Source of the DNA: Streptomyces sp. SID8352 | Lineage (GTDB): Bacteria > Actinomycetota > Actinomycetes > Streptomycetales > Streptomycetaceae | NCBI RefSeq assembly: GCF_009862265.1 | Contig: NZ_WWGX01000012.1 | Coordinates: forward strand, 62,176-126,175 | Reading direction: 5' to 3' | DNA: 64,000 bases | Shown here: positions 1-64,000 of the stretch, one piece after another | Numbering within the stretch: the stretch's first letter is position 1 | Layout: every line of letters begins with the position of its first letter | The notes under the pieces: model-generated | The model's input: the letters and a program-made list of their open reading frames with translations, nothing else | Told to the model about the DNA's origin: nothing | Databases searched by the model: none | Made by a program: the position numbers and the translations under genes

Positions 1-691
1 CCGCGGCCAGCCTCTCCACGGCGGGGCCCGCCCCGGCGGCGTGCGCGCCGCCGCCCACCACGACGAGGGGGCGCCGGGCGCGTTCCACCAGCGCTGCGGC
101 GTGCCGCAGTTGCTCCTCGGCGGGCGCCTGGAGCGGACGGGGGACCGCGGGGGCGGCGGGGCGCGGGGCGCTGTCGGCAGGCCCGGGCGCGCCGCCCGCG
201 GCGACGTCGGCGGGCACCTCGATGACGGCGATCCCGGGGCGGGGGCCGGTGGACTGCCACACGGCCGACTCGACCGCCCAGCGGAGCTGTTCACCGGTGG
301 CCAGCACGTGGTACCAGACGGCGAACTGCCCGAGCAGCTCCCGCTGCGACACCTCCTGGAACGCGGCCCTGCCCCGCTGCTCCCGGGCGGTGGCCGTGGT
401 GACGAGTACGGCGGGCAGCCGCAGCGACGCCAGTTCTGCCAGGCCGGTGAGGGCGTTGAGCACCGAAGGGCCGGTGGAGACCTCGATCGCGGCCGGCCGC
501 CGTCCGGTCCGGGTGTAACCGGCCGCCACGCAGCCCAGCATGCGCTGGTCCCGCGGCACGAGGGTGCGGAAGTCCTTGCGCCGGGAGGCCGCGTCGACCA
601 GGCAGGGGAGGTCCGAGGGGAACCCCACCACCGTGCTGACACCGAGGCGGCCGAACTCCGCCGCCATGCAGTCCCAGAACCCGTTTGCCAC
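1..691 (-). CDS. TPP-dependent enzyme, acetolactate-synthase-like (partial, runs off left edge)
   Basis: The visible 230 codons are the N-terminal PYR-type domain and the start of the central domain of a thiamine-diphosphate enzyme. Landmarks in order are VVGFPSDL, AAGYTRTG, STGPSVLNALTGL, FQEVSQREL, PRPGIAVIEVPADV and RPLVVVGGGAHAAG. These line up by eye with the equivalent blocks of IlvB encoded at 55018 in this window. The GTG start at 691 is chosen because AGGGG lies 9 nt upstream; an internal ATG eight codons later has no such site. Where IlvB has the cofactor-activating glutamate (HEQGAG), this protein reads RDQRML. The position is therefore Gln in an ungapped alignment, or Asp with a one-residue shift. 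The gene is the last visible member of a minus-strand run after the 169-aa protein and the ALDH-like protein. Substrate unknown; the family includes carboligases and decarboxylases. Confidence 0.8.
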   Translation of the reverse strand, partial: MANGFWDCMAAEFGRLGVSTVVGFPSDLPCLVDAASRRKDFRTLVPRDQRMLGCVAAGYTRTGRRPAAIEVSTGPSVLNALTGLAELASLRLPAVLVTTATAREQRGRAAFQEVSQRELLGQFAVWYHVLATGEQLRWAVESAVWQSTGPRPGIAVIEVPADVAAGGAPGPADSAPRPAAPAVPRPLQAPAEEQLRHAAALVERARRPLVVVGGGAHAAGAGPAVERLAA

Positions 692-773
692 TGACAGTCG
701 CCCCTTCGGTCTCACGCGTGCGTGCATGGGTTGTGCCGGCCCGTCCCGCGGGTCCCCACCGCGCCCCGCCGGC

Positions 774-1283
774 CTACCGCTCCGGGGAGAGGAGCACTCC
801 GGTCAGATGGAACCGGGATTCCGAGCAACGGACCCGCAGGACCGCGGCACCCTCGGACGGGTCCGCCACCAGGGCGGCACGGGCGGCCCCTTCGGCCGCC
901 TCCAGGTCCTGGGCACCGCAGTGGAAGTAGGCCTCGTGCTCGCCGGTGGCACCTTCCGAGTACGCCATCAGCAGGCGGCTGGGTTCCAGTTCGGTCGAGG
1001 CCGAGGGCCGGATGCGGTACTTCCGTCCCTCGACCCGCCGCTGGTACAGGGCTCCGGCCACGGCGCAGTATTCGGCGACGGCGAAGTGCAGGGGGGTGCG
1101 GCCGGTGAGGCCGGGCAGCCCGGCCAGCACCTCGGCGACGGCCGACGGAGCCTCGCGCCACCACGGGGGCTCGGGGACGCGGGGCGTCCGGGCGGGGGCC
1201 CGGGGGCGTCCGCCCCCGGGCGCCGGGAGGGCTCGGACGACGCTCCGCGACCGGGACGGCCGGTGCCGGCCCGCGCCGGTCAT
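774..1283 (-). CDS. Hypothetical protein, 169 aa, coupled to ALDH-like gene
   Basis: I do not recognise this protein. The first ~45 residues are Arg/Pro-rich and probably disordered. The remainder (about 48-169) looks like one soluble alpha/beta domain with the stretches TGRTPLHFAVAEYC, YRIRPSASTELEP and HEAYFHCGAQDLEAAEG. It has no membrane segment and no signal peptide. The ATG overlaps the TGA of the ALDH-like gene in an ATGA junction, so the two are very likely translationally coupled and functionally linked. The TPP enzyme gene starts 82 bp downstream on the same strand. It could be a partner or accessory subunit of one of these enzymes. The reading frame is supported by the coupling rather than by homology. 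Confidence 0.6.
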   Translation of the reverse strand: MTGAGRHRPSRSRSVVRALPAPGGGRPRAPARTPRVPEPPWWREAPSAVAEVLAGLPGLTGRTPLHFAVAEYCAVAGALYQRRVEGRKYRIRPSASTELEPSRLLMAYSEGATGEHEAYFHCGAQDLEAAEGAARAALVADPSEGAAVLRVRCSESRFHLTGVLLSPER

Positions 1284-2557
1284 CGCGCCACCAGGGGGGT
1301 GCCGACGGCGTCGGCGGCGGGGTGCGGCCCGGCCTCCCTGGACAGCAGCAGGGGACGCGCCGCCACTTCGCCCGCCTGCCAGCGGGCGCTGGCCCGTCTG
1401 CCGTAGCCGCCGAAGGGGCGGTTGCCGTCCTCGGCCTGGAAGGAGGTCCGCGGGCCGCAGTTGACGGAGGTGCCCAGGACGGGGTCGGGCAGGCCGGGCT
1501 CACCGTACACACTGACGTACATTCCGCGTTCGGTCTCCGTCTCGCTGGTGAGCCAGGCGCGGACCTCGGTGGCCTCGTGGTAGCTCGTCAGGCAGATGAC
1601 CGGGGAGAAGAGTTCGGGCGGATGTGTTTCCGAAAGGCATGGGAACTCGACGACGGTCGGTTCCAGCCGAAGGTTCCGCTCATCGACCGTTCCGCCGCTG
1701 AAGACCTTTTCCCGGTGCGTTTCGATGAACGCGGAGGCCGCTTCGAACGCGTCGTTGTAGAACATGGGGGGAATGACGAGCCCGGGCCGCTCCCTGGGCG
1801 CGCGGGGAACCTCGGCGAAGGCATGCGCCAACCGCTCCCTGAGTTCCGGGTATATCGAGGAGTGCGCGATGAGCAGGTCTGGGCAGAGGCAGTCCTGACC
1901 GCCGTTGAAGAGCCGGGACGAGGTGGTCTCGCGGACCACTTCGGCGACATCCGCGAAGGGGCCGGCCACCACGGGGTTGGGTCCGGATCCAAATCCCAGG
2001 ATGGGCACCGCGGAAGGAATCGATTCTCTGATCGCGTGAAGATTCTCGTAGCGTCCCGTGAAGACGACCGTCCGGGCTTCGCGGCACAGTGCGACGAACT
2101 CGCGCTGCGAGACGTCGGCCATGGTCACCGGATTGTGCGGAAGACCCGCGAGGATCCCGTGGAGGGCGAACACCGCCTCGCGTGTCCGGGCCGACGGCCG
2201 GATCAGCACCTCGTCGCTCCACAGTCCGGGCATCAGGCCGAAGAGGACATACGAATAGAGCACGTTGTTCGACGGCAGGAAGGTGCAGACACGGCCACCG
2301 GTGGTGCCCTCGAACTGCCGCATCTCCGCACGGCCGCCGCGCAGTGTGGCGATCGCGGAGTCCAGTTCGGCGACCGCGCTGTCCCGGGTGGCGATCTCCG
2401 TGAGTAATCGGGTGAGATCCTCGGAGCGTTCCAGCAGGAAGTCGGCCCATGTATCGCACAGGAACCCCATGTGGTCCAGATCGGGTTCCGCTTCGACTGT
2501 TCGGCTTCCGGATGACGCGACGTGCAAGAGTTCCCCCTCGGCGGTGGCGTTTCGCAC
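1280..2557 (-). CDS. Aldehyde dehydrogenase superfamily protein, possibly acylating/reductase type; contains a TTA codon
   Basis: The 425-aa protein has the ALDH fold signatures. There is a nucleotide-binding region (LPSNNVLYSYVLFG at 94-107, FTGRYENL at 166-173). The nucleophile block FNGGQDCLCPD carries Cys223, PELFSPVICL places Glu315 at the hydride-transfer position, and PFGGYGRR lies at 381-388. The general-base glutamate of hydrolytic ALDHs (ELGGK block) is replaced by ILGFGSGPNP at 186-195. Loss of that Glu, with a G-rich GxGxGxxP-like turn, resembles CoA-acylating or reductive family members, so an acyl-CoA or acyl-phosphate reductase is an alternative to an aldehyde oxidase. The length is short for the family (~480). 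Leu51 is encoded by TTA (complement 2405-2407), which implies dependence on the bldA tRNA. The GTG start at 2557 lacks a clear ribosome-binding site; Met30 is an alternative. The G+C content is visibly lower than in the flanks. Confidence 0.75.
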   Translation of the reverse strand: MRNATAEGELLHVASSGSRTVEAEPDLDHMGFLCDTWADFLLERSEDLTRLLTEIATRDSAVAELDSAIATLRGGRAEMRQFEGTTGGRVCTFLPSNNVLYSYVLFGLMPGLWSDEVLIRPSARTREAVFALHGILAGLPHNPVTMADVSQREFVALCREARTVVFTGRYENLHAIRESIPSAVPILGFGSGPNPVVAGPFADVAEVVRETTSSRLFNGGQDCLCPDLLIAHSSIYPELRERLAHAFAEVPRAPRERPGLVIPPMFYNDAFEAASAFIETHREKVFSGGTVDERNLRLEPTVVEFPCLSETHPPELFSPVICLTSYHEATEVRAWLTSETETERGMYVSVYGEPGLPDPVLGTSVNCGPRTSFQAEDGNRPFGGYGRRASARWQAGEVAARPLLLSREAGPHPAADAVGTPLVAR

Positions 2558-3418
2558 GTATGGAATGGTTGACCGTTCGGCGGGCCGCAGACGAAACCCG
2601 AAACGGAGCCGGCTGCCTGCTGCGGGGAGTGGGCGGGCGAACCTCGGGCGCCGCGTTCACTGCTGGGGAGGGTGGTCGGGCCCGGGAGGAAAGGGAGTCG
2701 GCGCTGACGGTGCCGCTGGAGTTGGGGCGGCCCGGCAATTCGTCGACACCTCCCCACTTGAATCGGCGAGCTACGTGATCTCCGGCATCAATAGCGTCCA
2801 CAGCGAACATCTGCTTGTCAACGCTCCCTCGGGAAGGGCGTACCGGAAAAGCGCAATGTCCATTATGGGGTAATGGTGTGAACCATTTGCTCTTGCCCGG
2901 TGAGGGACGCTGCGCGGTATAAGGGAAGGGGGCGATGGACCATTCGGATGTTCAAGGGGCGCCCGGGGCGCTGAATGCGGCGGTGCGGTGCCGCTGCGCG
3001 GCCGAGCGGGCCCGCGGTGACAGTTGGCCGAAATCCTGAAGGTGCTTCCCGCTCCTCCCGGGCGTCTGCGGGGAAAGTGGGCTGGTGGCCGGACCGGGGC
3101 CGGTCGGTGCCATGGGGTCCGCGGGGAAACCCGGTCGCGTTCTTGGCCGAAGAACCATGGGGACGGGGCCGGACTTCGCCGTGCGCAACGCGGCACGACT
3201 GCCCCGGCGAAGACATCGCGCCAAGTTTCCGGCCGTCCGGACGGCCTCTTCGGTGTGCGTGGCCGGACGAGTGCGGTGCGGATCGGTTTCTCCTGCGATT
3301 CGGTGGAGGGGGTGCCCCGCCGTGTGCGGCCTCGCCCGGACGGGCCGGGACCGGTCCTGGACGGCGGTCCGCCATGTGCCGGTGGGGAGGGCGGCCGCTC
3401 GCGGCGGCCGCCCGGCGG
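2558..3418. other. Intergenic region, 861 bp, no convincing gene
   Basis: Open frames exist on both strands, but none has both a ribosome-binding site and recognisable protein content. The segment about 2760-2900 is noticeably A+T-richer than its surroundings. It probably holds the promoter of the minus-strand ALDH operon. A 16-bp perfect palindrome lies at 3231-3246. The rest, up to the end of the ABC-F gene, is ordinary GC-rich spacer. Confidence 0.5.
3231..3246. repeat. Perfect 16-bp palindrome
   Basis: GGCCGTCCGGACGGCC is its own reverse complement. It lies about 170 bp beyond the stop of the ABC-F gene and ~670 bp upstream of the ALDH-like gene. It may be an operator or part of a transcription terminator; no T-run follows. 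Confidence 0.5.
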
Positions 3419-5089
3419 TCACACCGGTACCTCGGTGAGTCCGCCGTCGGCCATGTCGAGGCGGCGGGTGACGCGCACCGAGTCGAGCATGCGCCGGTCG
3501 TGGGTGACCAGCAGAAGGGTGCCCGGGTAGGTGCCCAGGGCCGACTCCAGTTGTTCGATGGCGGGCAGGTCGAGATGGTTGGTCGGCTCGTCCAGGACGA
3601 GGAGGTTGACCCCCCGGCCCTGCAGCAGTGCGAGGGCCGCCCGGGTGCGCTCACCGGGGGAGAGCGTGGACGCGGGACGCATGACGTGGTCGGCCGTGAG
3701 GCCGAACTTGGCGAGCAGGGTGCGGACATCGGCCGGACCGGTGTCGGGCGCGGCCGCGCGGAAGGAGTCGAAGAGGGCTGTCGGGCCCTGGAAGAGCGCG
3801 CGCGCCTGATCGACCTCACCGATGACGACGCCCGGGCCGAGCGCCGCCTCGCCCGCGACCAGCGGCAGCCGGCCCAGGAGGGCGGCGAGCAGCGTCGACT
3901 TGCCCGAGCCGTTGGCGCCGGTGACCGCGACCCGGTCGGCCCAGTCGATCCGCAGGGTCACCGGGCCCAGCGTGAAGGCGCCGCGCCGCACCTCGGCCTC
4001 GTTCAGCGAGGCCGCGATCGCGCCGGAGCGCGGCGCCGCGGCGATCCGCATGCGCAACTCCCACTCCTTGCGCGGTTCCTCGACGACATCGAGGCGCTCG
4101 ATGAGCCGTTCGGCCTGTCGCGCCTTGACGGCCTGCCTCTCGCTGGACTCCACGCGGGCCCTGCGGCCGATCTTGTCGTTGTCGCCGGACGCGCGGCGAG
4201 CCCTTCTGACCCCCTTCTCCGCCCAGGCGCGCTGGGTCCTGGCCCGGGCTTCGAGCGCGGACTTCCGGTCGGCGTACTCCTCGTACGCCTCCCGGGCATG
4301 CCGGCGGAGGGCCTCCCGCTCGTCCAGATGGGCGGCGTAGCCACCGCCGTAGAGGGTGACCCGCTGCTGCACCGGGTCGAGTTCGAGGACCCTGGTGACG
4401 GTGTGCGTGAGGAACGCGCGGTCGTGGCTGACGACGACGGCGCCCGCGCGCAGTCCGCGCACGAACTCCTCCAGTCTCTCCAGGCCCCCGAGGTCCAGGT
4501 CGTTGGTCGGCTCGTCGAGGAGGAACACGTCGTAGCGGGACAGCAGGAGTGAGGCGAGTCCCGCGCGGGCGGCCTGGCCGCCGGAGAGCGCGGTCATGGC
4601 CCGACCGGGACCCACGTTCAGGCCGAGTGCGCCCATGACGCGCTCGGCGCGCTCCTCCAGGTCCGCGCCTCCCAGGGCGAGCCATCGCTCCAGGGTCTCC
4701 GCGTACGCGTCGTCCGAGCCCGGCACCCCGTCCGCGAGTTCCCTCGTGGCCCGGTCCATCGCGCTCCGGGCGGCGGCGACGCCGGTACGGCGGGCCAGGA
4801 ACGCCCGGAGCGTCTCGTCCGGCCTGCGCTCGGGCTCCTGCGGCAGATGGCCGACGGTCGCGGTGGCCGGGGACAGCCGTACCGTTCCCCGGTCCGGCGC
4901 TTCCAGACCGGCGAGGAACCTGAGCAGTGTGGACTTCCCGGACCCGTTGGGCCCGACGAGTCCGATGATGTCGCCGGGCGCCACGACGAAGTCCGCCCCC
5001 GAGAACAGGGAACGGCCGCCGCGGTCGGCGGCGAGGCTCCTGGCGACGAGGGTCGCGGACGGAGAGATGGCGTGGCTGCTGATCGTCAT
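3419..5089 (-). CDS. ABC-F family ATP-binding protein, probable ribosomal-protection antibiotic resistance factor
   Basis: The soluble 556-aa protein has two ATPase cassettes and no membrane segment. The first cassette has Walker A GPNGSGKST (46-54), signature LSGGQ (168-172) and Walker B VFLLDEPTND (188-197). Residues ~250-345 form the charged linker typical of ABC-F proteins, which reaches towards the P-site tRNA. The second cassette has GANGSGKST (391-399), LSPGE (476-480) and LLVLDEPTNH (496-505). The length matches the macrolide/lincosamide ABC-F proteins of antibiotic-producing actinomycetes (about 550 aa). Start 5089 is chosen because GAGGA lies just upstream; an in-frame upstream ATG has no ribosome-binding site. 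A short ORF upstream ends on this start codon. A housekeeping translation factor of the EttA type is less likely, because the second signature and linker are those of the resistance branch. Confidence 0.85.
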   Translation of the reverse strand: MTISSHAISPSATLVARSLAADRGGRSLFSGADFVVAPGDIIGLVGPNGSGKSTLLRFLAGLEAPDRGTVRLSPATATVGHLPQEPERRPDETLRAFLARRTGVAAARSAMDRATRELADGVPGSDDAYAETLERWLALGGADLEERAERVMGALGLNVGPGRAMTALSGGQAARAGLASLLLSRYDVFLLDEPTNDLDLGGLERLEEFVRGLRAGAVVVSHDRAFLTHTVTRVLELDPVQQRVTLYGGGYAAHLDEREALRRHAREAYEEYADRKSALEARARTQRAWAEKGVRRARRASGDNDKIGRRARVESSERQAVKARQAERLIERLDVVEEPRKEWELRMRIAAAPRSGAIAASLNEAEVRRGAFTLGPVTLRIDWADRVAVTGANGSGKSTLLAALLGRLPLVAGEAALGPGVVIGEVDQARALFQGPTALFDSFRAAAPDTGPADVRTLLAKFGLTADHVMRPASTLSPGERTRAALALLQGRGVNLLVLDEPTNHLDLPAIEQLESALGTYPGTLLLVTHDRRMLDSVRVTRRLDMADGGLTEVPV

Positions 5090-5145
5090 GAGGTCCTCGC
5101 GAGGGCGAACGCTGTCGGAGATGCGGCGGCGCGGGTGAGCATCAC
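5086..5145 (-). CDS. Candidate leader ORF of the ABC-F gene (18-19 aa)
   Basis: GTG at 5145 or ATG at 5142 opens a short frame encoding MLTRAAASPTAFALARTS from the ATG. Its TGA overlaps the ABC-F ATG (TCATGA). The overlap would couple the two cistrons. Short upstream ORFs that sense ribosome-targeting drugs are known for several ABC-F genes. The weak point is the absence of a clear ribosome-binding site before this ORF. Confidence 0.4.
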   Translation of the reverse strand: MMLTRAAASPTAFALARTS

Positions 5146-5542
5146 GCGATGACCGGACCGACGGGGAGGCGGGCGTGCCGTCCGGCCCGGAGGGTCCGGG
5201 GGAGGGCATGGCGTACCGAGGTCGCGTCCTTTGGGGTCACGGGCAGCGCACGGGTCGGCGTCGCACGTGAGGGACGTGCGGAACGACCGGGCGGCGTGAT
5301 GATCGGAACCTCGGAGCTACAAGGTCCACCTCTGACGGAGACGACAGGACCGCCGACCACCCTAGGCGCTCGGGGCGAAGCGGGGCAAGGACCCGGCCGG
5401 GGAGGAGGGGCCCGGTGCGGCGGCCCGTTCCCCACCCGGTGGAAAGGGAGTTCCCCCCGGGGGGCGGCCAGGGACGCCGGGCCCTGACACTCCTTGGGCG
5501 GGGGCCCGGGGGTTCCGCCGGGGCGGGGGGCGCGGGGCGCGT

Positions 5543-5561
5543 CCTCCGGCGGTGCCGGAGG
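5543..5561 (-). terminator. Hairpin downstream of sdaA
   Basis: An 8-bp perfect stem CCTCCGGC/GCCGGAGG with a 3-nt loop lies about 30 nt beyond the sdaA stop codon. It has no T-run, as is common for Streptomyces terminators. It probably ends the gcvT-gcvH-glyA-sdaA transcript. Confidence 0.5.
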
Positions 5562-5591
5562 GCGCGGGGGCAGCGGCCGGGGCCCGGAGCC

Positions 5592-6959
<1,368 letters not shown>

Positions 6960-7062
6960 GGGGACTCCTCTGAGGCGGGGGTGGTGCGGAGGGGAGGGCG
7001 CGGGGCGCCGGTCCCGCTCGTGGCGGGCCCGGCGCCCCGCACCGTGTGCTGTGCGGCGGTGG

Positions 7063-8325
<1,263 letters not shown>

Positions 8326-8357
8326 GCGTGGGTGACCTCTCAGGACCTCGGGACCGG

Positions 8358-8735
8358 TCAGGCGCCCGCGAACGCGGCGTACTCGTCGGCGGAGAGCAGG
8401 TCGCCCGGCTCGTCCGTGACGCGCACCTTGAACAGCCAGCCGCCCTCGAAGGGGGCCGAGTTCACCAGCGAGGGGTCGCCGACGACGTCCTCGTTGACCT
8501 CGGTGATCTCACCGGAGACGGGGGAGTACAGGTCGGAGACGGACTTGGTCGACTCCAGCTCGCCGCAGGTCTCGCCCGCGGTCACCGAGTCGCCGACCGC
8601 CGGGAGCTGGACGAACACGACGTCACCGAGCGCGTTGGCCGCGTGCTCCGTGATGCCGACCGTCGAGACGCCGTCCTCGGCGGCCGACAGCCACTCGTGC
8701 TCCTTGCTGTAGCGAAGCTGCTGGGGGTTGCTCAT
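8358..8735 (-). CDS. gcvH: Glycine cleavage system H protein
   Basis: The 125-aa lipoyl carrier shuttles the aminomethyl group between the P, T and L proteins. The lipoylated residue is Lys64 in [14 protein letters not shown], the same position as in E. coli GcvH. The start [15 protein letters not shown] follows AGGAG at about 10 nt. It lies 136 bp after gcvT in the same operon. No gcvP is present in the window. In Streptomyces gcvP is normally elsewhere with its own glycine riboswitch. Confidence 0.96.
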
Positions 8736-8871
8736 GGCCTGAATTCTCCTGTACGCGGAAGAGTGCTGGTGAACGGGGTGACCCGACCGGGTATGTCCCC
8801 GGGCGGCGCGGGCGCGCGCGGGCACGGGGGCGGCGGACCGCACGCCCGGGGTGCCCGCCGTCGGCGGGTGG

Positions 8872-9990
8872 CTACTTCTGACGCTGGTAGAACGGGAGCG
8901 CCACGACCTCGTACGGCTCGTGGGTGCCCCGGATGTCCACGCCGACGCCGGGCGTGCCCGGGGCCGCGTGCGCCGCGTCGACGTACGCCATGGCGATCGG
9001 CCGGCCCAGCGTCGGGGACGGCGCGCCGGAGGTGACCTCGCCGACGGTCCGGCCGTCGACGACGACCGCGTACCCGGCGCGCGGGACCCGGCGGCCCTCG
9101 GCGACCAGGCCGACCAGGACCCGGGGCGGCTCGGCGGCCGCCCGCTCGGCGGCCTCGGCCAGCGCGGCGCGGCCGACGAAGTCGCCCTCCTTCTCGAACT
9201 TGACCACTCGGCCGAGCCCGGCGTCGAAGGGGGTCAGCGCGGTGCTCAGCTCGTGCCCGTACAGCGGCATGCCCGCCTCCAGGCGGAGCGTGTCGCGGCA
9301 GGACAGCCCGCAGGGGACGAGTCCGGCGTCCTTCCCGGCCTCGGTGAGCGCCTCCCACACCCGTGCGGCGTGCTCCGGCCGCACGAACAGTTCGAAGCCG
9401 TCCTCGCCGGTGTAGCCGGTGCGGGCGATCAGCGCGGGGACGCCGGCGACGGTGCCGGGGAGCCCGGCATAGTACTTCAGGCCCTTGAGGTCGGCGTCGG
9501 TGAGGCTGCCCAGGATGCCCGCGGACTCCGGGCCCTGCACGGCGAGCAGCGCGTGGGCGTCGCCGTCGTCGCGGACCTCGGCGTCGAAGCCGGCGGCGCG
9601 GGCGGTGAGGGCCTCCAGCACGGCCCCGGCGTTGGAGGCGTTGGCGACGACCAGGTAGTCGGTCTCGCCCAGGCGGTAGACGATCAGGTCGTCCAGGATG
9701 CCGCCGTCCTCGCGGCAGATCATCGTGTAGCGGGCGCGGCCCGGCTTCACGCCGCTGATGTTGCCGACCAGGGCGTGGTCCAGGAGGGCCGCCGCCTGCG
9801 GGCCGGTGACCGCGATCTCACCCATGTGGGAGAGGTCGAACAGCCCGGCCCTGGTGCGCACCGCGATGTGCTCGTCGCGCTCGGAGCCGTAACGCAGGGG
9901 CATGTCCCAGCCCGCGAAGTCGGTCATCGTGGCGCCCAGCGCGCGATGCGTGGCATCGAGCGCGGTGCGGCGGAGTTCGGTACTGCTCAT
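8872..9990 (-). CDS. gcvT: Glycine cleavage system T protein (aminomethyltransferase)
   Basis: The 372-aa tetrahydrofolate-dependent aminomethyltransferase releases ammonia and forms methylene-THF from the H-protein-bound intermediate. Hallmarks are the N-terminal [27 protein letters not shown] and the C-terminal ACT-like GCV_T_C region ending [10 protein letters not shown]. The ATG at 9990 follows GGGAG with 8-nt spacing, and its length equals that of most bacterial GcvT proteins. It is the first gene of the operon; the glycine riboswitch ends only ~35 nt before the start codon. Confidence 0.96.
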
Positions 9991-10024
9991 CGGTCGTCTC
10001 CCAGGTACAGGACGGCACGGGCGA

Positions 10025-10230
10025 GGTGGTCCTCCCCATCTGTCATCGGAACCTGAGAGGTTCGCCCGGACCACCGGAACACGGCGATCAGGGTTTGCAC
10101 CTTGGGTGGGGCCGCCGGGGCGGCCCGCTTTTCAGATGTGCCTCGCCCGCGCGGTAACGGTGCCTGAGAGATTCAAGGGAGGGACTTGCTCCTTCGGCGC
10201 CCCGGCGACTGCCGGGGACTCTCCCGCGCG
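10025..10230 (-). promoter_or_regulatory. Tandem glycine riboswitch in the gcvT leader
   Basis: Aptamer I spans 10148-10230: CGCGCG arms close it, and it holds the conserved GGGAGAG, CGAAGGAGCAA and CUCUCAGGCA elements. Aptamer II spans 10025-10075: an 8-bp P1 (GGUGGUCC/GGACCACC) encloses GGGCGAACCUCUCAGGUUCC and GACAGAUGGGGA. Aptamer II is short. In Streptomyces such switches turn on glycine-cleavage genes when glycine is abundant, which fits this catabolic operon. Confidence 0.92.
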
Positions 10231-10362
10231 GATTCAAACGGCCGGTATGCAGTTGGCGCCGCCATCATCGCACGCCGGGCGCCCTGGTGGCAGACCGTGA
10301 TCCGTAACCGACCCGTGGCACCGCGCGCACGGAAACGCGAGACTGCCGCATTACCTTCTCTT

Positions 10363-10368
10363 TACACT
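10363..10368 (+). promoter_or_regulatory. Possible -10 box (TACACT) for the P-loop gene
   Basis: TACACT is a good -10 match and lies about 45 nt upstream of the chosen GTG. No convincing -35 is visible 17-18 nt further upstream. Confidence 0.3.
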
Positions 10369-10416
10369 CGGCGGGGTAGGGGACGCGTGAAACGCCCCAG
10401 GGGGAGGACGACCACG

Positions 10417-11844
10417 GTGAACAGGCCCACGGCGTGCGCCACGACCTCCGGCACCGCGCTGCCGCCGAAGCCCCGCGCGGACGACGGCGCGGCCGGTGGC
10501 GAGAGGGGGAGCGGCGGGGGAGCGCGCCCCGGGGAGGGCGCGGCGGAGACGCGGGCGGCGGGGGAGCGCCCGGCGGGTTCCGGCGCCGACCGCGCGGTCC
10601 CGGCGGCCTCGGCGGGGGCGCGGACGCCCGGTGCCGCGACCTCGGCGACGCCCATGACGCCCGCCGCCCCGGGTGTCCCCGCGTCCCCGGGTGTCCCCGC
10701 CACCCTCGCAGCTCCGGGTGTCCCCGGAACCCCGGGTGTCCCCGGAACTCCGGGTGTCCCTGGGACACCGGGCGTCTCGGGAACCTCCGGCGCCCCGCAC
10801 TCTCAACCCGACGGCCCCCCGGACGCCGCGGGTCCCGCACCCCGGCCGTTAGACGCCACCGGAGCGCGCCCCGTCGCGGACCGCAGGCCCCCGCCCGCGC
10901 CGAACGGGGCACGGGCTCCCCTCCCGTCCGTCCCGCCGGGGGACACCCCGGCCGCCGCCCCGGCCCCGCGCCCGTCCGCGTCACCGGCCGCCGTGGCGTG
11001 CCCGCCTGCCCCGGGGGGCGCGGACCCCACTCCGGCCCCGCGCCCGTCCGCGTCACCGGCCGGCGTGGCGTGCGTGCCCGTGCCGGACCCGCACGTTTCC
11101 GTCCCGTCCGTCCCGCCGGGGGACACTCCAGCCGCCGCCCCGGTTCCGTCCCCGTCCGCGTCACCGGCCGCCGTGGCCCGTCCACTCGCCCCGGGGGGCC
11201 CGGGCCCCACCCCGGCCCCGCGCCCGTCCGCGCCGTCGGCCGCCGCGTGCCCGTCCGCGGCACCGGCCGCCCCGCCCCGCGTCCGGGACCTCCGCGCCGG
11301 CGGTCGGCCCGCCCCGTTCGCCCTCCGCTTCGGGCCCCGGGACGTGGTCGTGGTCGCCGGGCTGCCCGGCAGCGGCAAGTCCACGCTGATGCGCCGCGCC
11401 GTCCGGGGGCGGCGGATCGACTCCCAGGACGCCCGCGACCGCTGGGAGCGCCGGGTGCCGCGCGCCCTGCCCTACGCCGTCTACCGCCCGCTGGTCCGGC
11501 TCTCCCACTACGCCGGGCTGCGCCGCGCCCTGCGCTCCGGCGAGGGCGTCGTCGTGCACGACTGCGGCACCCAGCCCTGGGTGCGCGGCTGGCTGGCCCG
11601 CTGGGCCCGCCGCCGGGGCGGTGCCCTGCACCTCGTCGTCCTCGACGTGGCCGCGGGCACCGCCCTCGCCGGGCAGCGCGCCCGCGGCCGGGGCGTCTCC
11701 CGCTACGCCTTCCACCGGCACCGCGCGACGACCGCCCGCCTCCTGCGCTCCCTGGCCGGCGGACCGCCCCCGGGCTGTGCCTCCGCCACCCTCCTCGACC
11801 GCCCCGCCGCCACCGCCCTGCGCACCCTCGCCTTCACCGCCTGA
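10417..11844 (+). CDS. P-loop ATP-binding protein with long repetitive Pro/Ala-rich N-terminus; contains a TTA codon
   Basis: The C-terminal ~170 residues form a compact nucleotide-kinase-like domain. It opens with DVVVVAGLPGSGKSTLMRR (Walker A from residue 315), followed by RIDSQDARDRWERR, VVHDCGTQPWVR and LHLVVLDV (Walker-B-like), then an Arg-rich region GQRARGRGVSRYAFHRH. The phosphoryl acceptor cannot be read from sequence. Residues 1-300 are low-complexity, with VPGTPG repeats near 85-130 and a 60-residue unit repeated at about 169-288. Leu145 is encoded by TTA (10849-10851), so translation should need bldA tRNA. The GTG at 10417 follows GGGGAGG with ~9-nt spacing. The gene diverges from gcvT with the riboswitch between them. 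Its disordered half is probably variable between strains. Confidence 0.75.
   Translation: MNRPTACATTSGTALPPKPRADDGAAGGERGSGGGARPGEGAAETRAAGERPAGSGADRAVPAASAGARTPGAATSATPMTPAAPGVPASPGVPATLAAPGVPGTPGVPGTPGVPGTPGVSGTSGAPHSQPDGPPDAAGPAPRPLDATGARPVADRRPPPAPNGARAPLPSVPPGDTPAAAPAPRPSASPAAVACPPAPGGADPTPAPRPSASPAGVACVPVPDPHVSVPSVPPGDTPAAAPVPSPSASPAAVARPLAPGGPGPTPAPRPSAPSAAACPSAAPAAPPRVRDLRAGGRPAPFALRFGPRDVVVVAGLPGSGKSTLMRRAVRGRRIDSQDARDRWERRVPRALPYAVYRPLVRLSHYAGLRRALRSGEGVVVHDCGTQPWVRGWLARWARRRGGALHLVVLDVAAGTALAGQRARGRGVSRYAFHRHRATTARLLRSLAGGPPPGCASATLLDRPAATALRTLAFTA
10921..11185 (+). repeat. 180-bp period imperfect direct repeat inside the P-loop gene
   Basis: About 75 bp starting at 10921 recur at 11101 with few mismatches (both read CCGTCCGTCCCGCCGGGGG near the start). 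A related 20-30 bp element recurs at 11041 and 11221. The spacing is a multiple of three, so the frame is kept and the encoded unit is 60 residues. Confidence 0.75.
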
Positions 11845-11988
11845 GCCGGGCCCGCGCGGGCGCCCGGTGACGGCCGACGGCCGCCGCCCGTAAGCCCGTT
11901 GCCCCGATTCCGCGGGGCCCTGGGGCCCGGCGGCGCGGGCGGGTAGCCTGTGGCGGCACACGAGCGGTACGAGGCAGGCGGTAGGCAG

Positions 11989-12759
11989 ATGGAGATTCCG
12001 GCCCAGGGGCAGTCCCGGCCGCCCGGCGGCGGCTGGCCCGGCAACGAGCTGGAGGAGGTGCTGTCCGCCTCCCTCGGCGTGCCAGGAGCCGAGGCCCGGC
12101 TCCTGGAGGTGCTCGGCCGCAGCTCCCTCTGGATACCGCTGCCCAACGGCGGCGGCCCGGACAGCGGCCCCCTCGACCTGCCCGCGGTCGAGCTGGACGG
12201 CCAGGCCTACGTCCCGGTCTTCAGCTCCGAGGAGCAGCTCCGCCTCGCCACCGGCGGCCATCTGGGGTACACCGTCGCCCCCGCCGCCGAGTTCGCCCGG
12301 GGCCTGCCCCCGCAGATCGGCCTCGCCGTGAACCCGGACGGCGCCGTCGGCGTCCCGCTGCCCCCGGCCGCCGTCGCCGATCTCTGCCGCACCGGCCTCA
12401 CCCCGCTGGACGGTCCCGCCTCCGGCGGCCGGGTCCGCCTCTTCGAACCGGACTGGCAGGACGACCCGGTGGACTTCCTGGCCGCCGCCTCCGCCGAGTT
12501 CGACGCCACCGGCGTGGTCCGCACCGCCCGCCGCTGCCTGGCCGCCGTCGAGACCGCCGAGCCGGTCATGTTCGTCGGCGTGGAACTGGCCCACTGGGAG
12601 GGCGACGCCGCCACCCGGCCCCTCGACGCGCTCGGCCGCGCGCTCGGCCGCGCCCCGGCGCCGTGGCCGGTCAACCTGGTCCTCCTGGAGGCCGCCCAGG
12701 ACCCGGTCTGCGACTGGCTCCGCGACCGGGTGCGGCCCTTCTACCAGCAGGACCGTTGA
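11989..12759 (+). CDS. SseB family protein (first of two)
   Basis: The 256-aa soluble protein resembles the enhanced-serine-sensitivity (SseB) family. It has an N-terminal SseB-like domain (ELEEVLSASLGVPGAEARLLEVLGRSSLWIPLP; then YVPVFSSEEQLR at about 70-81). The C-terminal part ends DPVCDWLRDRVRPFYQQDR. Biochemical function is unknown; the family name comes from an E. coli overexpression phenotype. The ATG at 11989 has only a weak ribosome-binding site. A possible -10 (TAGCCT, 11944-11949) lies 40 nt upstream, and an in-frame GTG directly after it is an alternative start. The neighbour at 12854 shares the C-terminal pattern (DPVxxWLR...RPFY), so the two are probably old paralogues. Proximity to serine/glycine genes is noted but proves nothing. 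Confidence 0.8.
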   Translation: MEIPAQGQSRPPGGGWPGNELEEVLSASLGVPGAEARLLEVLGRSSLWIPLPNGGGPDSGPLDLPAVELDGQAYVPVFSSEEQLRLATGGHLGYTVAPAAEFARGLPPQIGLAVNPDGAVGVPLPPAAVADLCRTGLTPLDGPASGGRVRLFEPDWQDDPVDFLAAASAEFDATGVVRTARRCLAAVETAEPVMFVGVELAHWEGDAATRPLDALGRALGRAPAPWPVNLVLLEAAQDPVCDWLRDRVRPFYQQDR

Positions 12760-12785
12760 CCGGAAAAGACCCCTGCCGGGACTCG

Positions 12786-12807
12786 GGCTCCCCTTGCGCG
12801 GGGAGCC
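12786..12807 (+). terminator. Hairpin between the two SseB-like genes
   Basis: An 8-bp perfect stem GGCTCCCC/GGGGAGCC has a 6-nt loop. It lies 27 nt after the first sseB-like stop and 46 nt before the second start. It could terminate the first transcript or process a common one. Confidence 0.55.
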
Positions 12808-12853
12808 GTAAGCTGGTCGCACTACCGGGGAACTTCTCGAAGGGGCGATACAC

Positions 12854-13636
12854 GTGAGCGCCAGCGGCACCGCGACCGGGCAGGTCGAGCACATGCTGCG
12901 CCAGGTCACGCCCGGGGGCTACGACGCCTACGAGGCCCTTCTGCGCGCGCTCGCCGCCCCCACCTCCGGCCAGGTCTGGATGCTGCTGTGGCACGGCCAG
13001 GCCGGTTCCCCGGACGCCCAGTACGGGAACATGGAGGTCGACGGACACGGCTACGCGCCCTGCGTCACCTCCGCCCAGGAGCTGTCCGCCAGCGGCTGGA
13101 ACCGGTCGTACGAGGTCGTCGACGTCCTGGAGGTGGCCCGCTCCCTGTACCCGGACCACTTCGGCCTCTGGCTCAACCCGCACGCCCCCGGCGGCGGCCT
13201 CGGCGTGCCCTGGCTCGATCTGCGCCGGATCGCCTCCGGACTGGACCGCCAGCCCGCCGGTCCGCTGAGCCTGTCCGACCCGGCCATCGAACTCCCCCAG
13301 TTCTACGCCCTGCTCGCGCGCAACGCCCATCTCACCCCCGCCGTCCGCGCCCTGCGCCGGGCCTGGGTGCAGCCGGCCCTCGGCTCCCCCTATCTGGCCA
13401 TCGGCCTGGACGTGTACGACGTCTCCCCGCCCGCCGTGGACGCGGTGCGCGGCATGATGCAGCAGTCGGTGGGCGCGGTCCCGGAGGGGCTGCCGGTCTC
13501 CACCGTCGCCATGACCGACGCGCACGACCCGGTCGCCATGTGGCTGCGGGCCAACGCCCGCCCGTTCTACGACCGCGAGGCCCATGCGCCCGCCCCGGGC
13601 CCCGGCTACGGGTACCCCCCGCGCGGCGCGTACTGA
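12854..13636 (+). CDS. SseB family protein (second of two)
   Basis: A soluble 260-aa protein. Residues ~20-110 hold the SseB-like domain (YDAYEALLRALAAPTSGQVWMLLWHG; YGNMEVDGHGYAPCVTSAQEL). The C-terminal part has PALGSPYLAIGLDVYDVSPPAVDAV and DPVAMWLRANARPFYDRE, mirroring the end of the preceding protein. The last ~15 residues are Pro/Gly/Tyr-rich. GTG at 12854 follows AAGGGG with 8-nt spacing. It appears to have its own upstream region after the hairpin at 12786-12807. Function unknown; a role in protein-protein interaction is only a guess. Confidence 0.8.
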   Translation: MSASGTATGQVEHMLRQVTPGGYDAYEALLRALAAPTSGQVWMLLWHGQAGSPDAQYGNMEVDGHGYAPCVTSAQELSASGWNRSYEVVDVLEVARSLYPDHFGLWLNPHAPGGGLGVPWLDLRRIASGLDRQPAGPLSLSDPAIELPQFYALLARNAHLTPAVRALRRAWVQPALGSPYLAIGLDVYDVSPPAVDAVRGMMQQSVGAVPEGLPVSTVAMTDAHDPVAMWLRANARPFYDREAHAPAPGPGYGYPPRGAY

Positions 13637-14430
13637 CCCGGGACCCGCCCCCGTTCGCATTCCCCGCCCGACACCGGCCCCACCCGTGCCCCGGCCCCAC
13701 CCGTGCCCCGGCCCCACCCGTGCCCCGGCCCCGCCTGTGCCCCGGCCCCGTCCACGCCCCACGCCCGAGCCCGGCGCCCCCTCGGCCCGACACCACCCGG
13801 CAGCCCCCGGCGCCGGGACCGACCGGCCCCGCCCACCGCATCCGCGGCGGGTCTGCGGCCGCCCGCGGCCTCCGGAGCCCCCGGCGCCCGCCACGTGCCC
13901 CGGGCGCACCCGCCCACCCGCCCTCCCGGAGCCCGGCGCCGCCCCCGCCCTCCGAGCGGTCCTCCCCGCGCCCCCGCCCCCTGGCCTGCGCGGACGCGGA
14001 AGGTACCGGCGGGTACGGCCGGACGGGTGAACAGGTGGGGCCCCTGCGCGGGCTTCCCGCCCCTGTGTCACTGTGTCCGGGGTCGAGGCCTTCGAGGATG
14101 AGGGGCTCTTTCCGGATTTCACCGGACATGATGGACAGGCCACTGTCCGGCATGAGTTGTCTGCCGTTCGGATAACGGAACTCAGCGGTCGGCGTCACGG
14201 TTGCGCATACTTTCCCCGTCAGATCTGGCGCGTGATCGCCGGGGCGTTGAAGACTCCCCTCCACGGGGGAAGGCCGCCGGTCCGGTGAGTGAGCGCCCAT
14301 GAGGTGCGCCGGAGGCCGGACGGCGGACGGCCGAGTCACACCGCGTCCGCCGGGCAGCAAGCAAACGGAACAAGTCGCCGACTGCGGCGGGCAAAGGCCG
14401 GTCACCACCGGCGAGAGGGGTCGGGTCACT
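13637..14430. other. Intergenic region, 794 bp: tandem repeats then operon promoter region
   Basis: The first half is Pro-codon-like GC-rich sequence with 17-bp tandem repeats (13673-13757) and no credible gene. The second half (about 14040-14430) is less GC-rich and probably holds the promoter of the oligopeptide transporter operon. It contains three short inverted repeats: TCCGG/CCGGA around 14112, GGACA/TGTCC around 14134 and CCGTT/AACGG around 14164. It also holds a CATACT -10-like box near 14205. Confidence 0.5.
13673..13757. repeat. 17-bp tandem repeat, about five copies
   Basis: The unit GGCCCCACCCGTGCCCC is repeated head to tail three times exactly and then twice with substitutions. 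It starts ~35 bp after the second sseB-like gene. Confidence 0.8.
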
Positions 14431-15429
14431 GTGACCGCACCGATCGAGACCACCGGGGCGCAAGCCGAGGCACAGCCCGAGGCTGTCCTGGTCGGCGCCG
14501 ATAAGGGGCAGATCGAGGGCCGTTCCCTGGGCCAGATCGCCTGGTCCCGCTTCAAGAAGGACAAGGTCGCCGTCGCCGGCGGGGTCGTGGTGATCCTGCT
14601 GGTCCTCATCGCGGTCCTGTCCCGTCCCATCCAGGCGATGTTCGGCCTGGACCCCAACGCCCTCAACCAGGACCTGATCGACCCCAACACCTCGCTGCCG
14701 AAGGGCGACTTCGGCGGCATGAGCATGGACCACCCGCTCGGTGTGGAGCCGAAGTTCGGGCGGGACATCGCCACCCGCATCCTGGAGGGCTCCTGGGTCT
14801 CGCTGGTCGTCGCCTTCGGCGCCACGATCCTGTCGAACACCATCGGCGCCATCCTCGGCGTGGTCGCGGGCTACTACGGCGGACGCGTCGACACGATCAT
14901 CAGCCGGCTGATGGACACCTTCCTCGCCTTCCCCCTCCTGCTGTTCGCCATCGCCATCTCGGCGACGCTGCAGGGCGGTGCCTTCGGGCTGGAGGGACTG
15001 CCGCTCCACATCGTGGTGCTGGTCTTCGTCATCGGCTTCTTCAACTGGCCCTATCTGGGCCGCATCGTCCGGGGCCAGACACTGGCCCTGAGGGAGCGCG
15101 AGTTCGTCGACGCCTCCCGGGGGATGGGGGCCAAGGGCCCGTACATCCTCTTCCGGGAGCTGCTGCCGAACCTCGTCGGTCCGATCATCGTCTACTCGAC
15201 GCTGCTGATCCCGACCAACATCCTCTTCGAGGCGTCCCTGAGCTTCCTCGGCGTGGGCATCCAGCCGCCGCAGGCCTCGTGGGGCGGCATGCTGAACCAG
15301 GCGGTCGACTTCTACCAGGTCGATCCCCAGTTCATGATCGTTCCCGGTCTTGCCATCTTCGTGACCGTCCTGGCGTTCAACCTGCTCGGCGACGGTCTCC
15401 GTGACGCTCTCGACCCGCGCAGCCGCTGA
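14431..15429 (+). CDS. Oligopeptide ABC transporter permease (DppC/OppC type)
   Basis: The 332-aa inner-membrane permease has an N-terminal cytoplasmic stretch and a first membrane segment VAVAGGVVVILLVLIAVL (~45-62). A periplasmic loop follows, then the five-helix BPD_transp_1 domain with the EAA coupling loop around EFVDASRGMGAKGPYILFRELLPN. Extended family features such as FLAFPLLLFAIAI and FEASLSFLGVGIQPP are present. The GTG at 14431 is preferred because GAGGGG precedes it by about 10 nt; the frame stays open further upstream but lacks another site. It is the first gene of a five-gene operon (permease, binding protein, permease, two ATPases). The order with a permease before the binding lipoprotein is usual for this Streptomyces cluster. 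Confidence 0.92.
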   Translation: MTAPIETTGAQAEAQPEAVLVGADKGQIEGRSLGQIAWSRFKKDKVAVAGGVVVILLVLIAVLSRPIQAMFGLDPNALNQDLIDPNTSLPKGDFGGMSMDHPLGVEPKFGRDIATRILEGSWVSLVVAFGATILSNTIGAILGVVAGYYGGRVDTIISRLMDTFLAFPLLLFAIAISATLQGGAFGLEGLPLHIVVLVFVIGFFNWPYLGRIVRGQTLALREREFVDASRGMGAKGPYILFRELLPNLVGPIIVYSTLLIPTNILFEASLSFLGVGIQPPQASWGGMLNQAVDFYQVDPQFMIVPGLAIFVTVLAFNLLGDGLRDALDPRSR

Positions 15430-15488
15430 ACCGCGCCTGCCCAGAGAGTCCTACAGATTTACCACCAATGGAGGGGAAGCAGACCATC

Positions 15489-17240
15489 ATGCGAAGGTCA
15501 ACGCTGGCCGCTATCGCGGCCGTCGGCAGTGCGAGCTTGCTGCTCTCGGCGTGCAGCAAGGCCGACGACAACTCGGAGAACAAGGGCAACACGTCGGCTG
15601 AGGCCAACGCAGCGACCACGAGCGTCGTCAACGCCTCCACCCAGAAGGGCGGGACGGTCACGTACGAGTACTCGGACGTGCCGGACTCCTTCGACCCCGG
15701 CAACACGTACTACGCGTACATGTACAACTTCAGCCGGCTCTACGCCCGTCCGCTGATGACCTTCGCGCCCGGTCCGGGCGAGAAGGGCAACAACCTCGTC
15801 CCCGACCTGGCCGAGAGCAAGGGCCAGCCGAGCGACGGCGGCAAGACCTGGACGTACAAGCTGCGTGCGGGCCTGAAGTACCAGGACGGCACGCCGATCA
15901 CCTCGAAGGACGTCAAGTACGCCGTCGAGCGCTCCAACTTCGCGCGTGACGTGATCTCCCTGGGCCCGAACTACTTCCAGCAGTTCCTCAAGGACGGCGC
16001 CAAGTACAAGGGCCCGTACAAGGACAAGAGCCCCGAGGGCCTGAAGGCGATCGAGACGCCGGACGACACCACCGTCGTCTTCCACCTCGACCGCCCGTTC
16101 CAGGAGTTCGACTACCTGGTCGCGACGCCGCAGACGGCGCCGGTGCCGCAGGCCAAGGACACCGGCATCGACTACGTCAAGAACATCGTGTCGTCCGGCT
16201 CCTACAAGTTCCAGAGCTACGAGGAGGGCAAGCAGGTCGTCCTCGTCCGCAACGAGAACTGGGACCCGAAGACCGACCCGCTGCGCAAGCAGTACCCGGA
16301 CAAGATCGTCGTCAAGCTCAAGGTCAACGCCGAGACGATCGACCAGGACGTGCAGTCCGGCACCGCCATCGACTTCGGCGGCACCGGCGTCCAGGCCGCG
16401 ACGCAGGCCAAGGTCGTCAACGACGCCAAGCTGAAGGCCAACACGGACAACACCTACGGTGGCCGTCTGGTCTACATGGCGATCAACAACCAGGTCGCCC
16501 CGTTCGACAAGGTCGAGTGCCGCAAGGCCGTCGAGTACGCCATCGACAAGGTCTCCGTGCAGACGGCCCTCGGCGGCCCGATCCGCGGTGAGGTCGCCAC
16601 CACCGTCCTGCCGCCGGACATCGTCGGCTACGGCAAGGCGGACGTCTACGCCACCGAGGGCAACAAGGGCGACGTGGCCAAGGCCAAGGAGCAGCTCGAG
16701 GCCTGCGGCAAGAAGACCATCACCACCAACATCTCCGCCCGCAGCGACCGCCCGCAGGAGATCGACGCGGCCACCGCGATCATCGCCTCGCTGAAGAAGG
16801 TCGGCATCAACGCCAGCCTGAAGCAGTACCCGTCGGGCAAGTACTTCACCGACTACGCCGGTGTGCCCACGTTCACCAAGAAGCAGAACATCGGTCTGCA
16901 CCTGATGCAGTGGGGTGCCGACTGGCCCTCCGGCTACGGCTTCCTGCAGCAGATCCTGAACGGCGGCGCGATCGGCACCTCGGGCAACACCAACCTGTCG
17001 TACATCGACGACAAGCAGATCAACGAGCTGCTCGGCAAGGCCATCGCCACCGAGGACGCGACCGAGCGCAACTCGCTCTACGCCGAGATCGACAAGCGCG
17101 CGATGGAGCAGGCCGCGCTCGTCCCGCTGACCTACTTCAAGGTCCTGCTGTACCGCCCGACCACCTTCACCAACCTGGTGTCCACGGCGGCCTTCAGCGG
17201 TCAGTACGACTACCTCAACATCGGCACGACCAAGAAGTAG
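15489..17240 (+). CDS. Oligopeptide-binding lipoprotein (ABC family 5)
   Basis: The extracellular peptide receptor has 583 aa. The signal peptide MRRSTLAAIAAVGSASLLLSAC ends in a lipobox (LLSAC), so the mature protein starts with a lipidated cysteine at residue 22. A short Ser/Asn/Thr linker follows, then an SBP_bac_5 domain (DSFDPGNTYYAYMYN; KTWTYKLRAGLKYQDGTPI; LHLMQWGADWPSGYGFLQQ). The codons are less GC-rich and highly biased (many AAG, AAC, GAC), as expected for a strongly expressed gene. The ATG at 15489 is preferred over the in-frame ATG at 15468 because GGAGGGG lies between them. A strong stem-loop follows the gene and may protect its mRNA. Confidence 0.95.
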   Translation: MRRSTLAAIAAVGSASLLLSACSKADDNSENKGNTSAEANAATTSVVNASTQKGGTVTYEYSDVPDSFDPGNTYYAYMYNFSRLYARPLMTFAPGPGEKGNNLVPDLAESKGQPSDGGKTWTYKLRAGLKYQDGTPITSKDVKYAVERSNFARDVISLGPNYFQQFLKDGAKYKGPYKDKSPEGLKAIETPDDTTVVFHLDRPFQEFDYLVATPQTAPVPQAKDTGIDYVKNIVSSGSYKFQSYEEGKQVVLVRNENWDPKTDPLRKQYPDKIVVKLKVNAETIDQDVQSGTAIDFGGTGVQAATQAKVVNDAKLKANTDNTYGGRLVYMAINNQVAPFDKVECRKAVEYAIDKVSVQTALGGPIRGEVATTVLPPDIVGYGKADVYATEGNKGDVAKAKEQLEACGKKTITTNISARSDRPQEIDAATAIIASLKKVGINASLKQYPSGKYFTDYAGVPTFTKKQNIGLHLMQWGADWPSGYGFLQQILNGGAIGTSGNTNLSYIDDKQINELLGKAIATEDATERNSLYAEIDKRAMEQAALVPLTYFKVLLYRPTTFTNLVSTAAFSGQYDYLNIGTTKK

Positions 17241-17263
17241 CCCCGGAAGGCAGGTGAAGGCAT

Positions 17264-17297
17264 TGGTGCCCGCGGGCTTCGCGGCCCGCGGGCACCA
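17264..17297 (+). repeat. 14-bp intergenic stem-loop after the binding-protein gene
   Basis: Inverted arms (TGGTGCCCGCGGGC and its complement) with a 6-nt TTCGCG loop lie between the binding protein and the second permease. It is followed only 12 nt later by the next start codon. This position suggests partial termination or 3'-end stabilisation that makes binding protein exceed permease. Confidence 0.8.
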
Positions 17298-17309
17298 GCG
17301 CCGGTCCCC

Positions 17310-18317
17310 GTGATCTCGTACATCCTCCGTCGGACGTTCGCGGCAGTGATCCTGCTGCTGGTCGTCACCGCGGTCACCTTCGCGATCTTCTTCCTGCTGC
17401 CGCGGCTCGTCGGCCAGAGCGCCGACCAGCTCGCCCAGCAGTACATCGGAAAGAGTCCGACGAAGGCCGACATCGCCGCGGTCAAGCAGAACCTCGGCCT
17501 GGACCAGCCCCTCTACGTCCAGTACTGGCACTTCATCAAGGGGATCGTCAGCGGCGCCACCTACAACCTGGGCCCCACGACGGCGCGCTGCGACGCTCCG
17601 TGCTTCGGCTACTCCTTCAAGAACCACGTCGAGGTGTGGCCGCAGCTCACCTCCCGGCTCCCGGTGACGCTCTCCCTGGCCGGCGGCGCCGCCGTGCTCT
17701 GGCTGCTCTCCGGTGTCCTGATCGGTGTCATCTCGGCGCTCAAGCCCCGCAGTGTCTTCGACCGCACCTTCATGGGCGTCGCGCTCGCCGGTGTCTCGCT
17801 GCCGATGTTCTTCACCGGCAACCTGGCGCTGCTGCTGTTCACCTTCCAGTGGCCCATCTTCGGACGCACCTATGTGGCGTTCACCGAGAATCCGGGCCAA
17901 TGGGCCAACACGCTCTTCCCGGCCTGGTGTTCACTGGCCCTGCTGTACTCCGCCATCTACGCGCGGCTCACCCGCTCGGGGATGCTGGAGACGATGAACG
18001 AGGACTTCATCCGCACGGCCCGCGCCAAGGGCCTGCGCGAGCGCACGGTCGTCACCCGGCACGGCCTGCGGGCCGCCCTGACGCCGATCATCACCGTCTT
18101 CGGCATGGACCTCGGCCTGCTGCTCGGCGGTGCGGTGATCACCGAGACGGTGTTCTCGCTCCCGGGCATCGGCCAGTACGCGGTGCAGGGCATCACCGAC
18201 AACGACCTGCCGCCGATCCTCGGCGTCACCCTGCTCGCCGCCTTCTTCGTCGTCTTCGCCAACCTCCTGGTGGACCTGTTGTACGCCGCCGCCGACCCCC
18301 GGGTGAGGCTCTCGTGA
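17310..18317 (+). CDS. Oligopeptide ABC transporter permease (DppB/OppB type)
   Basis: The 335-aa integral membrane protein begins with a signal-anchor helix (FAAVILLLVVTAVTFAIFFLL, about residues 9-30). An external loop with LGLDQPLYVQYWHFIKGIV follows, then a BPD_transp_1 domain carrying the coupling motif EDFIRTARAKGLRE and ends with a final helix and AADPRVRLS. The GTG at 17310 has no good ribosome-binding site and starts 12 nt after the stem-loop. Translation may depend on mRNA processing there. The stop codon overlaps the GTG of the next ATPase gene (GTGA), indicating coupling. It partners the permease at 14431. Confidence 0.92.
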   Translation: MISYILRRTFAAVILLLVVTAVTFAIFFLLPRLVGQSADQLAQQYIGKSPTKADIAAVKQNLGLDQPLYVQYWHFIKGIVSGATYNLGPTTARCDAPCFGYSFKNHVEVWPQLTSRLPVTLSLAGGAAVLWLLSGVLIGVISALKPRSVFDRTFMGVALAGVSLPMFFTGNLALLLFTFQWPIFGRTYVAFTENPGQWANTLFPAWCSLALLYSAIYARLTRSGMLETMNEDFIRTARAKGLRERTVVTRHGLRAALTPIITVFGMDLGLLLGGAVITETVFSLPGIGQYAVQGITDNDLPPILGVTLLAAFFVVFANLLVDLLYAAADPRVRLS

Positions 18318-19395
18318 CCGAACTCTCCAGGACCGCGTCCGCCGCGGGCACCCCCGCGAACGCGCCCGACGCGTTCCTCACGGTCCGCGACCTCAAGGTG
18401 CACTTCCCGACCGACGACGGCCTGGTCAAGTCCGTCGACGGGCTCAGCTTCCAGGTGGAGAAGGGCAAGACCCTCTGCATCGTCGGCGAGTCGGGCTCGG
18501 GCAAGTCGGTCACCTCACTGGCCATCATGGGCCTGCACCGCCTCGGCCCCCGCGGCAAGAACGTCCGGATGTCCGGCGAGATCTGGCTCGACGGCAAGGA
18601 ACTGGTCTCCGCCGAGCCGGACGAGGTGCGCCGGCTGCGCGGGCGCGAGATGGCGATGATCTTCCAGGACCCGCTGTCCGCGATGCACCCGTACTACTCG
18701 GTGGGCAGCCAGATCGTCGAGGCGTACCGGGTCCACCACGACGTCAGCCGCAAGGCGGCGCGCAAGCGGGCGGTCGAGATGCTCGACCGGGTCGGCATCC
18801 CCGAGCCCGGCAAGCGCGTCGACAGCTACCCGCACGAGTTCTCCGGCGGCATGCGCCAGCGCGCGATGATCGCCATGGCACTGGTCAACAACCCCGAACT
18901 GCTCATCGCCGACGAGCCGACGACGGCCCTCGACGTGACCGTCCAGGCACAGATCCTCGACCTCGTCCGCGATCTGCAGAAGGAGTTCGGCTCCGCGGTC
19001 GTGCTCATCACCCACGACCTCGGCGTGGTGGCCGAGATCGCCGACGACGTCCTCGTGATGTACGGCGGCCGGTGCGTGGAGCGCGGTTCGGTCGACGACG
19101 TCTTCGAGCGCCCCCAGCACCCCTACACCTGGGGACTGCTCGGCTCGATGCCCCGCATCGACCGCGAGACCTCAGAACGGCTCATCCCGGTCAAGGGCCA
19201 GCCGCCGAGCCTCATCAACGTCCCCTCGGGCTGCGCCTTCCACCCGCGCTGCCCGTACGCCGACCTCCCCAAGGGCAATGTCACCCGTACCGTGCGCCCG
19301 GAGCTCCAGCAGGTCGGCAGCGGGCACTACTCCGCCTGCCACCTCTCGCCGGAGGACCGCACGCGGATCTGGACCGAAGAGATTGTGCCGAAGCT

Positions 19396-19399
<4 letters not shown>
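18314..19399 (+). CDS. Oligopeptide ABC transporter ATP-binding protein (DppD type)
   Basis: A cytoplasmic ATPase of 361 aa. Walker A is GESGSGKS, the signature is FSGGMRQR, Walker B is [12 protein letters not shown] and the switch histidine lies in LITHDLG. The C-terminal oligopeptide/dipeptide extension contains [14 protein letters not shown], whose cysteines fit an iron-sulfur or metal-binding motif of this subfamily. The GTG overlaps the upstream permease stop by 4 nt, and its own stop overlaps the next GTG in the same way. All three genes are thus translationally coupled. Confidence 0.94.
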
Positions 19400-20688
<1,289 letters not shown>

Positions 20689-20700
20689 CCTGCCCGTCCA

Positions 20701-20737
20701 GCGAACCCCCGCCTTCGTTTGCAAGGCGGGGGTTCGC
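20701..20737 (+). terminator. Strong terminator of the oligopeptide transporter operon
   Basis: A perfect 15-bp stem (GCGAACCCCCGCCTT and complement) with a 7-nt loop begins 12 nt after the last ATPase gene. It ends 9 nt before the -10 box of the next gene. No long T-run is needed given the stem strength. Confidence 0.9.
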
Positions 20738-20745
20738 CGTCGGGT

Positions 20746-20751
20746 GAGAAT
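20746..20751 (+). promoter_or_regulatory. -10-like box (GAGAAT) for a leaderless transcript
   Basis: GAGAAT lies exactly 6 nt before the GTG at 20758, the spacing expected if transcription starts on the start codon. No ribosome-binding site is present. Confidence 0.4.
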
Positions 20752-20757
20752 GTCAGG

Positions 20758-21417
20758 GTGTACCAGCAACTCTTCAGCCCCACCGTCCAGCACACGCTCG
20801 ATCTGATCGGCATCTTCGTCTTCGCCATCTCCGGAGCGCTGCTGGCCGTCCGCAAGAACTTCGACGTGTTCGGCATCGCCGTCCTCGCCGAGGTCACCGC
20901 GCTGGGCGGCGGGCTGTTCCGGGACCTCGTCATCGGCGCCGTCCCGCCCGCGGCCTTCACGGACCTGGGGTACTTCGTCACCCCGCTCCTCGCCACGGTG
21001 CTGGTCTTCTTCCTGCACCCGCACGTCGAGCGCCTGCAGACCGGCGTGAACATCTTCGACGCGGCCGGTCTCGGCCTGTTCTGCGTCGCCGGCACCACCA
21101 AGGCGTACGACTACGGGCTCGGCCTCACCGCCTCCGCCTGCCTGGGGCTCGCCACGGCCGTCGGCGGCGGCGTGCTGCGCGACGTGCTCGCCAACGAGGT
21201 GCCCTCGCTGCTGCGCTGGGACCGCGACCTGTACGCCGTCCCGGCCATCGTCGGCTCCGCCATGGTCGCCCTGTGCATCCGTCAGGACGCCCTGACCCCG
21301 TTCACCACCGGGCTCGCCGTCGTCACCGCCTTCGTGCTGCGGCTGCTGGCCCTGCGCTACCACTGGCGGGCCCCGCGCGCCTGGAACCGGCGCTCGACGG
21401 CGGTGGAGGGCGAGTGA
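20758..21417 (+). CDS. TRIC/UPF0126 family membrane protein, probable cation channel
   Basis: The 219-aa protein has about seven hydrophobic helices and an internal duplication. ALGGGLFRDLVIGAVPP in the first half is repeated as AVGGGVLRDVLANEVPS in the second. The paired GGGxxRD motif is diagnostic of the UPF0126/TRIC family, whose characterised bacterial members are trimeric monovalent-cation channels. The GTG at 20758 is chosen because the -10-like GAGAAT is 6 nt upstream. An upstream ATG at 20719 lies inside the terminator hairpin and is implausible. The C-terminus RRSTAVEGE is cytoplasmic-looking. The gene is transcribed alone. Confidence 0.88.
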   Translation: MYQQLFSPTVQHTLDLIGIFVFAISGALLAVRKNFDVFGIAVLAEVTALGGGLFRDLVIGAVPPAAFTDLGYFVTPLLATVLVFFLHPHVERLQTGVNIFDAAGLGLFCVAGTTKAYDYGLGLTASACLGLATAVGGGVLRDVLANEVPSLLRWDRDLYAVPAIVGSAMVALCIRQDALTPFTTGLAVVTAFVLRLLALRYHWRAPRAWNRRSTAVEGE

Positions 21418-21569
21418 CCCCCCCGCCCCCGGCGGGCCCGGCCCCCGGCCTCCCGCTTTCCGGCGGCCCGGCCCCCGCTTCCCGGCGGCCCGGCCCGCGG
21501 CTCCCTCTTCCCGCCGGCCCCGGTCCGGCAACCCCGGCTCCGGGGCGAGGCGTCCCTTTCAGGCCAAAG

Positions 21570-21583
21570 CTACCGCTTAGTAG
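21570..21583. promoter_or_regulatory. Possible TetR-type operator upstream of the thioesterase gene
   Basis: CTACCGCTTAGTAG has inverted CTAC/GTAG arms with a 6-nt centre. It sits where the -35 element would be relative to TACGGT at 21594. The placement is typical of a repressor site, but the arms are short. Confidence 0.3.
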
Positions 21584-21593
21584 ATCCCTGGGG

Positions 21594-21599
21594 TACGGT
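21594..21599 (+). promoter_or_regulatory. -10 box TACGGT for a leaderless transcript
   Basis: TACGGT lies 7 nt before the ATG at 21607, and no ribosome-binding site is present. Confidence 0.5.
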
Positions 21600-21606
21600 T
21601 GCGGTC

Positions 21607-22467
21607 ATGCCAGAAGCAGCCTCCGCGCCGGTCACCCGGGCCACCATCGGCGACAGCGAGTTCGACCGTGACACCGCCGTCGTCCGACGCGCCCCGGGCG
21701 TCTACGGCATCGACCTCTCCGCCGGCTGGACGATCATCAGCGCCGTCAACGGCGGCTATCTCCTGGCCGTCCTGGGCCGCGCCCTCGGCGACGCCCTGCC
21801 GCACCCCGACCCGTTCACCATCACGGCGCACTACCTCACCGCCTCGCGGCCCGGCCCCGCCGTGATCCGCACCGAGACGGTCCGCACCGGGCGCTCCCTC
21901 TCCACCGGCCAGGCGTCCCTCCTCCAGTACGACGACGAGGGCGCCGAGGTCGAGCGCATCCGCGTCCTCGCCTCCTACGGGGACCTGGGCACCCTGCCCG
22001 ACGACGTCCGCACCGCCGCGCGCCCGCCCGTGCTGCCGCCCATGGAGCGGTGCTTCGGCCCCGAGGACGGCCCCGCGCCCGTCGAGGGAAGCTCGGCCAT
22101 CACGGACCGGCTGACGCTCAGGCTGGACCCGGCCACTCTGGGCTGGGCGCTCGGACAGCCCTCCGGCAAGGGGGAGATGCGGTCCTGGTTCGGGCTGGCC
22201 GACGGCCGTGACGCCGACCCGCTCTCGCTGCTGCTCGCGGTGGACGCGCTGCCGCCCACCGCGTTCGAGCTGGGGCTCAAGGGCTGGGTGCCCACCGTCG
22301 AGCTGACCGCGCACGTGCGCTGCCGCCCGGCGCCCGGCCCGCTGCGGATCGCCGTCACCACGCGCAATCTCGCCGGGGGCTTCCTGGAGGAGGACGCCGA
22401 GGTCTGGGACAGCGCGGACCGGCTGGTCGCCCAGTCCCGCCAACTGGCCCGCGTCCGCCTGGGCTGA
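21607..22467 (+). CDS. Thioesterase family protein (double hotdog, acyl-CoA thioesterase-like)
   Basis: The 286-aa protein has two hotdog-like halves. The first contains the helix VNGGYLLAVLGRALGDAL and the strand region FTITAHYLTASRPGPAVIRTETVRTGRSLSTGQASLLQ. The second contains DPLSLLLAVDALPPTAFELG and VPTVELTAHVRCRPAPGPLRIAVTTR. This layout is that of TesB-like acyl-CoA thioesterases common in actinomycetes, which release free acids from acyl-CoA. The chain length preferred cannot be inferred. The start ATG is supported by the leaderless-type -10 box 7 nt upstream, and a small inverted repeat overlaps the -35 position. Confidence 0.85.
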   Translation: MPEAASAPVTRATIGDSEFDRDTAVVRRAPGVYGIDLSAGWTIISAVNGGYLLAVLGRALGDALPHPDPFTITAHYLTASRPGPAVIRTETVRTGRSLSTGQASLLQYDDEGAEVERIRVLASYGDLGTLPDDVRTAARPPVLPPMERCFGPEDGPAPVEGSSAITDRLTLRLDPATLGWALGQPSGKGEMRSWFGLADGRDADPLSLLLAVDALPPTAFELGLKGWVPTVELTAHVRCRPAPGPLRIAVTTRNLAGGFLEEDAEVWDSADRLVAQSRQLARVRLG

Positions 22468-23092
22468 CGCCGCCGTCCCGCGACCCGGGTCCGGTGATCC
22501 GGCCCGGTGATCCGGGCCGCGATCCGGGCTCCGTGGCCAGTGCCGGGGCCCGTCCCAGCTCCGAGGCCACCGCGCCCGTCCCGGCCCGGGTTCTTGCGCT
22601 GCCACGCCGGGCCGGGTCTTGCGCTCCCGCGCTCGGCTCCCGCTCCGGCTTCAGTGCTGTCGCCCCGCCCCGGCGCCTCGCGCCGCTGCTGCCTGGTTCC
22701 GGCTCCCGTGCCGCCGTCCCGGTCCGGCCAGGGGTCTCGTGCTGCCGTCCCGTCCCGGTTCCCGGGCTGCCGCGCCCCGTCCGGCCTCCGGCCCTGTGCC
22801 GCCGCCCCGGCTTCCGGAGCTGCTGGGCCCGCCCCGGCCCCTCGCGCCACCGCGTGCCCGGCCCTCCGTGCCGCCGTGCCGGCACCGGCGCCCGTGCCGC
22901 CGTCTCCGTCCGCCCCGGCTCGTCCCGCCGTTCACGGCCGGCCCGGGCCGTGCGCGCTGGCGCACCCGCCGGCCCGGGCCCCCCTTCCGGGCCGGAGGGC
23001 GCGGTGCAGGACGGCCGCGTCCGTCGGGTCCGGCCCCAGGGGCGCCCTCGGCCCGGGGGCGTGCGGGGGCGCCCCGTAGAATCGGGGGCACC
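22468..23092. other. Intergenic region, 625 bp, no gene seen
   Basis: The sequence is extremely GC-rich, and all open frames look like Pro/Arg/Ala noise. The beginning (22485-22530) holds three near-copies of GGTGATCCGG or CGATCCGG. A TAGAAT box at 23078-23083 near the right end may serve the cysteine desulfurase gene. Confidence 0.5.
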
Positions 23093-24256
23093 ATGGCTTA
23101 CCTCGACCACGCCGCGACCACCCCGATGCTTCCCGAGGCGATCGAGGCACTCGCCGCACACCTTGGTGTCACCGGAAACGCCTCCTCCCTCCACGCGTCC
23201 GGCCGCCGCGCCCGGCGCACCGTGGAGGAGGCCCGCGAGACCCTCGCCGAGGCCCTCGGCGCCCGCCCCAGCGAGGTCGTCCTCACCTCCGGCGGCACCG
23301 AGGCCGACAACCTCGCCGTCAAGGGCCTGTACTGGGCCCGCCGCGCCGCCGACCCGGCCCGGACCAGGGTGCTGGCCAGCCCCGTCGAACACCACGCCGT
23401 CCTCGACGCCGTCCACTGGCTCGGCGAGCACGAGGGCGCCACCGTCGAGTACCTGCCCGTCGACGCGTACGGCGCCGTCCACCCCGAGGCCCTGCGCGAG
23501 GCCCTCGCCCGCGACCCCGGCGATGTGGCCCTCGTCACCGTGATGTGGGCCAACAACGAGATCGGCACCATCATGCCGGTCCGCGAACTGGCCGACGTGG
23601 CAGCCGAGTTCGGTGTCCCGCTGCACGCCGACGCGATCCAGGCGGTGGGCCAGCTCCCGGTGGACTTCGGTGCCTCCGGCCTGGCCGCGATGTCCGTCTC
23701 CGGCCACAAGATCGGCGGCCCCTACGGCATCGGCGCACTGCTCCTGGGCCGCGAGTACAGCCCCGTGCCCGTGCTGCACGGCGGCGGCCAGGAGCGCCAC
23801 GTCCGCTCCGGCACCCTCGACGTGCCGGCCGTCGCCTCGTTCGCGGTCGCCGCCCGGCACGCCGTCACCCGGCAGCCCCGGTTCGCCCGCGAGGTCGGCA
23901 ACCTGCGCGACCGGCTGGCCGAGGCGGTGCTCGACGCGGTGCCCGACGCCCTGCTCGGCGGCGACCCGGTGCGCCGGCTCCCGGCCAACGCCCACTTCAC
24001 CTTCCCGGGCTGCGAGGGCGACTCCCTGCTCCTGCTGCTCGACGCCCAGGGCATCGAGTGCTCCACCGGCTCCGCCTGCACCGCCGGGGTCGCCCAGCCC
24101 AGCCACGTCCTGCTGGCCACCGGCACCGAGCCCGAACTGGCCCGCGGCACCCTGCGGTTCTCCCTCGGCCACACCTCCACGACGGACGATGTGGAGGCGG
24201 TCGCCAAGGCCATCGGCCCGGCGGTGGAACGGGCCCGCGCGGCCGGCCTGAGCTGA
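23093..24256 (+). CDS. Cysteine desulfurase (NifS/IscS-like)
   Basis: The 387-aa PLP enzyme removes sulfur from cysteine as an enzyme-bound persulfide. Landmarks are [10 protein letters not shown] at the start, [14 protein letters not shown], the PLP lysine Lys206 in VSGHKIGGP and the catalytic Cys329 in STGSACTAG. The short SACTAG loop is that of the IscS-like group. The ATG at 23093 is preceded by TAGAAT 10 nt away and a GGGGGCACC stretch. The gene lies just upstream of mnmA (with a divergent amidase between), so it probably supplies sulfur for tRNA 2-thiouridylation. A general role in Fe-S assembly cannot be excluded. Confidence 0.93.
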
Positions 24257-24320
24257 ACCGGGCCGAACCGGGGGCTCGCCGGACCCGGCCCGCGCCGGGC
24301 GGCCCCGGCCCGCCGGGGCG

Positions 24321-25019
24321 TCAGCCGCCCGCGACCGCCGTGCCCGGCGACCCCGTCCCGGTGCCCGGCGTCGGGACCGAGGTGCGGGCGCGCCGCACCA
24401 GCCGCAGGTACCTGTCCCAGTCCCAGTGCGGCCCGGGGTCGGTGTGGTCGGCGCCCGGCACCTCCGCGTGCCCGATGATGTGCGCGCGGTCGACGGGTAT
24501 CCCGTAGCGGGCGCAGATCCCCGCGGTCAGCTCGGCCGAGGCCGTGTACATGGCGTCCGTGAAGTCCTGCGGGCGGTCCACGAACCCCTCGTGCTCGATG
24601 CCCACACTGCGCTCGTTGTACTCCCTGTTCCCCGCGTGGTAGGCCACGTCCAGCTCGCGGATCATCTGGGTGACCCGCCCGTCGCGCCCCACCACGTAGT
24701 GGGCCGCCGCCCGGTGGCCCGGGTCCTGGAAGGCCCGCACCGCGCTCGCCAGACTGCCCTGGGTGACATGGACGACGACCCGGTCGACCCGGTAGTCGCC
24801 GGGACGGTCCGCCCGCCGCCAGTTCGCCTCCGAGGCGGCCACCCAGCGGGCCCCCTCGTAGTCCACCGCCCCCGGCACCCGCGGCGTCCGCTCCCCGGGC
24901 CCGCGCCACCACAGCGCCGCGCCGCCCAGGGCCACCGCCGTACCGCCGAACAACAGCGCCCGCCGGCCGATGTGCCGCTCCCGGCCGCCGGCCCCGCCCG
25001 ATCCGCTCTTTTCCCCCAT
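24321..25019 (-). CDS. Secreted N-acetylmuramoyl-L-alanine amidase (Amidase_2/PGRP fold, Tat-type signal)
   Basis: The 232-aa protein has an N-terminal [20 protein letters not shown] stretch that fits a twin-arginine signal. The amidase_2 domain runs from about 60 to 215: [12 protein letters not shown] and [11 protein letters not shown] supply zinc-binding histidines, and [11 protein letters not shown] is the conserved central strand. Such enzymes cleave the amide between muramic acid and the peptide stem. The ATG at 25019 is the only reasonable start, without a clear ribosome-binding site. It is divergent from mnmA, with 59 bp between the starts. The C-terminus is a Pro/Thr/Gly tail. Confidence 0.88.
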
Positions 25020-25078
25020 ACCCGGGAGAACGGATATCCGAGGGTCCCGGTTCCCTTTCCCCTTACCCTGGAGGGGCT

Positions 25079-26209
25079 ATGACTGACATCCCGCGGCCCG
25101 CCCGCCCCCTCCGCGTCCTCGCCGCCATGTCGGGCGGGGTCGACTCCGCCGTCGCCGCCGCCCGCGCGGCCGAGGCGGGGCACGACGTGACCGGCGTCCA
25201 TCTCGCCCTCTCCGCGAACCCGCAGTCCTTCCGCACCGGCGCGCGGGGCTGCTGCACCATCGAGGACTCGCGGGACGCCCGCCGCGCGGCCGACGTCATC
25301 GGCATCCCGTTCTACGTCTGGGACCTCGCCGACCGCTTCCGCGAGGACGTCGTCGAGGACTTCGTCGCCGAGTACGAGGCCGGCCGCACCCCCAACCCCT
25401 GCCTGCGCTGCAACGAGAAGATCAAGTTCGCCGCGCTCCTCGACAAGGCGCTCGCGCTCGGCTTCGACGCCGTCTGCACCGGCCACTACGCCAAGGTGGT
25501 GCTGCGCGAGGACGGCCTCCGGGAGCTGCACCGCGCCTCCGACATGGCCAAGGACCAGTCCTACGTCCTCGGCGTGCTCGACGACCGGCAGCTCGCGCAC
25601 GCCCTGTTCCCGCTCGGGGACACCGTCACCACCAAGGACGAGATCCGGGCCGAGGCCGCCCGACGGGGGCTCGCCGTCGCCCGGAAGCCCGACTCCCACG
25701 ACATCTGCTTCATCGCCGACGGCGACACCCAGGGCTTCCTGGCCGGCCGCCTGGGCCGCGCCGAGGGCGACATCGTCGACGAGTCCGGGGCGCGGCTCGG
25801 CACCCACGAGGGCGCCTACGGCTTCACCATCGGCCAGCGCAAGGGCCTGCGCATCGGCACCCCCGCCCCCGACGGCAAGCCCCGGTACGTGCTGGACATC
25901 TCGCCGGTGGACAACACGGTGACGGTGGGCCCGGCCGAGGCCCTGGACGTCACCGCGCTCACCGCGATCAGGCCCCGCTGGTGCGGCGCCGCCCCGTCCG
26001 GCCCCGGCACCTACACGGCCCAGCTCCGCGCCCACGGCGGGGAGACGGAGGTCCGGGCGGAGGTCGTCGACGGAGCCCTGGAGGTCGCCTTCGCCGCGCC
26101 GGTGCGCGGTGTCGCCCCCGGCCAGGCCGTCGTCCTCTACGACGGCACCCGGGTGGTGGGCTCGGCGACCATCGCCTCCACCACGCGCGCCACGGCGGGC
26201 GCCGCCTGA
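25079..26209 (+). CDS. mnmA: tRNA-specific 2-thiouridylase
   Basis: The 376-aa enzyme inserts sulfur at U34 of Lys, Glu and Gln tRNAs. The ATP pyrophosphatase loop is SGGVDS at 18-23. The first catalytic cysteine is Cys108 (TPNPCLRCN) and the second lies in [18 protein letters not shown] precedes the ATG closely. The cysteine desulfurase gene upstream provides the likely sulfur donor. The 3' end converges on the DUF427 gene with an 80-bp very GC-rich spacer that contains a 16-nt GCGGCGGC/GCCGCCGC palindrome. Confidence 0.95.
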
Positions 26210-26289
26210 CGAGCGGCCGGGCACCGCGCCCCCTGGGCGCCCGGCCCGGCCGCCCGGCCCGGCCGCCCGCGGCGGCGCCGCCGCGCCGG

Positions 26290-26613
26290 TCAGAACACCT
26301 CCACGTCGTAGAAGCACAGGTGGTCCCTGATCGCGGCCACCTCCGGCTTCGGCTCCGGGTAGGCCCAGGCCAGGTCCGGCGCGTCCGGCAGCGACCAGTA
26401 CGACGCGTCGCCCTTGAACGGGCAGTGCGTGTGCGTGCCGGACGGGGTCAGCAGATCGAGCCGCACGTCCCCGGCCGGGATGTAGTACCGGTCGGGGCAG
26501 CCCGTCTCGCGCAGCAGCAGCGCCCCGTCGCTCTCCGCCAGGACCCGGCCGCCGCGCACCACGCGCACGTGCCGTCCGCTGGGCCCGACGGTGATGCGGT
26601 GTCCCTCGCTCAC
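26290..26613 (-). CDS. DUF427 domain protein
   Basis: The 107-aa protein is a single DUF427 domain: VRVVRGGRVLAESDGALLLRETGCPDRYYIPAGDV followed by CPFKGDASYWSL and YPEPKPEVAAIRDHLCFYDVEVF. The CPFKGxAxYW and FYxxxV blocks are the family core. The function is not established. GTG at 26613 follows a strong GAGGAGG at 6-nt spacing. It is a single-gene unit, convergent with mnmA and divergent from the LOG-family gene. Confidence 0.88.
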   Translation of the reverse strand: MSEGHRITVGPSGRHVRVVRGGRVLAESDGALLLRETGCPDRYYIPAGDVRLDLLTPSGTHTHCPFKGDASYWSLPDAPDLAWAYPEPKPEVAAIRDHLCFYDVEVF

Positions 26614-26707
26614 GATCGTCCTCCTCGGTCGGTGGCCCCCGTCACATGGGCGCCCCCTTCAGGACAGCGTGCCCAAAGGCCGCGTTCTTCCCGACCGGGC
26701 CGCGCCG

Positions 26708-26713
26708 TACCGT
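26708..26713 (+). promoter_or_regulatory. -10 box TACCGT for a leaderless transcript
   Basis: TACCGT lies exactly 6 nt before the ATG at 26720. Confidence 0.5.
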
Positions 26714-26719
26714 GGGGCC

Positions 26720-27259
26720 ATGAACATCTGCGTCTTCCTGTCCGCCGCCGACCTCGACGAGCGCTACACCCGTCCCGCGGGGGAGTTCGCCACCCTGCTC
26801 GGCAAGGGGGGCCACACCCTCGTCTGGGGCGGTTCCGACGTCGGGCTGATGAAGGTGGTCGCGGACGGCGTCCAGGAGGCCGGGGGGCGGCTGCTGGGCG
26901 TCTCCGTGGACTTCCTCGCGGACCGGGCCCGCGCGGACGCCGACGAGATGGTGATCGCCGGGGACCTGGGCGAGCGCAAGCGCCTGCTCCTGGAGAAGGC
27001 CGACGCGGTGGTGGTCATGGTCGGCGGCACCGGCACCCTGGACGAGGCGACCGAGATCCTGGAGCTGAAGAAGCACGGCCGCACCGACAAGCCGGTCGTC
27101 GTGCTCAACACGGCGGGCTTCTACGACGGCCTCCGCGAGCAGTTCCGCCGCATGGAGGACGAGGGCTTCCTGCCCCGGCCCCTGACCGACCTCGTGTTCT
27201 TCGCCGAGGAGCCGGTGGGCGCCCTCGCCCACCTGGAGGAGACCCTGGGCGTGGTCTGA
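26720..27259 (+). CDS. LOG family (TIGR00730) Rossmann-fold protein
   Basis: The 179-aa protein begins MNICVFLSAADLDERY, continues HTLVWGGSDVGLMKVVADGVQEAGG, and has the nucleotide-binding VVMVGGTGTLDEATE. Characterised LOG proteins are phosphoribohydrolases that release cytokinin-like bases from nucleotide 5'-monophosphates; the old annotation as lysine decarboxylase is misleading. The family motif PGGxGTxxE appears here as VGGTGTLDE, with Val replacing the first Pro. The Gly, Thr and Glu residues are kept. The start is supported by the -10 box 6 nt upstream. Confidence 0.85.
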   Translation: MNICVFLSAADLDERYTRPAGEFATLLGKGGHTLVWGGSDVGLMKVVADGVQEAGGRLLGVSVDFLADRARADADEMVIAGDLGERKRLLLEKADAVVVMVGGTGTLDEATEILELKKHGRTDKPVVVLNTAGFYDGLREQFRRMEDEGFLPRPLTDLVFFAEEPVGALAHLEETLGVV

Positions 27260-27286
27260 CCCCCCGGTGGTGCGAGCATGGCGGTC

Positions 27287-27976
27287 ATGGCTACTCATGT
27301 GATCACCGGAGCGGGCTCGGGCATCGGCGCGGCCGTGGCCCGCCGACTGCACGAGCGCGGCGACGGCCTCGTGCTGCACGCCCGCGACGCGGGCCGGGCC
27401 CGGGAACTGGCCGCCGCCTTCCCCGGCGCCGCCACCCTGGTCGGGGACCTGGCCGACCCGGACCGGCTCTCCTGGGCCCTGTCGCACCAGTCGCCGCCGG
27501 ACCGCGTCGACTCCCTCCTGCACATCGCCGGAGTGGTCGACCTCGGCCCGGTCGGGGATCTCACCCCCCGGACCTGGCACCACCAGCTCAACGTCAACCT
27601 GATCGCCCCCGCCGAGCTGACCCGGCTGCTGCTGCCGCAACTGCGCGCCGCCCAGGGACACGTGGTGTTCGTCAACTCCGGGGCCGGGCTGAACGCCTCC
27701 GCCAACTGGTCCGCGTACGCCGCCTCCAAGCACGGGCTGAAGGCCCTCGCGGACTCCCTGCGCCAGGAGGAGCACGCCCACGGCGTCCGCGTCACCTCCG
27801 TCTACCCCGGCCGCACCGCCGGCCCCATGCAGGTCAAGGTGCACAGTCAGGAGGGCAGGGAGTACGACCCGGCCCGCTGGATCGACCCGGAGTCGGTCGC
27901 CACGGCCCTCCTGGCCGCCCTCGACCTGCCCCGGGACGCCGAGGTCAACGACCTGACCATCCGCCCGGGCCGTTAG
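27287..27976 (+). CDS. Short-chain dehydrogenase/reductase
   Basis: The 229-aa protein has the classical SDR fold. The dinucleotide motif TGAGSGIG lies near the N-terminus, the active-site serine in VFVNSGAG, and Tyr and Lys in YAASKHGLKALADSL. A PG(R)xxGPM loop follows. Substrate unknown. The ATG at 27287 is preferred over the in-frame ATG at 27278 because GAGCAT sits 7 nt before it; neither has a ribosome-binding site. It is 27 bp after the LOG gene on the same strand and might be co-transcribed. Confidence 0.85.
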   Translation: MATHVITGAGSGIGAAVARRLHERGDGLVLHARDAGRARELAAAFPGAATLVGDLADPDRLSWALSHQSPPDRVDSLLHIAGVVDLGPVGDLTPRTWHHQLNVNLIAPAELTRLLLPQLRAAQGHVVFVNSGAGLNASANWSAYAASKHGLKALADSLRQEEHAHGVRVTSVYPGRTAGPMQVKVHSQEGREYDPARWIDPESVATALLAALDLPRDAEVNDLTIRPGR

Positions 27977-28454
27977 CCGGGGGCGGGCCCGGGGCCTCGG
28001 CCAACGGGCCCCGCGTGGGGGAGGGGCCGTACGCCGGGCGCCCGCACCCCGGGCCCCCGCGTCGGGCGCGCTCCCGCGCCGGGCCGCCGAGCCCGGATGA
28101 CCGCGCACCGCCCCCCCCCGCCGGGGCGGGCCCACGCGTCCGCCGGGGACGGTGCGGGGCCGGGGCGGCTCCGCCCGGAGCGGGTGCCCGTCCGGGCACC
28201 TGCGCCCGCCGGGGGTCCGCGTCCGTCCGGGGGGCCGCGTCCGTCCGGGCACCCGCGCCCGCCCGCGAGGCCGTACCCGCCCCGCGCGTCCACCGGGCCG
28301 TGTCCCGCGCCGCGCCGCCCGACACCGCGTCCGCCCGGCCCCGCCGTCCCCGCAAGCCCGCGACCGGAGCGGCCGCGTCCCCGGTCCCTCCGGGGGCGGC
28401 GCCCGGCGGGGAGTCCGGCGCACCGCGCCCCCGCCCCCTGCGTACGCTTTCCCC
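27977..28454. other. Intergenic region, 478 bp, no gene seen
   Basis: Low-complexity GC-rich spacer with near-repeats of GCGTCCGTCCGGG around 28220-28250. The only signal is the TACGCT -10 box at its right end. Confidence 0.5.
28443..28448 (+). promoter_or_regulatory. -10 box TACGCT for a leaderless transcript
   Basis: TACGCT lies exactly 6 nt before the GTG at 28455. There is no ribosome-binding site. Confidence 0.5.
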
Positions 28455-29456
28455 GTGAACGACAACCGGCCCTTCGGCCCCGCCACCGGCATCGGCTCGC
28501 TGCCCGGCCTCGACGCCCGGGAGGCCGCCCGGACCGCCACCGGCAGCTTCGAGGACTTCCCCTTCCTCCCCGAGCTGCCCGCCCGCGGTCCCGGCGCCGA
28601 CATGACCGGCCGCACCGCCGGGATGCTCGTGGAGCTGTACGCGCGCGTGGAGCCCAGCGGCTGGCGGCTCGGCGACCGCCCCGGCCGCGACACCCGGCGG
28701 GCCCGCGCCTGGCTCGCCGAGGACCTCGACGCGCTGGAGGAGTTCACCCAGGGCCACCAGGGGCCCCTCAAGGTGCAGGCCGTCGGCCCCTGGACGCTCG
28801 CCGCCGGCCTGGAGCTGCGCAACGGAGAGGCCGTCCTCTCCGACCCCGGCGCCCGCCGCGACCTCACCGCCTCCCTCGCCGAGGGCCTGCGCCTCCACCT
28901 CGCGGAGATCCGGCGGCGGGTGCCCGGCGCCACCCCCGTCCTCCAGCTCGACGAGCCGTCCCTGACCGCCGTCCTGACCGGCCGGGTCCGCACCGCCAGC
29001 GGCTACCGCACCCACCGCGCCGTGGACCGCCAGGAGGTCGAGGCCGCCCTCCGCGACCTCGTCGCCGTGCACGACGGCGGCCCCACCGTCGTCCACAGCT
29101 GCGCGCCCGCCGTCCCCTTCGCCCTGCTGCGCCGGGCCGGGGCGGCCGGGGTCTCCTTCGACGTCTCGCTGCTCACCGAACGTGACGACGAGGCGATCGG
29201 GGAGGCGGTCGAGGGCGGCACCCGGCTGTTCGCCGGTGTCGTGCCGGGGACGGACACGGCATTGTCCGAGCCTGCCGGTAGCGTCGGGGACGTCAGAACG
29301 TTGTGGCGCAGGCTGGGGCTGTCTCCGGGGCTTCTCGCGGACGCGGTCACGGTCACCCCGGCGTGCGGACTCGCGGGCGCGTCCCCCGAGTACGCCCGCC
29401 GGGCGCTCGCCCACTGCGTCCGGGCGGCGAGATCACTCGCGGACAACCCTGAGTAA
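28455..29456 (+). CDS. MetE-like (cobalamin-independent methionine synthase C-terminal domain) protein
   Basis: The 333-aa protein corresponds only to the catalytic C-terminal barrel of MetE and lacks the N-terminal half of the usual ~750-aa enzyme. It begins TGIGSLPGLDAREAA, has VGPWTLA and LQLDEPSL, and keeps zinc-ligand motifs His214-x-Cys216 (VVHSCAP) and Cys304 (TPACGLAG, compare PDCGLKT). Asp236 may replace the fourth ligand Glu. Such short core-MetE proteins occur in archaea and some bacteria and may use a methyl donor other than methyl-THF-triglutamate. It precedes ligA by 15 bp and probably shares a transcript with it. The start is supported by the -10 box 6 nt upstream. Confidence 0.85.
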   Translation: MNDNRPFGPATGIGSLPGLDAREAARTATGSFEDFPFLPELPARGPGADMTGRTAGMLVELYARVEPSGWRLGDRPGRDTRRARAWLAEDLDALEEFTQGHQGPLKVQAVGPWTLAAGLELRNGEAVLSDPGARRDLTASLAEGLRLHLAEIRRRVPGATPVLQLDEPSLTAVLTGRVRTASGYRTHRAVDRQEVEAALRDLVAVHDGGPTVVHSCAPAVPFALLRRAGAAGVSFDVSLLTERDDEAIGEAVEGGTRLFAGVVPGTDTALSEPAGSVGDVRTLWRRLGLSPGLLADAVTVTPACGLAGASPEYARRALAHCVRAARSLADNPE

Positions 29457-31676
<2,220 letters not shown>

Positions 31677-31935
31677 CGGTTGAACGTCGCTGGATCGGCG
31701 CATACCAGATGCATACGGGTGGCCAGGCCGCATTCGGGCAACCGTTGACGACCGGTGCCGCAGGGAGCCCTTGGCGGCCTAGTGTTGAGGTTGTGCGCCC
31801 GCCGTGCCCGGTCACGGCCGGGTCGCATGGCCCCTGCCCATGGAACAGGGGGAAGGGGTCTCCCATGCGGAGCCGCTGATGGATGTCGGGCGTCGGGCCG
31901 CGTGGTGGGCACCGCCGGCTGTGAGAGGGACGGGA

Positions 31936-34176
31936 ATGGAACCGACCGAGAGCGCCGCCGCGGGCTCACGGCCGCGCCTGCGGCGACTGGTCAGCGCCTG
32001 GTGGGGCATCAGATCCCCCGCACCGGGGGGCGGCACACCGCGCCCGGCGGTGCCCGGACGCCCCGCCGGGCACCGGACGGCCCTCGCGCTGCCCTGCCGC
32101 TCGGAGGAGCACGCCGACACCGAGCGCCATCCGGCCTGGCCCGCGCTGCCCGCCGTGATCGTCGCCCTCGCCGCGTTCGTGCTGGGCGCCGGGTACTACC
32201 GGGCCCTCAGCGGCGGCCACCCCCTCTTCCCGTCCGGGACCGCGGGCTGGTCGCTGGCCGTGCTCGCCGGCATCGTCGTCGGACACCTCGTCATGCTCGG
32301 CCGCTCCCGCTGGTGGGGAGGGACCGGCTCGGGCGCGGCGCTCACCCTGGCCGTCCTGCTGCTCCACGGCTGGGTGCCGGCCGGGATGGTCAGCCTCACC
32401 GTCGTCGTCCTGGTCGGCGTCGCCCGCCGGGGGAGCTGGCGCCAGGGCGTCCTGCACGGCGCCGTGGACATCCTCGGCATCGCCGCCGGGGCCCTGGTGC
32501 TCGGTGTCTGCGGCTCCGTCCCCACCGTCGAGCACCCCTGGGACCCGACGGCCTGGGGGCCCTACGCGGTGCCCAAGGTGGCGCTGGTCGCCCTCGCCTA
32601 CCTCGTCGTCACCCGCGCCCTGCTCTGGTACCTCCAGACCCCGCGCCCCGGGCTGCCCACCGTCGCCCGCACCGCCCTGCTGCGGCAGGGGCTGCTGGCC
32701 GTCGCCCTGCTCGGCATCGCCCCGCTGATCTGCGTGGTGGCCGTCGCCAAGCCGCTGCTGCTGCCGCTGTTCTCCATTCCCCTGATCGCCCTCGACTCCA
32801 CCCTGTGGATCGCCCGCGCCCGCGCCGAGGAGCAGCTCCGCGACCCGCTCACCGGACTGCCCAACCGGCAGTGGCTGCTGGAGCGCACCTGGACCGCGCT
32901 GGACGAGGCCGAACGCTCCGGGGCCCGCGCCGCCCTCATGCTGATCGACCTCGACCGCTTCCGCTCGGTCAACGACACCCTCGGGCACCTGGCGGGCGAC
33001 CGGCTGCTGCTGCAGACCGCCGACCGGCTCCGCCAGGCCCTCCCGCGCGGGGCGGAGGCCGCCCGGCTCGGCGGCGACGAGTTCGCCGTTTTACTGCCGG
33101 TCGCGGACTCCACCACCGCCGCGGCCCGGGTCGCCCGGGGCCTGGTCACCGAACTCAGCTCCCCGCTCGACCTGGACGGGCTGACCCTCGTCCTGGAGGC
33201 CAGCGCCGGGGTCGCGGTCTTCCCCGACCACGCGCTCGACGCCGAGGGGCTGCTGCGCCGTGCCGACGTGGCGATGTACCAGGCGAAGCGGGACCGCACC
33301 GGGGTGGAGGCCTACGAGTCCAAGCGCGACTCCAACACCCCCGACCGGCTCGGACTCCTGGGCGACCTGCGCCGCGCCCTGGACGCCCACGAGGTGCGCC
33401 TCCACTACCAGCCCAAGGTCCGCTTCGACGGCCAGGTGGCCGGGCTGGAGGCGCTGGTCCGCTGGGTCCACCCGGAGCGGGGCAAGGTGCCGCCGGACGA
33501 GTTCATAGCCATCGCCGAGTCCTCCGGGCTGATGCCCCGCCTCACCGAGTACGTGCTGGAGACGGCGCTCGCCCAGGTCGCCCAGTGGCGCTCGCAGGGG
33601 CTGTTCGTGCCGGTCGCCGTCAACGTCTCCCCGCGCGACGTGCACAGCCCCGGCTTCGCCGGATCGGTCGCCGCCCGGCTCGCCCGGCACGGGGTCCCGG
33701 CGGGAGCGCTCCAACTGGAGATCACCGAGCACGTCCTGCTGGAGGACCCGCAGCGCGCCGCCGACACCCTCAACGCGCTGACCGGACACGGCGTCAAGAT
33801 GTCGCTGGACGACTTCGGCACCGGCTACTCCTCCCTCGTCCACCTGCGCCGGCTCCCCGTCAGCGAGCTGAAGATCGACCGCTCGTTCGTGGCCCGGCTG
33901 GCCGTGGACACCGAGGACGCGGAGATCGTGCGCTGCACCGTCGACCTCGCCCACTCCCTCGGCCTGCTGGTCGTCGCCGAGGGCGTCGAGGACGACGAGA
34001 CCTGGGAGCGGCTGCGCGACCTCGGCTGCGACGCCGTGCAGGGCTGGCTGGTGGCCGCCGCGATGCCGCCGGACGAGACCACCGCCTGGCTGCTCGCCCG
34101 GGGCGCCCGGGGCTGGCAGCGCTCCACCGCCGCGCTGCCCGCCGCCCGGGTCGACGAGCCCCGCCGGACGCCCTGA
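31936..34176 (+). CDS. rmdB: Membrane GGDEF-EAL protein, c-di-GMP phosphodiesterase candidate; contains a TTA codon
   Basis: The 746-aa protein has an N-terminal membrane region of about six or seven helices (residues ~65-290). It continues with a GGDEF domain (GGDEF at 379-383, after [14 protein letters not shown]) and an EAL domain (EAL at 505-507, [10 protein letters not shown] and AEGVE present). The EAL catalytic motifs look intact, so hydrolysis of c-di-GMP is expected. The GGDEF motif is also intact, but the inhibitory-site position reads RGAE instead of RxxD. Leu386, three codons after the motif, is TTA (33091-33093), implying bldA-dependent translation. Position beside ligA, domain layout and TTA codon match what I recall of S. 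coelicolor rmdB (SCO5495). The ATG follows GAGGGA; upstream in-frame starts are possible. Confidence 0.9.
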
Positions 34177-34225
34177 CGGCACCCTGACCCTGAGGCCCCC
34201 GCCCCGGGCCCGGCGTCCGGCCCGG

Positions 34226-34255
34226 GCGCCCGCCCGGGGCGCCCCGGGCGGGCGC
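34226..34255. terminator. 30-bp perfect palindrome after rmdB, probable terminator
   Basis: The 15-bp half GCGCCCGCCCGGGGC is followed directly by its reverse complement, 49 bp beyond the rmdB stop. As RNA it would fold into a ~13-bp hairpin with a small loop. Confidence 0.6.
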
Positions 34256-34750
34256 GGGGAGGCGGCGGTCCTCCGCCATCGGGGCCGACCGGTCCGGAGG
34301 CCGGGCCCGGCCGCGCGTCCGCCCGGCGGGCCCCGCGGGCCCGCCCGGTCCCGGACGCCCCCGGCGCGCGGGACCCGGCCCCGCGGCGGGCATGCGCGGC
34401 CGGCCCGCCCTGCGGTACGCCTCGGTGGCGGCCCGCCCGGTGGCGGGCGGCGAAGCCCCGAAGGCCCCGGGCCCTGGAATTCGCCCCGGACCGAGGGGCC
34501 GCCGCCGTGCCGGGCCACCGTGCGCAGCCCCGCCCCCCTCCGCGCCCGCTCGCCGGAATCCCGGGCCGGGCCGTGGGCCAGGGCCGGAAGGGGTCGGCGG
34601 CCCCGGTGTCCGCCCTTCCGCCGGAGCCTCGTCTCGGCGCCCGCCCGCACGGCGGGTGCCTCCCCGGCGCCGCGCGTCGGGAGGCGACCGGCGCCCGCCC
34701 GCCCGCCGGAAACCCGGGCCGGCCCGGATGCCGGGGCCCGACCGGGGCGG

Positions 34751-34866
34751 CGAACCGGGCATGTGCCTGTCCGCCCGTCGGGGGGCGAACCGGGCATGTG
34801 CCTGTCCGCCCGTCGGGCGCCGAACCGCGCATGCGTCTGTCCGCCCGCCGGGGCGAACCCGGCATC
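34751..34866. repeat. 35-bp tandem repeat, about 3.3 copies
   Basis: Units starting at 34751, 34786 and 34821 share CGAACCGGGCATGTGCCTGT followed by CCGCCCGTCGGG. The third is diverged, and a partial fourth begins at 34854. Confidence 0.85.
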
Positions 34867-35040
34867 CCCCGGCCGCCCGTCGGCACACGCCCGCCGGCGC
34901 CTCCGCGCGGGCGTGCCCGCCCCCGGCGCGGCCCCCGACGAATCCACCGAACGGGTGAACATCACCCCGTACCGCGCGGGGCGCCGCCCGGCGGTCGCCG
35001 GGCCGGGGAAACCGATGTACGACCATCCGGCCCGGCCCCA

Positions 35041-35046
35041 TAGGAT
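35041..35046 (+). promoter_or_regulatory. -10 box TAGGAT of the gat operon
   Basis: TAGGAT lies 41 nt before the gatC ATG. The -35 region is not obvious. A short leader with AGAGGA follows. Confidence 0.5.
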
Positions 35047-35086
35047 TGGCTCCAAACCACACACACTCACCCCAGAGGAACGCTGC

Positions 35087-35383
35087 ATGCCTGGCATCAC
35101 GCGCGAGGAGGTCGCCCACCTCGCCCGGCTGGCGCGTCTGGAGCTGAAGCCCGAAGAGCTCGATCACTTCGCGGGACAGCTCGACGACATCATCGGCGCG
35201 GTCGCCCGCGTCAGCGAGGTCGCCGACCAAGACGTACCGCCGACCTCGCACCCGCTCCCGCTGACGAACGTCATGCGGGCGGACGAGGTCCGTCCGTCGC
35301 TCACGCCCGAGCAGGCGCTCTCCGGCGCCCCGGCCCAGGAGCAGCAGCGTTTCAAGGTGCCGCAGATCCTGGGGGAGGAGTAA
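35087..35383 (+). CDS. gatC: Asp/Glu-tRNA amidotransferase subunit C
   Basis: The 98-aa linker subunit stabilises GatA and GatB in the amidotransferase that makes Gln-tRNA(Gln) and/or Asn-tRNA(Asn) from mischarged precursors. Typical features are [20 protein letters not shown], the FAGQLDDII helix and the conserved [12 protein letters not shown]. The ATG follows AGAGGA. It is the first gene of the operon; gatA starts 5 bp after its stop. Confidence 0.95.
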
Positions 35384-35388
35384 CCGTC

Positions 35389-36878
<1,490 letters not shown>

Positions 36879-36882
<4 letters not shown>

Positions 36883-37121
36883 GCAAGGCACTGTCGAAGG
36901 CCAAGGGCTTCAAGAAGTCCAAGAACGGCCTCTACCTGTCCATGGCCACCACCGCGTTCGGCGCGCTCGGCATCGCCAAGCAGGCCAGGCAGGCCCGCGC
37001 CGAGAGCGACACGCTCCGGCTGGTCGACGCCGCCGTGTCCGCCGCCGCGATCGTCACCGGCCTCGCCATCCTCTACCGCGAGGTGAAGCGCCTCGGCGAC
37101 GACGACGTCCTGCTGGGCTGA
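36879..37121 (+). CDS. Small membrane protein between gatA and gatB, 80 aa
   Basis: The protein [19 protein letters not shown]... has a Lys-rich N-terminus (residues 1-17). An amphipathic or weakly hydrophobic helix follows ([20 protein letters not shown]), then one clear membrane segment ([21 protein letters not shown], ~52-72) and a short acidic end. The GTG start overlaps the gatA stop, with GGAGG 10 nt upstream, and gatB starts 15 bp later. It is therefore embedded in the amidotransferase operon and translationally coupled. I recall small genes in this place in other Streptomyces, but no function is known. It is not one of the three canonical subunits. Confidence 0.8.
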
Positions 37122-37136
37122 GAGGGAAGTTTCACC

Positions 37137-38651
37137 GTGACCACCACGACCGACCTGGTGTCGTACGAGGACGCGCTGGCGTCGTACGACCCCGTCATGG
37201 GCCTTGAGGTCCATGTCGAACTCGGCACCCGCACCAAGATGTTCTGCGGCTGCTCCACCGCGCTCGGCTCCGGACCGAACACCCAGACCTGCCCGGTCTG
37301 CCTCGGCATGCCCGGCGCGCTCCCGGTCGTCAACGCGACCGGCGTGGAGTCCGCGATCAGGATCGGCCTCGCGCTGAACTGCGAGATCGCCGAGTGGTGC
37401 CGCTTCGCCCGGAAGAACTACTTCTATCCGGACATGCCGAAGAACTTCCAGACCTCCCAGTACGACGAGCCGATCGCCTTCGACGGCTACCTCGACGTAC
37501 AGCTGGAGGACGGCGAGACCTTCCGGGTGCAGATCGAGCGCGCCCACATGGAGGAGGACACCGGCAAGTCGACGCACGTCGGCGGCGCCACCGGCCGCAT
37601 CCACGGCGCCTCGCACTCCCTGCTCGACTACAACCGGGCCGGCATCCCGCTCATTGAGATCGTCACCAGGCCCATCGAGGGCGCGGGCGAGCGGGCCCCG
37701 GAGGTCGCGCGGGCGTACGTCCGGGAGCTGCGCGAGGTCATCCGGGCGCTCGGCGTGTCCGACGCCCGCATGGAGATGGGCCAGATGCGCTGCGACGTGA
37801 ACCTGTCGCTGCGCCCGCACGGCCGCGAGCGGTTCGGCACCCGCAGCGAGACCAAGAACGTCAACTCGCTGCGCTCCGTGGAGCGCGCCGCCCGCTTCGA
37901 GATCCAGCGGCACGCCGCGGTCCTCTCCTCGGGCGGCACGATCATCCAGGAGACCCGCCACTTCCACGAGGACACGGGGTCCACCACCTCGGGCCGGGTG
38001 AAGGAGGAGGCGGAGGACTACCGGTACTTCCCGGAGCCCGACCTGGTGCCGGTCGCCCCGTCCCGCGAGTGGGTCGAGGAGATCCGCGCCGCGCTGCCCG
38101 AGCTGCCGCTGGTGCGCCGCAACCGGCTCCGCGAGGAGTGGGGCGTGAGCGGCACCGAGATGCAGGCGATCCTCAACGCCGGTGCCCTGGAGCCGATCGT
38201 CGCGACGATCGACGCCGGCGCCGACGCGGCCTCCGCCCGCAAGTGGTGGATGGGCGAGCTGGCCCGCAGCGCCAACGAGTCCGGCACCGCGCTGGACGAG
38301 CTGGCGATCACCCCGGCGCAGGTCGCCCGGGTGTCCGAGCTGGTCGCCGGGGGCGATCTCAACGACAAGCTGGCCCGCCAGGTCATCGAGGGCGTGCTCG
38401 CCGGGGAGGGCACCCCGGACGAGGTCGTCGACCGCCGCGGCCTGAAGGTCGTCTCCGACGAGGGCGCCCTGACCACCGCCGTCGACGAGGCCATCGCGGG
38501 CAACCCGGGCATCGCGGACAAGATCCGCGGTGGCAAGGTGGCCGCGGCCGGCGCCCTGGTCGGCGCGGTCATGAAGGCGACCCGCGGCCAGGCGGACGCG
38601 GCCCGGGTCAAGGAGCTGATCCTGGAGCGGCTCGGCGTCACCGAGGGCTGA
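37137..38651 (+). CDS. gatB: Asp/Glu-tRNA amidotransferase subunit B
   Basis: The 504-aa subunit binds the mischarged tRNA and activates its acyl group with ATP. Family features are [56 protein letters not shown] and [14 protein letters not shown]. The C-terminal GatB/YqeY domain ends [16 protein letters not shown] at 37137 follows GAGGGA. A terminator-like hairpin begins 5 nt after the stop. Confidence 0.97.
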
Positions 38652-39088
38652 TCCACGCCGCCGGGCCCGGCCCGGCGGCGGTGCCCGAAGGGGCGGTGCG
38701 CGGGACCCGGTCCCGGCGCGCCGCCCCTTCCGCGTTCACCGGACCGGGACCGGGCCGGGGGCGGCAGGTCGCCCGTGTCGCGGCCGTCGGGAGACCGCCG
38801 GGGGAGACGCGCACCGTACCCGCAGCCCGCAGCCCGCAGCCCCTTCCCGGGTCCCGTGCCCCGGCGGGCGCCGGCCGCCGCAACCGGCCCGCCCGGCGGG
38901 TGGGGGAGAACCTCCCGCACTGCTGTGAATAAGCACACGAAGTCCGCAAAGGATCATTTCCGGCTGCGAGAGTGGGATTCGCACGGCTCATGTGTTCTTC
39001 GTCGGCCGTTCACTCGCCGAATGCCCGCCATTCCGTGACGGACGGTTTCCGGCCAAGATCCACCATCACACCCCCCGGGAGCCTGATC
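38652..39088. other. Intergenic region, 437 bp, between gatB and the MMPL gene
   Basis: After the gatB hairpin the sequence is GC-rich spacer. The last ~150 bp (38930-39060) are clearly less GC-rich and presumably contain the promoter of the MMPL gene. No gene is visible. Confidence 0.5.
38656..38680 (+). terminator. Hairpin after gatB
   Basis: An 11-bp perfect stem CGCCGCCGGGC with a 3-nt loop lies 5 nt beyond the gatB stop. Confidence 0.7.
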
Positions 39089-41410
39089 GTGGCAGCCCTC
39101 GCACGCTGGTGCCTCCGGCGGCGTCTCCTCGTCGTCCTGCTCTGGCTGCTCGCCCTCGGCGGCGTGGGGTCGGCCGCCCTCGTCGCGGGATCCTCGTACG
39201 CCAACGACTACGGCATCCCCGGCACCGACGCCGACCGCGCCTACCAGCTCCTCCACGAGGGCTTCCCGGGCCTCGACGGGGACAGCGACACCATCGTCTG
39301 GCACACCGGTTCCGGCAGCGTCCGCGCCGCCGACGTCGAGCAGACCATGACCCGCACCCTGGACCGCGTCGCCGAGCTGCCCGGGGTGGTCTCGGTCACC
39401 GGGCCCTACGACGGTCCCGGCTCCGGCATGATCAGCGAGGACGGCCGCACCGCCTACGCCACGGTCACCTTCGCCGACGCCGTCGAGGACCTCGACCCGG
39501 CCCGTGCCGAGGCCGTCGTCGACACCGCCGGACAGGCCCGCGCCGACGGGCTCCAGGTCGAGCTGGGCGGCAGCGCCATCGCCCTCACCCAGTCCTCCGG
39601 CGGGCACCTGGCCGAGATCGTCGGGGTCGCCGTCGCCGCGGTGGTGCTCTTCGTCGCCTTCGGCTCGCTCGCCGCCTCCCTGCTGCCCATCGCCACCGCC
39701 CTGGTCTCCGTCGGCACCGCCTACGCCGGGATCACCCTGCTCGGCCACGTCATGACCGTGGCCGACTTCGCGCCGATGCTCGGCACCCTCATCGGGCTCG
39801 GCGTCGGCATCGACTACGCCCTGTTCATCGTCACCCGGCACCGACGGGGGCTGAAACGGGGCCTGTCCGTCACCGAGGCCGCCGAGAACGCCGTCGCCAC
39901 CACCGGGCGGGCCGTCGTCTTCGCGGGCGCCACCGTGTGCATCGCCCTGCTGGGCATGCTCATCCTCCGGCTGAGCTTCCTCAACGGCGTCGCCATCGCC
40001 GCCGGCCTCACCGTGGTCCTCACCGTCGCCGCCTCCGTAACCCTCCTCCCGGCCCTGCTGTCGTACATCGGCCCGCGCGCCCTGAGCCGCCGAGAACGGC
40101 GCCGCCTGGCCCGCTCCGGGCCCCAGCCCGAACTGCCCACCGGCTTCGCCGCCCGCTGGTCCGCCTTCGTCGAGCGCCGGCCCAAGCTGCTCGGCGCCCT
40201 CGCCCTGGTGGTCATCACCCTGCTCGCCCTGCCCACCCTCGGGCTCCGCCTGGGCACCTCCGACCAGGGCAACGACCCCCGCTCCACCACCACCCGCCAG
40301 GCCTACGACCTGCTCGCCGACGGCTTCGGCCCCGGCGTCAACGGGCCTCTCACCCTCGTCACCGAGGTCGACGGAGCCGGGGACCGGCTCGCCCTGGACA
40401 ACCTCGGCACCGCCCTGCGCGCCACCGAGGGCGTCGCCTCCGTCAGCCCCGTGACCTACAACGCCGGGGGCGACACGGCACGGCTCGCCGTGGTGCCCGA
40501 GTCGGCCCCGCAGTCCGAGGCCACCAGCGACCTCGTCCAGCGGCTGCGCTCCGACGTGCTGCCCCGCGCCGAGGCCGGGACCACCCTCGACGTCCACGTC
40601 GGCGGCGTCACGGCCGGGTACGACGACTTCGCCCGGGTCATCATCGGCAAGCTGCCGCTGTTCGTCGGCGTCGTCATCGGCCTGGGCTGCCTGCTGCTCC
40701 TGCTGGCCTTCCGCTCCGTCGGCATCCCCCTGAAGGCCGCCGCGATGAACGTCGCCGCCGTCGCCGCCTCCTTCGGCGTCGTCGTGGCGATCTTCCAGTG
40801 GGGCTGGGGGAGCGAACTGCTGGGCCTGGGCAGCGCCGGACCCATCGAGCCCTTCCTGCCGGTGATCATGGTGTCGGTCCTCTTCGGGCTCTCCATGGAC
40901 TACCAGGTCTTCCTGGTCAGCCGGATGTACGAGGAGTGGCTGGAGACCGGGGACAACCGCCGGGCGGTCCGGGTCGGCCTCGCCGAGACCAGCCGGGTGA
41001 TCAACTCCGCCGCCGTCATCATGATCTCGGTCTTCCTCGCCTTCGTGCTCAGCGGCGAGCGGATCATCGCCATGTTCGGCATCGCCCTGGCCGCCGCCGT
41101 CGCCCTGGACGCCTTCGTCCTGCGCACCCTGCTGGTGCCCGCCCTGATGCACCTGCTGGGCCGGGCCAACTGGTGGCTGCCCCGCCGCCTGGACGCCCTG
41201 CTGCCCCGGCTGAGCATCGAGCCGCCCGAGTGCCGCGCGGCCCATGAGAGGCTGGCCGCCGCGACGGACGCCGCGGTGGCGGACGTCCTGACCGGGGGCG
41301 CCCCGGCCGGGGACCCCCTGGAAGAGAGTGGCCGGACGGAGGACGCGCTGGCGTCCGCCGCCCCGGCGGACGAGGAGCGTCAGCACGATGTACGCGATAC
41401 CACTGGGTGA
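39089..41410 (+). CDS. MMPL/RND family transporter
   Basis: The 773-aa inner-membrane protein has two MMPL repeats, each with a first helix, a large external loop and five further helices. The hallmark acidic residues in the fourth-helix region are seen twice: GLGVGIDYALFIVTRH and FGLSMDYQVFLVSRMYEEW, with ATTGRAVVFAGATVCIALLGML in the first repeat. Such proteins export lipids or hydrophobic metabolites by proton motive force; the cargo is unknown. The C-terminal ~60 residues are hydrophilic. GTG at 39089 follows CGGGAG; the frame is open 39 codons further upstream without a start signal. The 3' end overlaps the GNAT gene by 23 bp. Confidence 0.9.
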   Translation: MAALARWCLRRRLLVVLLWLLALGGVGSAALVAGSSYANDYGIPGTDADRAYQLLHEGFPGLDGDSDTIVWHTGSGSVRAADVEQTMTRTLDRVAELPGVVSVTGPYDGPGSGMISEDGRTAYATVTFADAVEDLDPARAEAVVDTAGQARADGLQVELGGSAIALTQSSGGHLAEIVGVAVAAVVLFVAFGSLAASLLPIATALVSVGTAYAGITLLGHVMTVADFAPMLGTLIGLGVGIDYALFIVTRHRRGLKRGLSVTEAAENAVATTGRAVVFAGATVCIALLGMLILRLSFLNGVAIAAGLTVVLTVAASVTLLPALLSYIGPRALSRRERRRLARSGPQPELPTGFAARWSAFVERRPKLLGALALVVITLLALPTLGLRLGTSDQGNDPRSTTTRQAYDLLADGFGPGVNGPLTLVTEVDGAGDRLALDNLGTALRATEGVASVSPVTYNAGGDTARLAVVPESAPQSEATSDLVQRLRSDVLPRAEAGTTLDVHVGGVTAGYDDFARVIIGKLPLFVGVVIGLGCLLLLLAFRSVGIPLKAAAMNVAAVAASFGVVVAIFQWGWGSELLGLGSAGPIEPFLPVIMVSVLFGLSMDYQVFLVSRMYEEWLETGDNRRAVRVGLAETSRVINSAAVIMISVFLAFVLSGERIIAMFGIALAAAVALDAFVLRTLLVPALMHLLGRANWWLPRRLDALLPRLSIEPPECRAAHERLAAATDAAVADVLTGGAPAGDPLEESGRTEDALASAAPADEERQHDVRDTTG

Positions 41411-41963
41411 CGACGGCGCCGAACTGCGCCCCCTGGAGACCTGGCACGCCGAGGAGTTCCTGGCCCACCTGGACCGGGGCCGGGAGTTCATCAACGAGCA
41501 CGTCCCGTTCGGCTCCCGCGCCACCGACCTCGACTCGGCCCGCGCCCTGCTCCGCTCCTACGCCGACCGGCACGCCGCCGACACCGGCTTCCTGCACGGG
41601 CTGTGGCTGGACGGCACGCTCGTCGGCGGTGTCCTCTTCCCCGACTTCGACGCCGCCACCGGGGTCTGCGAGATCGGCTGCTGGCTGGAGCCCGCCGCCA
41701 CCGGCCGGGGCCTGGTCGCCCGCGGCGCCCGCGTCCTGATCGACTGGGCCTTCGACCGGCGTGGCATGCACCGCGTCGAGTGGCACGCCTCCGCCGCCAA
41801 CCTCCCCAGCGTCAACGCCGCCCGGCGGCTCGGCATGACGCTGGAGGGCGTCCGGCGCGAGAGCTTCCCCTACCGGGGCGTCCGCCAGGACATGGAGGTG
41901 TGGTCGGTCCTCGCCCCCGAGTGGCGCGCGGCGCGCGACCGCGGGGCCGCGGCCGACCGTTAA
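41388..41963 (+). CDS. GNAT acetyltransferase (RimJ/RimL type)
   Basis: The 191-aa protein contains the acetyl-CoA-binding region GCWLEPAATGRGLVARGARVLIDWAF. The RimJ/RimL-type end follows: HRVEWHASAANLPSVNAARRLGMTLEGVRRESFPYRGVRQDMEVWSVL. It may acetylate a ribosomal protein, another N-terminus or a small molecule. The ATG lies inside the end of the MMPL gene with GAGGAG ~10 nt upstream, suggesting coupling to the transporter. Confidence 0.88.
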   Translation: MYAIPLGDDGAELRPLETWHAEEFLAHLDRGREFINEHVPFGSRATDLDSARALLRSYADRHAADTGFLHGLWLDGTLVGGVLFPDFDAATGVCEIGCWLEPAATGRGLVARGARVLIDWAFDRRGMHRVEWHASAANLPSVNAARRLGMTLEGVRRESFPYRGVRQDMEVWSVLAPEWRAARDRGAAADR

Positions 41964-41985
41964 GGGACCTCTCAGAGAGCGTCCG

Positions 41986-41991
41986 TACGGT
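41986..41991 (+). promoter_or_regulatory. -10 box TACGGT for a leaderless transcript
   Basis: TACGGT lies 7 nt before the ATG at 41999. No ribosome-binding site is present. Confidence 0.45.
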
Positions 41992-41998
41992 GCGGGAC

Positions 41999-42682
41999 AT
42001 GGGAACGAGGACAGTGGACGAGAGCGGCGCGACGTCCGACGAGAGCACCACCGGCACGACCGCGTCCGGTACCGCCGACGGCGGGGTCATCACCCGCCCG
42101 GCCGCCGGGGCGGACGGCCCCGCGGCCGTCCCCGCCGCCGGGGACGGGGCTGCCGGGGAGACCGCCGAGGACGCGGGCGGCGCCGAGGACGCGGGCGCCG
42201 CGGTGGACGCGGGCACCGTGGTGGACGGGGACGCCGCCGAGGACGGGGACGCCGTCGCCGGTGCGTTTGACGGAGCCGCCGCCCCGGCCCCCGGCGTCGG
42301 CCAGGGCGCGGGCGCCGTCGTCTCCGCGGGGCTCGGCGTGGTCTCGCTGACCGGCGGCTGGATCGGCACCGTGGCCTCCGCCCGGGAATCCGTGATCGGC
42401 CAGTTGGAGACCAGCGCCTCCTCCGACGTCGCCACCATGATCGAGAAGGGCTACGGCAACGCCTGGCAGGCCACCGCCCTCTGGGGCGGCCTGTTCGCGC
42501 TGACCGCGCTGATCGTCGGCGTCGTCGTCCTGGCCCGACCCGCCTTCGGGGCGCCCGGCGCGCCCCAGGCCCCCTGGATCAAGTCCGTCGCCTGGGCCGG
42601 AATCGCCCTCGGCGTGATCGGCCTGCTGCTCGCCGTGCTCAAGTACACCGATGTCCTGCTGGGGCTGCCGTCGGCCGGCTGA
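41999..42682 (+). CDS. Membrane protein with long acidic Ala/Gly-rich N-terminus, 227 aa
   Basis: Residues 1-100 are low-complexity and acidic (repeated AED, AGAA, VDG, GDA units), probably disordered and cytoplasmic. Three hydrophobic segments follow (GAVVSAGLGVVSLTGGWIG, ATALWGGLFALTALIVGVVVLA and SVAWAGIALGVIGLLLAVL), separated by short loops. The region before the second segment reads SASSDVATMIEKGYGNAW. I do not recognise a named family. The start is supported by the -10 box 7 nt upstream. It is a single gene bounded downstream by a long inverted repeat. Confidence 0.75.
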   Translation: MGTRTVDESGATSDESTTGTTASGTADGGVITRPAAGADGPAAVPAAGDGAAGETAEDAGGAEDAGAAVDAGTVVDGDAAEDGDAVAGAFDGAAAPAPGVGQGAGAVVSAGLGVVSLTGGWIGTVASARESVIGQLETSASSDVATMIEKGYGNAWQATALWGGLFALTALIVGVVVLARPAFGAPGAPQAPWIKSVAWAGIALGVIGLLLAVLKYTDVLLGLPSAG

Positions 42683-42701
42683 CCCCCGGCGCACCCCCCG
42701 T

Positions 42702-42756
42702 CTGAGGGGCCTTAGCCCGTCCGGTGCCCTCCGGACGCGCGTCTAAGGCCCCTCAG
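42702..42756. terminator. Long inverted repeat with inner hairpin
   Basis: Arms CTGAGGGGCCTTAG (42702-42715) and CTAAGGCCCCTCAG (42743-42756) are fully complementary. The 27-nt loop contains its own 6-bp stem GTCCGG/CCGGAC. It starts 19 nt after the preceding gene, so it is probably a terminator, possibly acting in both directions. Confidence 0.75.
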
Positions 42757-42910
42757 CCGCGTCCGGGCACCCGCGAGGGGCCGGAGGATGCGGCAGACGC
42801 CCGATGTGGCGCACCCCCCTGGGACACGAGAGTGGAGGCATCGCGGATTCCGGGCACCGAACCGCCCGGCCGACGCGACGACCGCCCTCTTCCGCCCGTG
42901 AGGACACGCC

Positions 42911-43084
42911 ATGTTCGAGTACGAGCTGCACCAGTACCGCTACGACGAGCTGATCCGCCGTGCCGACCGGGCCCGGCTGGTCCGCGAGGCCGTGCGGGCC
43001 CGCCGCGGCGCCCCCGGGAAGGCGGGCGGAGCCGAGAGCCATGACACCGGCCCCCGCGGGTCCCGCTCCCCCCGGGCCGCGTGA
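42911..43084 (+). CDS. Small protein, 57 aa, conserved-looking
   Basis: ATG at 42911 with GTGAGGA 8 nt upstream opens a 58-codon frame. The product starts MFEYELHQYRYDELIRRADR and is rich in Arg. Its first ~35 residues look like one amphipathic helix pair; the rest is a disordered Gly/Ser/Arg tail. Short proteins starting MFEYE are, from memory, common in Streptomyces, without a known function. It precedes the LuxR-type regulator on the same strand. The ribosome-binding site and sequence character support it despite its size. Confidence 0.65.
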   Translation: MFEYELHQYRYDELIRRADRARLVREAVRARRGAPGKAGGAESHDTGPRGSRSPRAA

Positions 43085-43689
43085 CCACCGCACCGCGGGC
43101 GGACGGCCCCCGCGCCGCCCGCCCGCGCCGCGCACTCCCCGCCCGCCCGCCCACCGCACCGGACCCGCCCACCGCACCGGACCTGCCGCCGACCCGCCCG
43201 ACGACGGCGGGTGCGGCGGGCGCGGCGGGGCAGGCGGGCGGGGTGGGCACACCGTCCCCCACGCCCCCGGCCACCGGGCCCGCTCCTCCCGGGGCCTCCG
43301 CCCCGGCCGGGCGCGCCGCTCCGGTCCCGCCCGGCCGGGGCGGAGGCCCCGGCGCCGCGTCCGGCGATCCGGCCGCCGCCCCCGGCGGTTCCGCCACCGC
43401 CCCTGGTGCCGCATCTCCAGGGCAGGCCGTCGACCCGGGCGCCGTGTCCGGCGTTCCCGCTTCCGTTTCGGAGGCTTCCGGCGTGGTCGGAGGCGTACGG
43501 AGGGGGGAGGTGCTTCGTTCCCGTCCGCTCCCGCGCGCTCCCGGCGCCGCGCCCGGCGGTTCGGCCACCGACCCCGGCGCCGCGTCCGGCGTCCCCGTCC
43601 CGGACGTCCCCCGGGCGACCCTCCGCGCGGTCGGGCGGGCGCGGAAATCCGGTGCGCCCCCGCCCCCGGCCCGTGCGATGCTCGGCACC
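43085..43689. other. Region of 605 bp before the LuxR-type gene, probably non-coding
   Basis: The regulator's frame stays open through here for about 200 codons, but the translation is Pro/Ala/Gly noise without a ribosome-binding site or GTG/ATG context. Near-repeats of GGCGCCGTGTCCGGCG and CCCGGCGGTTCCGCC occur (43350-43600). Confidence 0.5.
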
Positions 43690-46600
43690 GTGGAGACCAG
43701 GTCAGCAAGCCCCGTGTTCATCGGCCGCACCGGCGAACTGGACACCCTGGACGACGCGCTCGCCCGCGCCGAGGCCGGGGAGCCCCAGGCCGTCCTGCTC
43801 GGCGGCGAGGCCGGGGTCGGCAAGACCCGGCTCGTCGAGGAGTTCGCCGCCGCGGCCCGGCGCCGGGACGCCGTCGTCGCCCTCGGCGGCTGCGTCGAGA
43901 TCGGCGCCGACGGACTCCCCTTCGCCCCGTTCTCCGCCGCCCTGCGCGCCCTGCGCCGCGCCCTGCCCGAGGAGCTGGCCGGGGCCGCCGAGGGCCAGGA
44001 GGAGGAGCTGGCCCGGCTGCTGCCAGAACTCGGCGACCCCACCCCCGCCGCCCACCCCGGACGGCACGAGGAGGAGGGCACGGCCCGTCTCTTCGACCTC
44101 ACCGCCCGCCTGCTGGAACGCCTCGCCGCCCGGCACACCGTCGTCCTCGTCCTGGAGGACCTGCACTGGGCCGACGCCTCCACCCGCCACCTGATCGCCT
44201 ACCTCTTCCGCGTCCTGCGCACCGGCCGCCTCGTCGTCCTCGCCACCTACCGCTCCGACGACATCCACCGCCGCCACCCGCTGCGCCCCCTGCTCGCCGA
44301 ACTCGACCGGCTGCGCACCGTCCGCCGTCTCGAACTCGGCCGCTTCACCCGCGACGAGGCGGGCCGCCAGATCGCCGGCATCCTCGCCGCCGAACCCGAC
44401 CCGCTCCAGGTCGACGAGATCTTCGAACGCTCCGACGGCAACGCCTTCTTCGTCGAGGAACTCGCCGTCGCCGCCCGCGCTGGACGCCGCGCCGGACTCA
44501 CCGACTCCCTGCGCGACCTGCTGCTCGTCCGCGTCGAGGCGCTCCCCGACAGCGCCCAGCGGATCGCCCGGGTCGCCGCCGAGGGCGGCTCCACCGTCGA
44601 GCACCGGCTGCTGGCCGCCGTCTCCCGGCTCTCCGAGGACGACCTGATCGAGGCCCTGCGCGCCGCCGTCCACGCCGCCATCCTGCTCCCCGCGCCCGAC
44701 GGCGACGGCTACCGTTTCCGCCACTCCCTCGTCCGCGAGGCCGTCGCCGACGATCTGCTGCCCGGCGAGCGCTCCCGCGTCAACCGCCGCTACGCCGAGG
44801 CCATCGAGGCCGACCCCGCCCTGGTCCCGCCCGCCGACCGGGCCCTGCGCCTGGCCAGCTACTGGTACCACGCCCACGACCCGGCCAAGGCCCTGCCCGC
44901 CGTCCTCGGCGCCTCCGTCGAGGCCCGCCGCCGGCACGCCTACGCCGAGCAGCTGCGGCTCCTGGAACGGGCCATGGAACTCTGGGAGCACGTCCCCGAG
45001 GAGACCCGAGCAGCCCTGCGCCCGGTCGACCACGCGGAGGCGTACCCGCCCTGCGGCGGCGACCCGGCGACCACCCCGCTGTCCTACCTGGACCTGATGG
45101 CCGAGGCCGCCGTCGCCGGACGGCTGTGCGGGGAGCGGGAGCGGGCCATGAAGATCATCAAGCGGGCGCTGGCCCTGCTGGACGAGGACCCCGGCACCGA
45201 CCTCCCCGGCTCCCGCCCCGCCGGGCGCGACCCCCAGCGCGCCGCCTGGTTCTGGACCCAGCGCTCCCTGCTGGTACAGGCCCAGGGGCGCGGCGACGGA
45301 TGGCGCGAACTCGGCATCGCACAGGACCTGGTGCGCGGACTGCCGCCCTCCGAGGTGCACGCCGAGGTGCTTGCCATGGCCGCCAACTGGGCCATGCTGC
45401 GCGATCCCGGCCCCGACGCCGTCGTCGCCGCCGAGCGCGCCGTCGAGTACGCCCGCCGGGTCGGCGCCCACGACATCGAGCTGAACGCCCGCGTCACCCT
45501 CGGCGGACTGATGGTCGACGCCGGTGACATCGAGGCCGGACTCGCGCAGATGTCCCGGGTCCGGGAGGAGGTGGCCGCCGAGGGGCACCCCGCCGTGGTG
45601 GGCCGCAGCCATGTCAACCTGCCCTCGGTCCTGGAGGGCATCGGCCGCTCCGAGGAGGCCGTCGCCATCCTGCGCGAGGGCGTCGCGCTCACCCGTCGCA
45701 AGGGCCTGCTGGAGTCGGAGGCCTGGGTCCGGGGCAACCTCGCGGACTCCCTGATCTCCCTGGGCCGCTGGGACGAGGCCGCCGAGGCCGCCGGCCACGC
45801 CGCCGCCCGCCGCGCCCCCACGCCCAACGGCTCCGCCGCCCTCAAGCTCGCCGTGATCGCCCTCGCCCGGGGCCGGACGGCCGACGCCGAACGGCTCCTC
45901 GCCGAGGCCCGCGGCTCCTACGGCACCCACGACCCCATGCCCCAGTACACCCTGCCGCTGGCCTCCCTCACCCTCGACCTCGCCGCCGCCGGGGGCCGCT
46001 TCCCCGACGCCCGCGCCGCCCTGGACGGCGTCCTGGAGTCCGGCTTCCCGCCCGGCACCGAGCGCTACGCCTGGCCACTGCTGCGCTCCGCCGCCGCGGC
46101 CGAGGCCGACGCGCTCGGGCTGCCCGGGGCCGAGGAGGGCCGCGTCGCCGTGCTGGACCGGATCGCCCGCACCGCCGACCGGCTCACCACCCGTGTCCCG
46201 CTCTGGGAGGCGTACTCCCTCTGGCTCCGCGCCGAACTGGACCGCGCCCGGGAACGGGACACCCCGGAGCCCTGGTCCGCGGCGGCCTCCGCCTTCGAAC
46301 CGCTGCGACGGCCCTACCCCCTCGCCCGCGTCCGGTACCGGCTCGCCGCCGCCCTGCTGGCCACCGGCGGCGAGGACGGGCGCGCCCGCGCCGGGGAACC
46401 GCTCCGCCTCGCGGCCGCCGCCGCCGACCGCCTCGGCGCCCGGCCCCTCGCCGACGCCGTCGCCCTGCTCGCCCGGCGGGCCCGGCTGCCCCTCGACCCC
46501 GACTCCGCCGGGCCCGCCGGGGCCGGGGCGGACGCCGACCCGGCCGGGGCCCTGGGGCTGACCGGCCGCGAGCGGGACGTGCTGCGCCTGGTCGCCGAGG

Positions 46601-46776
46601 GCCGCACCAACCGGCAGATCGCCGGGGAACTGTTCATCTCGCCCAAGACCGCCAGCGTCCACGTCTCGAACATCCTCGCCAAGCTGGGCGTCTCCGGCCG
46701 GGGCGAGGCGGCGGCGGTCGCCCACCGCCTCGGCCTCTTCCCGCCCGGTACGCTCCCCGCCGGGGCACGGCCGTGA
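43690..46776 (+). CDS. Large ATP-binding LuxR-family transcriptional regulator (LAL type)
   Basis: The 1028-aa protein has an N-terminal AAA-type domain: Walker A GGEAGVGKTRLVEEF at about 38-52 and Walker B VVLVLEDLHWAD near 145. A long helical region of TPR-like repeats follows, then a C-terminal LuxR helix-turn-helix (LTGRERDVLRLVAEGRTNRQIAGELFISPKTASVHVSNILAKL). These large regulators sense small molecules or cell state and activate transcription. The GTG at 43690 is preferred because GATGCT lies 7 nt before it (leaderless type); the ATG at 43678 is an alternative, and neither has a ribosome-binding site. It is followed by the DUF6191 gene 40 bp later. Confidence 0.9.
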   Translation: METRSASPVFIGRTGELDTLDDALARAEAGEPQAVLLGGEAGVGKTRLVEEFAAAARRRDAVVALGGCVEIGADGLPFAPFSAALRALRRALPEELAGAAEGQEEELARLLPELGDPTPAAHPGRHEEEGTARLFDLTARLLERLAARHTVVLVLEDLHWADASTRHLIAYLFRVLRTGRLVVLATYRSDDIHRRHPLRPLLAELDRLRTVRRLELGRFTRDEAGRQIAGILAAEPDPLQVDEIFERSDGNAFFVEELAVAARAGRRAGLTDSLRDLLLVRVEALPDSAQRIARVAAEGGSTVEHRLLAAVSRLSEDDLIEALRAAVHAAILLPAPDGDGYRFRHSLVREAVADDLLPGERSRVNRRYAEAIEADPALVPPADRALRLASYWYHAHDPAKALPAVLGASVEARRRHAYAEQLRLLERAMELWEHVPEETRAALRPVDHAEAYPPCGGDPATTPLSYLDLMAEAAVAGRLCGERERAMKIIKRALALLDEDPGTDLPGSRPAGRDPQRAAWFWTQRSLLVQAQGRGDGWRELGIAQDLVRGLPPSEVHAEVLAMAANWAMLRDPGPDAVVAAERAVEYARRVGAHDIELNARVTLGGLMVDAGDIEAGLAQMSRVREEVAAEGHPAVVGRSHVNLPSVLEGIGRSEEAVAILREGVALTRRKGLLESEAWVRGNLADSLISLGRWDEAAEAAGHAAARRAPTPNGSAALKLAVIALARGRTADAERLLAEARGSYGTHDPMPQYTLPLASLTLDLAAAGGRFPDARAALDGVLESGFPPGTERYAWPLLRSAAAAEADALGLPGAEEGRVAVLDRIARTADRLTTRVPLWEAYSLWLRAELDRARERDTPEPWSAAASAFEPLRRPYPLARVRYRLAAALLATGGEDGRARAGEPLRLAAAAADRLGARPLADAVALLARRARLPLDPDSAGPAGAGADADPAGALGLTGRERDVLRLVAEGRTNRQIAGELFISPKTASVHVSNILAKLGVSGRGEAAAVAHRLGLFPPGTLPAGARP

Positions 46777-46816
46777 GGCATACCCTGAGGGGGACACCGG
46801 CGCAGGGAGGCCCCCC

Positions 46817-47047
46817 GTGTTCAACGCGTTCGACGAAGTCTTCGCCCCGGGCCGCGAGCACACCCGCGACGAACAGAACCGACTGGAACTGACCCGCGAG
46901 GACGTGGGGGACGCCGACCCGGGCCACGGCCCGATAGACCTCTCCTCCGGCCGGGTCGTCGTCCGCGCCCCGCAGCCGTCGGCGTCCGAGGAGCCCCCCG
47001 GCCGCTCCGGCGACCGGCCCGCGCCGGGCGGGGGAGACCCCGCGTAG
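46817..47047 (+). CDS. Small DUF6191-like protein, 76 aa
   Basis: The protein starts MFNAFDEVFAPGREHTRDEQNRLELTREDVGDADPGHGPIDLSSGRVVVR. This matches, from memory, a small conserved actinomycete family (DUF6191), followed here by a Pro/Gly-rich tail. It is soluble, with no known function. The GTG follows GGGAGG at 6 nt. It lies 40 bp downstream of the LAL regulator and may be in the same transcript. Confidence 0.8.
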   Translation: MFNAFDEVFAPGREHTRDEQNRLELTREDVGDADPGHGPIDLSSGRVVVRAPQPSASEEPPGRSGDRPAPGGGDPA

Positions 47048-47484
47048 ACCACCGCCGGGCCCGGAGGCGGCCCCGCGACGGCGGCCCGCCGAAGGGCCGC
47101 CCACCGCACCCGCCCGCCGGGCGGTCCGCCTGGTCCGCGCCGCCCGGCCCGCGCCGCCCGGCCCGCGCCGCCCGGCCCGCGCCGGGCGGCTGGCCCCGGG
47201 CGGGTGGTCCGTCTGCGGCACCTGCCCACCGGGCGGTGCGTCCGGCCCGCGCCGGGCGGTTCGGCTCGGCTGCCGCGGGAACGGTCCGCCCCGGTTTCCG
47301 CCGCGCGGTCCGGTCCGCTTCCCACGTGGCGGTCCGTGCTGATGGCCGTTCGCGCCGGTGCGGGGGTACCACGGCGGGTTCCTCCGGTCGCCCGGGGACG
47401 GAGGAACCCGCCGCCCGCGTGCCCGGCGGTATGTCCCGCGCCCGGCCGCGACCCGAGGGGCGCGCGGCCGGTGGCCGGACGGCC
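47048..47484. other. Intergenic region, 437 bp, with 14-bp tandem repeats
   Basis: Between convergent genes. After the hairpin, CCGCGCCGCCCGGC is repeated three times head to tail with a variant fourth copy (about 47135-47190). No gene is seen. Confidence 0.6.
47080..47101 (+). terminator. Hairpin after the DUF6191-like gene
   Basis: An 8-bp perfect stem GGCGGCCC/GGGCCGCC has a 6-nt loop and lies 32 nt after the stop codon. Confidence 0.6.
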
Positions 47485-48672
47485 TCAGTCCACCTTCAGC
47501 TCCAGGATCCGGTCGTCGCCGGGCTTCGGGTCGCCCCGGCCGTCCGTGTTGCTGGTGACCAGCCACAGCCTGCCGCCGCCCGCCGCCGCGGCCATGCGCA
47601 GCCGCCCGTACTCGCCGTCGAGGAACGCCTGCGGCCCGGCGGACGCCTCCGTGCCCTTCAGCGGGACGCGCCACAGCCGCTGCCCGCGCAGCGCCGCCAT
47701 CCAGACCGAGCCCCCGGCGAACGCGATGCCGCTGGGACTGGCCTTGTCCGTCGGCCACTCGGCGACCGGGTTGCGGAAGGCGGGGTCGTCGGACCTGCCC
47801 TCCACGTCGGGCCAGCCGTAGTTGCCGCCCGGCCCGATCGCGTTCAGCTCGTCCCAGGTGTCCTGCCCGAACTCCGAGGCGAACAGCCGCTGCCGGCCGT
47901 CCCAGGCGAGGCCCTGCACGTTCCGGTGACCGTAGGAGTAGACGACGGAGCCGGGGAACGGGTTGCCGGGCGCGGGCTCGCCGTCCGGCGTCATCCGCAG
48001 GATCTTCCCGCCCAGCGACTCCTTGTCCTGCGACAGTGCCTTGTCGCCACCGTCGCCGGTGCCCGCGTACAGCATCCGGTCGGGGCCGAAGGCGATCCGG
48101 CCGCCGTTGTGCACGACGCCCTTCGGGATGCCCCGGAGCACCGTGCTGGGCGCGCCCAGTTGCTGGCCCGGCGGCTTCCGGGGGTCGTACAGCATGCGCA
48201 CGATCCGGTTGTCCGAGACCGTGGTGAGATAGGCGTAGACCAGGCGGTCCGAGCCGTGGTCGGGGGAGAGGGCGATGCCGAGGAGGCCGCCCTCGCCCTC
48301 CGCCGCCACCCCGGGCACCTCGCCCAGCTCCGTGTGCTTCCCGGTCCGCTCGTCCACCCGCGTGATCGTGGCGTCGTCGCGGGAGGACACCAGCAGCCCG
48401 CCGTCGGGCAGCGGAGCCAGTCCCCAGGGGGTGCGCAACTCCCTCGTGACCGTCCGCAGCACCCGCGCGGAGCCCTTCGCGGGCGGCGCCTGCTCGGCCG
48501 GCGGGCCCGAGGAGGACCCGGTGCCGCCGGGCGCGGTGCCCGCCGTACCGGGGGAGCCGGGGCTCGCGGAGGTCCCGGCGACCGGGGGCCATCCGCCGTC
48601 GCCGGAGGAGCAGCCGGCCGTCAGCAGCAGGGCGGCGCAGGCCAGCGCTGCCGTCACGGTTGGACGTGGCAC
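47485..48672 (-). CDS. PQQ-dependent sugar dehydrogenase-like lipoprotein
   Basis: The 395-aa exported protein has a signal peptide ending in lipobox LLTAGC (Cys ~21) and a Gly/Ser/Pro linker. A six-bladed propeller of the glucose/sorbosone dehydrogenase family follows. Conserved blocks are LRTPWGLAPLPDGGLLVSSRDDATI, GEGGLLGIALSPDH, VVHNGGRIAFGPDRMLYAGTGDGGD (catalytic-type His), SYGHRNVQGLAWD and EFGQDTWDELNAIGPGGNYGWP. These fit PQQ-dependent soluble dehydrogenases, but cofactor and sugar are not proven. GTG at 48672 follows AAGGGA with ~8-nt spacing; the frame is open further upstream without a signal peptide start. Confidence 0.88.
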   Translation of the reverse strand: MPRPTVTAALACAALLLTAGCSSGDGGWPPVAGTSASPGSPGTAGTAPGGTGSSSGPPAEQAPPAKGSARVLRTVTRELRTPWGLAPLPDGGLLVSSRDDATITRVDERTGKHTELGEVPGVAAEGEGGLLGIALSPDHGSDRLVYAYLTTVSDNRIVRMLYDPRKPPGQQLGAPSTVLRGIPKGVVHNGGRIAFGPDRMLYAGTGDGGDKALSQDKESLGGKILRMTPDGEPAPGNPFPGSVVYSYGHRNVQGLAWDGRQRLFASEFGQDTWDELNAIGPGGNYGWPDVEGRSDDPAFRNPVAEWPTDKASPSGIAFAGGSVWMAALRGQRLWRVPLKGTEASAGPQAFLDGEYGRLRMAAAAGGGRLWLVTSNTDGRGDPKPGDDRILELKVD

Positions 48673-49142
48673 GATCTCGGTCCCTTCGACGCGGCGGTTC
48701 CCCCTGTCATACACCGGCGGGGCCGCCCGGGTTCCCGTTCCCCGCATCCCATGGCCCCCGGACGGCCGACGCCCCCGGATTCCGGCCCCCCGCGCGGGGG
48801 TTCACCGGGGCCGCCGCCCGGCACCGCGCCGGTGCGGCGCGGAGGAGAAGGGGCGGCGTTCCCCCGGCGGACTCCGGCCGGTCCGCGCCCCGGCCGGTCC
48901 GTGCCGGTCCGCGCCCCGACCGGTCCGCGCCGGTCCGTGCACCGTCCTGTCCGGGCCCGTCCGGTCCGGACGGGGCGCGGAGCAGGACGACGCGACGTCC
49001 CGGCCCGCCGCCGGTCGGCGGACGTACGACCGGGCCGAGCACCCCGCCCCCGTCCTGCCCGATCCCGCCCACGTCCTGCCCCGTGCCACCGGCGCCTTCC
49101 CACCGGCCGCGTCCCACCGGCCCCGTCCCGCCCCGGATCCGG
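48673..49142. other. Intergenic region, 470 bp, with GGTCCG-rich repeats
   Basis: Between two minus-strand genes. About 48874-48945 consists of near-repeats CCGGTCCGCGCCCC and CCGGTCCGTGC. No gene is visible. The promoter of the sugar dehydrogenase gene presumably lies at the left end. Confidence 0.5.
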
Positions 49143-50141
49143 TCAGTCCCACGAGCCGCGGGCCGGTGGCAGGGCCGCCATCTCCGCCAGGTCCTCCCCG
49201 GTCAGCTCCAGCTCCGCCGCCCCCGCGTTCTCCGTCACCCAGCGCTCCCGCTTGCTGCCCGGCACCGGCACCACGTGCCGACCCCGCGTCAGCACCCAGG
49301 CCAGCGCCACCTGCGCCGGGGTGACCCGCTCCCCGTGCCGGGCGGCGATCCGGCGCAGCCCCGCCACGATCGGCTGGTTGGCCGCCATCATCTCGGCCGT
49401 GAACCGGGGATGCCGGGCCCGCAGGTCCTGCGGCTCGAACCCCTGGCCCGGCGTCAGCGTGCCGGTCAGGAAGCCGTTGCCGAGCGGCATCGCCGCGAGG
49501 AAGCCGACCCCGCGCGCCTCGCACCACGGCAGCAGCGAGCGCAGCGCCTCCGGCGACCACACCGACAGCTCGGCCTGCACCGCGCTCACCGGGAACACCT
49601 GCTGCACCCGCTCCAGCTGACGGACGGTCTGGTCGTGCAGCCGCGCCCCCGGACGCCGCGACGAGCGGGCCCCGACCGCGCACAGCCCCAGCGCCCGCAC
49701 CTTCCCGGCCCGCACCAGCTCCGCCATCGCGCCCCAGGTCTCCTCCACCGGCACCTCGGGATCGGCCCGGTGCAACTGGTAGAGGTCGATCACATCCGTC
49801 TGCAGCCGCCGCAGCGACGCGTCACAGGCCCGTCTCACGTACCCCGGGCGGCCGTTGGCCACGACGTGCTGGTCGCCGACGAGCAGCCCGACCTTGGTCG
49901 ACACGAACGCGTCGGCCCGTCGCTCCCTCAACACCCGCCCCAGCAGCAGCTCGTTGGTGAACGGGCCGTACATGTCGGCGGTGTCCAGCAGGGACGCCCC
50001 GAGGTCCAGGGCGCGGTGCACCGTCCTGAGCGACTCGTCCCCCCGCTGCCGCGAGGCGCTGTACGCCCAGTTCATCGGCATGCAGCCCAGTCCGACGGCC
50101 CCCACCGAGAGTGCCGTCGCGCCGATCGTCCTGCGCTCCAC
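49143..50141 (-). CDS. Aldo/keto reductase
   Basis: The 332-aa NADPH-dependent oxidoreductase has the catalytic tetrad visible in DTADMYGP (Asp, Tyr), STKVGL (Lys) and YQLHRAD (His). The C-terminal cofactor loop VVPVPGSKRERWVTENAGA is also present. The subfamily resembles AKRs acting on sugars or pyridoxal; substrate unknown. GTG at 50141 follows GGGAGGG at ~10 nt. It diverges from the 2-hydroxyacid dehydrogenase at 50216. The 74-bp spacer must contain both promoters. Confidence 0.92.
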   Translation of the reverse strand: MERRTIGATALSVGAVGLGCMPMNWAYSASRQRGDESLRTVHRALDLGASLLDTADMYGPFTNELLLGRVLRERRADAFVSTKVGLLVGDQHVVANGRPGYVRRACDASLRRLQTDVIDLYQLHRADPEVPVEETWGAMAELVRAGKVRALGLCAVGARSSRRPGARLHDQTVRQLERVQQVFPVSAVQAELSVWSPEALRSLLPWCEARGVGFLAAMPLGNGFLTGTLTPGQGFEPQDLRARHPRFTAEMMAANQPIVAGLRRIAARHGERVTPAQVALAWVLTRGRHVVPVPGSKRERWVTENAGAAELELTGEDLAEMAALPPARGSWD

Positions 50142-50203
50142 CTGCTCGTGACCCTCCCTCGTCAGGCCACCCAACCTAACCTCTGCCGTCGGACGCCCTG
50201 ACA

Positions 50204-50209
50204 TAGCCT
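50204..50209 (+). promoter_or_regulatory. -10 box TAGCCT for a leaderless transcript
   Basis: TAGCCT lies exactly 6 nt before the ATG at 50216. No ribosome-binding site precedes that ATG. Confidence 0.5.
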
Positions 50210-50215
50210 CCTGGC

Positions 50216-51157
50216 ATGACTGCTGACGTGTGGCTGCCCATCCCGCCGGACGAGATCGAGGGACTCCCCGAGGGGCCCGCCTACCGCTTCTGGAACGGCG
50301 GCGAGGAGTACCCGGCAGACCCCGCCGACTGCGCCTACTACGTCGTGCCCTATCTGAGGCCCAGCGGGGTCGTCACCCGCCCGATGCCCCTGATGCGCTC
50401 CGTCCGCGCCGTCCAGACGCTCTCCGCCGGGATCGACCATGTGCAGCCCGCGCTCGCGGACCTCCCTCCGGGCGTCCTGCTGTGCAACGCGCGGGGCGTC
50501 CACGAGGCCAGCACCGCCGAACTCACGCTCGCCCTGGTCCTGGCGTCGCTGCGCGGACTGCCCGACTTCGTCCGGGCCCAGGACCGGGGCGAGTGGCTGG
50601 CCGGTTTCCGCCCCGCGCTCGCGGACAGCAGGGTGCTCATCGTCGGGTACGGCTCCATCGGCGCCGCCATCGAGGACCGGCTCACGCCCTTCGAGGTCGC
50701 GCCGGTCGTGCGCGTCGCGCGCTCCGCACGCACGACGGAGCGCGGCCCCGTGCACCCGTACACCGACCTGCCCGGACTGCTGCCGGAGGCGGACGTCGTC
50801 ATCCTCTCCACGCCCCTCACCGACGCCACCCGGGGCCTGGCCGACGCCGCCTTCCTGGCCCGGATGAAGGACGGCGCCCTGCTCGTCAACGTCGCCCGCG
50901 GCCCCGTGGTCGACACCGGCGCCCTGCTGGCCGAACTGCGCGCCGGGCGCCTCACCGCCGCCCTCGACGTCACCGACCCCGAGCCGCTGCCGCCCGGCCA
51001 CCCCCTCTGGACCGCTCCCGGCACGCTGATCAGCCCGCACGCCGGCGGACCGACGGCCGCGTACTGGCCCCGCGCCAAGCGGCTGATCGCCGACCAGCTC
51101 ACCCGCTTCGTCAAGGGCGAGCCGCTGCGCAACGTGATGCTGACCACCGGCGGCTGA
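50216..51157 (+). CDS. D-isomer-specific 2-hydroxyacid dehydrogenase
   Basis: The 313-aa NAD(P)-dependent enzyme has a Rossmann motif VGYGSIGAAIEDRL. The catalytic Arg lies in VNVARGPVVD, Glu in DVTDPEPLP and His in ISPHAGGP. It is much shorter than SerA at 58810 and has no ACT domain. It may reduce glyoxylate, hydroxypyruvate or another 2-oxoacid. The start is supported by the -10 box. Confidence 0.93.
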   Translation: MTADVWLPIPPDEIEGLPEGPAYRFWNGGEEYPADPADCAYYVVPYLRPSGVVTRPMPLMRSVRAVQTLSAGIDHVQPALADLPPGVLLCNARGVHEASTAELTLALVLASLRGLPDFVRAQDRGEWLAGFRPALADSRVLIVGYGSIGAAIEDRLTPFEVAPVVRVARSARTTERGPVHPYTDLPGLLPEADVVILSTPLTDATRGLADAAFLARMKDGALLVNVARGPVVDTGALLAELRAGRLTAALDVTDPEPLPPGHPLWTAPGTLISPHAGGPTAAYWPRAKRLIADQLTRFVKGEPLRNVMLTTGG

Positions 51158-51401
51158 CCCCGGCGCCCGGGGCGGACCGCCCCCGCCCTCAGGGGCGCGC
51201 GCCACCGGCTCCTGCCCCCTCCGCGCTCCCCCAGGCGCCGCCGGTGCCCGCATTCCCGCTGGTCGTCACGGAGCGTAGAGAACCTATGTCCCTGAGTGAC
51301 GAGACTGGTGTATCGTCCGACAGGGGAAAGCGCCGCACACCGTGGGCGCCGGGGATGGACATGGCAGACAGTGATGGGGGGCGACGGGCAATGCACGGCC
51401 T

Positions 51402-54400
51402 GTGGACGAACGATCCGACGCGGCGGAGCCGCCGCCGACGGCCCCGGCACGCGGCCCCGCCCGGCCGCGGCCACCGCGACCGCCGGGACGGCGGGTGCCC
51501 GCCGCGCGGCCCGCACCAGCGCCGTCCGAGCTGCCGCCGGAAACAGCCCCACCGCGCCCCGAGGGACGCGGGGGCGGTGCGGACCCGGGGGTCACGGTGA
51601 GCCCGCCGCCCTCCCCGACCGCGCTGGACGACGCCCCGCGCGCCCGGCCCGCCCCGGCCCCGTGCGGGCGCCGCCCGCCCGCCTCCGGCGGCCGGTCCCT
51701 GCTCCGCCAGCTCCTGCTGGCCCTGGTCTGCGCCGTCTTCGCCGTGGGCTCCGCGCTCGGCTGGGGCTCGCCCCACGCGGCCCAGGTCATGGGCGACTTC
51801 GGGCTGAGTGCCGCGGCCGGCACCGCCGCCGTCTCCTGCCTGCTGTACGCGCGCAGCGGCCGGGCCCGGTTCCGGCCCGCCTGGACGCTGTTCGCCCTCT
51901 CCTCGGCCATGGCCTCCCTGGGCAATCTGGTGTGGGGGTGGTACGAGGTCGTGCTCGAACGGCCCGTCCCCAGCCCCAGCTATGCCGATCTGTTCTTCCT
52001 GTGCTTCGCGCCGCCCGCCATCGTCGGCCTGCTGGTGCTCGCCAAGCGGCCGGTGACCAAGGCGGGCTGGATCTGCCTCGGCCTCGACGCCTGGCTGATC
52101 GGCGGCTCCCTGCTGACCCTCGCCTGGAGCCTGGCCCTCGCCCAGGCCGCCAAGGCCGACGGCGGCGCGGGCGTGGCGCGCTCCGCGCTCTCCGTCGCCT
52201 ATCCGCTGCTGGACATCGCCCTGGTCAGCATGGTGCTCGCGCTGCACTTCCGCCGCTCCCCGGTGCACCGGTCCGCCGTGAACACCGCCATCGGCGGGCT
52301 CGCCCTGACGGTGATGTGCGACGCCCTGTTCACCTCCCCGCTGCTGCACAACAGCTACCGCAGCGGGCAGCTGCTCGACGCCGGGTGGTTCGCCGGATCG
52401 CTGCTGCTCGCCTACGCGCCCTGGGCCGCCTCCCGGCACAGCCTGCCCGTGGCGGGGGAGACCGTCGCCGGGTTCGGCCGGCCGCTCCATGAGCACCTGC
52501 CCGCCCAGCGCGCCGCCGGCCTCCCGGACGGGACCTCCGCGCCCCCGCCGTTCGCGCCCCCGCTCTCCGCGCCCCCGGCGTTCGCGGGGCAGCGCGCGGG
52601 CGGCCCGGCGGCCCCCGACGCCGTCGCGCCGGGCGGCGACCACGGCCGGCACCCCGGGGCCCGGCCCCTCGCCGGATCGCTGGCCGCGCTGACGCCCTAC
52701 CTCGCCGCCGCCGTCTGCACCCTGGGCATCCTGTACAACGTGCTCAACGGCCGCAGCGTCGACCGCGTGGTGCTGCTGACCGGGGGCACCGTGGTGCTCG
52801 CCCTCGTCGTGCGCCAGGGCATCATGCTCCTCGACAACATCACCCTCACCCAGGAACTGGCGCAGAAGGAGAACCACTTCCGCTCCCTGGTCCAGGGCTC
52901 CAGCGACGTCATCATGATCGCCGCCCCCAACGGCGTGCTGCGCTACGTCTCCCCGGCCGCCGCCGGGGTCTACGGCCGCCCGGCCGAGGAGCTGGTCGGC
53001 GGCGAGCTGGCGGGCCTCATCCACCCCGAGGACCTCGGCTGCGTCGTCCACGAGGTGCGCCGCTTCCTCGCCGCCAGCCCCGCCGAGGAGCCCACCACCC
53101 GCATCGAGTGCCGGTTCCGGTCCGGCGACGGCGGCTGGCTCAACGTCGAGTCCACCGTCAACCGCCACCACGGCGGCCTGATCTTCAACAGCAGGGACGT
53201 GACCGAGCGGGTGCGCCTCCAGGCGCAGCTCCAGCACAACGCCGAGCACGACCCGCTCACCGACCTGCCCAACCGGGCCCTGTTCACCCGGCGGGTGCAG
53301 CAGGCCCTGTCCGGCCGCCGGGCCGCCGACCGGGGCGCCGCCCAGCGCGGCACGGCGGTGCTCTTCATCGACCTGGACGGCTTCAAGGCCGTCAACGACA
53401 CCATCGGCCACCAGGCGGGCGACGAGCTGCTCGTCCAGGCCGCCCGCAGGCTCCAGGACTCCGTCCGCCAGGGCGACACCGCCTCCCGGCTGGGCGGCGA
53501 CGAGTTCGCGGCCCTGATCGCCGGTGACGGCACCCGGGACCGCGCCGCCCGCGAGGGCCACCTCCTGGAGCTCGCCGACCGGCTGAGAGCCACCCTCTCC
53601 GAGCCCTACGCCATCGACGGCAACGACGTCCGGGTCAACGCCTCCATCGGCGTCGCCCTCGCCGAGCCCGGCCTCGGCGCGGGGGAGCTGCTGCGCAACG
53701 CCGACCTCGCCATGTACCGGGCCAAGGCGGCCGGGAAGGGCCGCGTCGAGCTGTACCGGCCGCAGATGCAGCAGGACGTCGTCCGCCGGGCCGAGCTGGC
53801 CTCCCGGCTGCGGGCCGCGCTGCACCAGGGCGAGTTCGCGCTGCTGCACCAGCCGGTGGTCTCCCTGGCCGAGGGCCGGATCGACTCGGTCTGCGCGCGG
53901 GCCCGCTGGCGCTCCTCGCAGGGAGTGCTCTTCACCCCGGCCGAGTTCCTGCGCGTGGCGGACGACGGCGACCGCACCGCCGAGCTGGACCGCTGGGTGC
54001 TCCGGGAGGCCGTCGAGCAGGCCGCCGAGCGCGCCGCGGCCGGGCTCGGGGTGTCCGTGGCCGTCCGCCTGGGCGCGGGTCGGCTGCTGGACCGCTCGAT
54101 GACCCTGGGCTCGGTGGAGGCCCTGCTGACCCGGCACGGCCTGCCGCCGGGCGCCCTGGTGATCGAGCTGTCCGACACCGACCCCCGGATCGCCCTGGAC
54201 GAGCTGGAGCGCCGGCTGAACGCCCTCAAGCGGGTCGGCGTGCGCATCGCGCTGGACGGCTTCGGCAACGGCCACGCGGCCATCACCGCGCTGCGGCGGC
54301 TCCCCGTCGACGTCCTCAAGCTCGACCGGGGCCTGGTCGAGGGCGTCGTCGAGTCCGCCCGGCTGCACAAGATCACCAGCGGGCTGCTGAGGATCGCCTC

Positions 54401-54782
54401 CGACCTCGGGCTGAAGTCCGTGGCCGATGGGGTGGACCTGCCCGAGCAGGTCGTCGCGCTGCGCGCCATGGGCTGCACCCACGGGCAGGGCATGGCCTTC
54501 TCCGGCCCGCTGGAGGAGTACCGGCTGCGCAGGGCCCTGGGCGCCGGGCACTACCCGGTGCCGATCGGTCCGCCCCGGCCCGTCTACGCGGGCGGCGGGG
54601 GCGTCTATCCCGTGGGCCGGACCGCCGTGCACCCCGTGGCCCACCCGGGGGCCGCGGGCGGCGCCGTGCCCGCCGGGTACCCTGCGGGCGTCAACGGCTC
54701 GGTGCCCCCCGGGCTGCCCGCCGTCCTCACCGGTGGGACGACCCTGCGACCACATGTTGAGACTCCCGTCCCACCCACTTGA
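51402..54782 (+). CDS. cdgF: Membrane PAS-GGDEF-(degenerate EAL) protein, diguanylate cyclase candidate
   Basis: The 1126-aa protein has four parts. A disordered Pro-rich N-terminus (1-~100) precedes a membrane region of roughly eight helices up to ~470 with a Pro/Ala insert. A PAS domain follows ([29 protein letters not shown]), then a GGDEF domain with GGDEF from residue 698. Last come an EAL-like domain and a ~90-residue Gly/Pro tail. The GGDEF domain also keeps the inhibitory site RQGD, so c-di-GMP synthesis under feedback is likely. The EAL domain reads CAR (831-833) in place of EAL and DGFGNG instead of DDFGTG, so phosphodiesterase activity is doubtful. The position beside ilvB matches what I recall of cdgF (SCO5511); the symbol is tentative. 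The GTG at 51402 has a weak site; GTG at 51597 is an alternative. Confidence 0.85.
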
Positions 54783-54808
54783 CAGTGGACGCGTGCCGGG
54801 GGGAGGGT
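54779..54808 (+). promoter_or_regulatory. Candidate ilvB promoter overlapping the cdgF stop codon
   Basis: A perfect TTGACA -35 (54779-54784) contains the TGA of the upstream gene. GAGGGT 18 nt later is a weak -10 and lies 7 nt before the leader-peptide ATG. That -10 overlaps the apparent ribosome-binding site GGGAGGG, so the leader could be translated either way. Confidence 0.45.
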
Positions 54809-54815
54809 CAGAGCC

Positions 54816-54857
54816 ATGCGCACCCGAATTCTCGTACTTGGAAAGCGCGTCGGCTGA
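54816..54857 (+). CDS. ilvB leader peptide (13 aa)
   Basis: The frame encodes [13 protein letters not shown]. Consecutive Ile-Leu-Val-Leu codons (ATT CTC GTA CTT) are the regulatory codons expected for attenuation by branched-chain amino-acyl-tRNA supply. GGGAGGG lies 8 nt upstream. The attenuator hairpin begins 54 nt after its stop. Confidence 0.9.
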
Positions 54858-54910
54858 AGCAGGTGACGTCCGGGCCGACCGGACTCCCCGCGACCCACAC
54901 CCGGCGCGCT

Positions 54911-54944
54911 CCCCTCGCTTGCCTTTTGGCACGAGGGGTTTTTT
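54911..54944 (+). terminator. ilvB transcription attenuator
   Basis: The hairpin CCCCTCG/CGAGGGG with inner stem TGCC-TTTT-GGCA (two-base bulge) is followed by six Ts (54939-54944). It is one of the few classical Rho-independent structures in this window and lies 73 nt before ilvB. The gap from leader peptide to hairpin leaves room for an antiterminator. Confidence 0.92.
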
Positions 54945-55017
54945 GTTGCACAAACACCGCAGCACCGCGGTCACCAACCGCGCAAACCTGGCAAAACACC
55001 TCAGCATCGAGAAGAGA

Positions 55018-56871
55018 ATGACGATGACCGAGCAGGCAACCGGGGCCCAGCACCCGCAGCCGAGGCCCCGTTCCGGAGGACAGCAGTCCGCCACCGAGCA
55101 CGTCACGGGTGCGCAGGCCCTCATCCGCTCCCTGGAGGAGGTCGGCGCCGACACGGTATTCGGCATTCCCGGCGGCACGATCCTTCCGGCCTACGACCCG
55201 CTGATGGACTCCACCCGGGTGCGCCACGTCCTCGTCCGCCACGAGCAGGGCGCCGGTCACGCGGCCACCGGCTACGCCCAGGCCACCGGCAAGGTCGGCG
55301 TCTGCATGGCGACCTCCGGCCCCGGCGCCACCAACCTGGTCACCCCGATCGCCGACGCCAACATGGACTCCGTGCCGCTGGTCGCGATCACCGGCCAGGT
55401 GGTCTCCTCCTCGATCGGCACGGACGCCTTCCAGGAGGCGGACATCGTCGGCATCAGCATGCCGATCACCAAGCACAGCTTCCTGGTGACCAGGGCCGAG
55501 GACATCCCCCGGGTGATCGCCCAGGCGTTCCACATTGCCTCCACCGGCCGCCCCGGCCCGGTCCTGGTGGACATCCCCAAGGACATCCTCCAGAAGAAGA
55601 CCACCTTCTCCTGGCCGCCGGTCATGGACCTGCCCGGATACCGCCCGGTGACCAAGCCGCACGCCAAGCAGATCCGCGAGGCCGCCAAGCTGATCACCGC
55701 CGCCAAGCGGCCCGTCCTCTACGTCGGCGGCGGCGTGCTCAAGGCGGGCGCCACCGCCGAGCTGAAGGTCCTCGCCGAGCTGACCGGAGCGCCCGTCACC
55801 ACCACCCTGATGGCGCTCGGCGCGTTCCCCGACAGCCACCCGCTGCACGTGGGAATGCCGGGCATGCACGGTGCGGTCACCGCCGTCACCGCGCTGCAGA
55901 AGGCCGACCTGATCGTCGCCCTCGGCGCCCGCTTCGACGACCGCGTCACCGGCAAGCTGGACAGCTTCGCCCCGCACGCCCGGATCGTCCACGCCGACAT
56001 CGACCCGGCCGAGATCGGCAAGAACCGCGCCGCCGACGTGCCCATCGTCGGTGACGCCCGCGAGGTCATCGCCGATCTGGTCCAGGCCGTGCAGAAGGAG
56101 CACAGCGAGGGCAACCGCGGCGACTACACCGCCTGGTGGAAGGACCTCGACCGCTGGCGCGAGACCTACCCCCTGGGCTACGAGCAGCCCGCCGACGGCT
56201 CGCTCTCCCCGCAGGCCGTCATCGAGCGCATCGGGCAGCTCGCGCCCGAGGGCACCGTCTTCGCGGCCGGTGTCGGCCAGCACCAGATGTGGGCCGCCCA
56301 CTTCGTGCAGTACGAGCAGCCCGCCACCTGGCTCAACTCCGGCGGCGCCGGAACCATGGGCTACGCCGTCCCCGCCGCCATGGGCGCCAAGGCCGGCCGC
56401 CCCGAGCGCACCGTCTGGGCCATCGACGGCGACGGCTGCTTCCAGATGACCAACCAGGAACTCACCACCTGCGCCCTGAACAACATCCCGATCAAGGTCG
56501 CCGTCATCAACAACGGCGCCCTCGGGATGGTCCGCCAGTGGCAGACCCTGTTCTACAACCAGCGGTACTCCAACACCGTGCTGCACTCCGGCCCCGACGA
56601 CGTCAACCCCGAGGCCCGCGGGACCCGCGTCCCCGACTTCGTGAAGCTGTCGGAGGCCATGGGCTGCCACGCCATCCGCTGCGAGGACCCGGCCGACCTC
56701 GACAAGGTCATCGAAGAGGCGAACTCCATCAACGACCGTCCGGTCGTCGTCGACTTCATCGTCCACGAGGACGCCATGGTGTGGCCGATGGTCGCCGCCG
56801 GCACCTCCAACGACGAGATCATGGCCGCCCGGGACGTCCGCCCCGACTTCGGCGACAACGAAGACGACTGA
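55018..56871 (+). CDS. ilvB: Acetolactate synthase, large (catalytic) subunit
   Basis: The 617-aa TPP- and FAD-dependent enzyme makes 2-acetolactate or 2-aceto-2-hydroxybutyrate, the first common step to Val, Leu and Ile. The activating Glu is in [59 protein letters not shown] and the TPP motif [16 protein letters not shown] are all intact. ATG at 55018 is taken, although ATG at 55024 is equally possible; only GAGAAGAGA precedes them. ilvN follows 34 bp later. Expression should be set by the leader-peptide attenuator. Confidence 0.97.
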
Positions 56872-56905
56872 CCGAAGACGACTGAGCGAGAGAGACCCGA
56901 AGACC

Positions 56906-58544
<1,639 letters not shown>

Positions 58545-58597
58545 GGCCCCGGCCGCAGGGGCTCCGGACGAGCGTCCCGGACCCCCCGGCCCACGCC

Positions 58598-58625
58598 GGG
58601 CGGCACCGTTCCCACGGTGCCGCCC
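58598..58625 (+). terminator. Terminator after ilvC
   Basis: A 12-bp perfect stem GGGCGGCACCGT has a TCCC loop and lies 53 nt beyond the ilvC stop. Confidence 0.8.
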
Positions 58626-58688
58626 CCTCATCCGCCCACCAACGGGTGATCGTTTGGCAGAGGCGCAGGACGCCGCCCGCCGCGCCAC

Positions 58689-58694
58689 TACACT
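58689..58694 (+). promoter_or_regulatory. Possible -10 box TACACT of serA
   Basis: TACACT lies about 115 nt upstream of the serA GTG. The implied leader contains a small hairpin around 58763-58790 just before the ribosome-binding site. Confidence 0.4.
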
Positions 58695-58809
58695 GCTGCA
58701 CAACAACGCGTCAGGCTCACAGCGTCGTGCGTCTTCCACGCGGCCACTCAACCCTCCACCGCATGCGGCCGTCGGGACGGCCGTCCGCATTGGACCTGTG
58801 AGGACTCAC

Positions 58810-60399
58810 GTGAGCTCGAAACCCGTCGTACTCATCGCTGAAGAGCTGTCGCCCGCCACCGTGGACGCGCTTGGCCCCGACTTCGAGATCCGCCACTGCA
58901 ACGGTGCGGACCGTAGCGAGCTGCTGCCCGCCATCGCCGACGTGGACGCCATCCTGGTGCGCTCCGCCACCAAGGTCGACGCCGAGGCCATCGCCGCCGC
59001 CGGCCGTCTGAAGGTCGTCGCCCGCGCCGGTGTCGGCCTGGACAACGTGGACGTCTCCGCCGCCACCAAGGCCGGCGTGATGGTCGTCAACGCCCCGACC
59101 TCCAACATCGTCACCGCCGCCGAGCTGGCCTGCGGTCTGCTCGTCGCCACCGCCCGCCACATCCCGCAGGCCAACGCCGCGCTGAAGAACGGCGAGTGGA
59201 AGCGCAGCAAGTACACCGGCGTCGAGCTGGCCGAGAAGACCCTCGGCGTCGTCGGCCTCGGCCGCATCGGTGCCCTGGTCGCCCAGCGCATGTCCGCCTT
59301 CGGCATGAAGGTCGTCGCCTACGACCCCTACGTGCAGCCCGCGCGCGCCGCCCAGATGGGCGTCAAGGTCCTGCCGCTGGACGAGTTGCTGGAGGTCGCC
59401 GACTTCATCACCGTCCACCTGCCCAAGACCCCCGAGACCCTCGGCCTGATCGGCGAGGAGGCGCTGCGCAAGGTCAAGCCCGGCGTCCGCATCGTCAACG
59501 CCGCTCGCGGCGGCATCGTCGACGAGGAGGCGCTGTACGCGGCGCTCAAGGAGGGCCGGGTCGCCGGCGCCGGCCTCGACGTGTACGCCAAGGAGCCCTG
59601 CACCGACTCGCCGCTGTTCGAGTTCGACCAGGTCGTCTGCACCCCGCACCTCGGCGCCTCCACCGACGAGGCCCAGGAGAAGGCCGGCATCGCCGTCGCC
59701 CGGTCGGTGCGCCTCGCCCTCGCCGGTGAGCTGGTCCCGGACGCGGTCAACGTCCAGGGCGGTGTCATCGCCGAGGACGTCAAGCCCGGGCTGCCGCTGG
59801 CCGAGCGCCTCGGCCGCATCTTCACGGCGCTGGCCGGCGAGGTCGCCGTCCGCCTCGACGTCGAGGTCTACGGCGAGATCACCCAGCACGACGTCAAGGT
59901 GCTGGAGCTGTCCGCCCTCAAGGGTGTCTTCGAGGACGTCGTCGACGAGACCGTCTCCTACGTCAACGCCCCGCTGTTCGCGCAGGAGCGCGGCGTCGAG
60001 GTCCGGCTGACCACCAGCTCCGAGTCGCCCGAGCACCGCAACGTGGTCACCGTGCGCGGCACCCTCGCGGACGGCCAGGAGGTCTCCGTCTCCGGCACGC
60101 TGGCCGGTCCGAAGCACCTCCAGAAGATCGTCGCCATCGGCGCGTACGACGTCGACCTGGCCCTCGCGGACCACATGGTGGTGCTGCGCTACGAGGACCG
60201 CCCCGGTGTCGTCGGCACCGTCGGCCGCATCATCGGCGAGGCCGGGCTCAACATCGCCGGCATGCAGGTCTCCCGCTCGACCGTCGGCGGCGAGGCGCTC
60301 GCCGTGCTCACCGTCGACGACACCGTGCCCGCCGGGGTGCTGGCCGAGGTCGAGGCCGAGATCGGCGCCACGTCCGCCCGCTCGGTGAACCTGGCCTGA
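58810..60399 (+). CDS. serA: D-3-phosphoglycerate dehydrogenase
   Basis: The 529-aa enzyme catalyses the first step of serine synthesis. It has a substrate and nucleotide-binding core with VVGLGRIGALVAQRM, catalytic Arg in NAARGGIVDE, Glu in YAKEPCTDSP and His in CTPHLGAST. An intervening domain (~320-450) and a C-terminal ACT domain (MVVLRYEDRPGVVGTVGRIIGEAGLNIAGMQVSR) follow. This long form is the type found in mycobacteria, where the ACT domain binds serine. GTG at 58810 follows GTGAGGA. It lies 265 bp after ilvC, with the ilvC terminator between, so it is a separate unit. Confidence 0.97.
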   Translation: MSSKPVVLIAEELSPATVDALGPDFEIRHCNGADRSELLPAIADVDAILVRSATKVDAEAIAAAGRLKVVARAGVGLDNVDVSAATKAGVMVVNAPTSNIVTAAELACGLLVATARHIPQANAALKNGEWKRSKYTGVELAEKTLGVVGLGRIGALVAQRMSAFGMKVVAYDPYVQPARAAQMGVKVLPLDELLEVADFITVHLPKTPETLGLIGEEALRKVKPGVRIVNAARGGIVDEEALYAALKEGRVAGAGLDVYAKEPCTDSPLFEFDQVVCTPHLGASTDEAQEKAGIAVARSVRLALAGELVPDAVNVQGGVIAEDVKPGLPLAERLGRIFTALAGEVAVRLDVEVYGEITQHDVKVLELSALKGVFEDVVDETVSYVNAPLFAQERGVEVRLTTSSESPEHRNVVTVRGTLADGQEVSVSGTLAGPKHLQKIVAIGAYDVDLALADHMVVLRYEDRPGVVGTVGRIIGEAGLNIAGMQVSRSTVGGEALAVLTVDDTVPAGVLAEVEAEIGATSARSVNLA

Positions 60400-60430
60400 G
60401 GCGCCCGGCCCCGGACGGGGCCGCCCTCCA

Positions 60431-60469
60431 CGCCGGACGGGCCGACCACCGAGGTCGGCCCGTCCGGCG
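60431..60469. terminator. Strong bidirectional terminator between serA and the PucR gene
   Basis: A 17-bp perfect stem with a 5-nt loop lies between convergent genes and is followed by TTT. A 21-bp sequence just beyond it (CGCTCCGGCACCGTTTCCGCG) occurs twice, at 60480 and 60503. Confidence 0.9.
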
Positions 60470-60585
60470 TTTCCGCGTCCGCTCCGGCACCGTTTCCGCG
60501 CTCGCTCCGGCACCGTTTCCGCGTCCGTCACCCCTGGCGTCGCCCCCGTGCCCGTCACCCCGGGCGGCGGTGGCAGGGAGAAGCG

Positions 60586-61869
60586 CTACAGGCGGTGCGC
60601 CTTGAGCGCCATGTGCAGCAGCAGCCGGTCCTCGCCGTCGTCCAGGTCCAGTCCGGTGAGCTGCTCCACCCTGGACAGCCGGTAGTACAGCGTCTGGCGG
60701 TGGATGCCCAGCTCGGCGGCGGTGCGCCCGGCCTGCCCGGCCCGGTCCAGATACACCTCGGCGGTGCGGGCCAGCTCCCGGTGGGCGGGCCCCAGCAGCG
60801 TCCGCACCGCCACGTCCTGCCCCGCGCGCGGCGGCAGCGCGGTCAGCAGGCGGTACGGACCGATCGACGCCCACTGGGCCACCGGCCCGAACCCCGGCTC
60901 CGCCAGCGCCGCCCGCGCCGACGCCGACGCCTCCCGCCACGCCTCGGTCAGCTCCGCGAGCCCGGTGCGCGGCCCCGCCACCCCCGCCGCCGCCTCCCGG
61001 GCCCGCTCCAGCAGCCGCCCCGCCGCCGCGAGCGCCGGGCCCGGCACGTCCGTCGACCGCAGCCGCACCAGCAGCGCCAGCGCGTGCCCGGCCGGCCCCC
61101 ACGGCACCGTGCACAGCGCCTCCGCCCCCGGCACCGTGCGCACCGACGGCGCGTCGTCCGGCGCCGAGGTCCAGGGCGCCACGCACACCACCGTGTGCGG
61201 GGTGTCGGCGCGGGCCCCCAGCGCGGAGCGCAGCTCCGTCACCGCCATGTCCCGTTGCCAGTCCCGCTCGGCGGTCAGCACCGCCCGCAGCTCCCGGCTC
61301 AGGTCCGCGCCCTGCTGCGCCTCGTCCGCGAGCAGCGCGCCGATCCGGGCCGTCACCTCCATGGCCGCGGCGAGCTGCCGCTCCGTGGGGCCCGGCTCGG
61401 TGTCCAGCAGCCAGACGTAGCCGAGGACGACACCCCGATGGCGTACCGGCAGGCAGATCCTTCCCCGGTACACGCCCGCCTCCGGCGTCGGCGGGATGCG
61501 CACCGGGCCGGTGGCGCGGGTGATGCCGAAGCCCTCGAACCACTCCCGCACCGCCGCCGTCGAGCGCCGGGTGAGGATCGAGCGGGTGCGCACCGGGTCC
61601 AGCGCGGAGGGGTCGAGGTCGCCCTCGCTGTCGTAGACGCCGAAGGAGATCAGCTCGAAGTCCCGGTTCTCCAGCGTGGCCGGGGCGCCCAGCAGCTCGG
61701 AGATCTCGTCCACCAGCTCCTGGTACTCGCCCCGGGCCCGGACGGCACCGCCCCCCGTGCCTCCGGGGGCGCCCCGGTCCCCGCTGTCCCCGGCCGCGCC
61801 GGGGCCGCTGGCGTCCCGGGGGTCTCCTGAGCCTCTGGAATCCGACGTCACCCGGACATTCTGTCGCAT
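60586..61869 (-). CDS. PucR family transcriptional regulator of proline catabolism
   Basis: The 427-aa protein has a disordered Gly/Ser N-terminus and a GAF-like sensing region with [19 protein letters not shown] (~130-150). The C-terminal PucR helix-turn-helix reads [27 protein letters not shown] and ends [12 protein letters not shown]. It is divergent from proline dehydrogenase and pruA, the usual place for the activator of that pathway in Streptomyces. ATG at 61869 or the adjacent GTG at 61872 is the start; neither has a ribosome-binding site. A perfect inverted repeat lies 13 bp upstream and could serve autoregulation. Confidence 0.88.
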
Positions 61870-61882
61870 CACGCCGCGCTTT

Positions 61883-61898
61883 TCAGACAGATGTCTGA
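61883..61898. promoter_or_regulatory. Candidate operator in the regulator/proline dehydrogenase divergent region
   Basis: TCAGACAGATGTCTGA has perfect 7-bp arms TCAGACA/TGTCTGA around GA. A related half-site ACGTCTG occurs at 61920-61926. A possible -10 for the proline dehydrogenase gene, TAGATT, is at 61954-61959. Confidence 0.6.
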
Positions 61899-62041
61899 GA
61901 TCGGGGGCACGGATGCGTGACGTCTGTCGATAGCCCGGGAACCGGGGCGAACCTAGATTTCACGGTGGTTCTCCGTGCCGTTCCCGGAACGTCCGTTCCC
62001 GTCGGACCGGCCCCGTTCTGGTTGGTAAGTGGAGGTGCCCC

Positions 62042-62968
62042 GTGCTGGGTCCCGTGATTCTCGCCGCGTCGCGCAGCGACCGGATGCGCCGTCTGGTCTC
62101 CGCCGCGCCGGTGACCAAGCCGGTCGTCGACCGCTTCATCCCGGGTGAGCGGGTCGACCAGATCCTCCCCATCATCCGCGACCTGACCGACCGGGGCCTC
62201 GAACTGACGATGGACGTCGTCGGCGAGGACATCACCCGCCCCGACCAGGCCGAGGCCGCCCGCGACGCCTACCTGGAGCTGATCGAGCACCTCGGCCCGC
62301 TGGAGCTGGGCACCCGCGCCGAGATGTCCGTCAAGCTCTCCATGTTCGGCCAGGCGCTGGACGGGGGCCACGAGCTGGCCCTGAAGAACGTCCGCCCGGT
62401 CGTCGAGGCCGCCGCCGCCATCGGCACCACCGTCACCCTGGACGCCGAGGACCACACCACCCTCGACTCGATGTTCGCCATCCACGAGGAGCTGCGGAAG
62501 GAGTTCCCCGAGACCGGCTGCGTCATCCAGGCGTACCTCTTCCGCACCGAGGACGACGCGCGCCGCCTCGCCGCGAGCGGCTCTCGCGTACGGTTGGTAA
62601 AGGGCGCCTACAAGGAGCCCGCCGAGGTCGCACACCAGGACAAGCACGAGATCGACAGGGCGTACGTCCGCATCCTCAGGACGCTGATGGAGGGCGAGGG
62701 CTATCCGATGATCGGGTCCCACGACCCGCGTCTGATCTCCATCGCCCAGGAACTCGCCCGGCTCGCGGGCCGCAAGCTCGACGAGTACGAGTTCCAGATG
62801 CTCTACGGCATCCGCGGCGACGAGCACCTGCGGCTGGCCGCCGAGGGCCACCGCATGCGCGTCTACACCGCCTACGGCACCGACTGGTACGGCTACTTCA
62901 TGCGCCGTCTGGCGGAGAAGCCGGCGAACCTGCGTTTCTTCGTCCGCTCGATGGTCAGCAAGGGCTGA
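62042..62968 (+). CDS. Proline dehydrogenase (single-domain, FAD)
   Basis: The 308-aa enzyme oxidises L-proline to pyrroline-5-carboxylate. The beta-alpha barrel features are visible: AEMSVKLSMFGQ, TVTLDAEDHTTLDS, RVRLVKGAYKEP, FQMLYGIRGDEH and the final GTDWYGYFMRRLAEKPANL. It is the stand-alone form, not the bifunctional PutA. GTG at 62042 follows GGAGGT at 5 nt. pruA follows 94 bp later and completes the pathway to glutamate. It is probably induced through the divergent PucR regulator. Confidence 0.95.
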   Translation: MLGPVILAASRSDRMRRLVSAAPVTKPVVDRFIPGERVDQILPIIRDLTDRGLELTMDVVGEDITRPDQAEAARDAYLELIEHLGPLELGTRAEMSVKLSMFGQALDGGHELALKNVRPVVEAAAAIGTTVTLDAEDHTTLDSMFAIHEELRKEFPETGCVIQAYLFRTEDDARRLAASGSRVRLVKGAYKEPAEVAHQDKHEIDRAYVRILRTLMEGEGYPMIGSHDPRLISIAQELARLAGRKLDEYEFQMLYGIRGDEHLRLAAEGHRMRVYTAYGTDWYGYFMRRLAEKPANLRFFVRSMVSKG

Positions 62969-63062
62969 GCGGCCGGGGCCGGCGCCCCTCGGGGCGGAGC
63001 AGCCCCCGGCCGATCCCGCAGCACAGCTCGAAACCGCTCAACGTCAAGGAGTCCCGGAACTT

Positions 63063-64000
63063 ATGGACGCTGTGACCCAGGTCCCCACCCCCGTCAACGA
63101 GCCGGTCCACGGCTACGCCCCCGGCTCACCCGAGCGCGCCCGCCTGGAGGCGAAGCTCAAGGAACTGGCCGACAACCCCGTCGACCTGCCCTGCACCATC
63201 GGCGGCGAGAAGCGGATGGGCGGCGGCGAGCGCTTCGACGTCGTGCAGCCGCACAACCACAAGGCCCGCCTGGGCACGTACGCGAACGCGACCCAGCAGG
63301 ACGCCCGGGACGCCGTCGACGCCGCCCTGGCCGCCGCCCCCGCCTGGCGCGCGATGTCCTTCGACGACCGCGCGGCGATCATCCTGCGCGCCGCCGAGCT
63401 GCTGGCCGGCCCCTGGCGCGAGACCATCGCCGCCTCCACCATGCTCGGCCAGTCGAAGACCGCCCAGCAGGCCGAGATCGACAGCCCCTGCGAGCTGGTC
63501 GACTTCTGGCGGTTCAACGTCCACTACGCGCGCGGCATCCTCGCCGAGCAGCCCCCGGCCAACTCGCCGGGCGTGTGGAACCGCATGGACCACCGCCCGC
63601 TGGAGGGCTTCGTCTACGCGATCACGCCGTTCAACTTCAGCGCCATCGCCGCCAACCTGCCCACCGCCCCCGCCCTCATGGGCAACGTGGTGGTCTGGAA
63701 GCCGTCCCCGACGCAGACCCACGCCGCCGTGCTGCTGATGAGCCTCCTGGAGGAGGCCGGGCTGCCCAAGGGCGTCATCAACCTCGTCACCGGCGACGGC
63801 ATCGACGTCTCCGAGGTCACCCTGAACCACCGCGACCTCGCGGGCATCCACTTCACCGGCTCGACCCGGACCTTCCAGTACCTGTGGAAGACGGTCGGCG
63901 CCAACATCGAGAAGTACCGCACCTATCCGCGCCTGGTCGGCGAGACCGGCGGCAAGGACTTCCTCGTCGCCCACCCGAGCGCCGACCGCGCCGTGCTCAA
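63063..64000 (+). CDS. pruA: L-glutamate gamma-semialdehyde (pyrroline-5-carboxylate) dehydrogenase, partial (runs off right edge)
   Basis: The visible 312 codons cover the N-terminal arm and NAD-binding domain of this ALDH-family enzyme. They show FVYAITPFNFSAIAANLP, NVVVWKPSPTQTH, GIHFTGSTRTFQYLW and the catalytic-Glu block VGETGGKDFLVAHPSAD. The nucleophile cysteine lies beyond the window. The ATG at 63063 follows AAGGAG at 11 nt. It oxidises the product of the upstream proline dehydrogenase to glutamate. In contrast to the ALDH-like protein at 1280-2557, the general-base Glu is present here. Confidence 0.95.
   Translation, partial: MDAVTQVPTPVNEPVHGYAPGSPERARLEAKLKELADNPVDLPCTIGGEKRMGGGERFDVVQPHNHKARLGTYANATQQDARDAVDAALAAAPAWRAMSFDDRAAIILRAAELLAGPWRETIAASTMLGQSKTAQQAEIDSPCELVDFWRFNVHYARGILAEQPPANSPGVWNRMDHRPLEGFVYAITPFNFSAIAANLPTAPALMGNVVVWKPSPTQTHAAVLLMSLLEEAGLPKGVINLVTGDGIDVSEVTLNHRDLAGIHFTGSTRTFQYLWKTVGANIEKYRTYPRLVGETGGKDFLVAHPSADRAVL

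Follow-up and report, generated by a model that had tools for sequence, protein, structure and literature searches.

At the left end of the window, the 64,000-nucleotide stretch of Streptomyces sp. SID8352 contig C20 analysed here, a minus-strand run is headed by the gene of an ALDH-superfamily enzyme (1280..2557, minus strand; 425 aa, GTG start; PF00171, 66.3 bits). The ALDH stop overlaps the start of a 169-aa protein (p169; 774..1283, minus strand; an ORF call to which Pfam assigns no family) in an ATGA at 1280..1283 on the same strand, and the N-terminal part of a ThDP enzyme follows (1..727, minus strand; frame 2-727), cut at the window edge. The entire ThDP gene (G000:C20:61178-62902) encodes 574 aa. 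Pfam finds Aldedh in the ALDH and all three TPP-enzyme domains in the ThDP enzyme, and the ORFs lie as the first-pass annotation had described them, an ATGA-coupled pair and then a TPP enzyme.

The TTA codon reported in the same annotation is present exactly once, as leucine codon 51 of the ALDH gene (2405..2407, minus strand). Checks of the remaining cluster genes and of the ABC-F gene turned up no further TTA codon, apart from one in the R2lox-like gene when that gene is read from its upstream start. The position of the ALDH codon suggests possible bldA control of the run's first gene. The reported low G+C was borne out for the ALDH gene (67.4%, GC3 0.83, against a window mean of 74.0%) and for 2041-2100 (38/60, equalled or undercut in 9% of the window's consecutive 60-base stretches), but not for p169 (76.7%) or the ThDP gene (75.6%), which both exceed the mean. 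Because only the ALDH has low GC, recent acquisition argued from GC alone is weak.

The three genes had been taken for a cassette. When followed leftwards, they proved to open a minus-strand run of 14 genes extending to about -15 kb, which rules out a stand-alone set: the cassette of three is an artefact, because the window edge cuts a run that continues. The ALDH, p169 and ThDP genes make up the 5' end of this larger natural-product biosynthetic gene run, probably a single operon. Further left, the run encodes an AMP-forming ligase, a ketosynthase (KS) in which Cys and His/Lys motifs were read by eye, an MFS transporter, FkbH (TIGR01686, 185 bits vs a cut-off of 147), an R2lox-like protein (its gene located by tblastn), a GT2 and a sulfotransferase-like protein. 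Condensation-like proteins are present at this locus and in L064. No carrier-protein match (PF00550) was found anywhere on contig C20, and tblastn with two ACP queries (E 0.05) against this locus and 13 others returned only L073 and L077. A tetronate-type use of FkbH was rejected, as no FabH-like condensing gene occurs among the genes scanned.

Of 114 confirmed ALDH relatives, the best 80 were analysed (80 named loci from 77 genomes, two each from S. rimosus WC-3904, Streptomyces SDr-06 and Paenibacillus A3). A ThDP gene is present in 80/80 of these best 80 of 114 loci, and in 75 it is the immediate downstream neighbour of the ALDH gene in the same orientation, consistent with the earlier proposal that the ALDH and the ThDP enzyme act together in accessory specialised metabolism. 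Across 79 of the best 80 of 114 loci, ALDH and ThDP distances are correlated (r 0.955, 0/999 permutations). The predicted syntenic co-occurrence was confirmed for this pair; p169 recurs in a sub-group only. Whole-locus counts in the best 80 of 114 gave AMP-binding proteins in 67/80, a KS in 67/80 and all four genes in 57/80; on the same strand and within 6 kb (<=6 kb), the figures were 55/80 for AMP, 47/80 for KS and 44/80 for both. The whole-locus ligase and KS counts may take in unrelated A-domains and KSs. The module occurs in Actinomycetota and Bacillota, with one locus in Bradyrhizobium. AMP-ALDH fusions of roughly 885-1041 aa are found in 8/27 loci from the genus, and the nearest relative of the ALDH itself (70%; G066, also of this genus) lacks a ThDP partner of this kind.

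The first-pass annotation had found no named cluster to match; the pair matches the fusC-F module of the antifungal fusaricidin. According to the accessible text of PMC6829208, deletions in fusF-E-D-C of the Paenibacillus polymyxa operon abolished activity, fusaricidin activity being lost when fusD or fusE was deleted, and the side chain is given as 15-guanidino-3-hydroxypentadecanoic acid, which carries no oxygen close to its omega end. These genes encode four enzymes in common with this locus, in the order ligase-ALDH-ThDP-KS (PMC6829208). Sequences were compared through L112 (P. brasilensis) rather than P. polymyxa itself; the gene sizes and Pfam content of its operon match those given for fus in the accessible Table 1 of PMC6829208. 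The L112 proteins are homologous to those of this locus at an identity of only 28-31%, and its ThDP enzyme likewise carries Gln (KDQR). Judged by sequence, the core enzymes of the cluster match those needed for the fusaricidin fatty tail, and ligase, ALDH, ThDP enzyme and KS lie in one gene run. The fus operon includes an NRPS as well as FabI- and FabZ-type genes. Here, by contrast, the run contains no NRPS, and no dedicated FabI- or FabZ-like gene was recognised to about -15 kb, where some proteins belong to no family and host copies are possible. Unlike fus, it has FkbH, R2lox-like, GT2, MFS and p169 genes.

Aligned to SSADH, the catalytic cysteine position of the ALDH is Cys223 (TGC, 1889..1891, minus strand; in NGGQDCLCPD), and the general-base Glu position of ordinary ALDHs (LELGG) is Gly190 (GGA, 1988..1990, minus strand). 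Of the two residues of a hydrolytic ALDH, the Cys is thus present and the Glu of ELGG is missing. The Cys (C223) is found in 80/80 of the best 80 of 114 loci, in a stretch that is one of the two search seeds; Gly190, at a position outside both seeds, is found in 80/80 of the best 80 of 114 and 14/14 in alignment A1. Family alignments were A1 for the ALDH, A2 for p169 and A3 for the ThDP enzyme (15 chosen), and the odd members L038 and L058 are in A1 and were omitted from A3. Loss of the general-base Glu goes with acylating ALDHs. Since Glu is replaced by Gly in all of these 80 loci, the ALDH is probably of this thioester type. The family as a whole retains the ALDH motifs with Cys, Asn and Glu-x-Phe; in A1, the ALDH of L058 has no catalytic Cys.

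The ThDP enzyme has also changed its catalytic Glu. Its PYR, TH3 and PP domains (PF02776, PF00205, PF02775) all exceed the cut-off, and the ThDP/Mg motif GDGX(24-27)N is present: GDGA..N varies little or not at all among the 15 sequences of A3 and can also be seen in a separate set of 24. By alignment and the motif mapping of PMC3534367, the Gln61 codon (CAG, 545..547, minus strand) stands at standard position 51, that of the catalytic Glu, and the motif [DHN]-E-x6-A reads D-Q-x6-A. This position is Gln in 79/79 covered loci from the best 80 of 114 (1/80 is not covered); L121, with a broken ThDP frame, was excluded from this count and from the distance correlation. A separate set of 24 ThDP enzymes contains 22 with Gln, one with His (L038, RAHR) and one with a broken frame (L047). 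In the available part of PMC3534367, position 51 is given as 94% Glu and 3% Val among ThDP enzymes; glyoxylate carboligase is likewise a natural class without the Glu, but has Val where the enzyme here has Gln. A literature search that covered few subscription journals returned no paper on a Gln-type ThDP family or on this cluster.

With a catalytic Glu lost in both enzymes, the pair might be a dead or regulatory relic without turnover, and the degenerate members L038 (ThDP, RAHR) and L058 (ALDH, no Cys) fit such a decay. However, the substitute residues are themselves fixed, the GDG..N and ALDH motifs are retained, and the fusD and fusE deletions had a phenotype in the accessible text of PMC6829208. 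We consider a relic highly improbable.

What reaction does the ThDP enzyme catalyse? Its predicted structure comes closest to BbmA, a "ThDP-dependent HKA synthase" (Z 37.4), and, level with it, AHAS (Z 36.7), and does not separate BbmA, AHAS, HACL and GCL, whose Z scores run from 37.4 down to about 35. BbmA/CsmA (PDB 8x3x, 8x3z; known from PDB titles) and AHAS have the three-domain fold in common with it and are the top profile and structure matches, but BbmA/CsmA are 21-24% identical to it, and BbmA and AHAS carry Glu at the key column. HACL/S structures also lie close (profile score 275 bits, structural Z 35.7), and HACL has a role in alpha-oxidation. The alpha-oxidation trio comprises a lyase, an ALDH and a ligase. 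The ThDP enzyme could then be a 2-hydroxyacyl-CoA lyase yielding formyl-CoA and an aldehyde shorter by one carbon, which the ALDH would oxidise and the ligase re-activate. In contrast to the family here, however, HACL/S structures retain the canonical Glu (E50), and an unsystematic look noticed no 2-hydroxylase common to the loci; this route appears improbable.

p169, previously unrecognised, is predicted to be a small thiolase/ketosynthase-fold protein, from a modest model (pLDDT 69.8). Its fold matches are led by 7f28_C (Z 9.1, 127 aligned, rmsd 3.1), with 6qsp_B at Z 7.7, and 48/50 rows of the fold search are thiolase-superfamily by title, those of 3leh and 7vyu being uninformative. Foldseek with this model ranked 7f28 first and 6qsp second, at E no better than 0.02 and with unrelated folds among the matches; the comparison scored by Z ranked them first and fourth. 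The sequence profile reached its first KS at a weak E of 0.49. Both 6qsp (ApeO-ApeC) and 7f28 are KS pairs with a short partner, and the p169 model matches the short chains (238 and 198 residues), which title and length suggest are CLF-type partners; their sequence identity to p169 is 6-8%, the fold match coming from the modest model alone. p169 is probably a short ketosynthase-like (chain-length-factor-like) subunit and a candidate for the small CLF-like partner of the run's KS.

We read the ligase, the thioester-type ALDH, the Gln-type ThDP enzyme and the KS, with considerable confidence, as the starter-acyl module of an uncharacterised cluster. The ThDP enzyme would convert an alpha-keto acid into an aldehyde one carbon shorter, the ALDH would oxidise this aldehyde on its cysteine and hand the resulting acyl over to a thiol, that of CoA or of a carrier protein, the AMP-forming ligase would activate any free acid, and KS/p169 would begin chain extension. 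The product would then be elaborated by FkbH, loading a glyceryl unit, and by GT2 and the R2lox-like oxidase, MFS would export it, and the duplicated ABC-F may shield the ribosome. Module and mechanism together form our best explanation, which we hold with moderate confidence; the oxidative direction itself, keto acid decarboxylation followed by aldehyde oxidation to a thioester, we put at slightly under an even chance. Speaking against this explanation, the ThDP enzymes of this family share Phe-Gln with AHAS and do not have the HH motif (114/115) of pyruvate/indolepyruvate decarboxylases: Phe123-Gln124, placed by the AHAS FQ motif, is found in 79/79 covered loci of the best 80 of 114. The low identity to the L112 proteins, the missing FabI-, FabZ- and PF00550-type matches and the 70% ALDH relative that has no ThDP partner weigh against it as well.

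Alternatively, the pair could run reductively: the ligase would activate an acid, the ALDH reduce it to an aldehyde in a LuxE/LuxC-like manner, the ThDP enzyme join that aldehyde to a donor such as pyruvate, and the KS use the resulting alpha-hydroxyketone or alpha-hydroxy-beta-keto acid. An oxidative thioester-type ALDH would make the ligase partly redundant, which favours this direction, as do the Gly at the general-base position of the ALDH in all of the best 80 of 114 loci, the AMP-ALDH fusions, the Phe-Gln motif and the proximity of the ThDP enzyme to BbmA and AHAS by structure and profile. The other Glu-less class in the accessible text of PMC3534367, glyoxylate carboligase, is a carboligase, and carbazoles are built by ThDP plus KS-like enzymes in that of PMC7466098. 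However, the fusaricidin chain, for whose synthesis the same four enzymes are used, is without oxygen near its omega end in the available text of PMC6829208, and the partly accessible literature, in searches not closely targeted at it, yielded no such operon. An acyloin step, possible in itself, would not alone explain the plain fusaricidin chain. We regard the reductive route as rather unlikely.

The layout of this locus is common to 11/80 loci (best 80 of 114), and these FkbH-type loci all have FkbH, ThDP, MFS and R2lox-like genes (11/11), with GT2 in 10, AMP in 10, KS in 9 and a p169-like protein in 10/11, weak matches included. They include S. goshikiensis, S. bungoensis, Micromonospora rosaria, Sphaerisporangium album and Microbacterium MYb54. 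The window also encodes an extra ABC-F ATPase (3419..5209, minus strand); contig C72 of the same genome carries a second copy, with which it shares 75% identity. A copy at 68-76% identity occurs in 20/25 relatives, the remaining 5 having none at that level, and in all 20 it lies on a contig other than that of sdaA or >1 Mb from sdaA; these copies elsewhere and the one on C72 rule out ABC-F as a core gene of this spot. The extra ABC-F possibly confers self-resistance on the producer, and the ribosome may be the target of what the cluster makes. Links to lipolanthine, lipoxamycin and neoenactin were considered and not established, and the literature search, with its few subscription journals, gave no named product.

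A more speculative reading, which we consider rather unlikely, is that the Gln-fixed ThDP enzymes are an undescribed class that co-evolved with the Glu-less thioester-type ALDH as a two-enzyme machine for unusual antibiotic starters (odd-length or omega-amino/guanidino), the FkbH/R2lox branch producing glycosylated antibiotics of a new, ribosome-targeting family. If our main reading holds, the pair would point to the enzymes that start fusaricidin's omega-guanidino fatty acid and to those that supply acyl portions in many clusters still unassigned, and it would offer a natural ThDP family for testing the need for the textbook Glu in cofactor activation. It would also flag an uncharacterised antibiotic cluster family, with the duplicated ABC-F as a resistance clue. 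Within the FkbH-type loci, the accessory genes vary: this locus has the sulfotransferase-like protein and two unassigned proteins in addition, whereas the others have extra ATP-grasp, CysK/CysE-like, GNAT or carbamoyltransferase genes.

At the left edge of the window, the three minus-strand frames reported by the first-pass annotation were present as placed: an aldehyde dehydrogenase (ALDH, 1280-2557, 425 aa), a 169-aa protein (p169, 774-1283) and a ThDP enzyme truncated by the window edge (1-727), which starts 46 bases past the p169 stop. We also found the ATGA overlap of the ALDH and p169 genes and the TTA codon, a single one in the ALDH at codon 51. The G+C figure quoted there was exact, but the low G+C is local and confined to the ALDH gene (67.4%). 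The window corresponds to G000:C20:62176-126175. Extended leftwards, the minus-strand genes continue past the window edge in a run that we infer to be a single transcript. The ALDH comes first, followed by p169 and the complete ThDP gene (574 aa, G000:C20:61178-62902). In the left-flank stretch of the same genome, the run proceeds through an AMP ligase (453 aa, L008:17645-19006), a ketosynthase (KS, 365 aa, L008:16558-17655) whose active-site motifs were recognisable by eye, an MFS gene (L008:15222-16565), FkbH (L008:13081-15399; TIGR01686, 185 bits), an R2lox-like protein (about L008:12083-13084) with two ExxH motifs seen by eye, GT2 (L008:11215-12093), a condensation-like protein (L008 9729-11069; 25 bits, under the cut-off), a protein without an assigned family (L008 8519-9724 or longer), an unknown 217-aa protein, a sulfotransferase-like protein (L008 5902-6771) and a sugar epimerase/dehydratase-like protein (L008 4840-5841).

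This specific ALDH family occurs at 29 places in 28 of 295 genomes of the genus (E < 1e-40, G000 counted). When 27 of the other 28 places were fetched, a ThDP homologue lay close to the ALDH in 23, and none was near it in L031, L036, L055 and L058. Among GTDB genomes, we kept the best 80 loci of 114 confirmed relatives, from Actinomycetota, Paenibacillus, Brevibacillus, Fictibacillus, Hazenella, Paludifilum and one Bradyrhizobium. Co-occurrence elsewhere was borne out for the ALDH and ThDP enzyme, which recur together in 80/80 of these loci, the ThDP gene being immediately downstream on the same strand in 75/80. AMP-binding and KS matches were each found in 67/80 and all four in 57/80, locus-wide tallies that may take in A-domains and KSs that are unrelated. 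Restricting the search to the strand of the ALDH and to 6 kb around it gave 55/80 (AMP-binding), 47/80 (KS) and 44/80 (both). ALDH and ThDP distance matrices correlated at 0.955 (79 loci; 0/999 permutations as high), a value due in part to common ancestry of the hosts.

Standard position 51 of the ThDP superfamily is Glu in 94% and Val, the hallmark of glyoxylate carboligases, in 3%, and the derived motif is [DHN]-E-x6-A (PMC3534367). The ThDP enzyme of this locus reads D-Q-x6-A instead, its Gln falling on the Glu column in a phmmer alignment to AHAS and in profile alignments to BbmA and AHAS. Gln occupies this column in 79/79 of the ThDP sequences covered, the frame of the eightieth (L121) being broken, and in 22 of 24 in the genus set; the other two are L038, with His (RAHR), and L047, which is broken. 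In the ALDH, Gly190 aligns with the Glu of the ELGG motif, and Gly stands at the general-base place in 14/14 chosen loci and in 80/80 of the best 80 of 114; Cys223 is retained in 80/80 of the same set, a count biased because its stretch served as search seed, whereas the Gly and Gln counts are unbiased. General-base loss accompanies thioester-type (acylating) ALDHs. Lack of this Glu argues for a reductive/acyloin route, as do AMP-ALDH fusions in 8/27 genus loci and the AHAS-like Phe-Gln motif of the ThDP enzyme; we consider this route less likely than the keto-acid route. PMC7466098 describes the ligation of two keto acids by a ThDP enzyme in carbazole biosynthesis, with the product then used by a KS-like enzyme; ThDP plus KS therefore has a precedent on the acyloin side.

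Our leading, still tentative, reading is a keto-acid route, in which the ThDP enzyme would decarboxylate and the ALDH would oxidise. Natural logic usually pairs a ThDP decarboxylase with an ALDH, a point for this route, and fusaricidin, with its plain omega-guanidino chain, fits it. The C15 chain needs an odd starter and therefore, by arithmetic, a C6 or C4 keto acid would fit, not ketoarginine. According to Table 1 of PMC6829208, the fus genes comprise fusG (enoyl reductase), fusF (acyl-CoA ligase, 1461 bp), fusE (aldehyde dehydrogenase, 1224 bp), fusD (acetolactate synthase large subunit, 1701 bp), fusC (KS, 1242 bp), fusB (dehydratase-type) and fusA (NRPS), and the same paper reports that strains lacking any one of fusB-G lost antifungal activity and the fusaricidin peaks. 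The P. brasilensis locus L112 carries frames of 486, 407 and 566 aa, exactly the fusF, fusE and fusD lengths published there, with enoyl-reductase-, KS-, FabA-like and NRPS neighbours; identities of L112 to our locus are 28-31%.

The closest ALDH (70% to the window's), an orphan at L031:17195-18442 in G066 of the same genus, has no ThDP partner of the Gln type by our search (best genome match 26%). It keeps the catalytic Cys and adjoins an MFS gene and a frame reading like a LuxR-type regulator. L036, L038 and L058 represent a cluster type that is related and shows marks of decay: L038 has the RAHR motif, L058 has lost the ALDH Cys, and the L036 and L058 stretches yielded no ThDP gene. At L048:8062-15862 and in its relatives, an AMP-ALDH fusion and a ThDP enzyme accompany a condensation/WS-DGAT-like protein and a BioF-type alpha-oxoamine-synthase-like enzyme; such loci may make aminoketones. 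L042, L087 (S. virginiae) and similar loci hold the ThDP/ALDH pair, a KS and an R2lox-like gene, with no match for the AMP ligase inside the locus; L042 adds an ACP and a VinK-like acyltransferase. In L121 (S. diastatochromogenes ATCC 21481), the ThDP, AMP and KS frames are in pieces, probably through assembly errors. A second ThDP-enzyme gene lies in the window at about 55129-56535 (+), with 25% identity to the cluster's and an 818-aa open frame.

FkbH is present in 11/80 loci (best 80 of 114). R2lox-like, MFS and ThDP genes occur in 11/11 of these, GT2 and AMP in 10/11 and KS in 9/11, counting L072, which stops at a contig edge; R2lox-like genes occur in 9 further loci without FkbH. Homologues of p169 follow the ALDH in 10/11 FkbH-type loci (including a weak one in L077 and a broken one in L121, not L073) and appear also in L062. 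With the window's p169 as sole query, 5/11 FkbH-type loci matched. Previously unrecognised, p169 gave a modest predicted structure (pLDDT 69.8, pTM 0.58). The top Foldseek matches, 7f28_C and 6qsp_B, had E 0.02-0.03, alone not significant, with unrelated folds lower in the list. VIA-align against 7f28_C gave Z 9.1 over 127 residues (rmsd 3.1), scarcely over the level the tool calls common, and 48/50 listed rows were thiolase-superfamily by title. On this model, we read p169 as a putative short chain-length-factor-like partner of the KS.

The window also encodes an ABC-F ATPase (3419-5209) of a ribosomal-protection-like family (NF000355, 385 bits, cut-off 380). G000 has another copy of this gene on contig C72, and the two are 75% identical. 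ABC-F genes in L067, L072 and L077 are 47-51% identical to it. It adjoins sdaA in G000, and the ABC-F copies of 20/25 relatives are not near sdaA. Possibly, it is the resistance gene of the cluster. Given this family, a ribosome-targeting product appears plausible.
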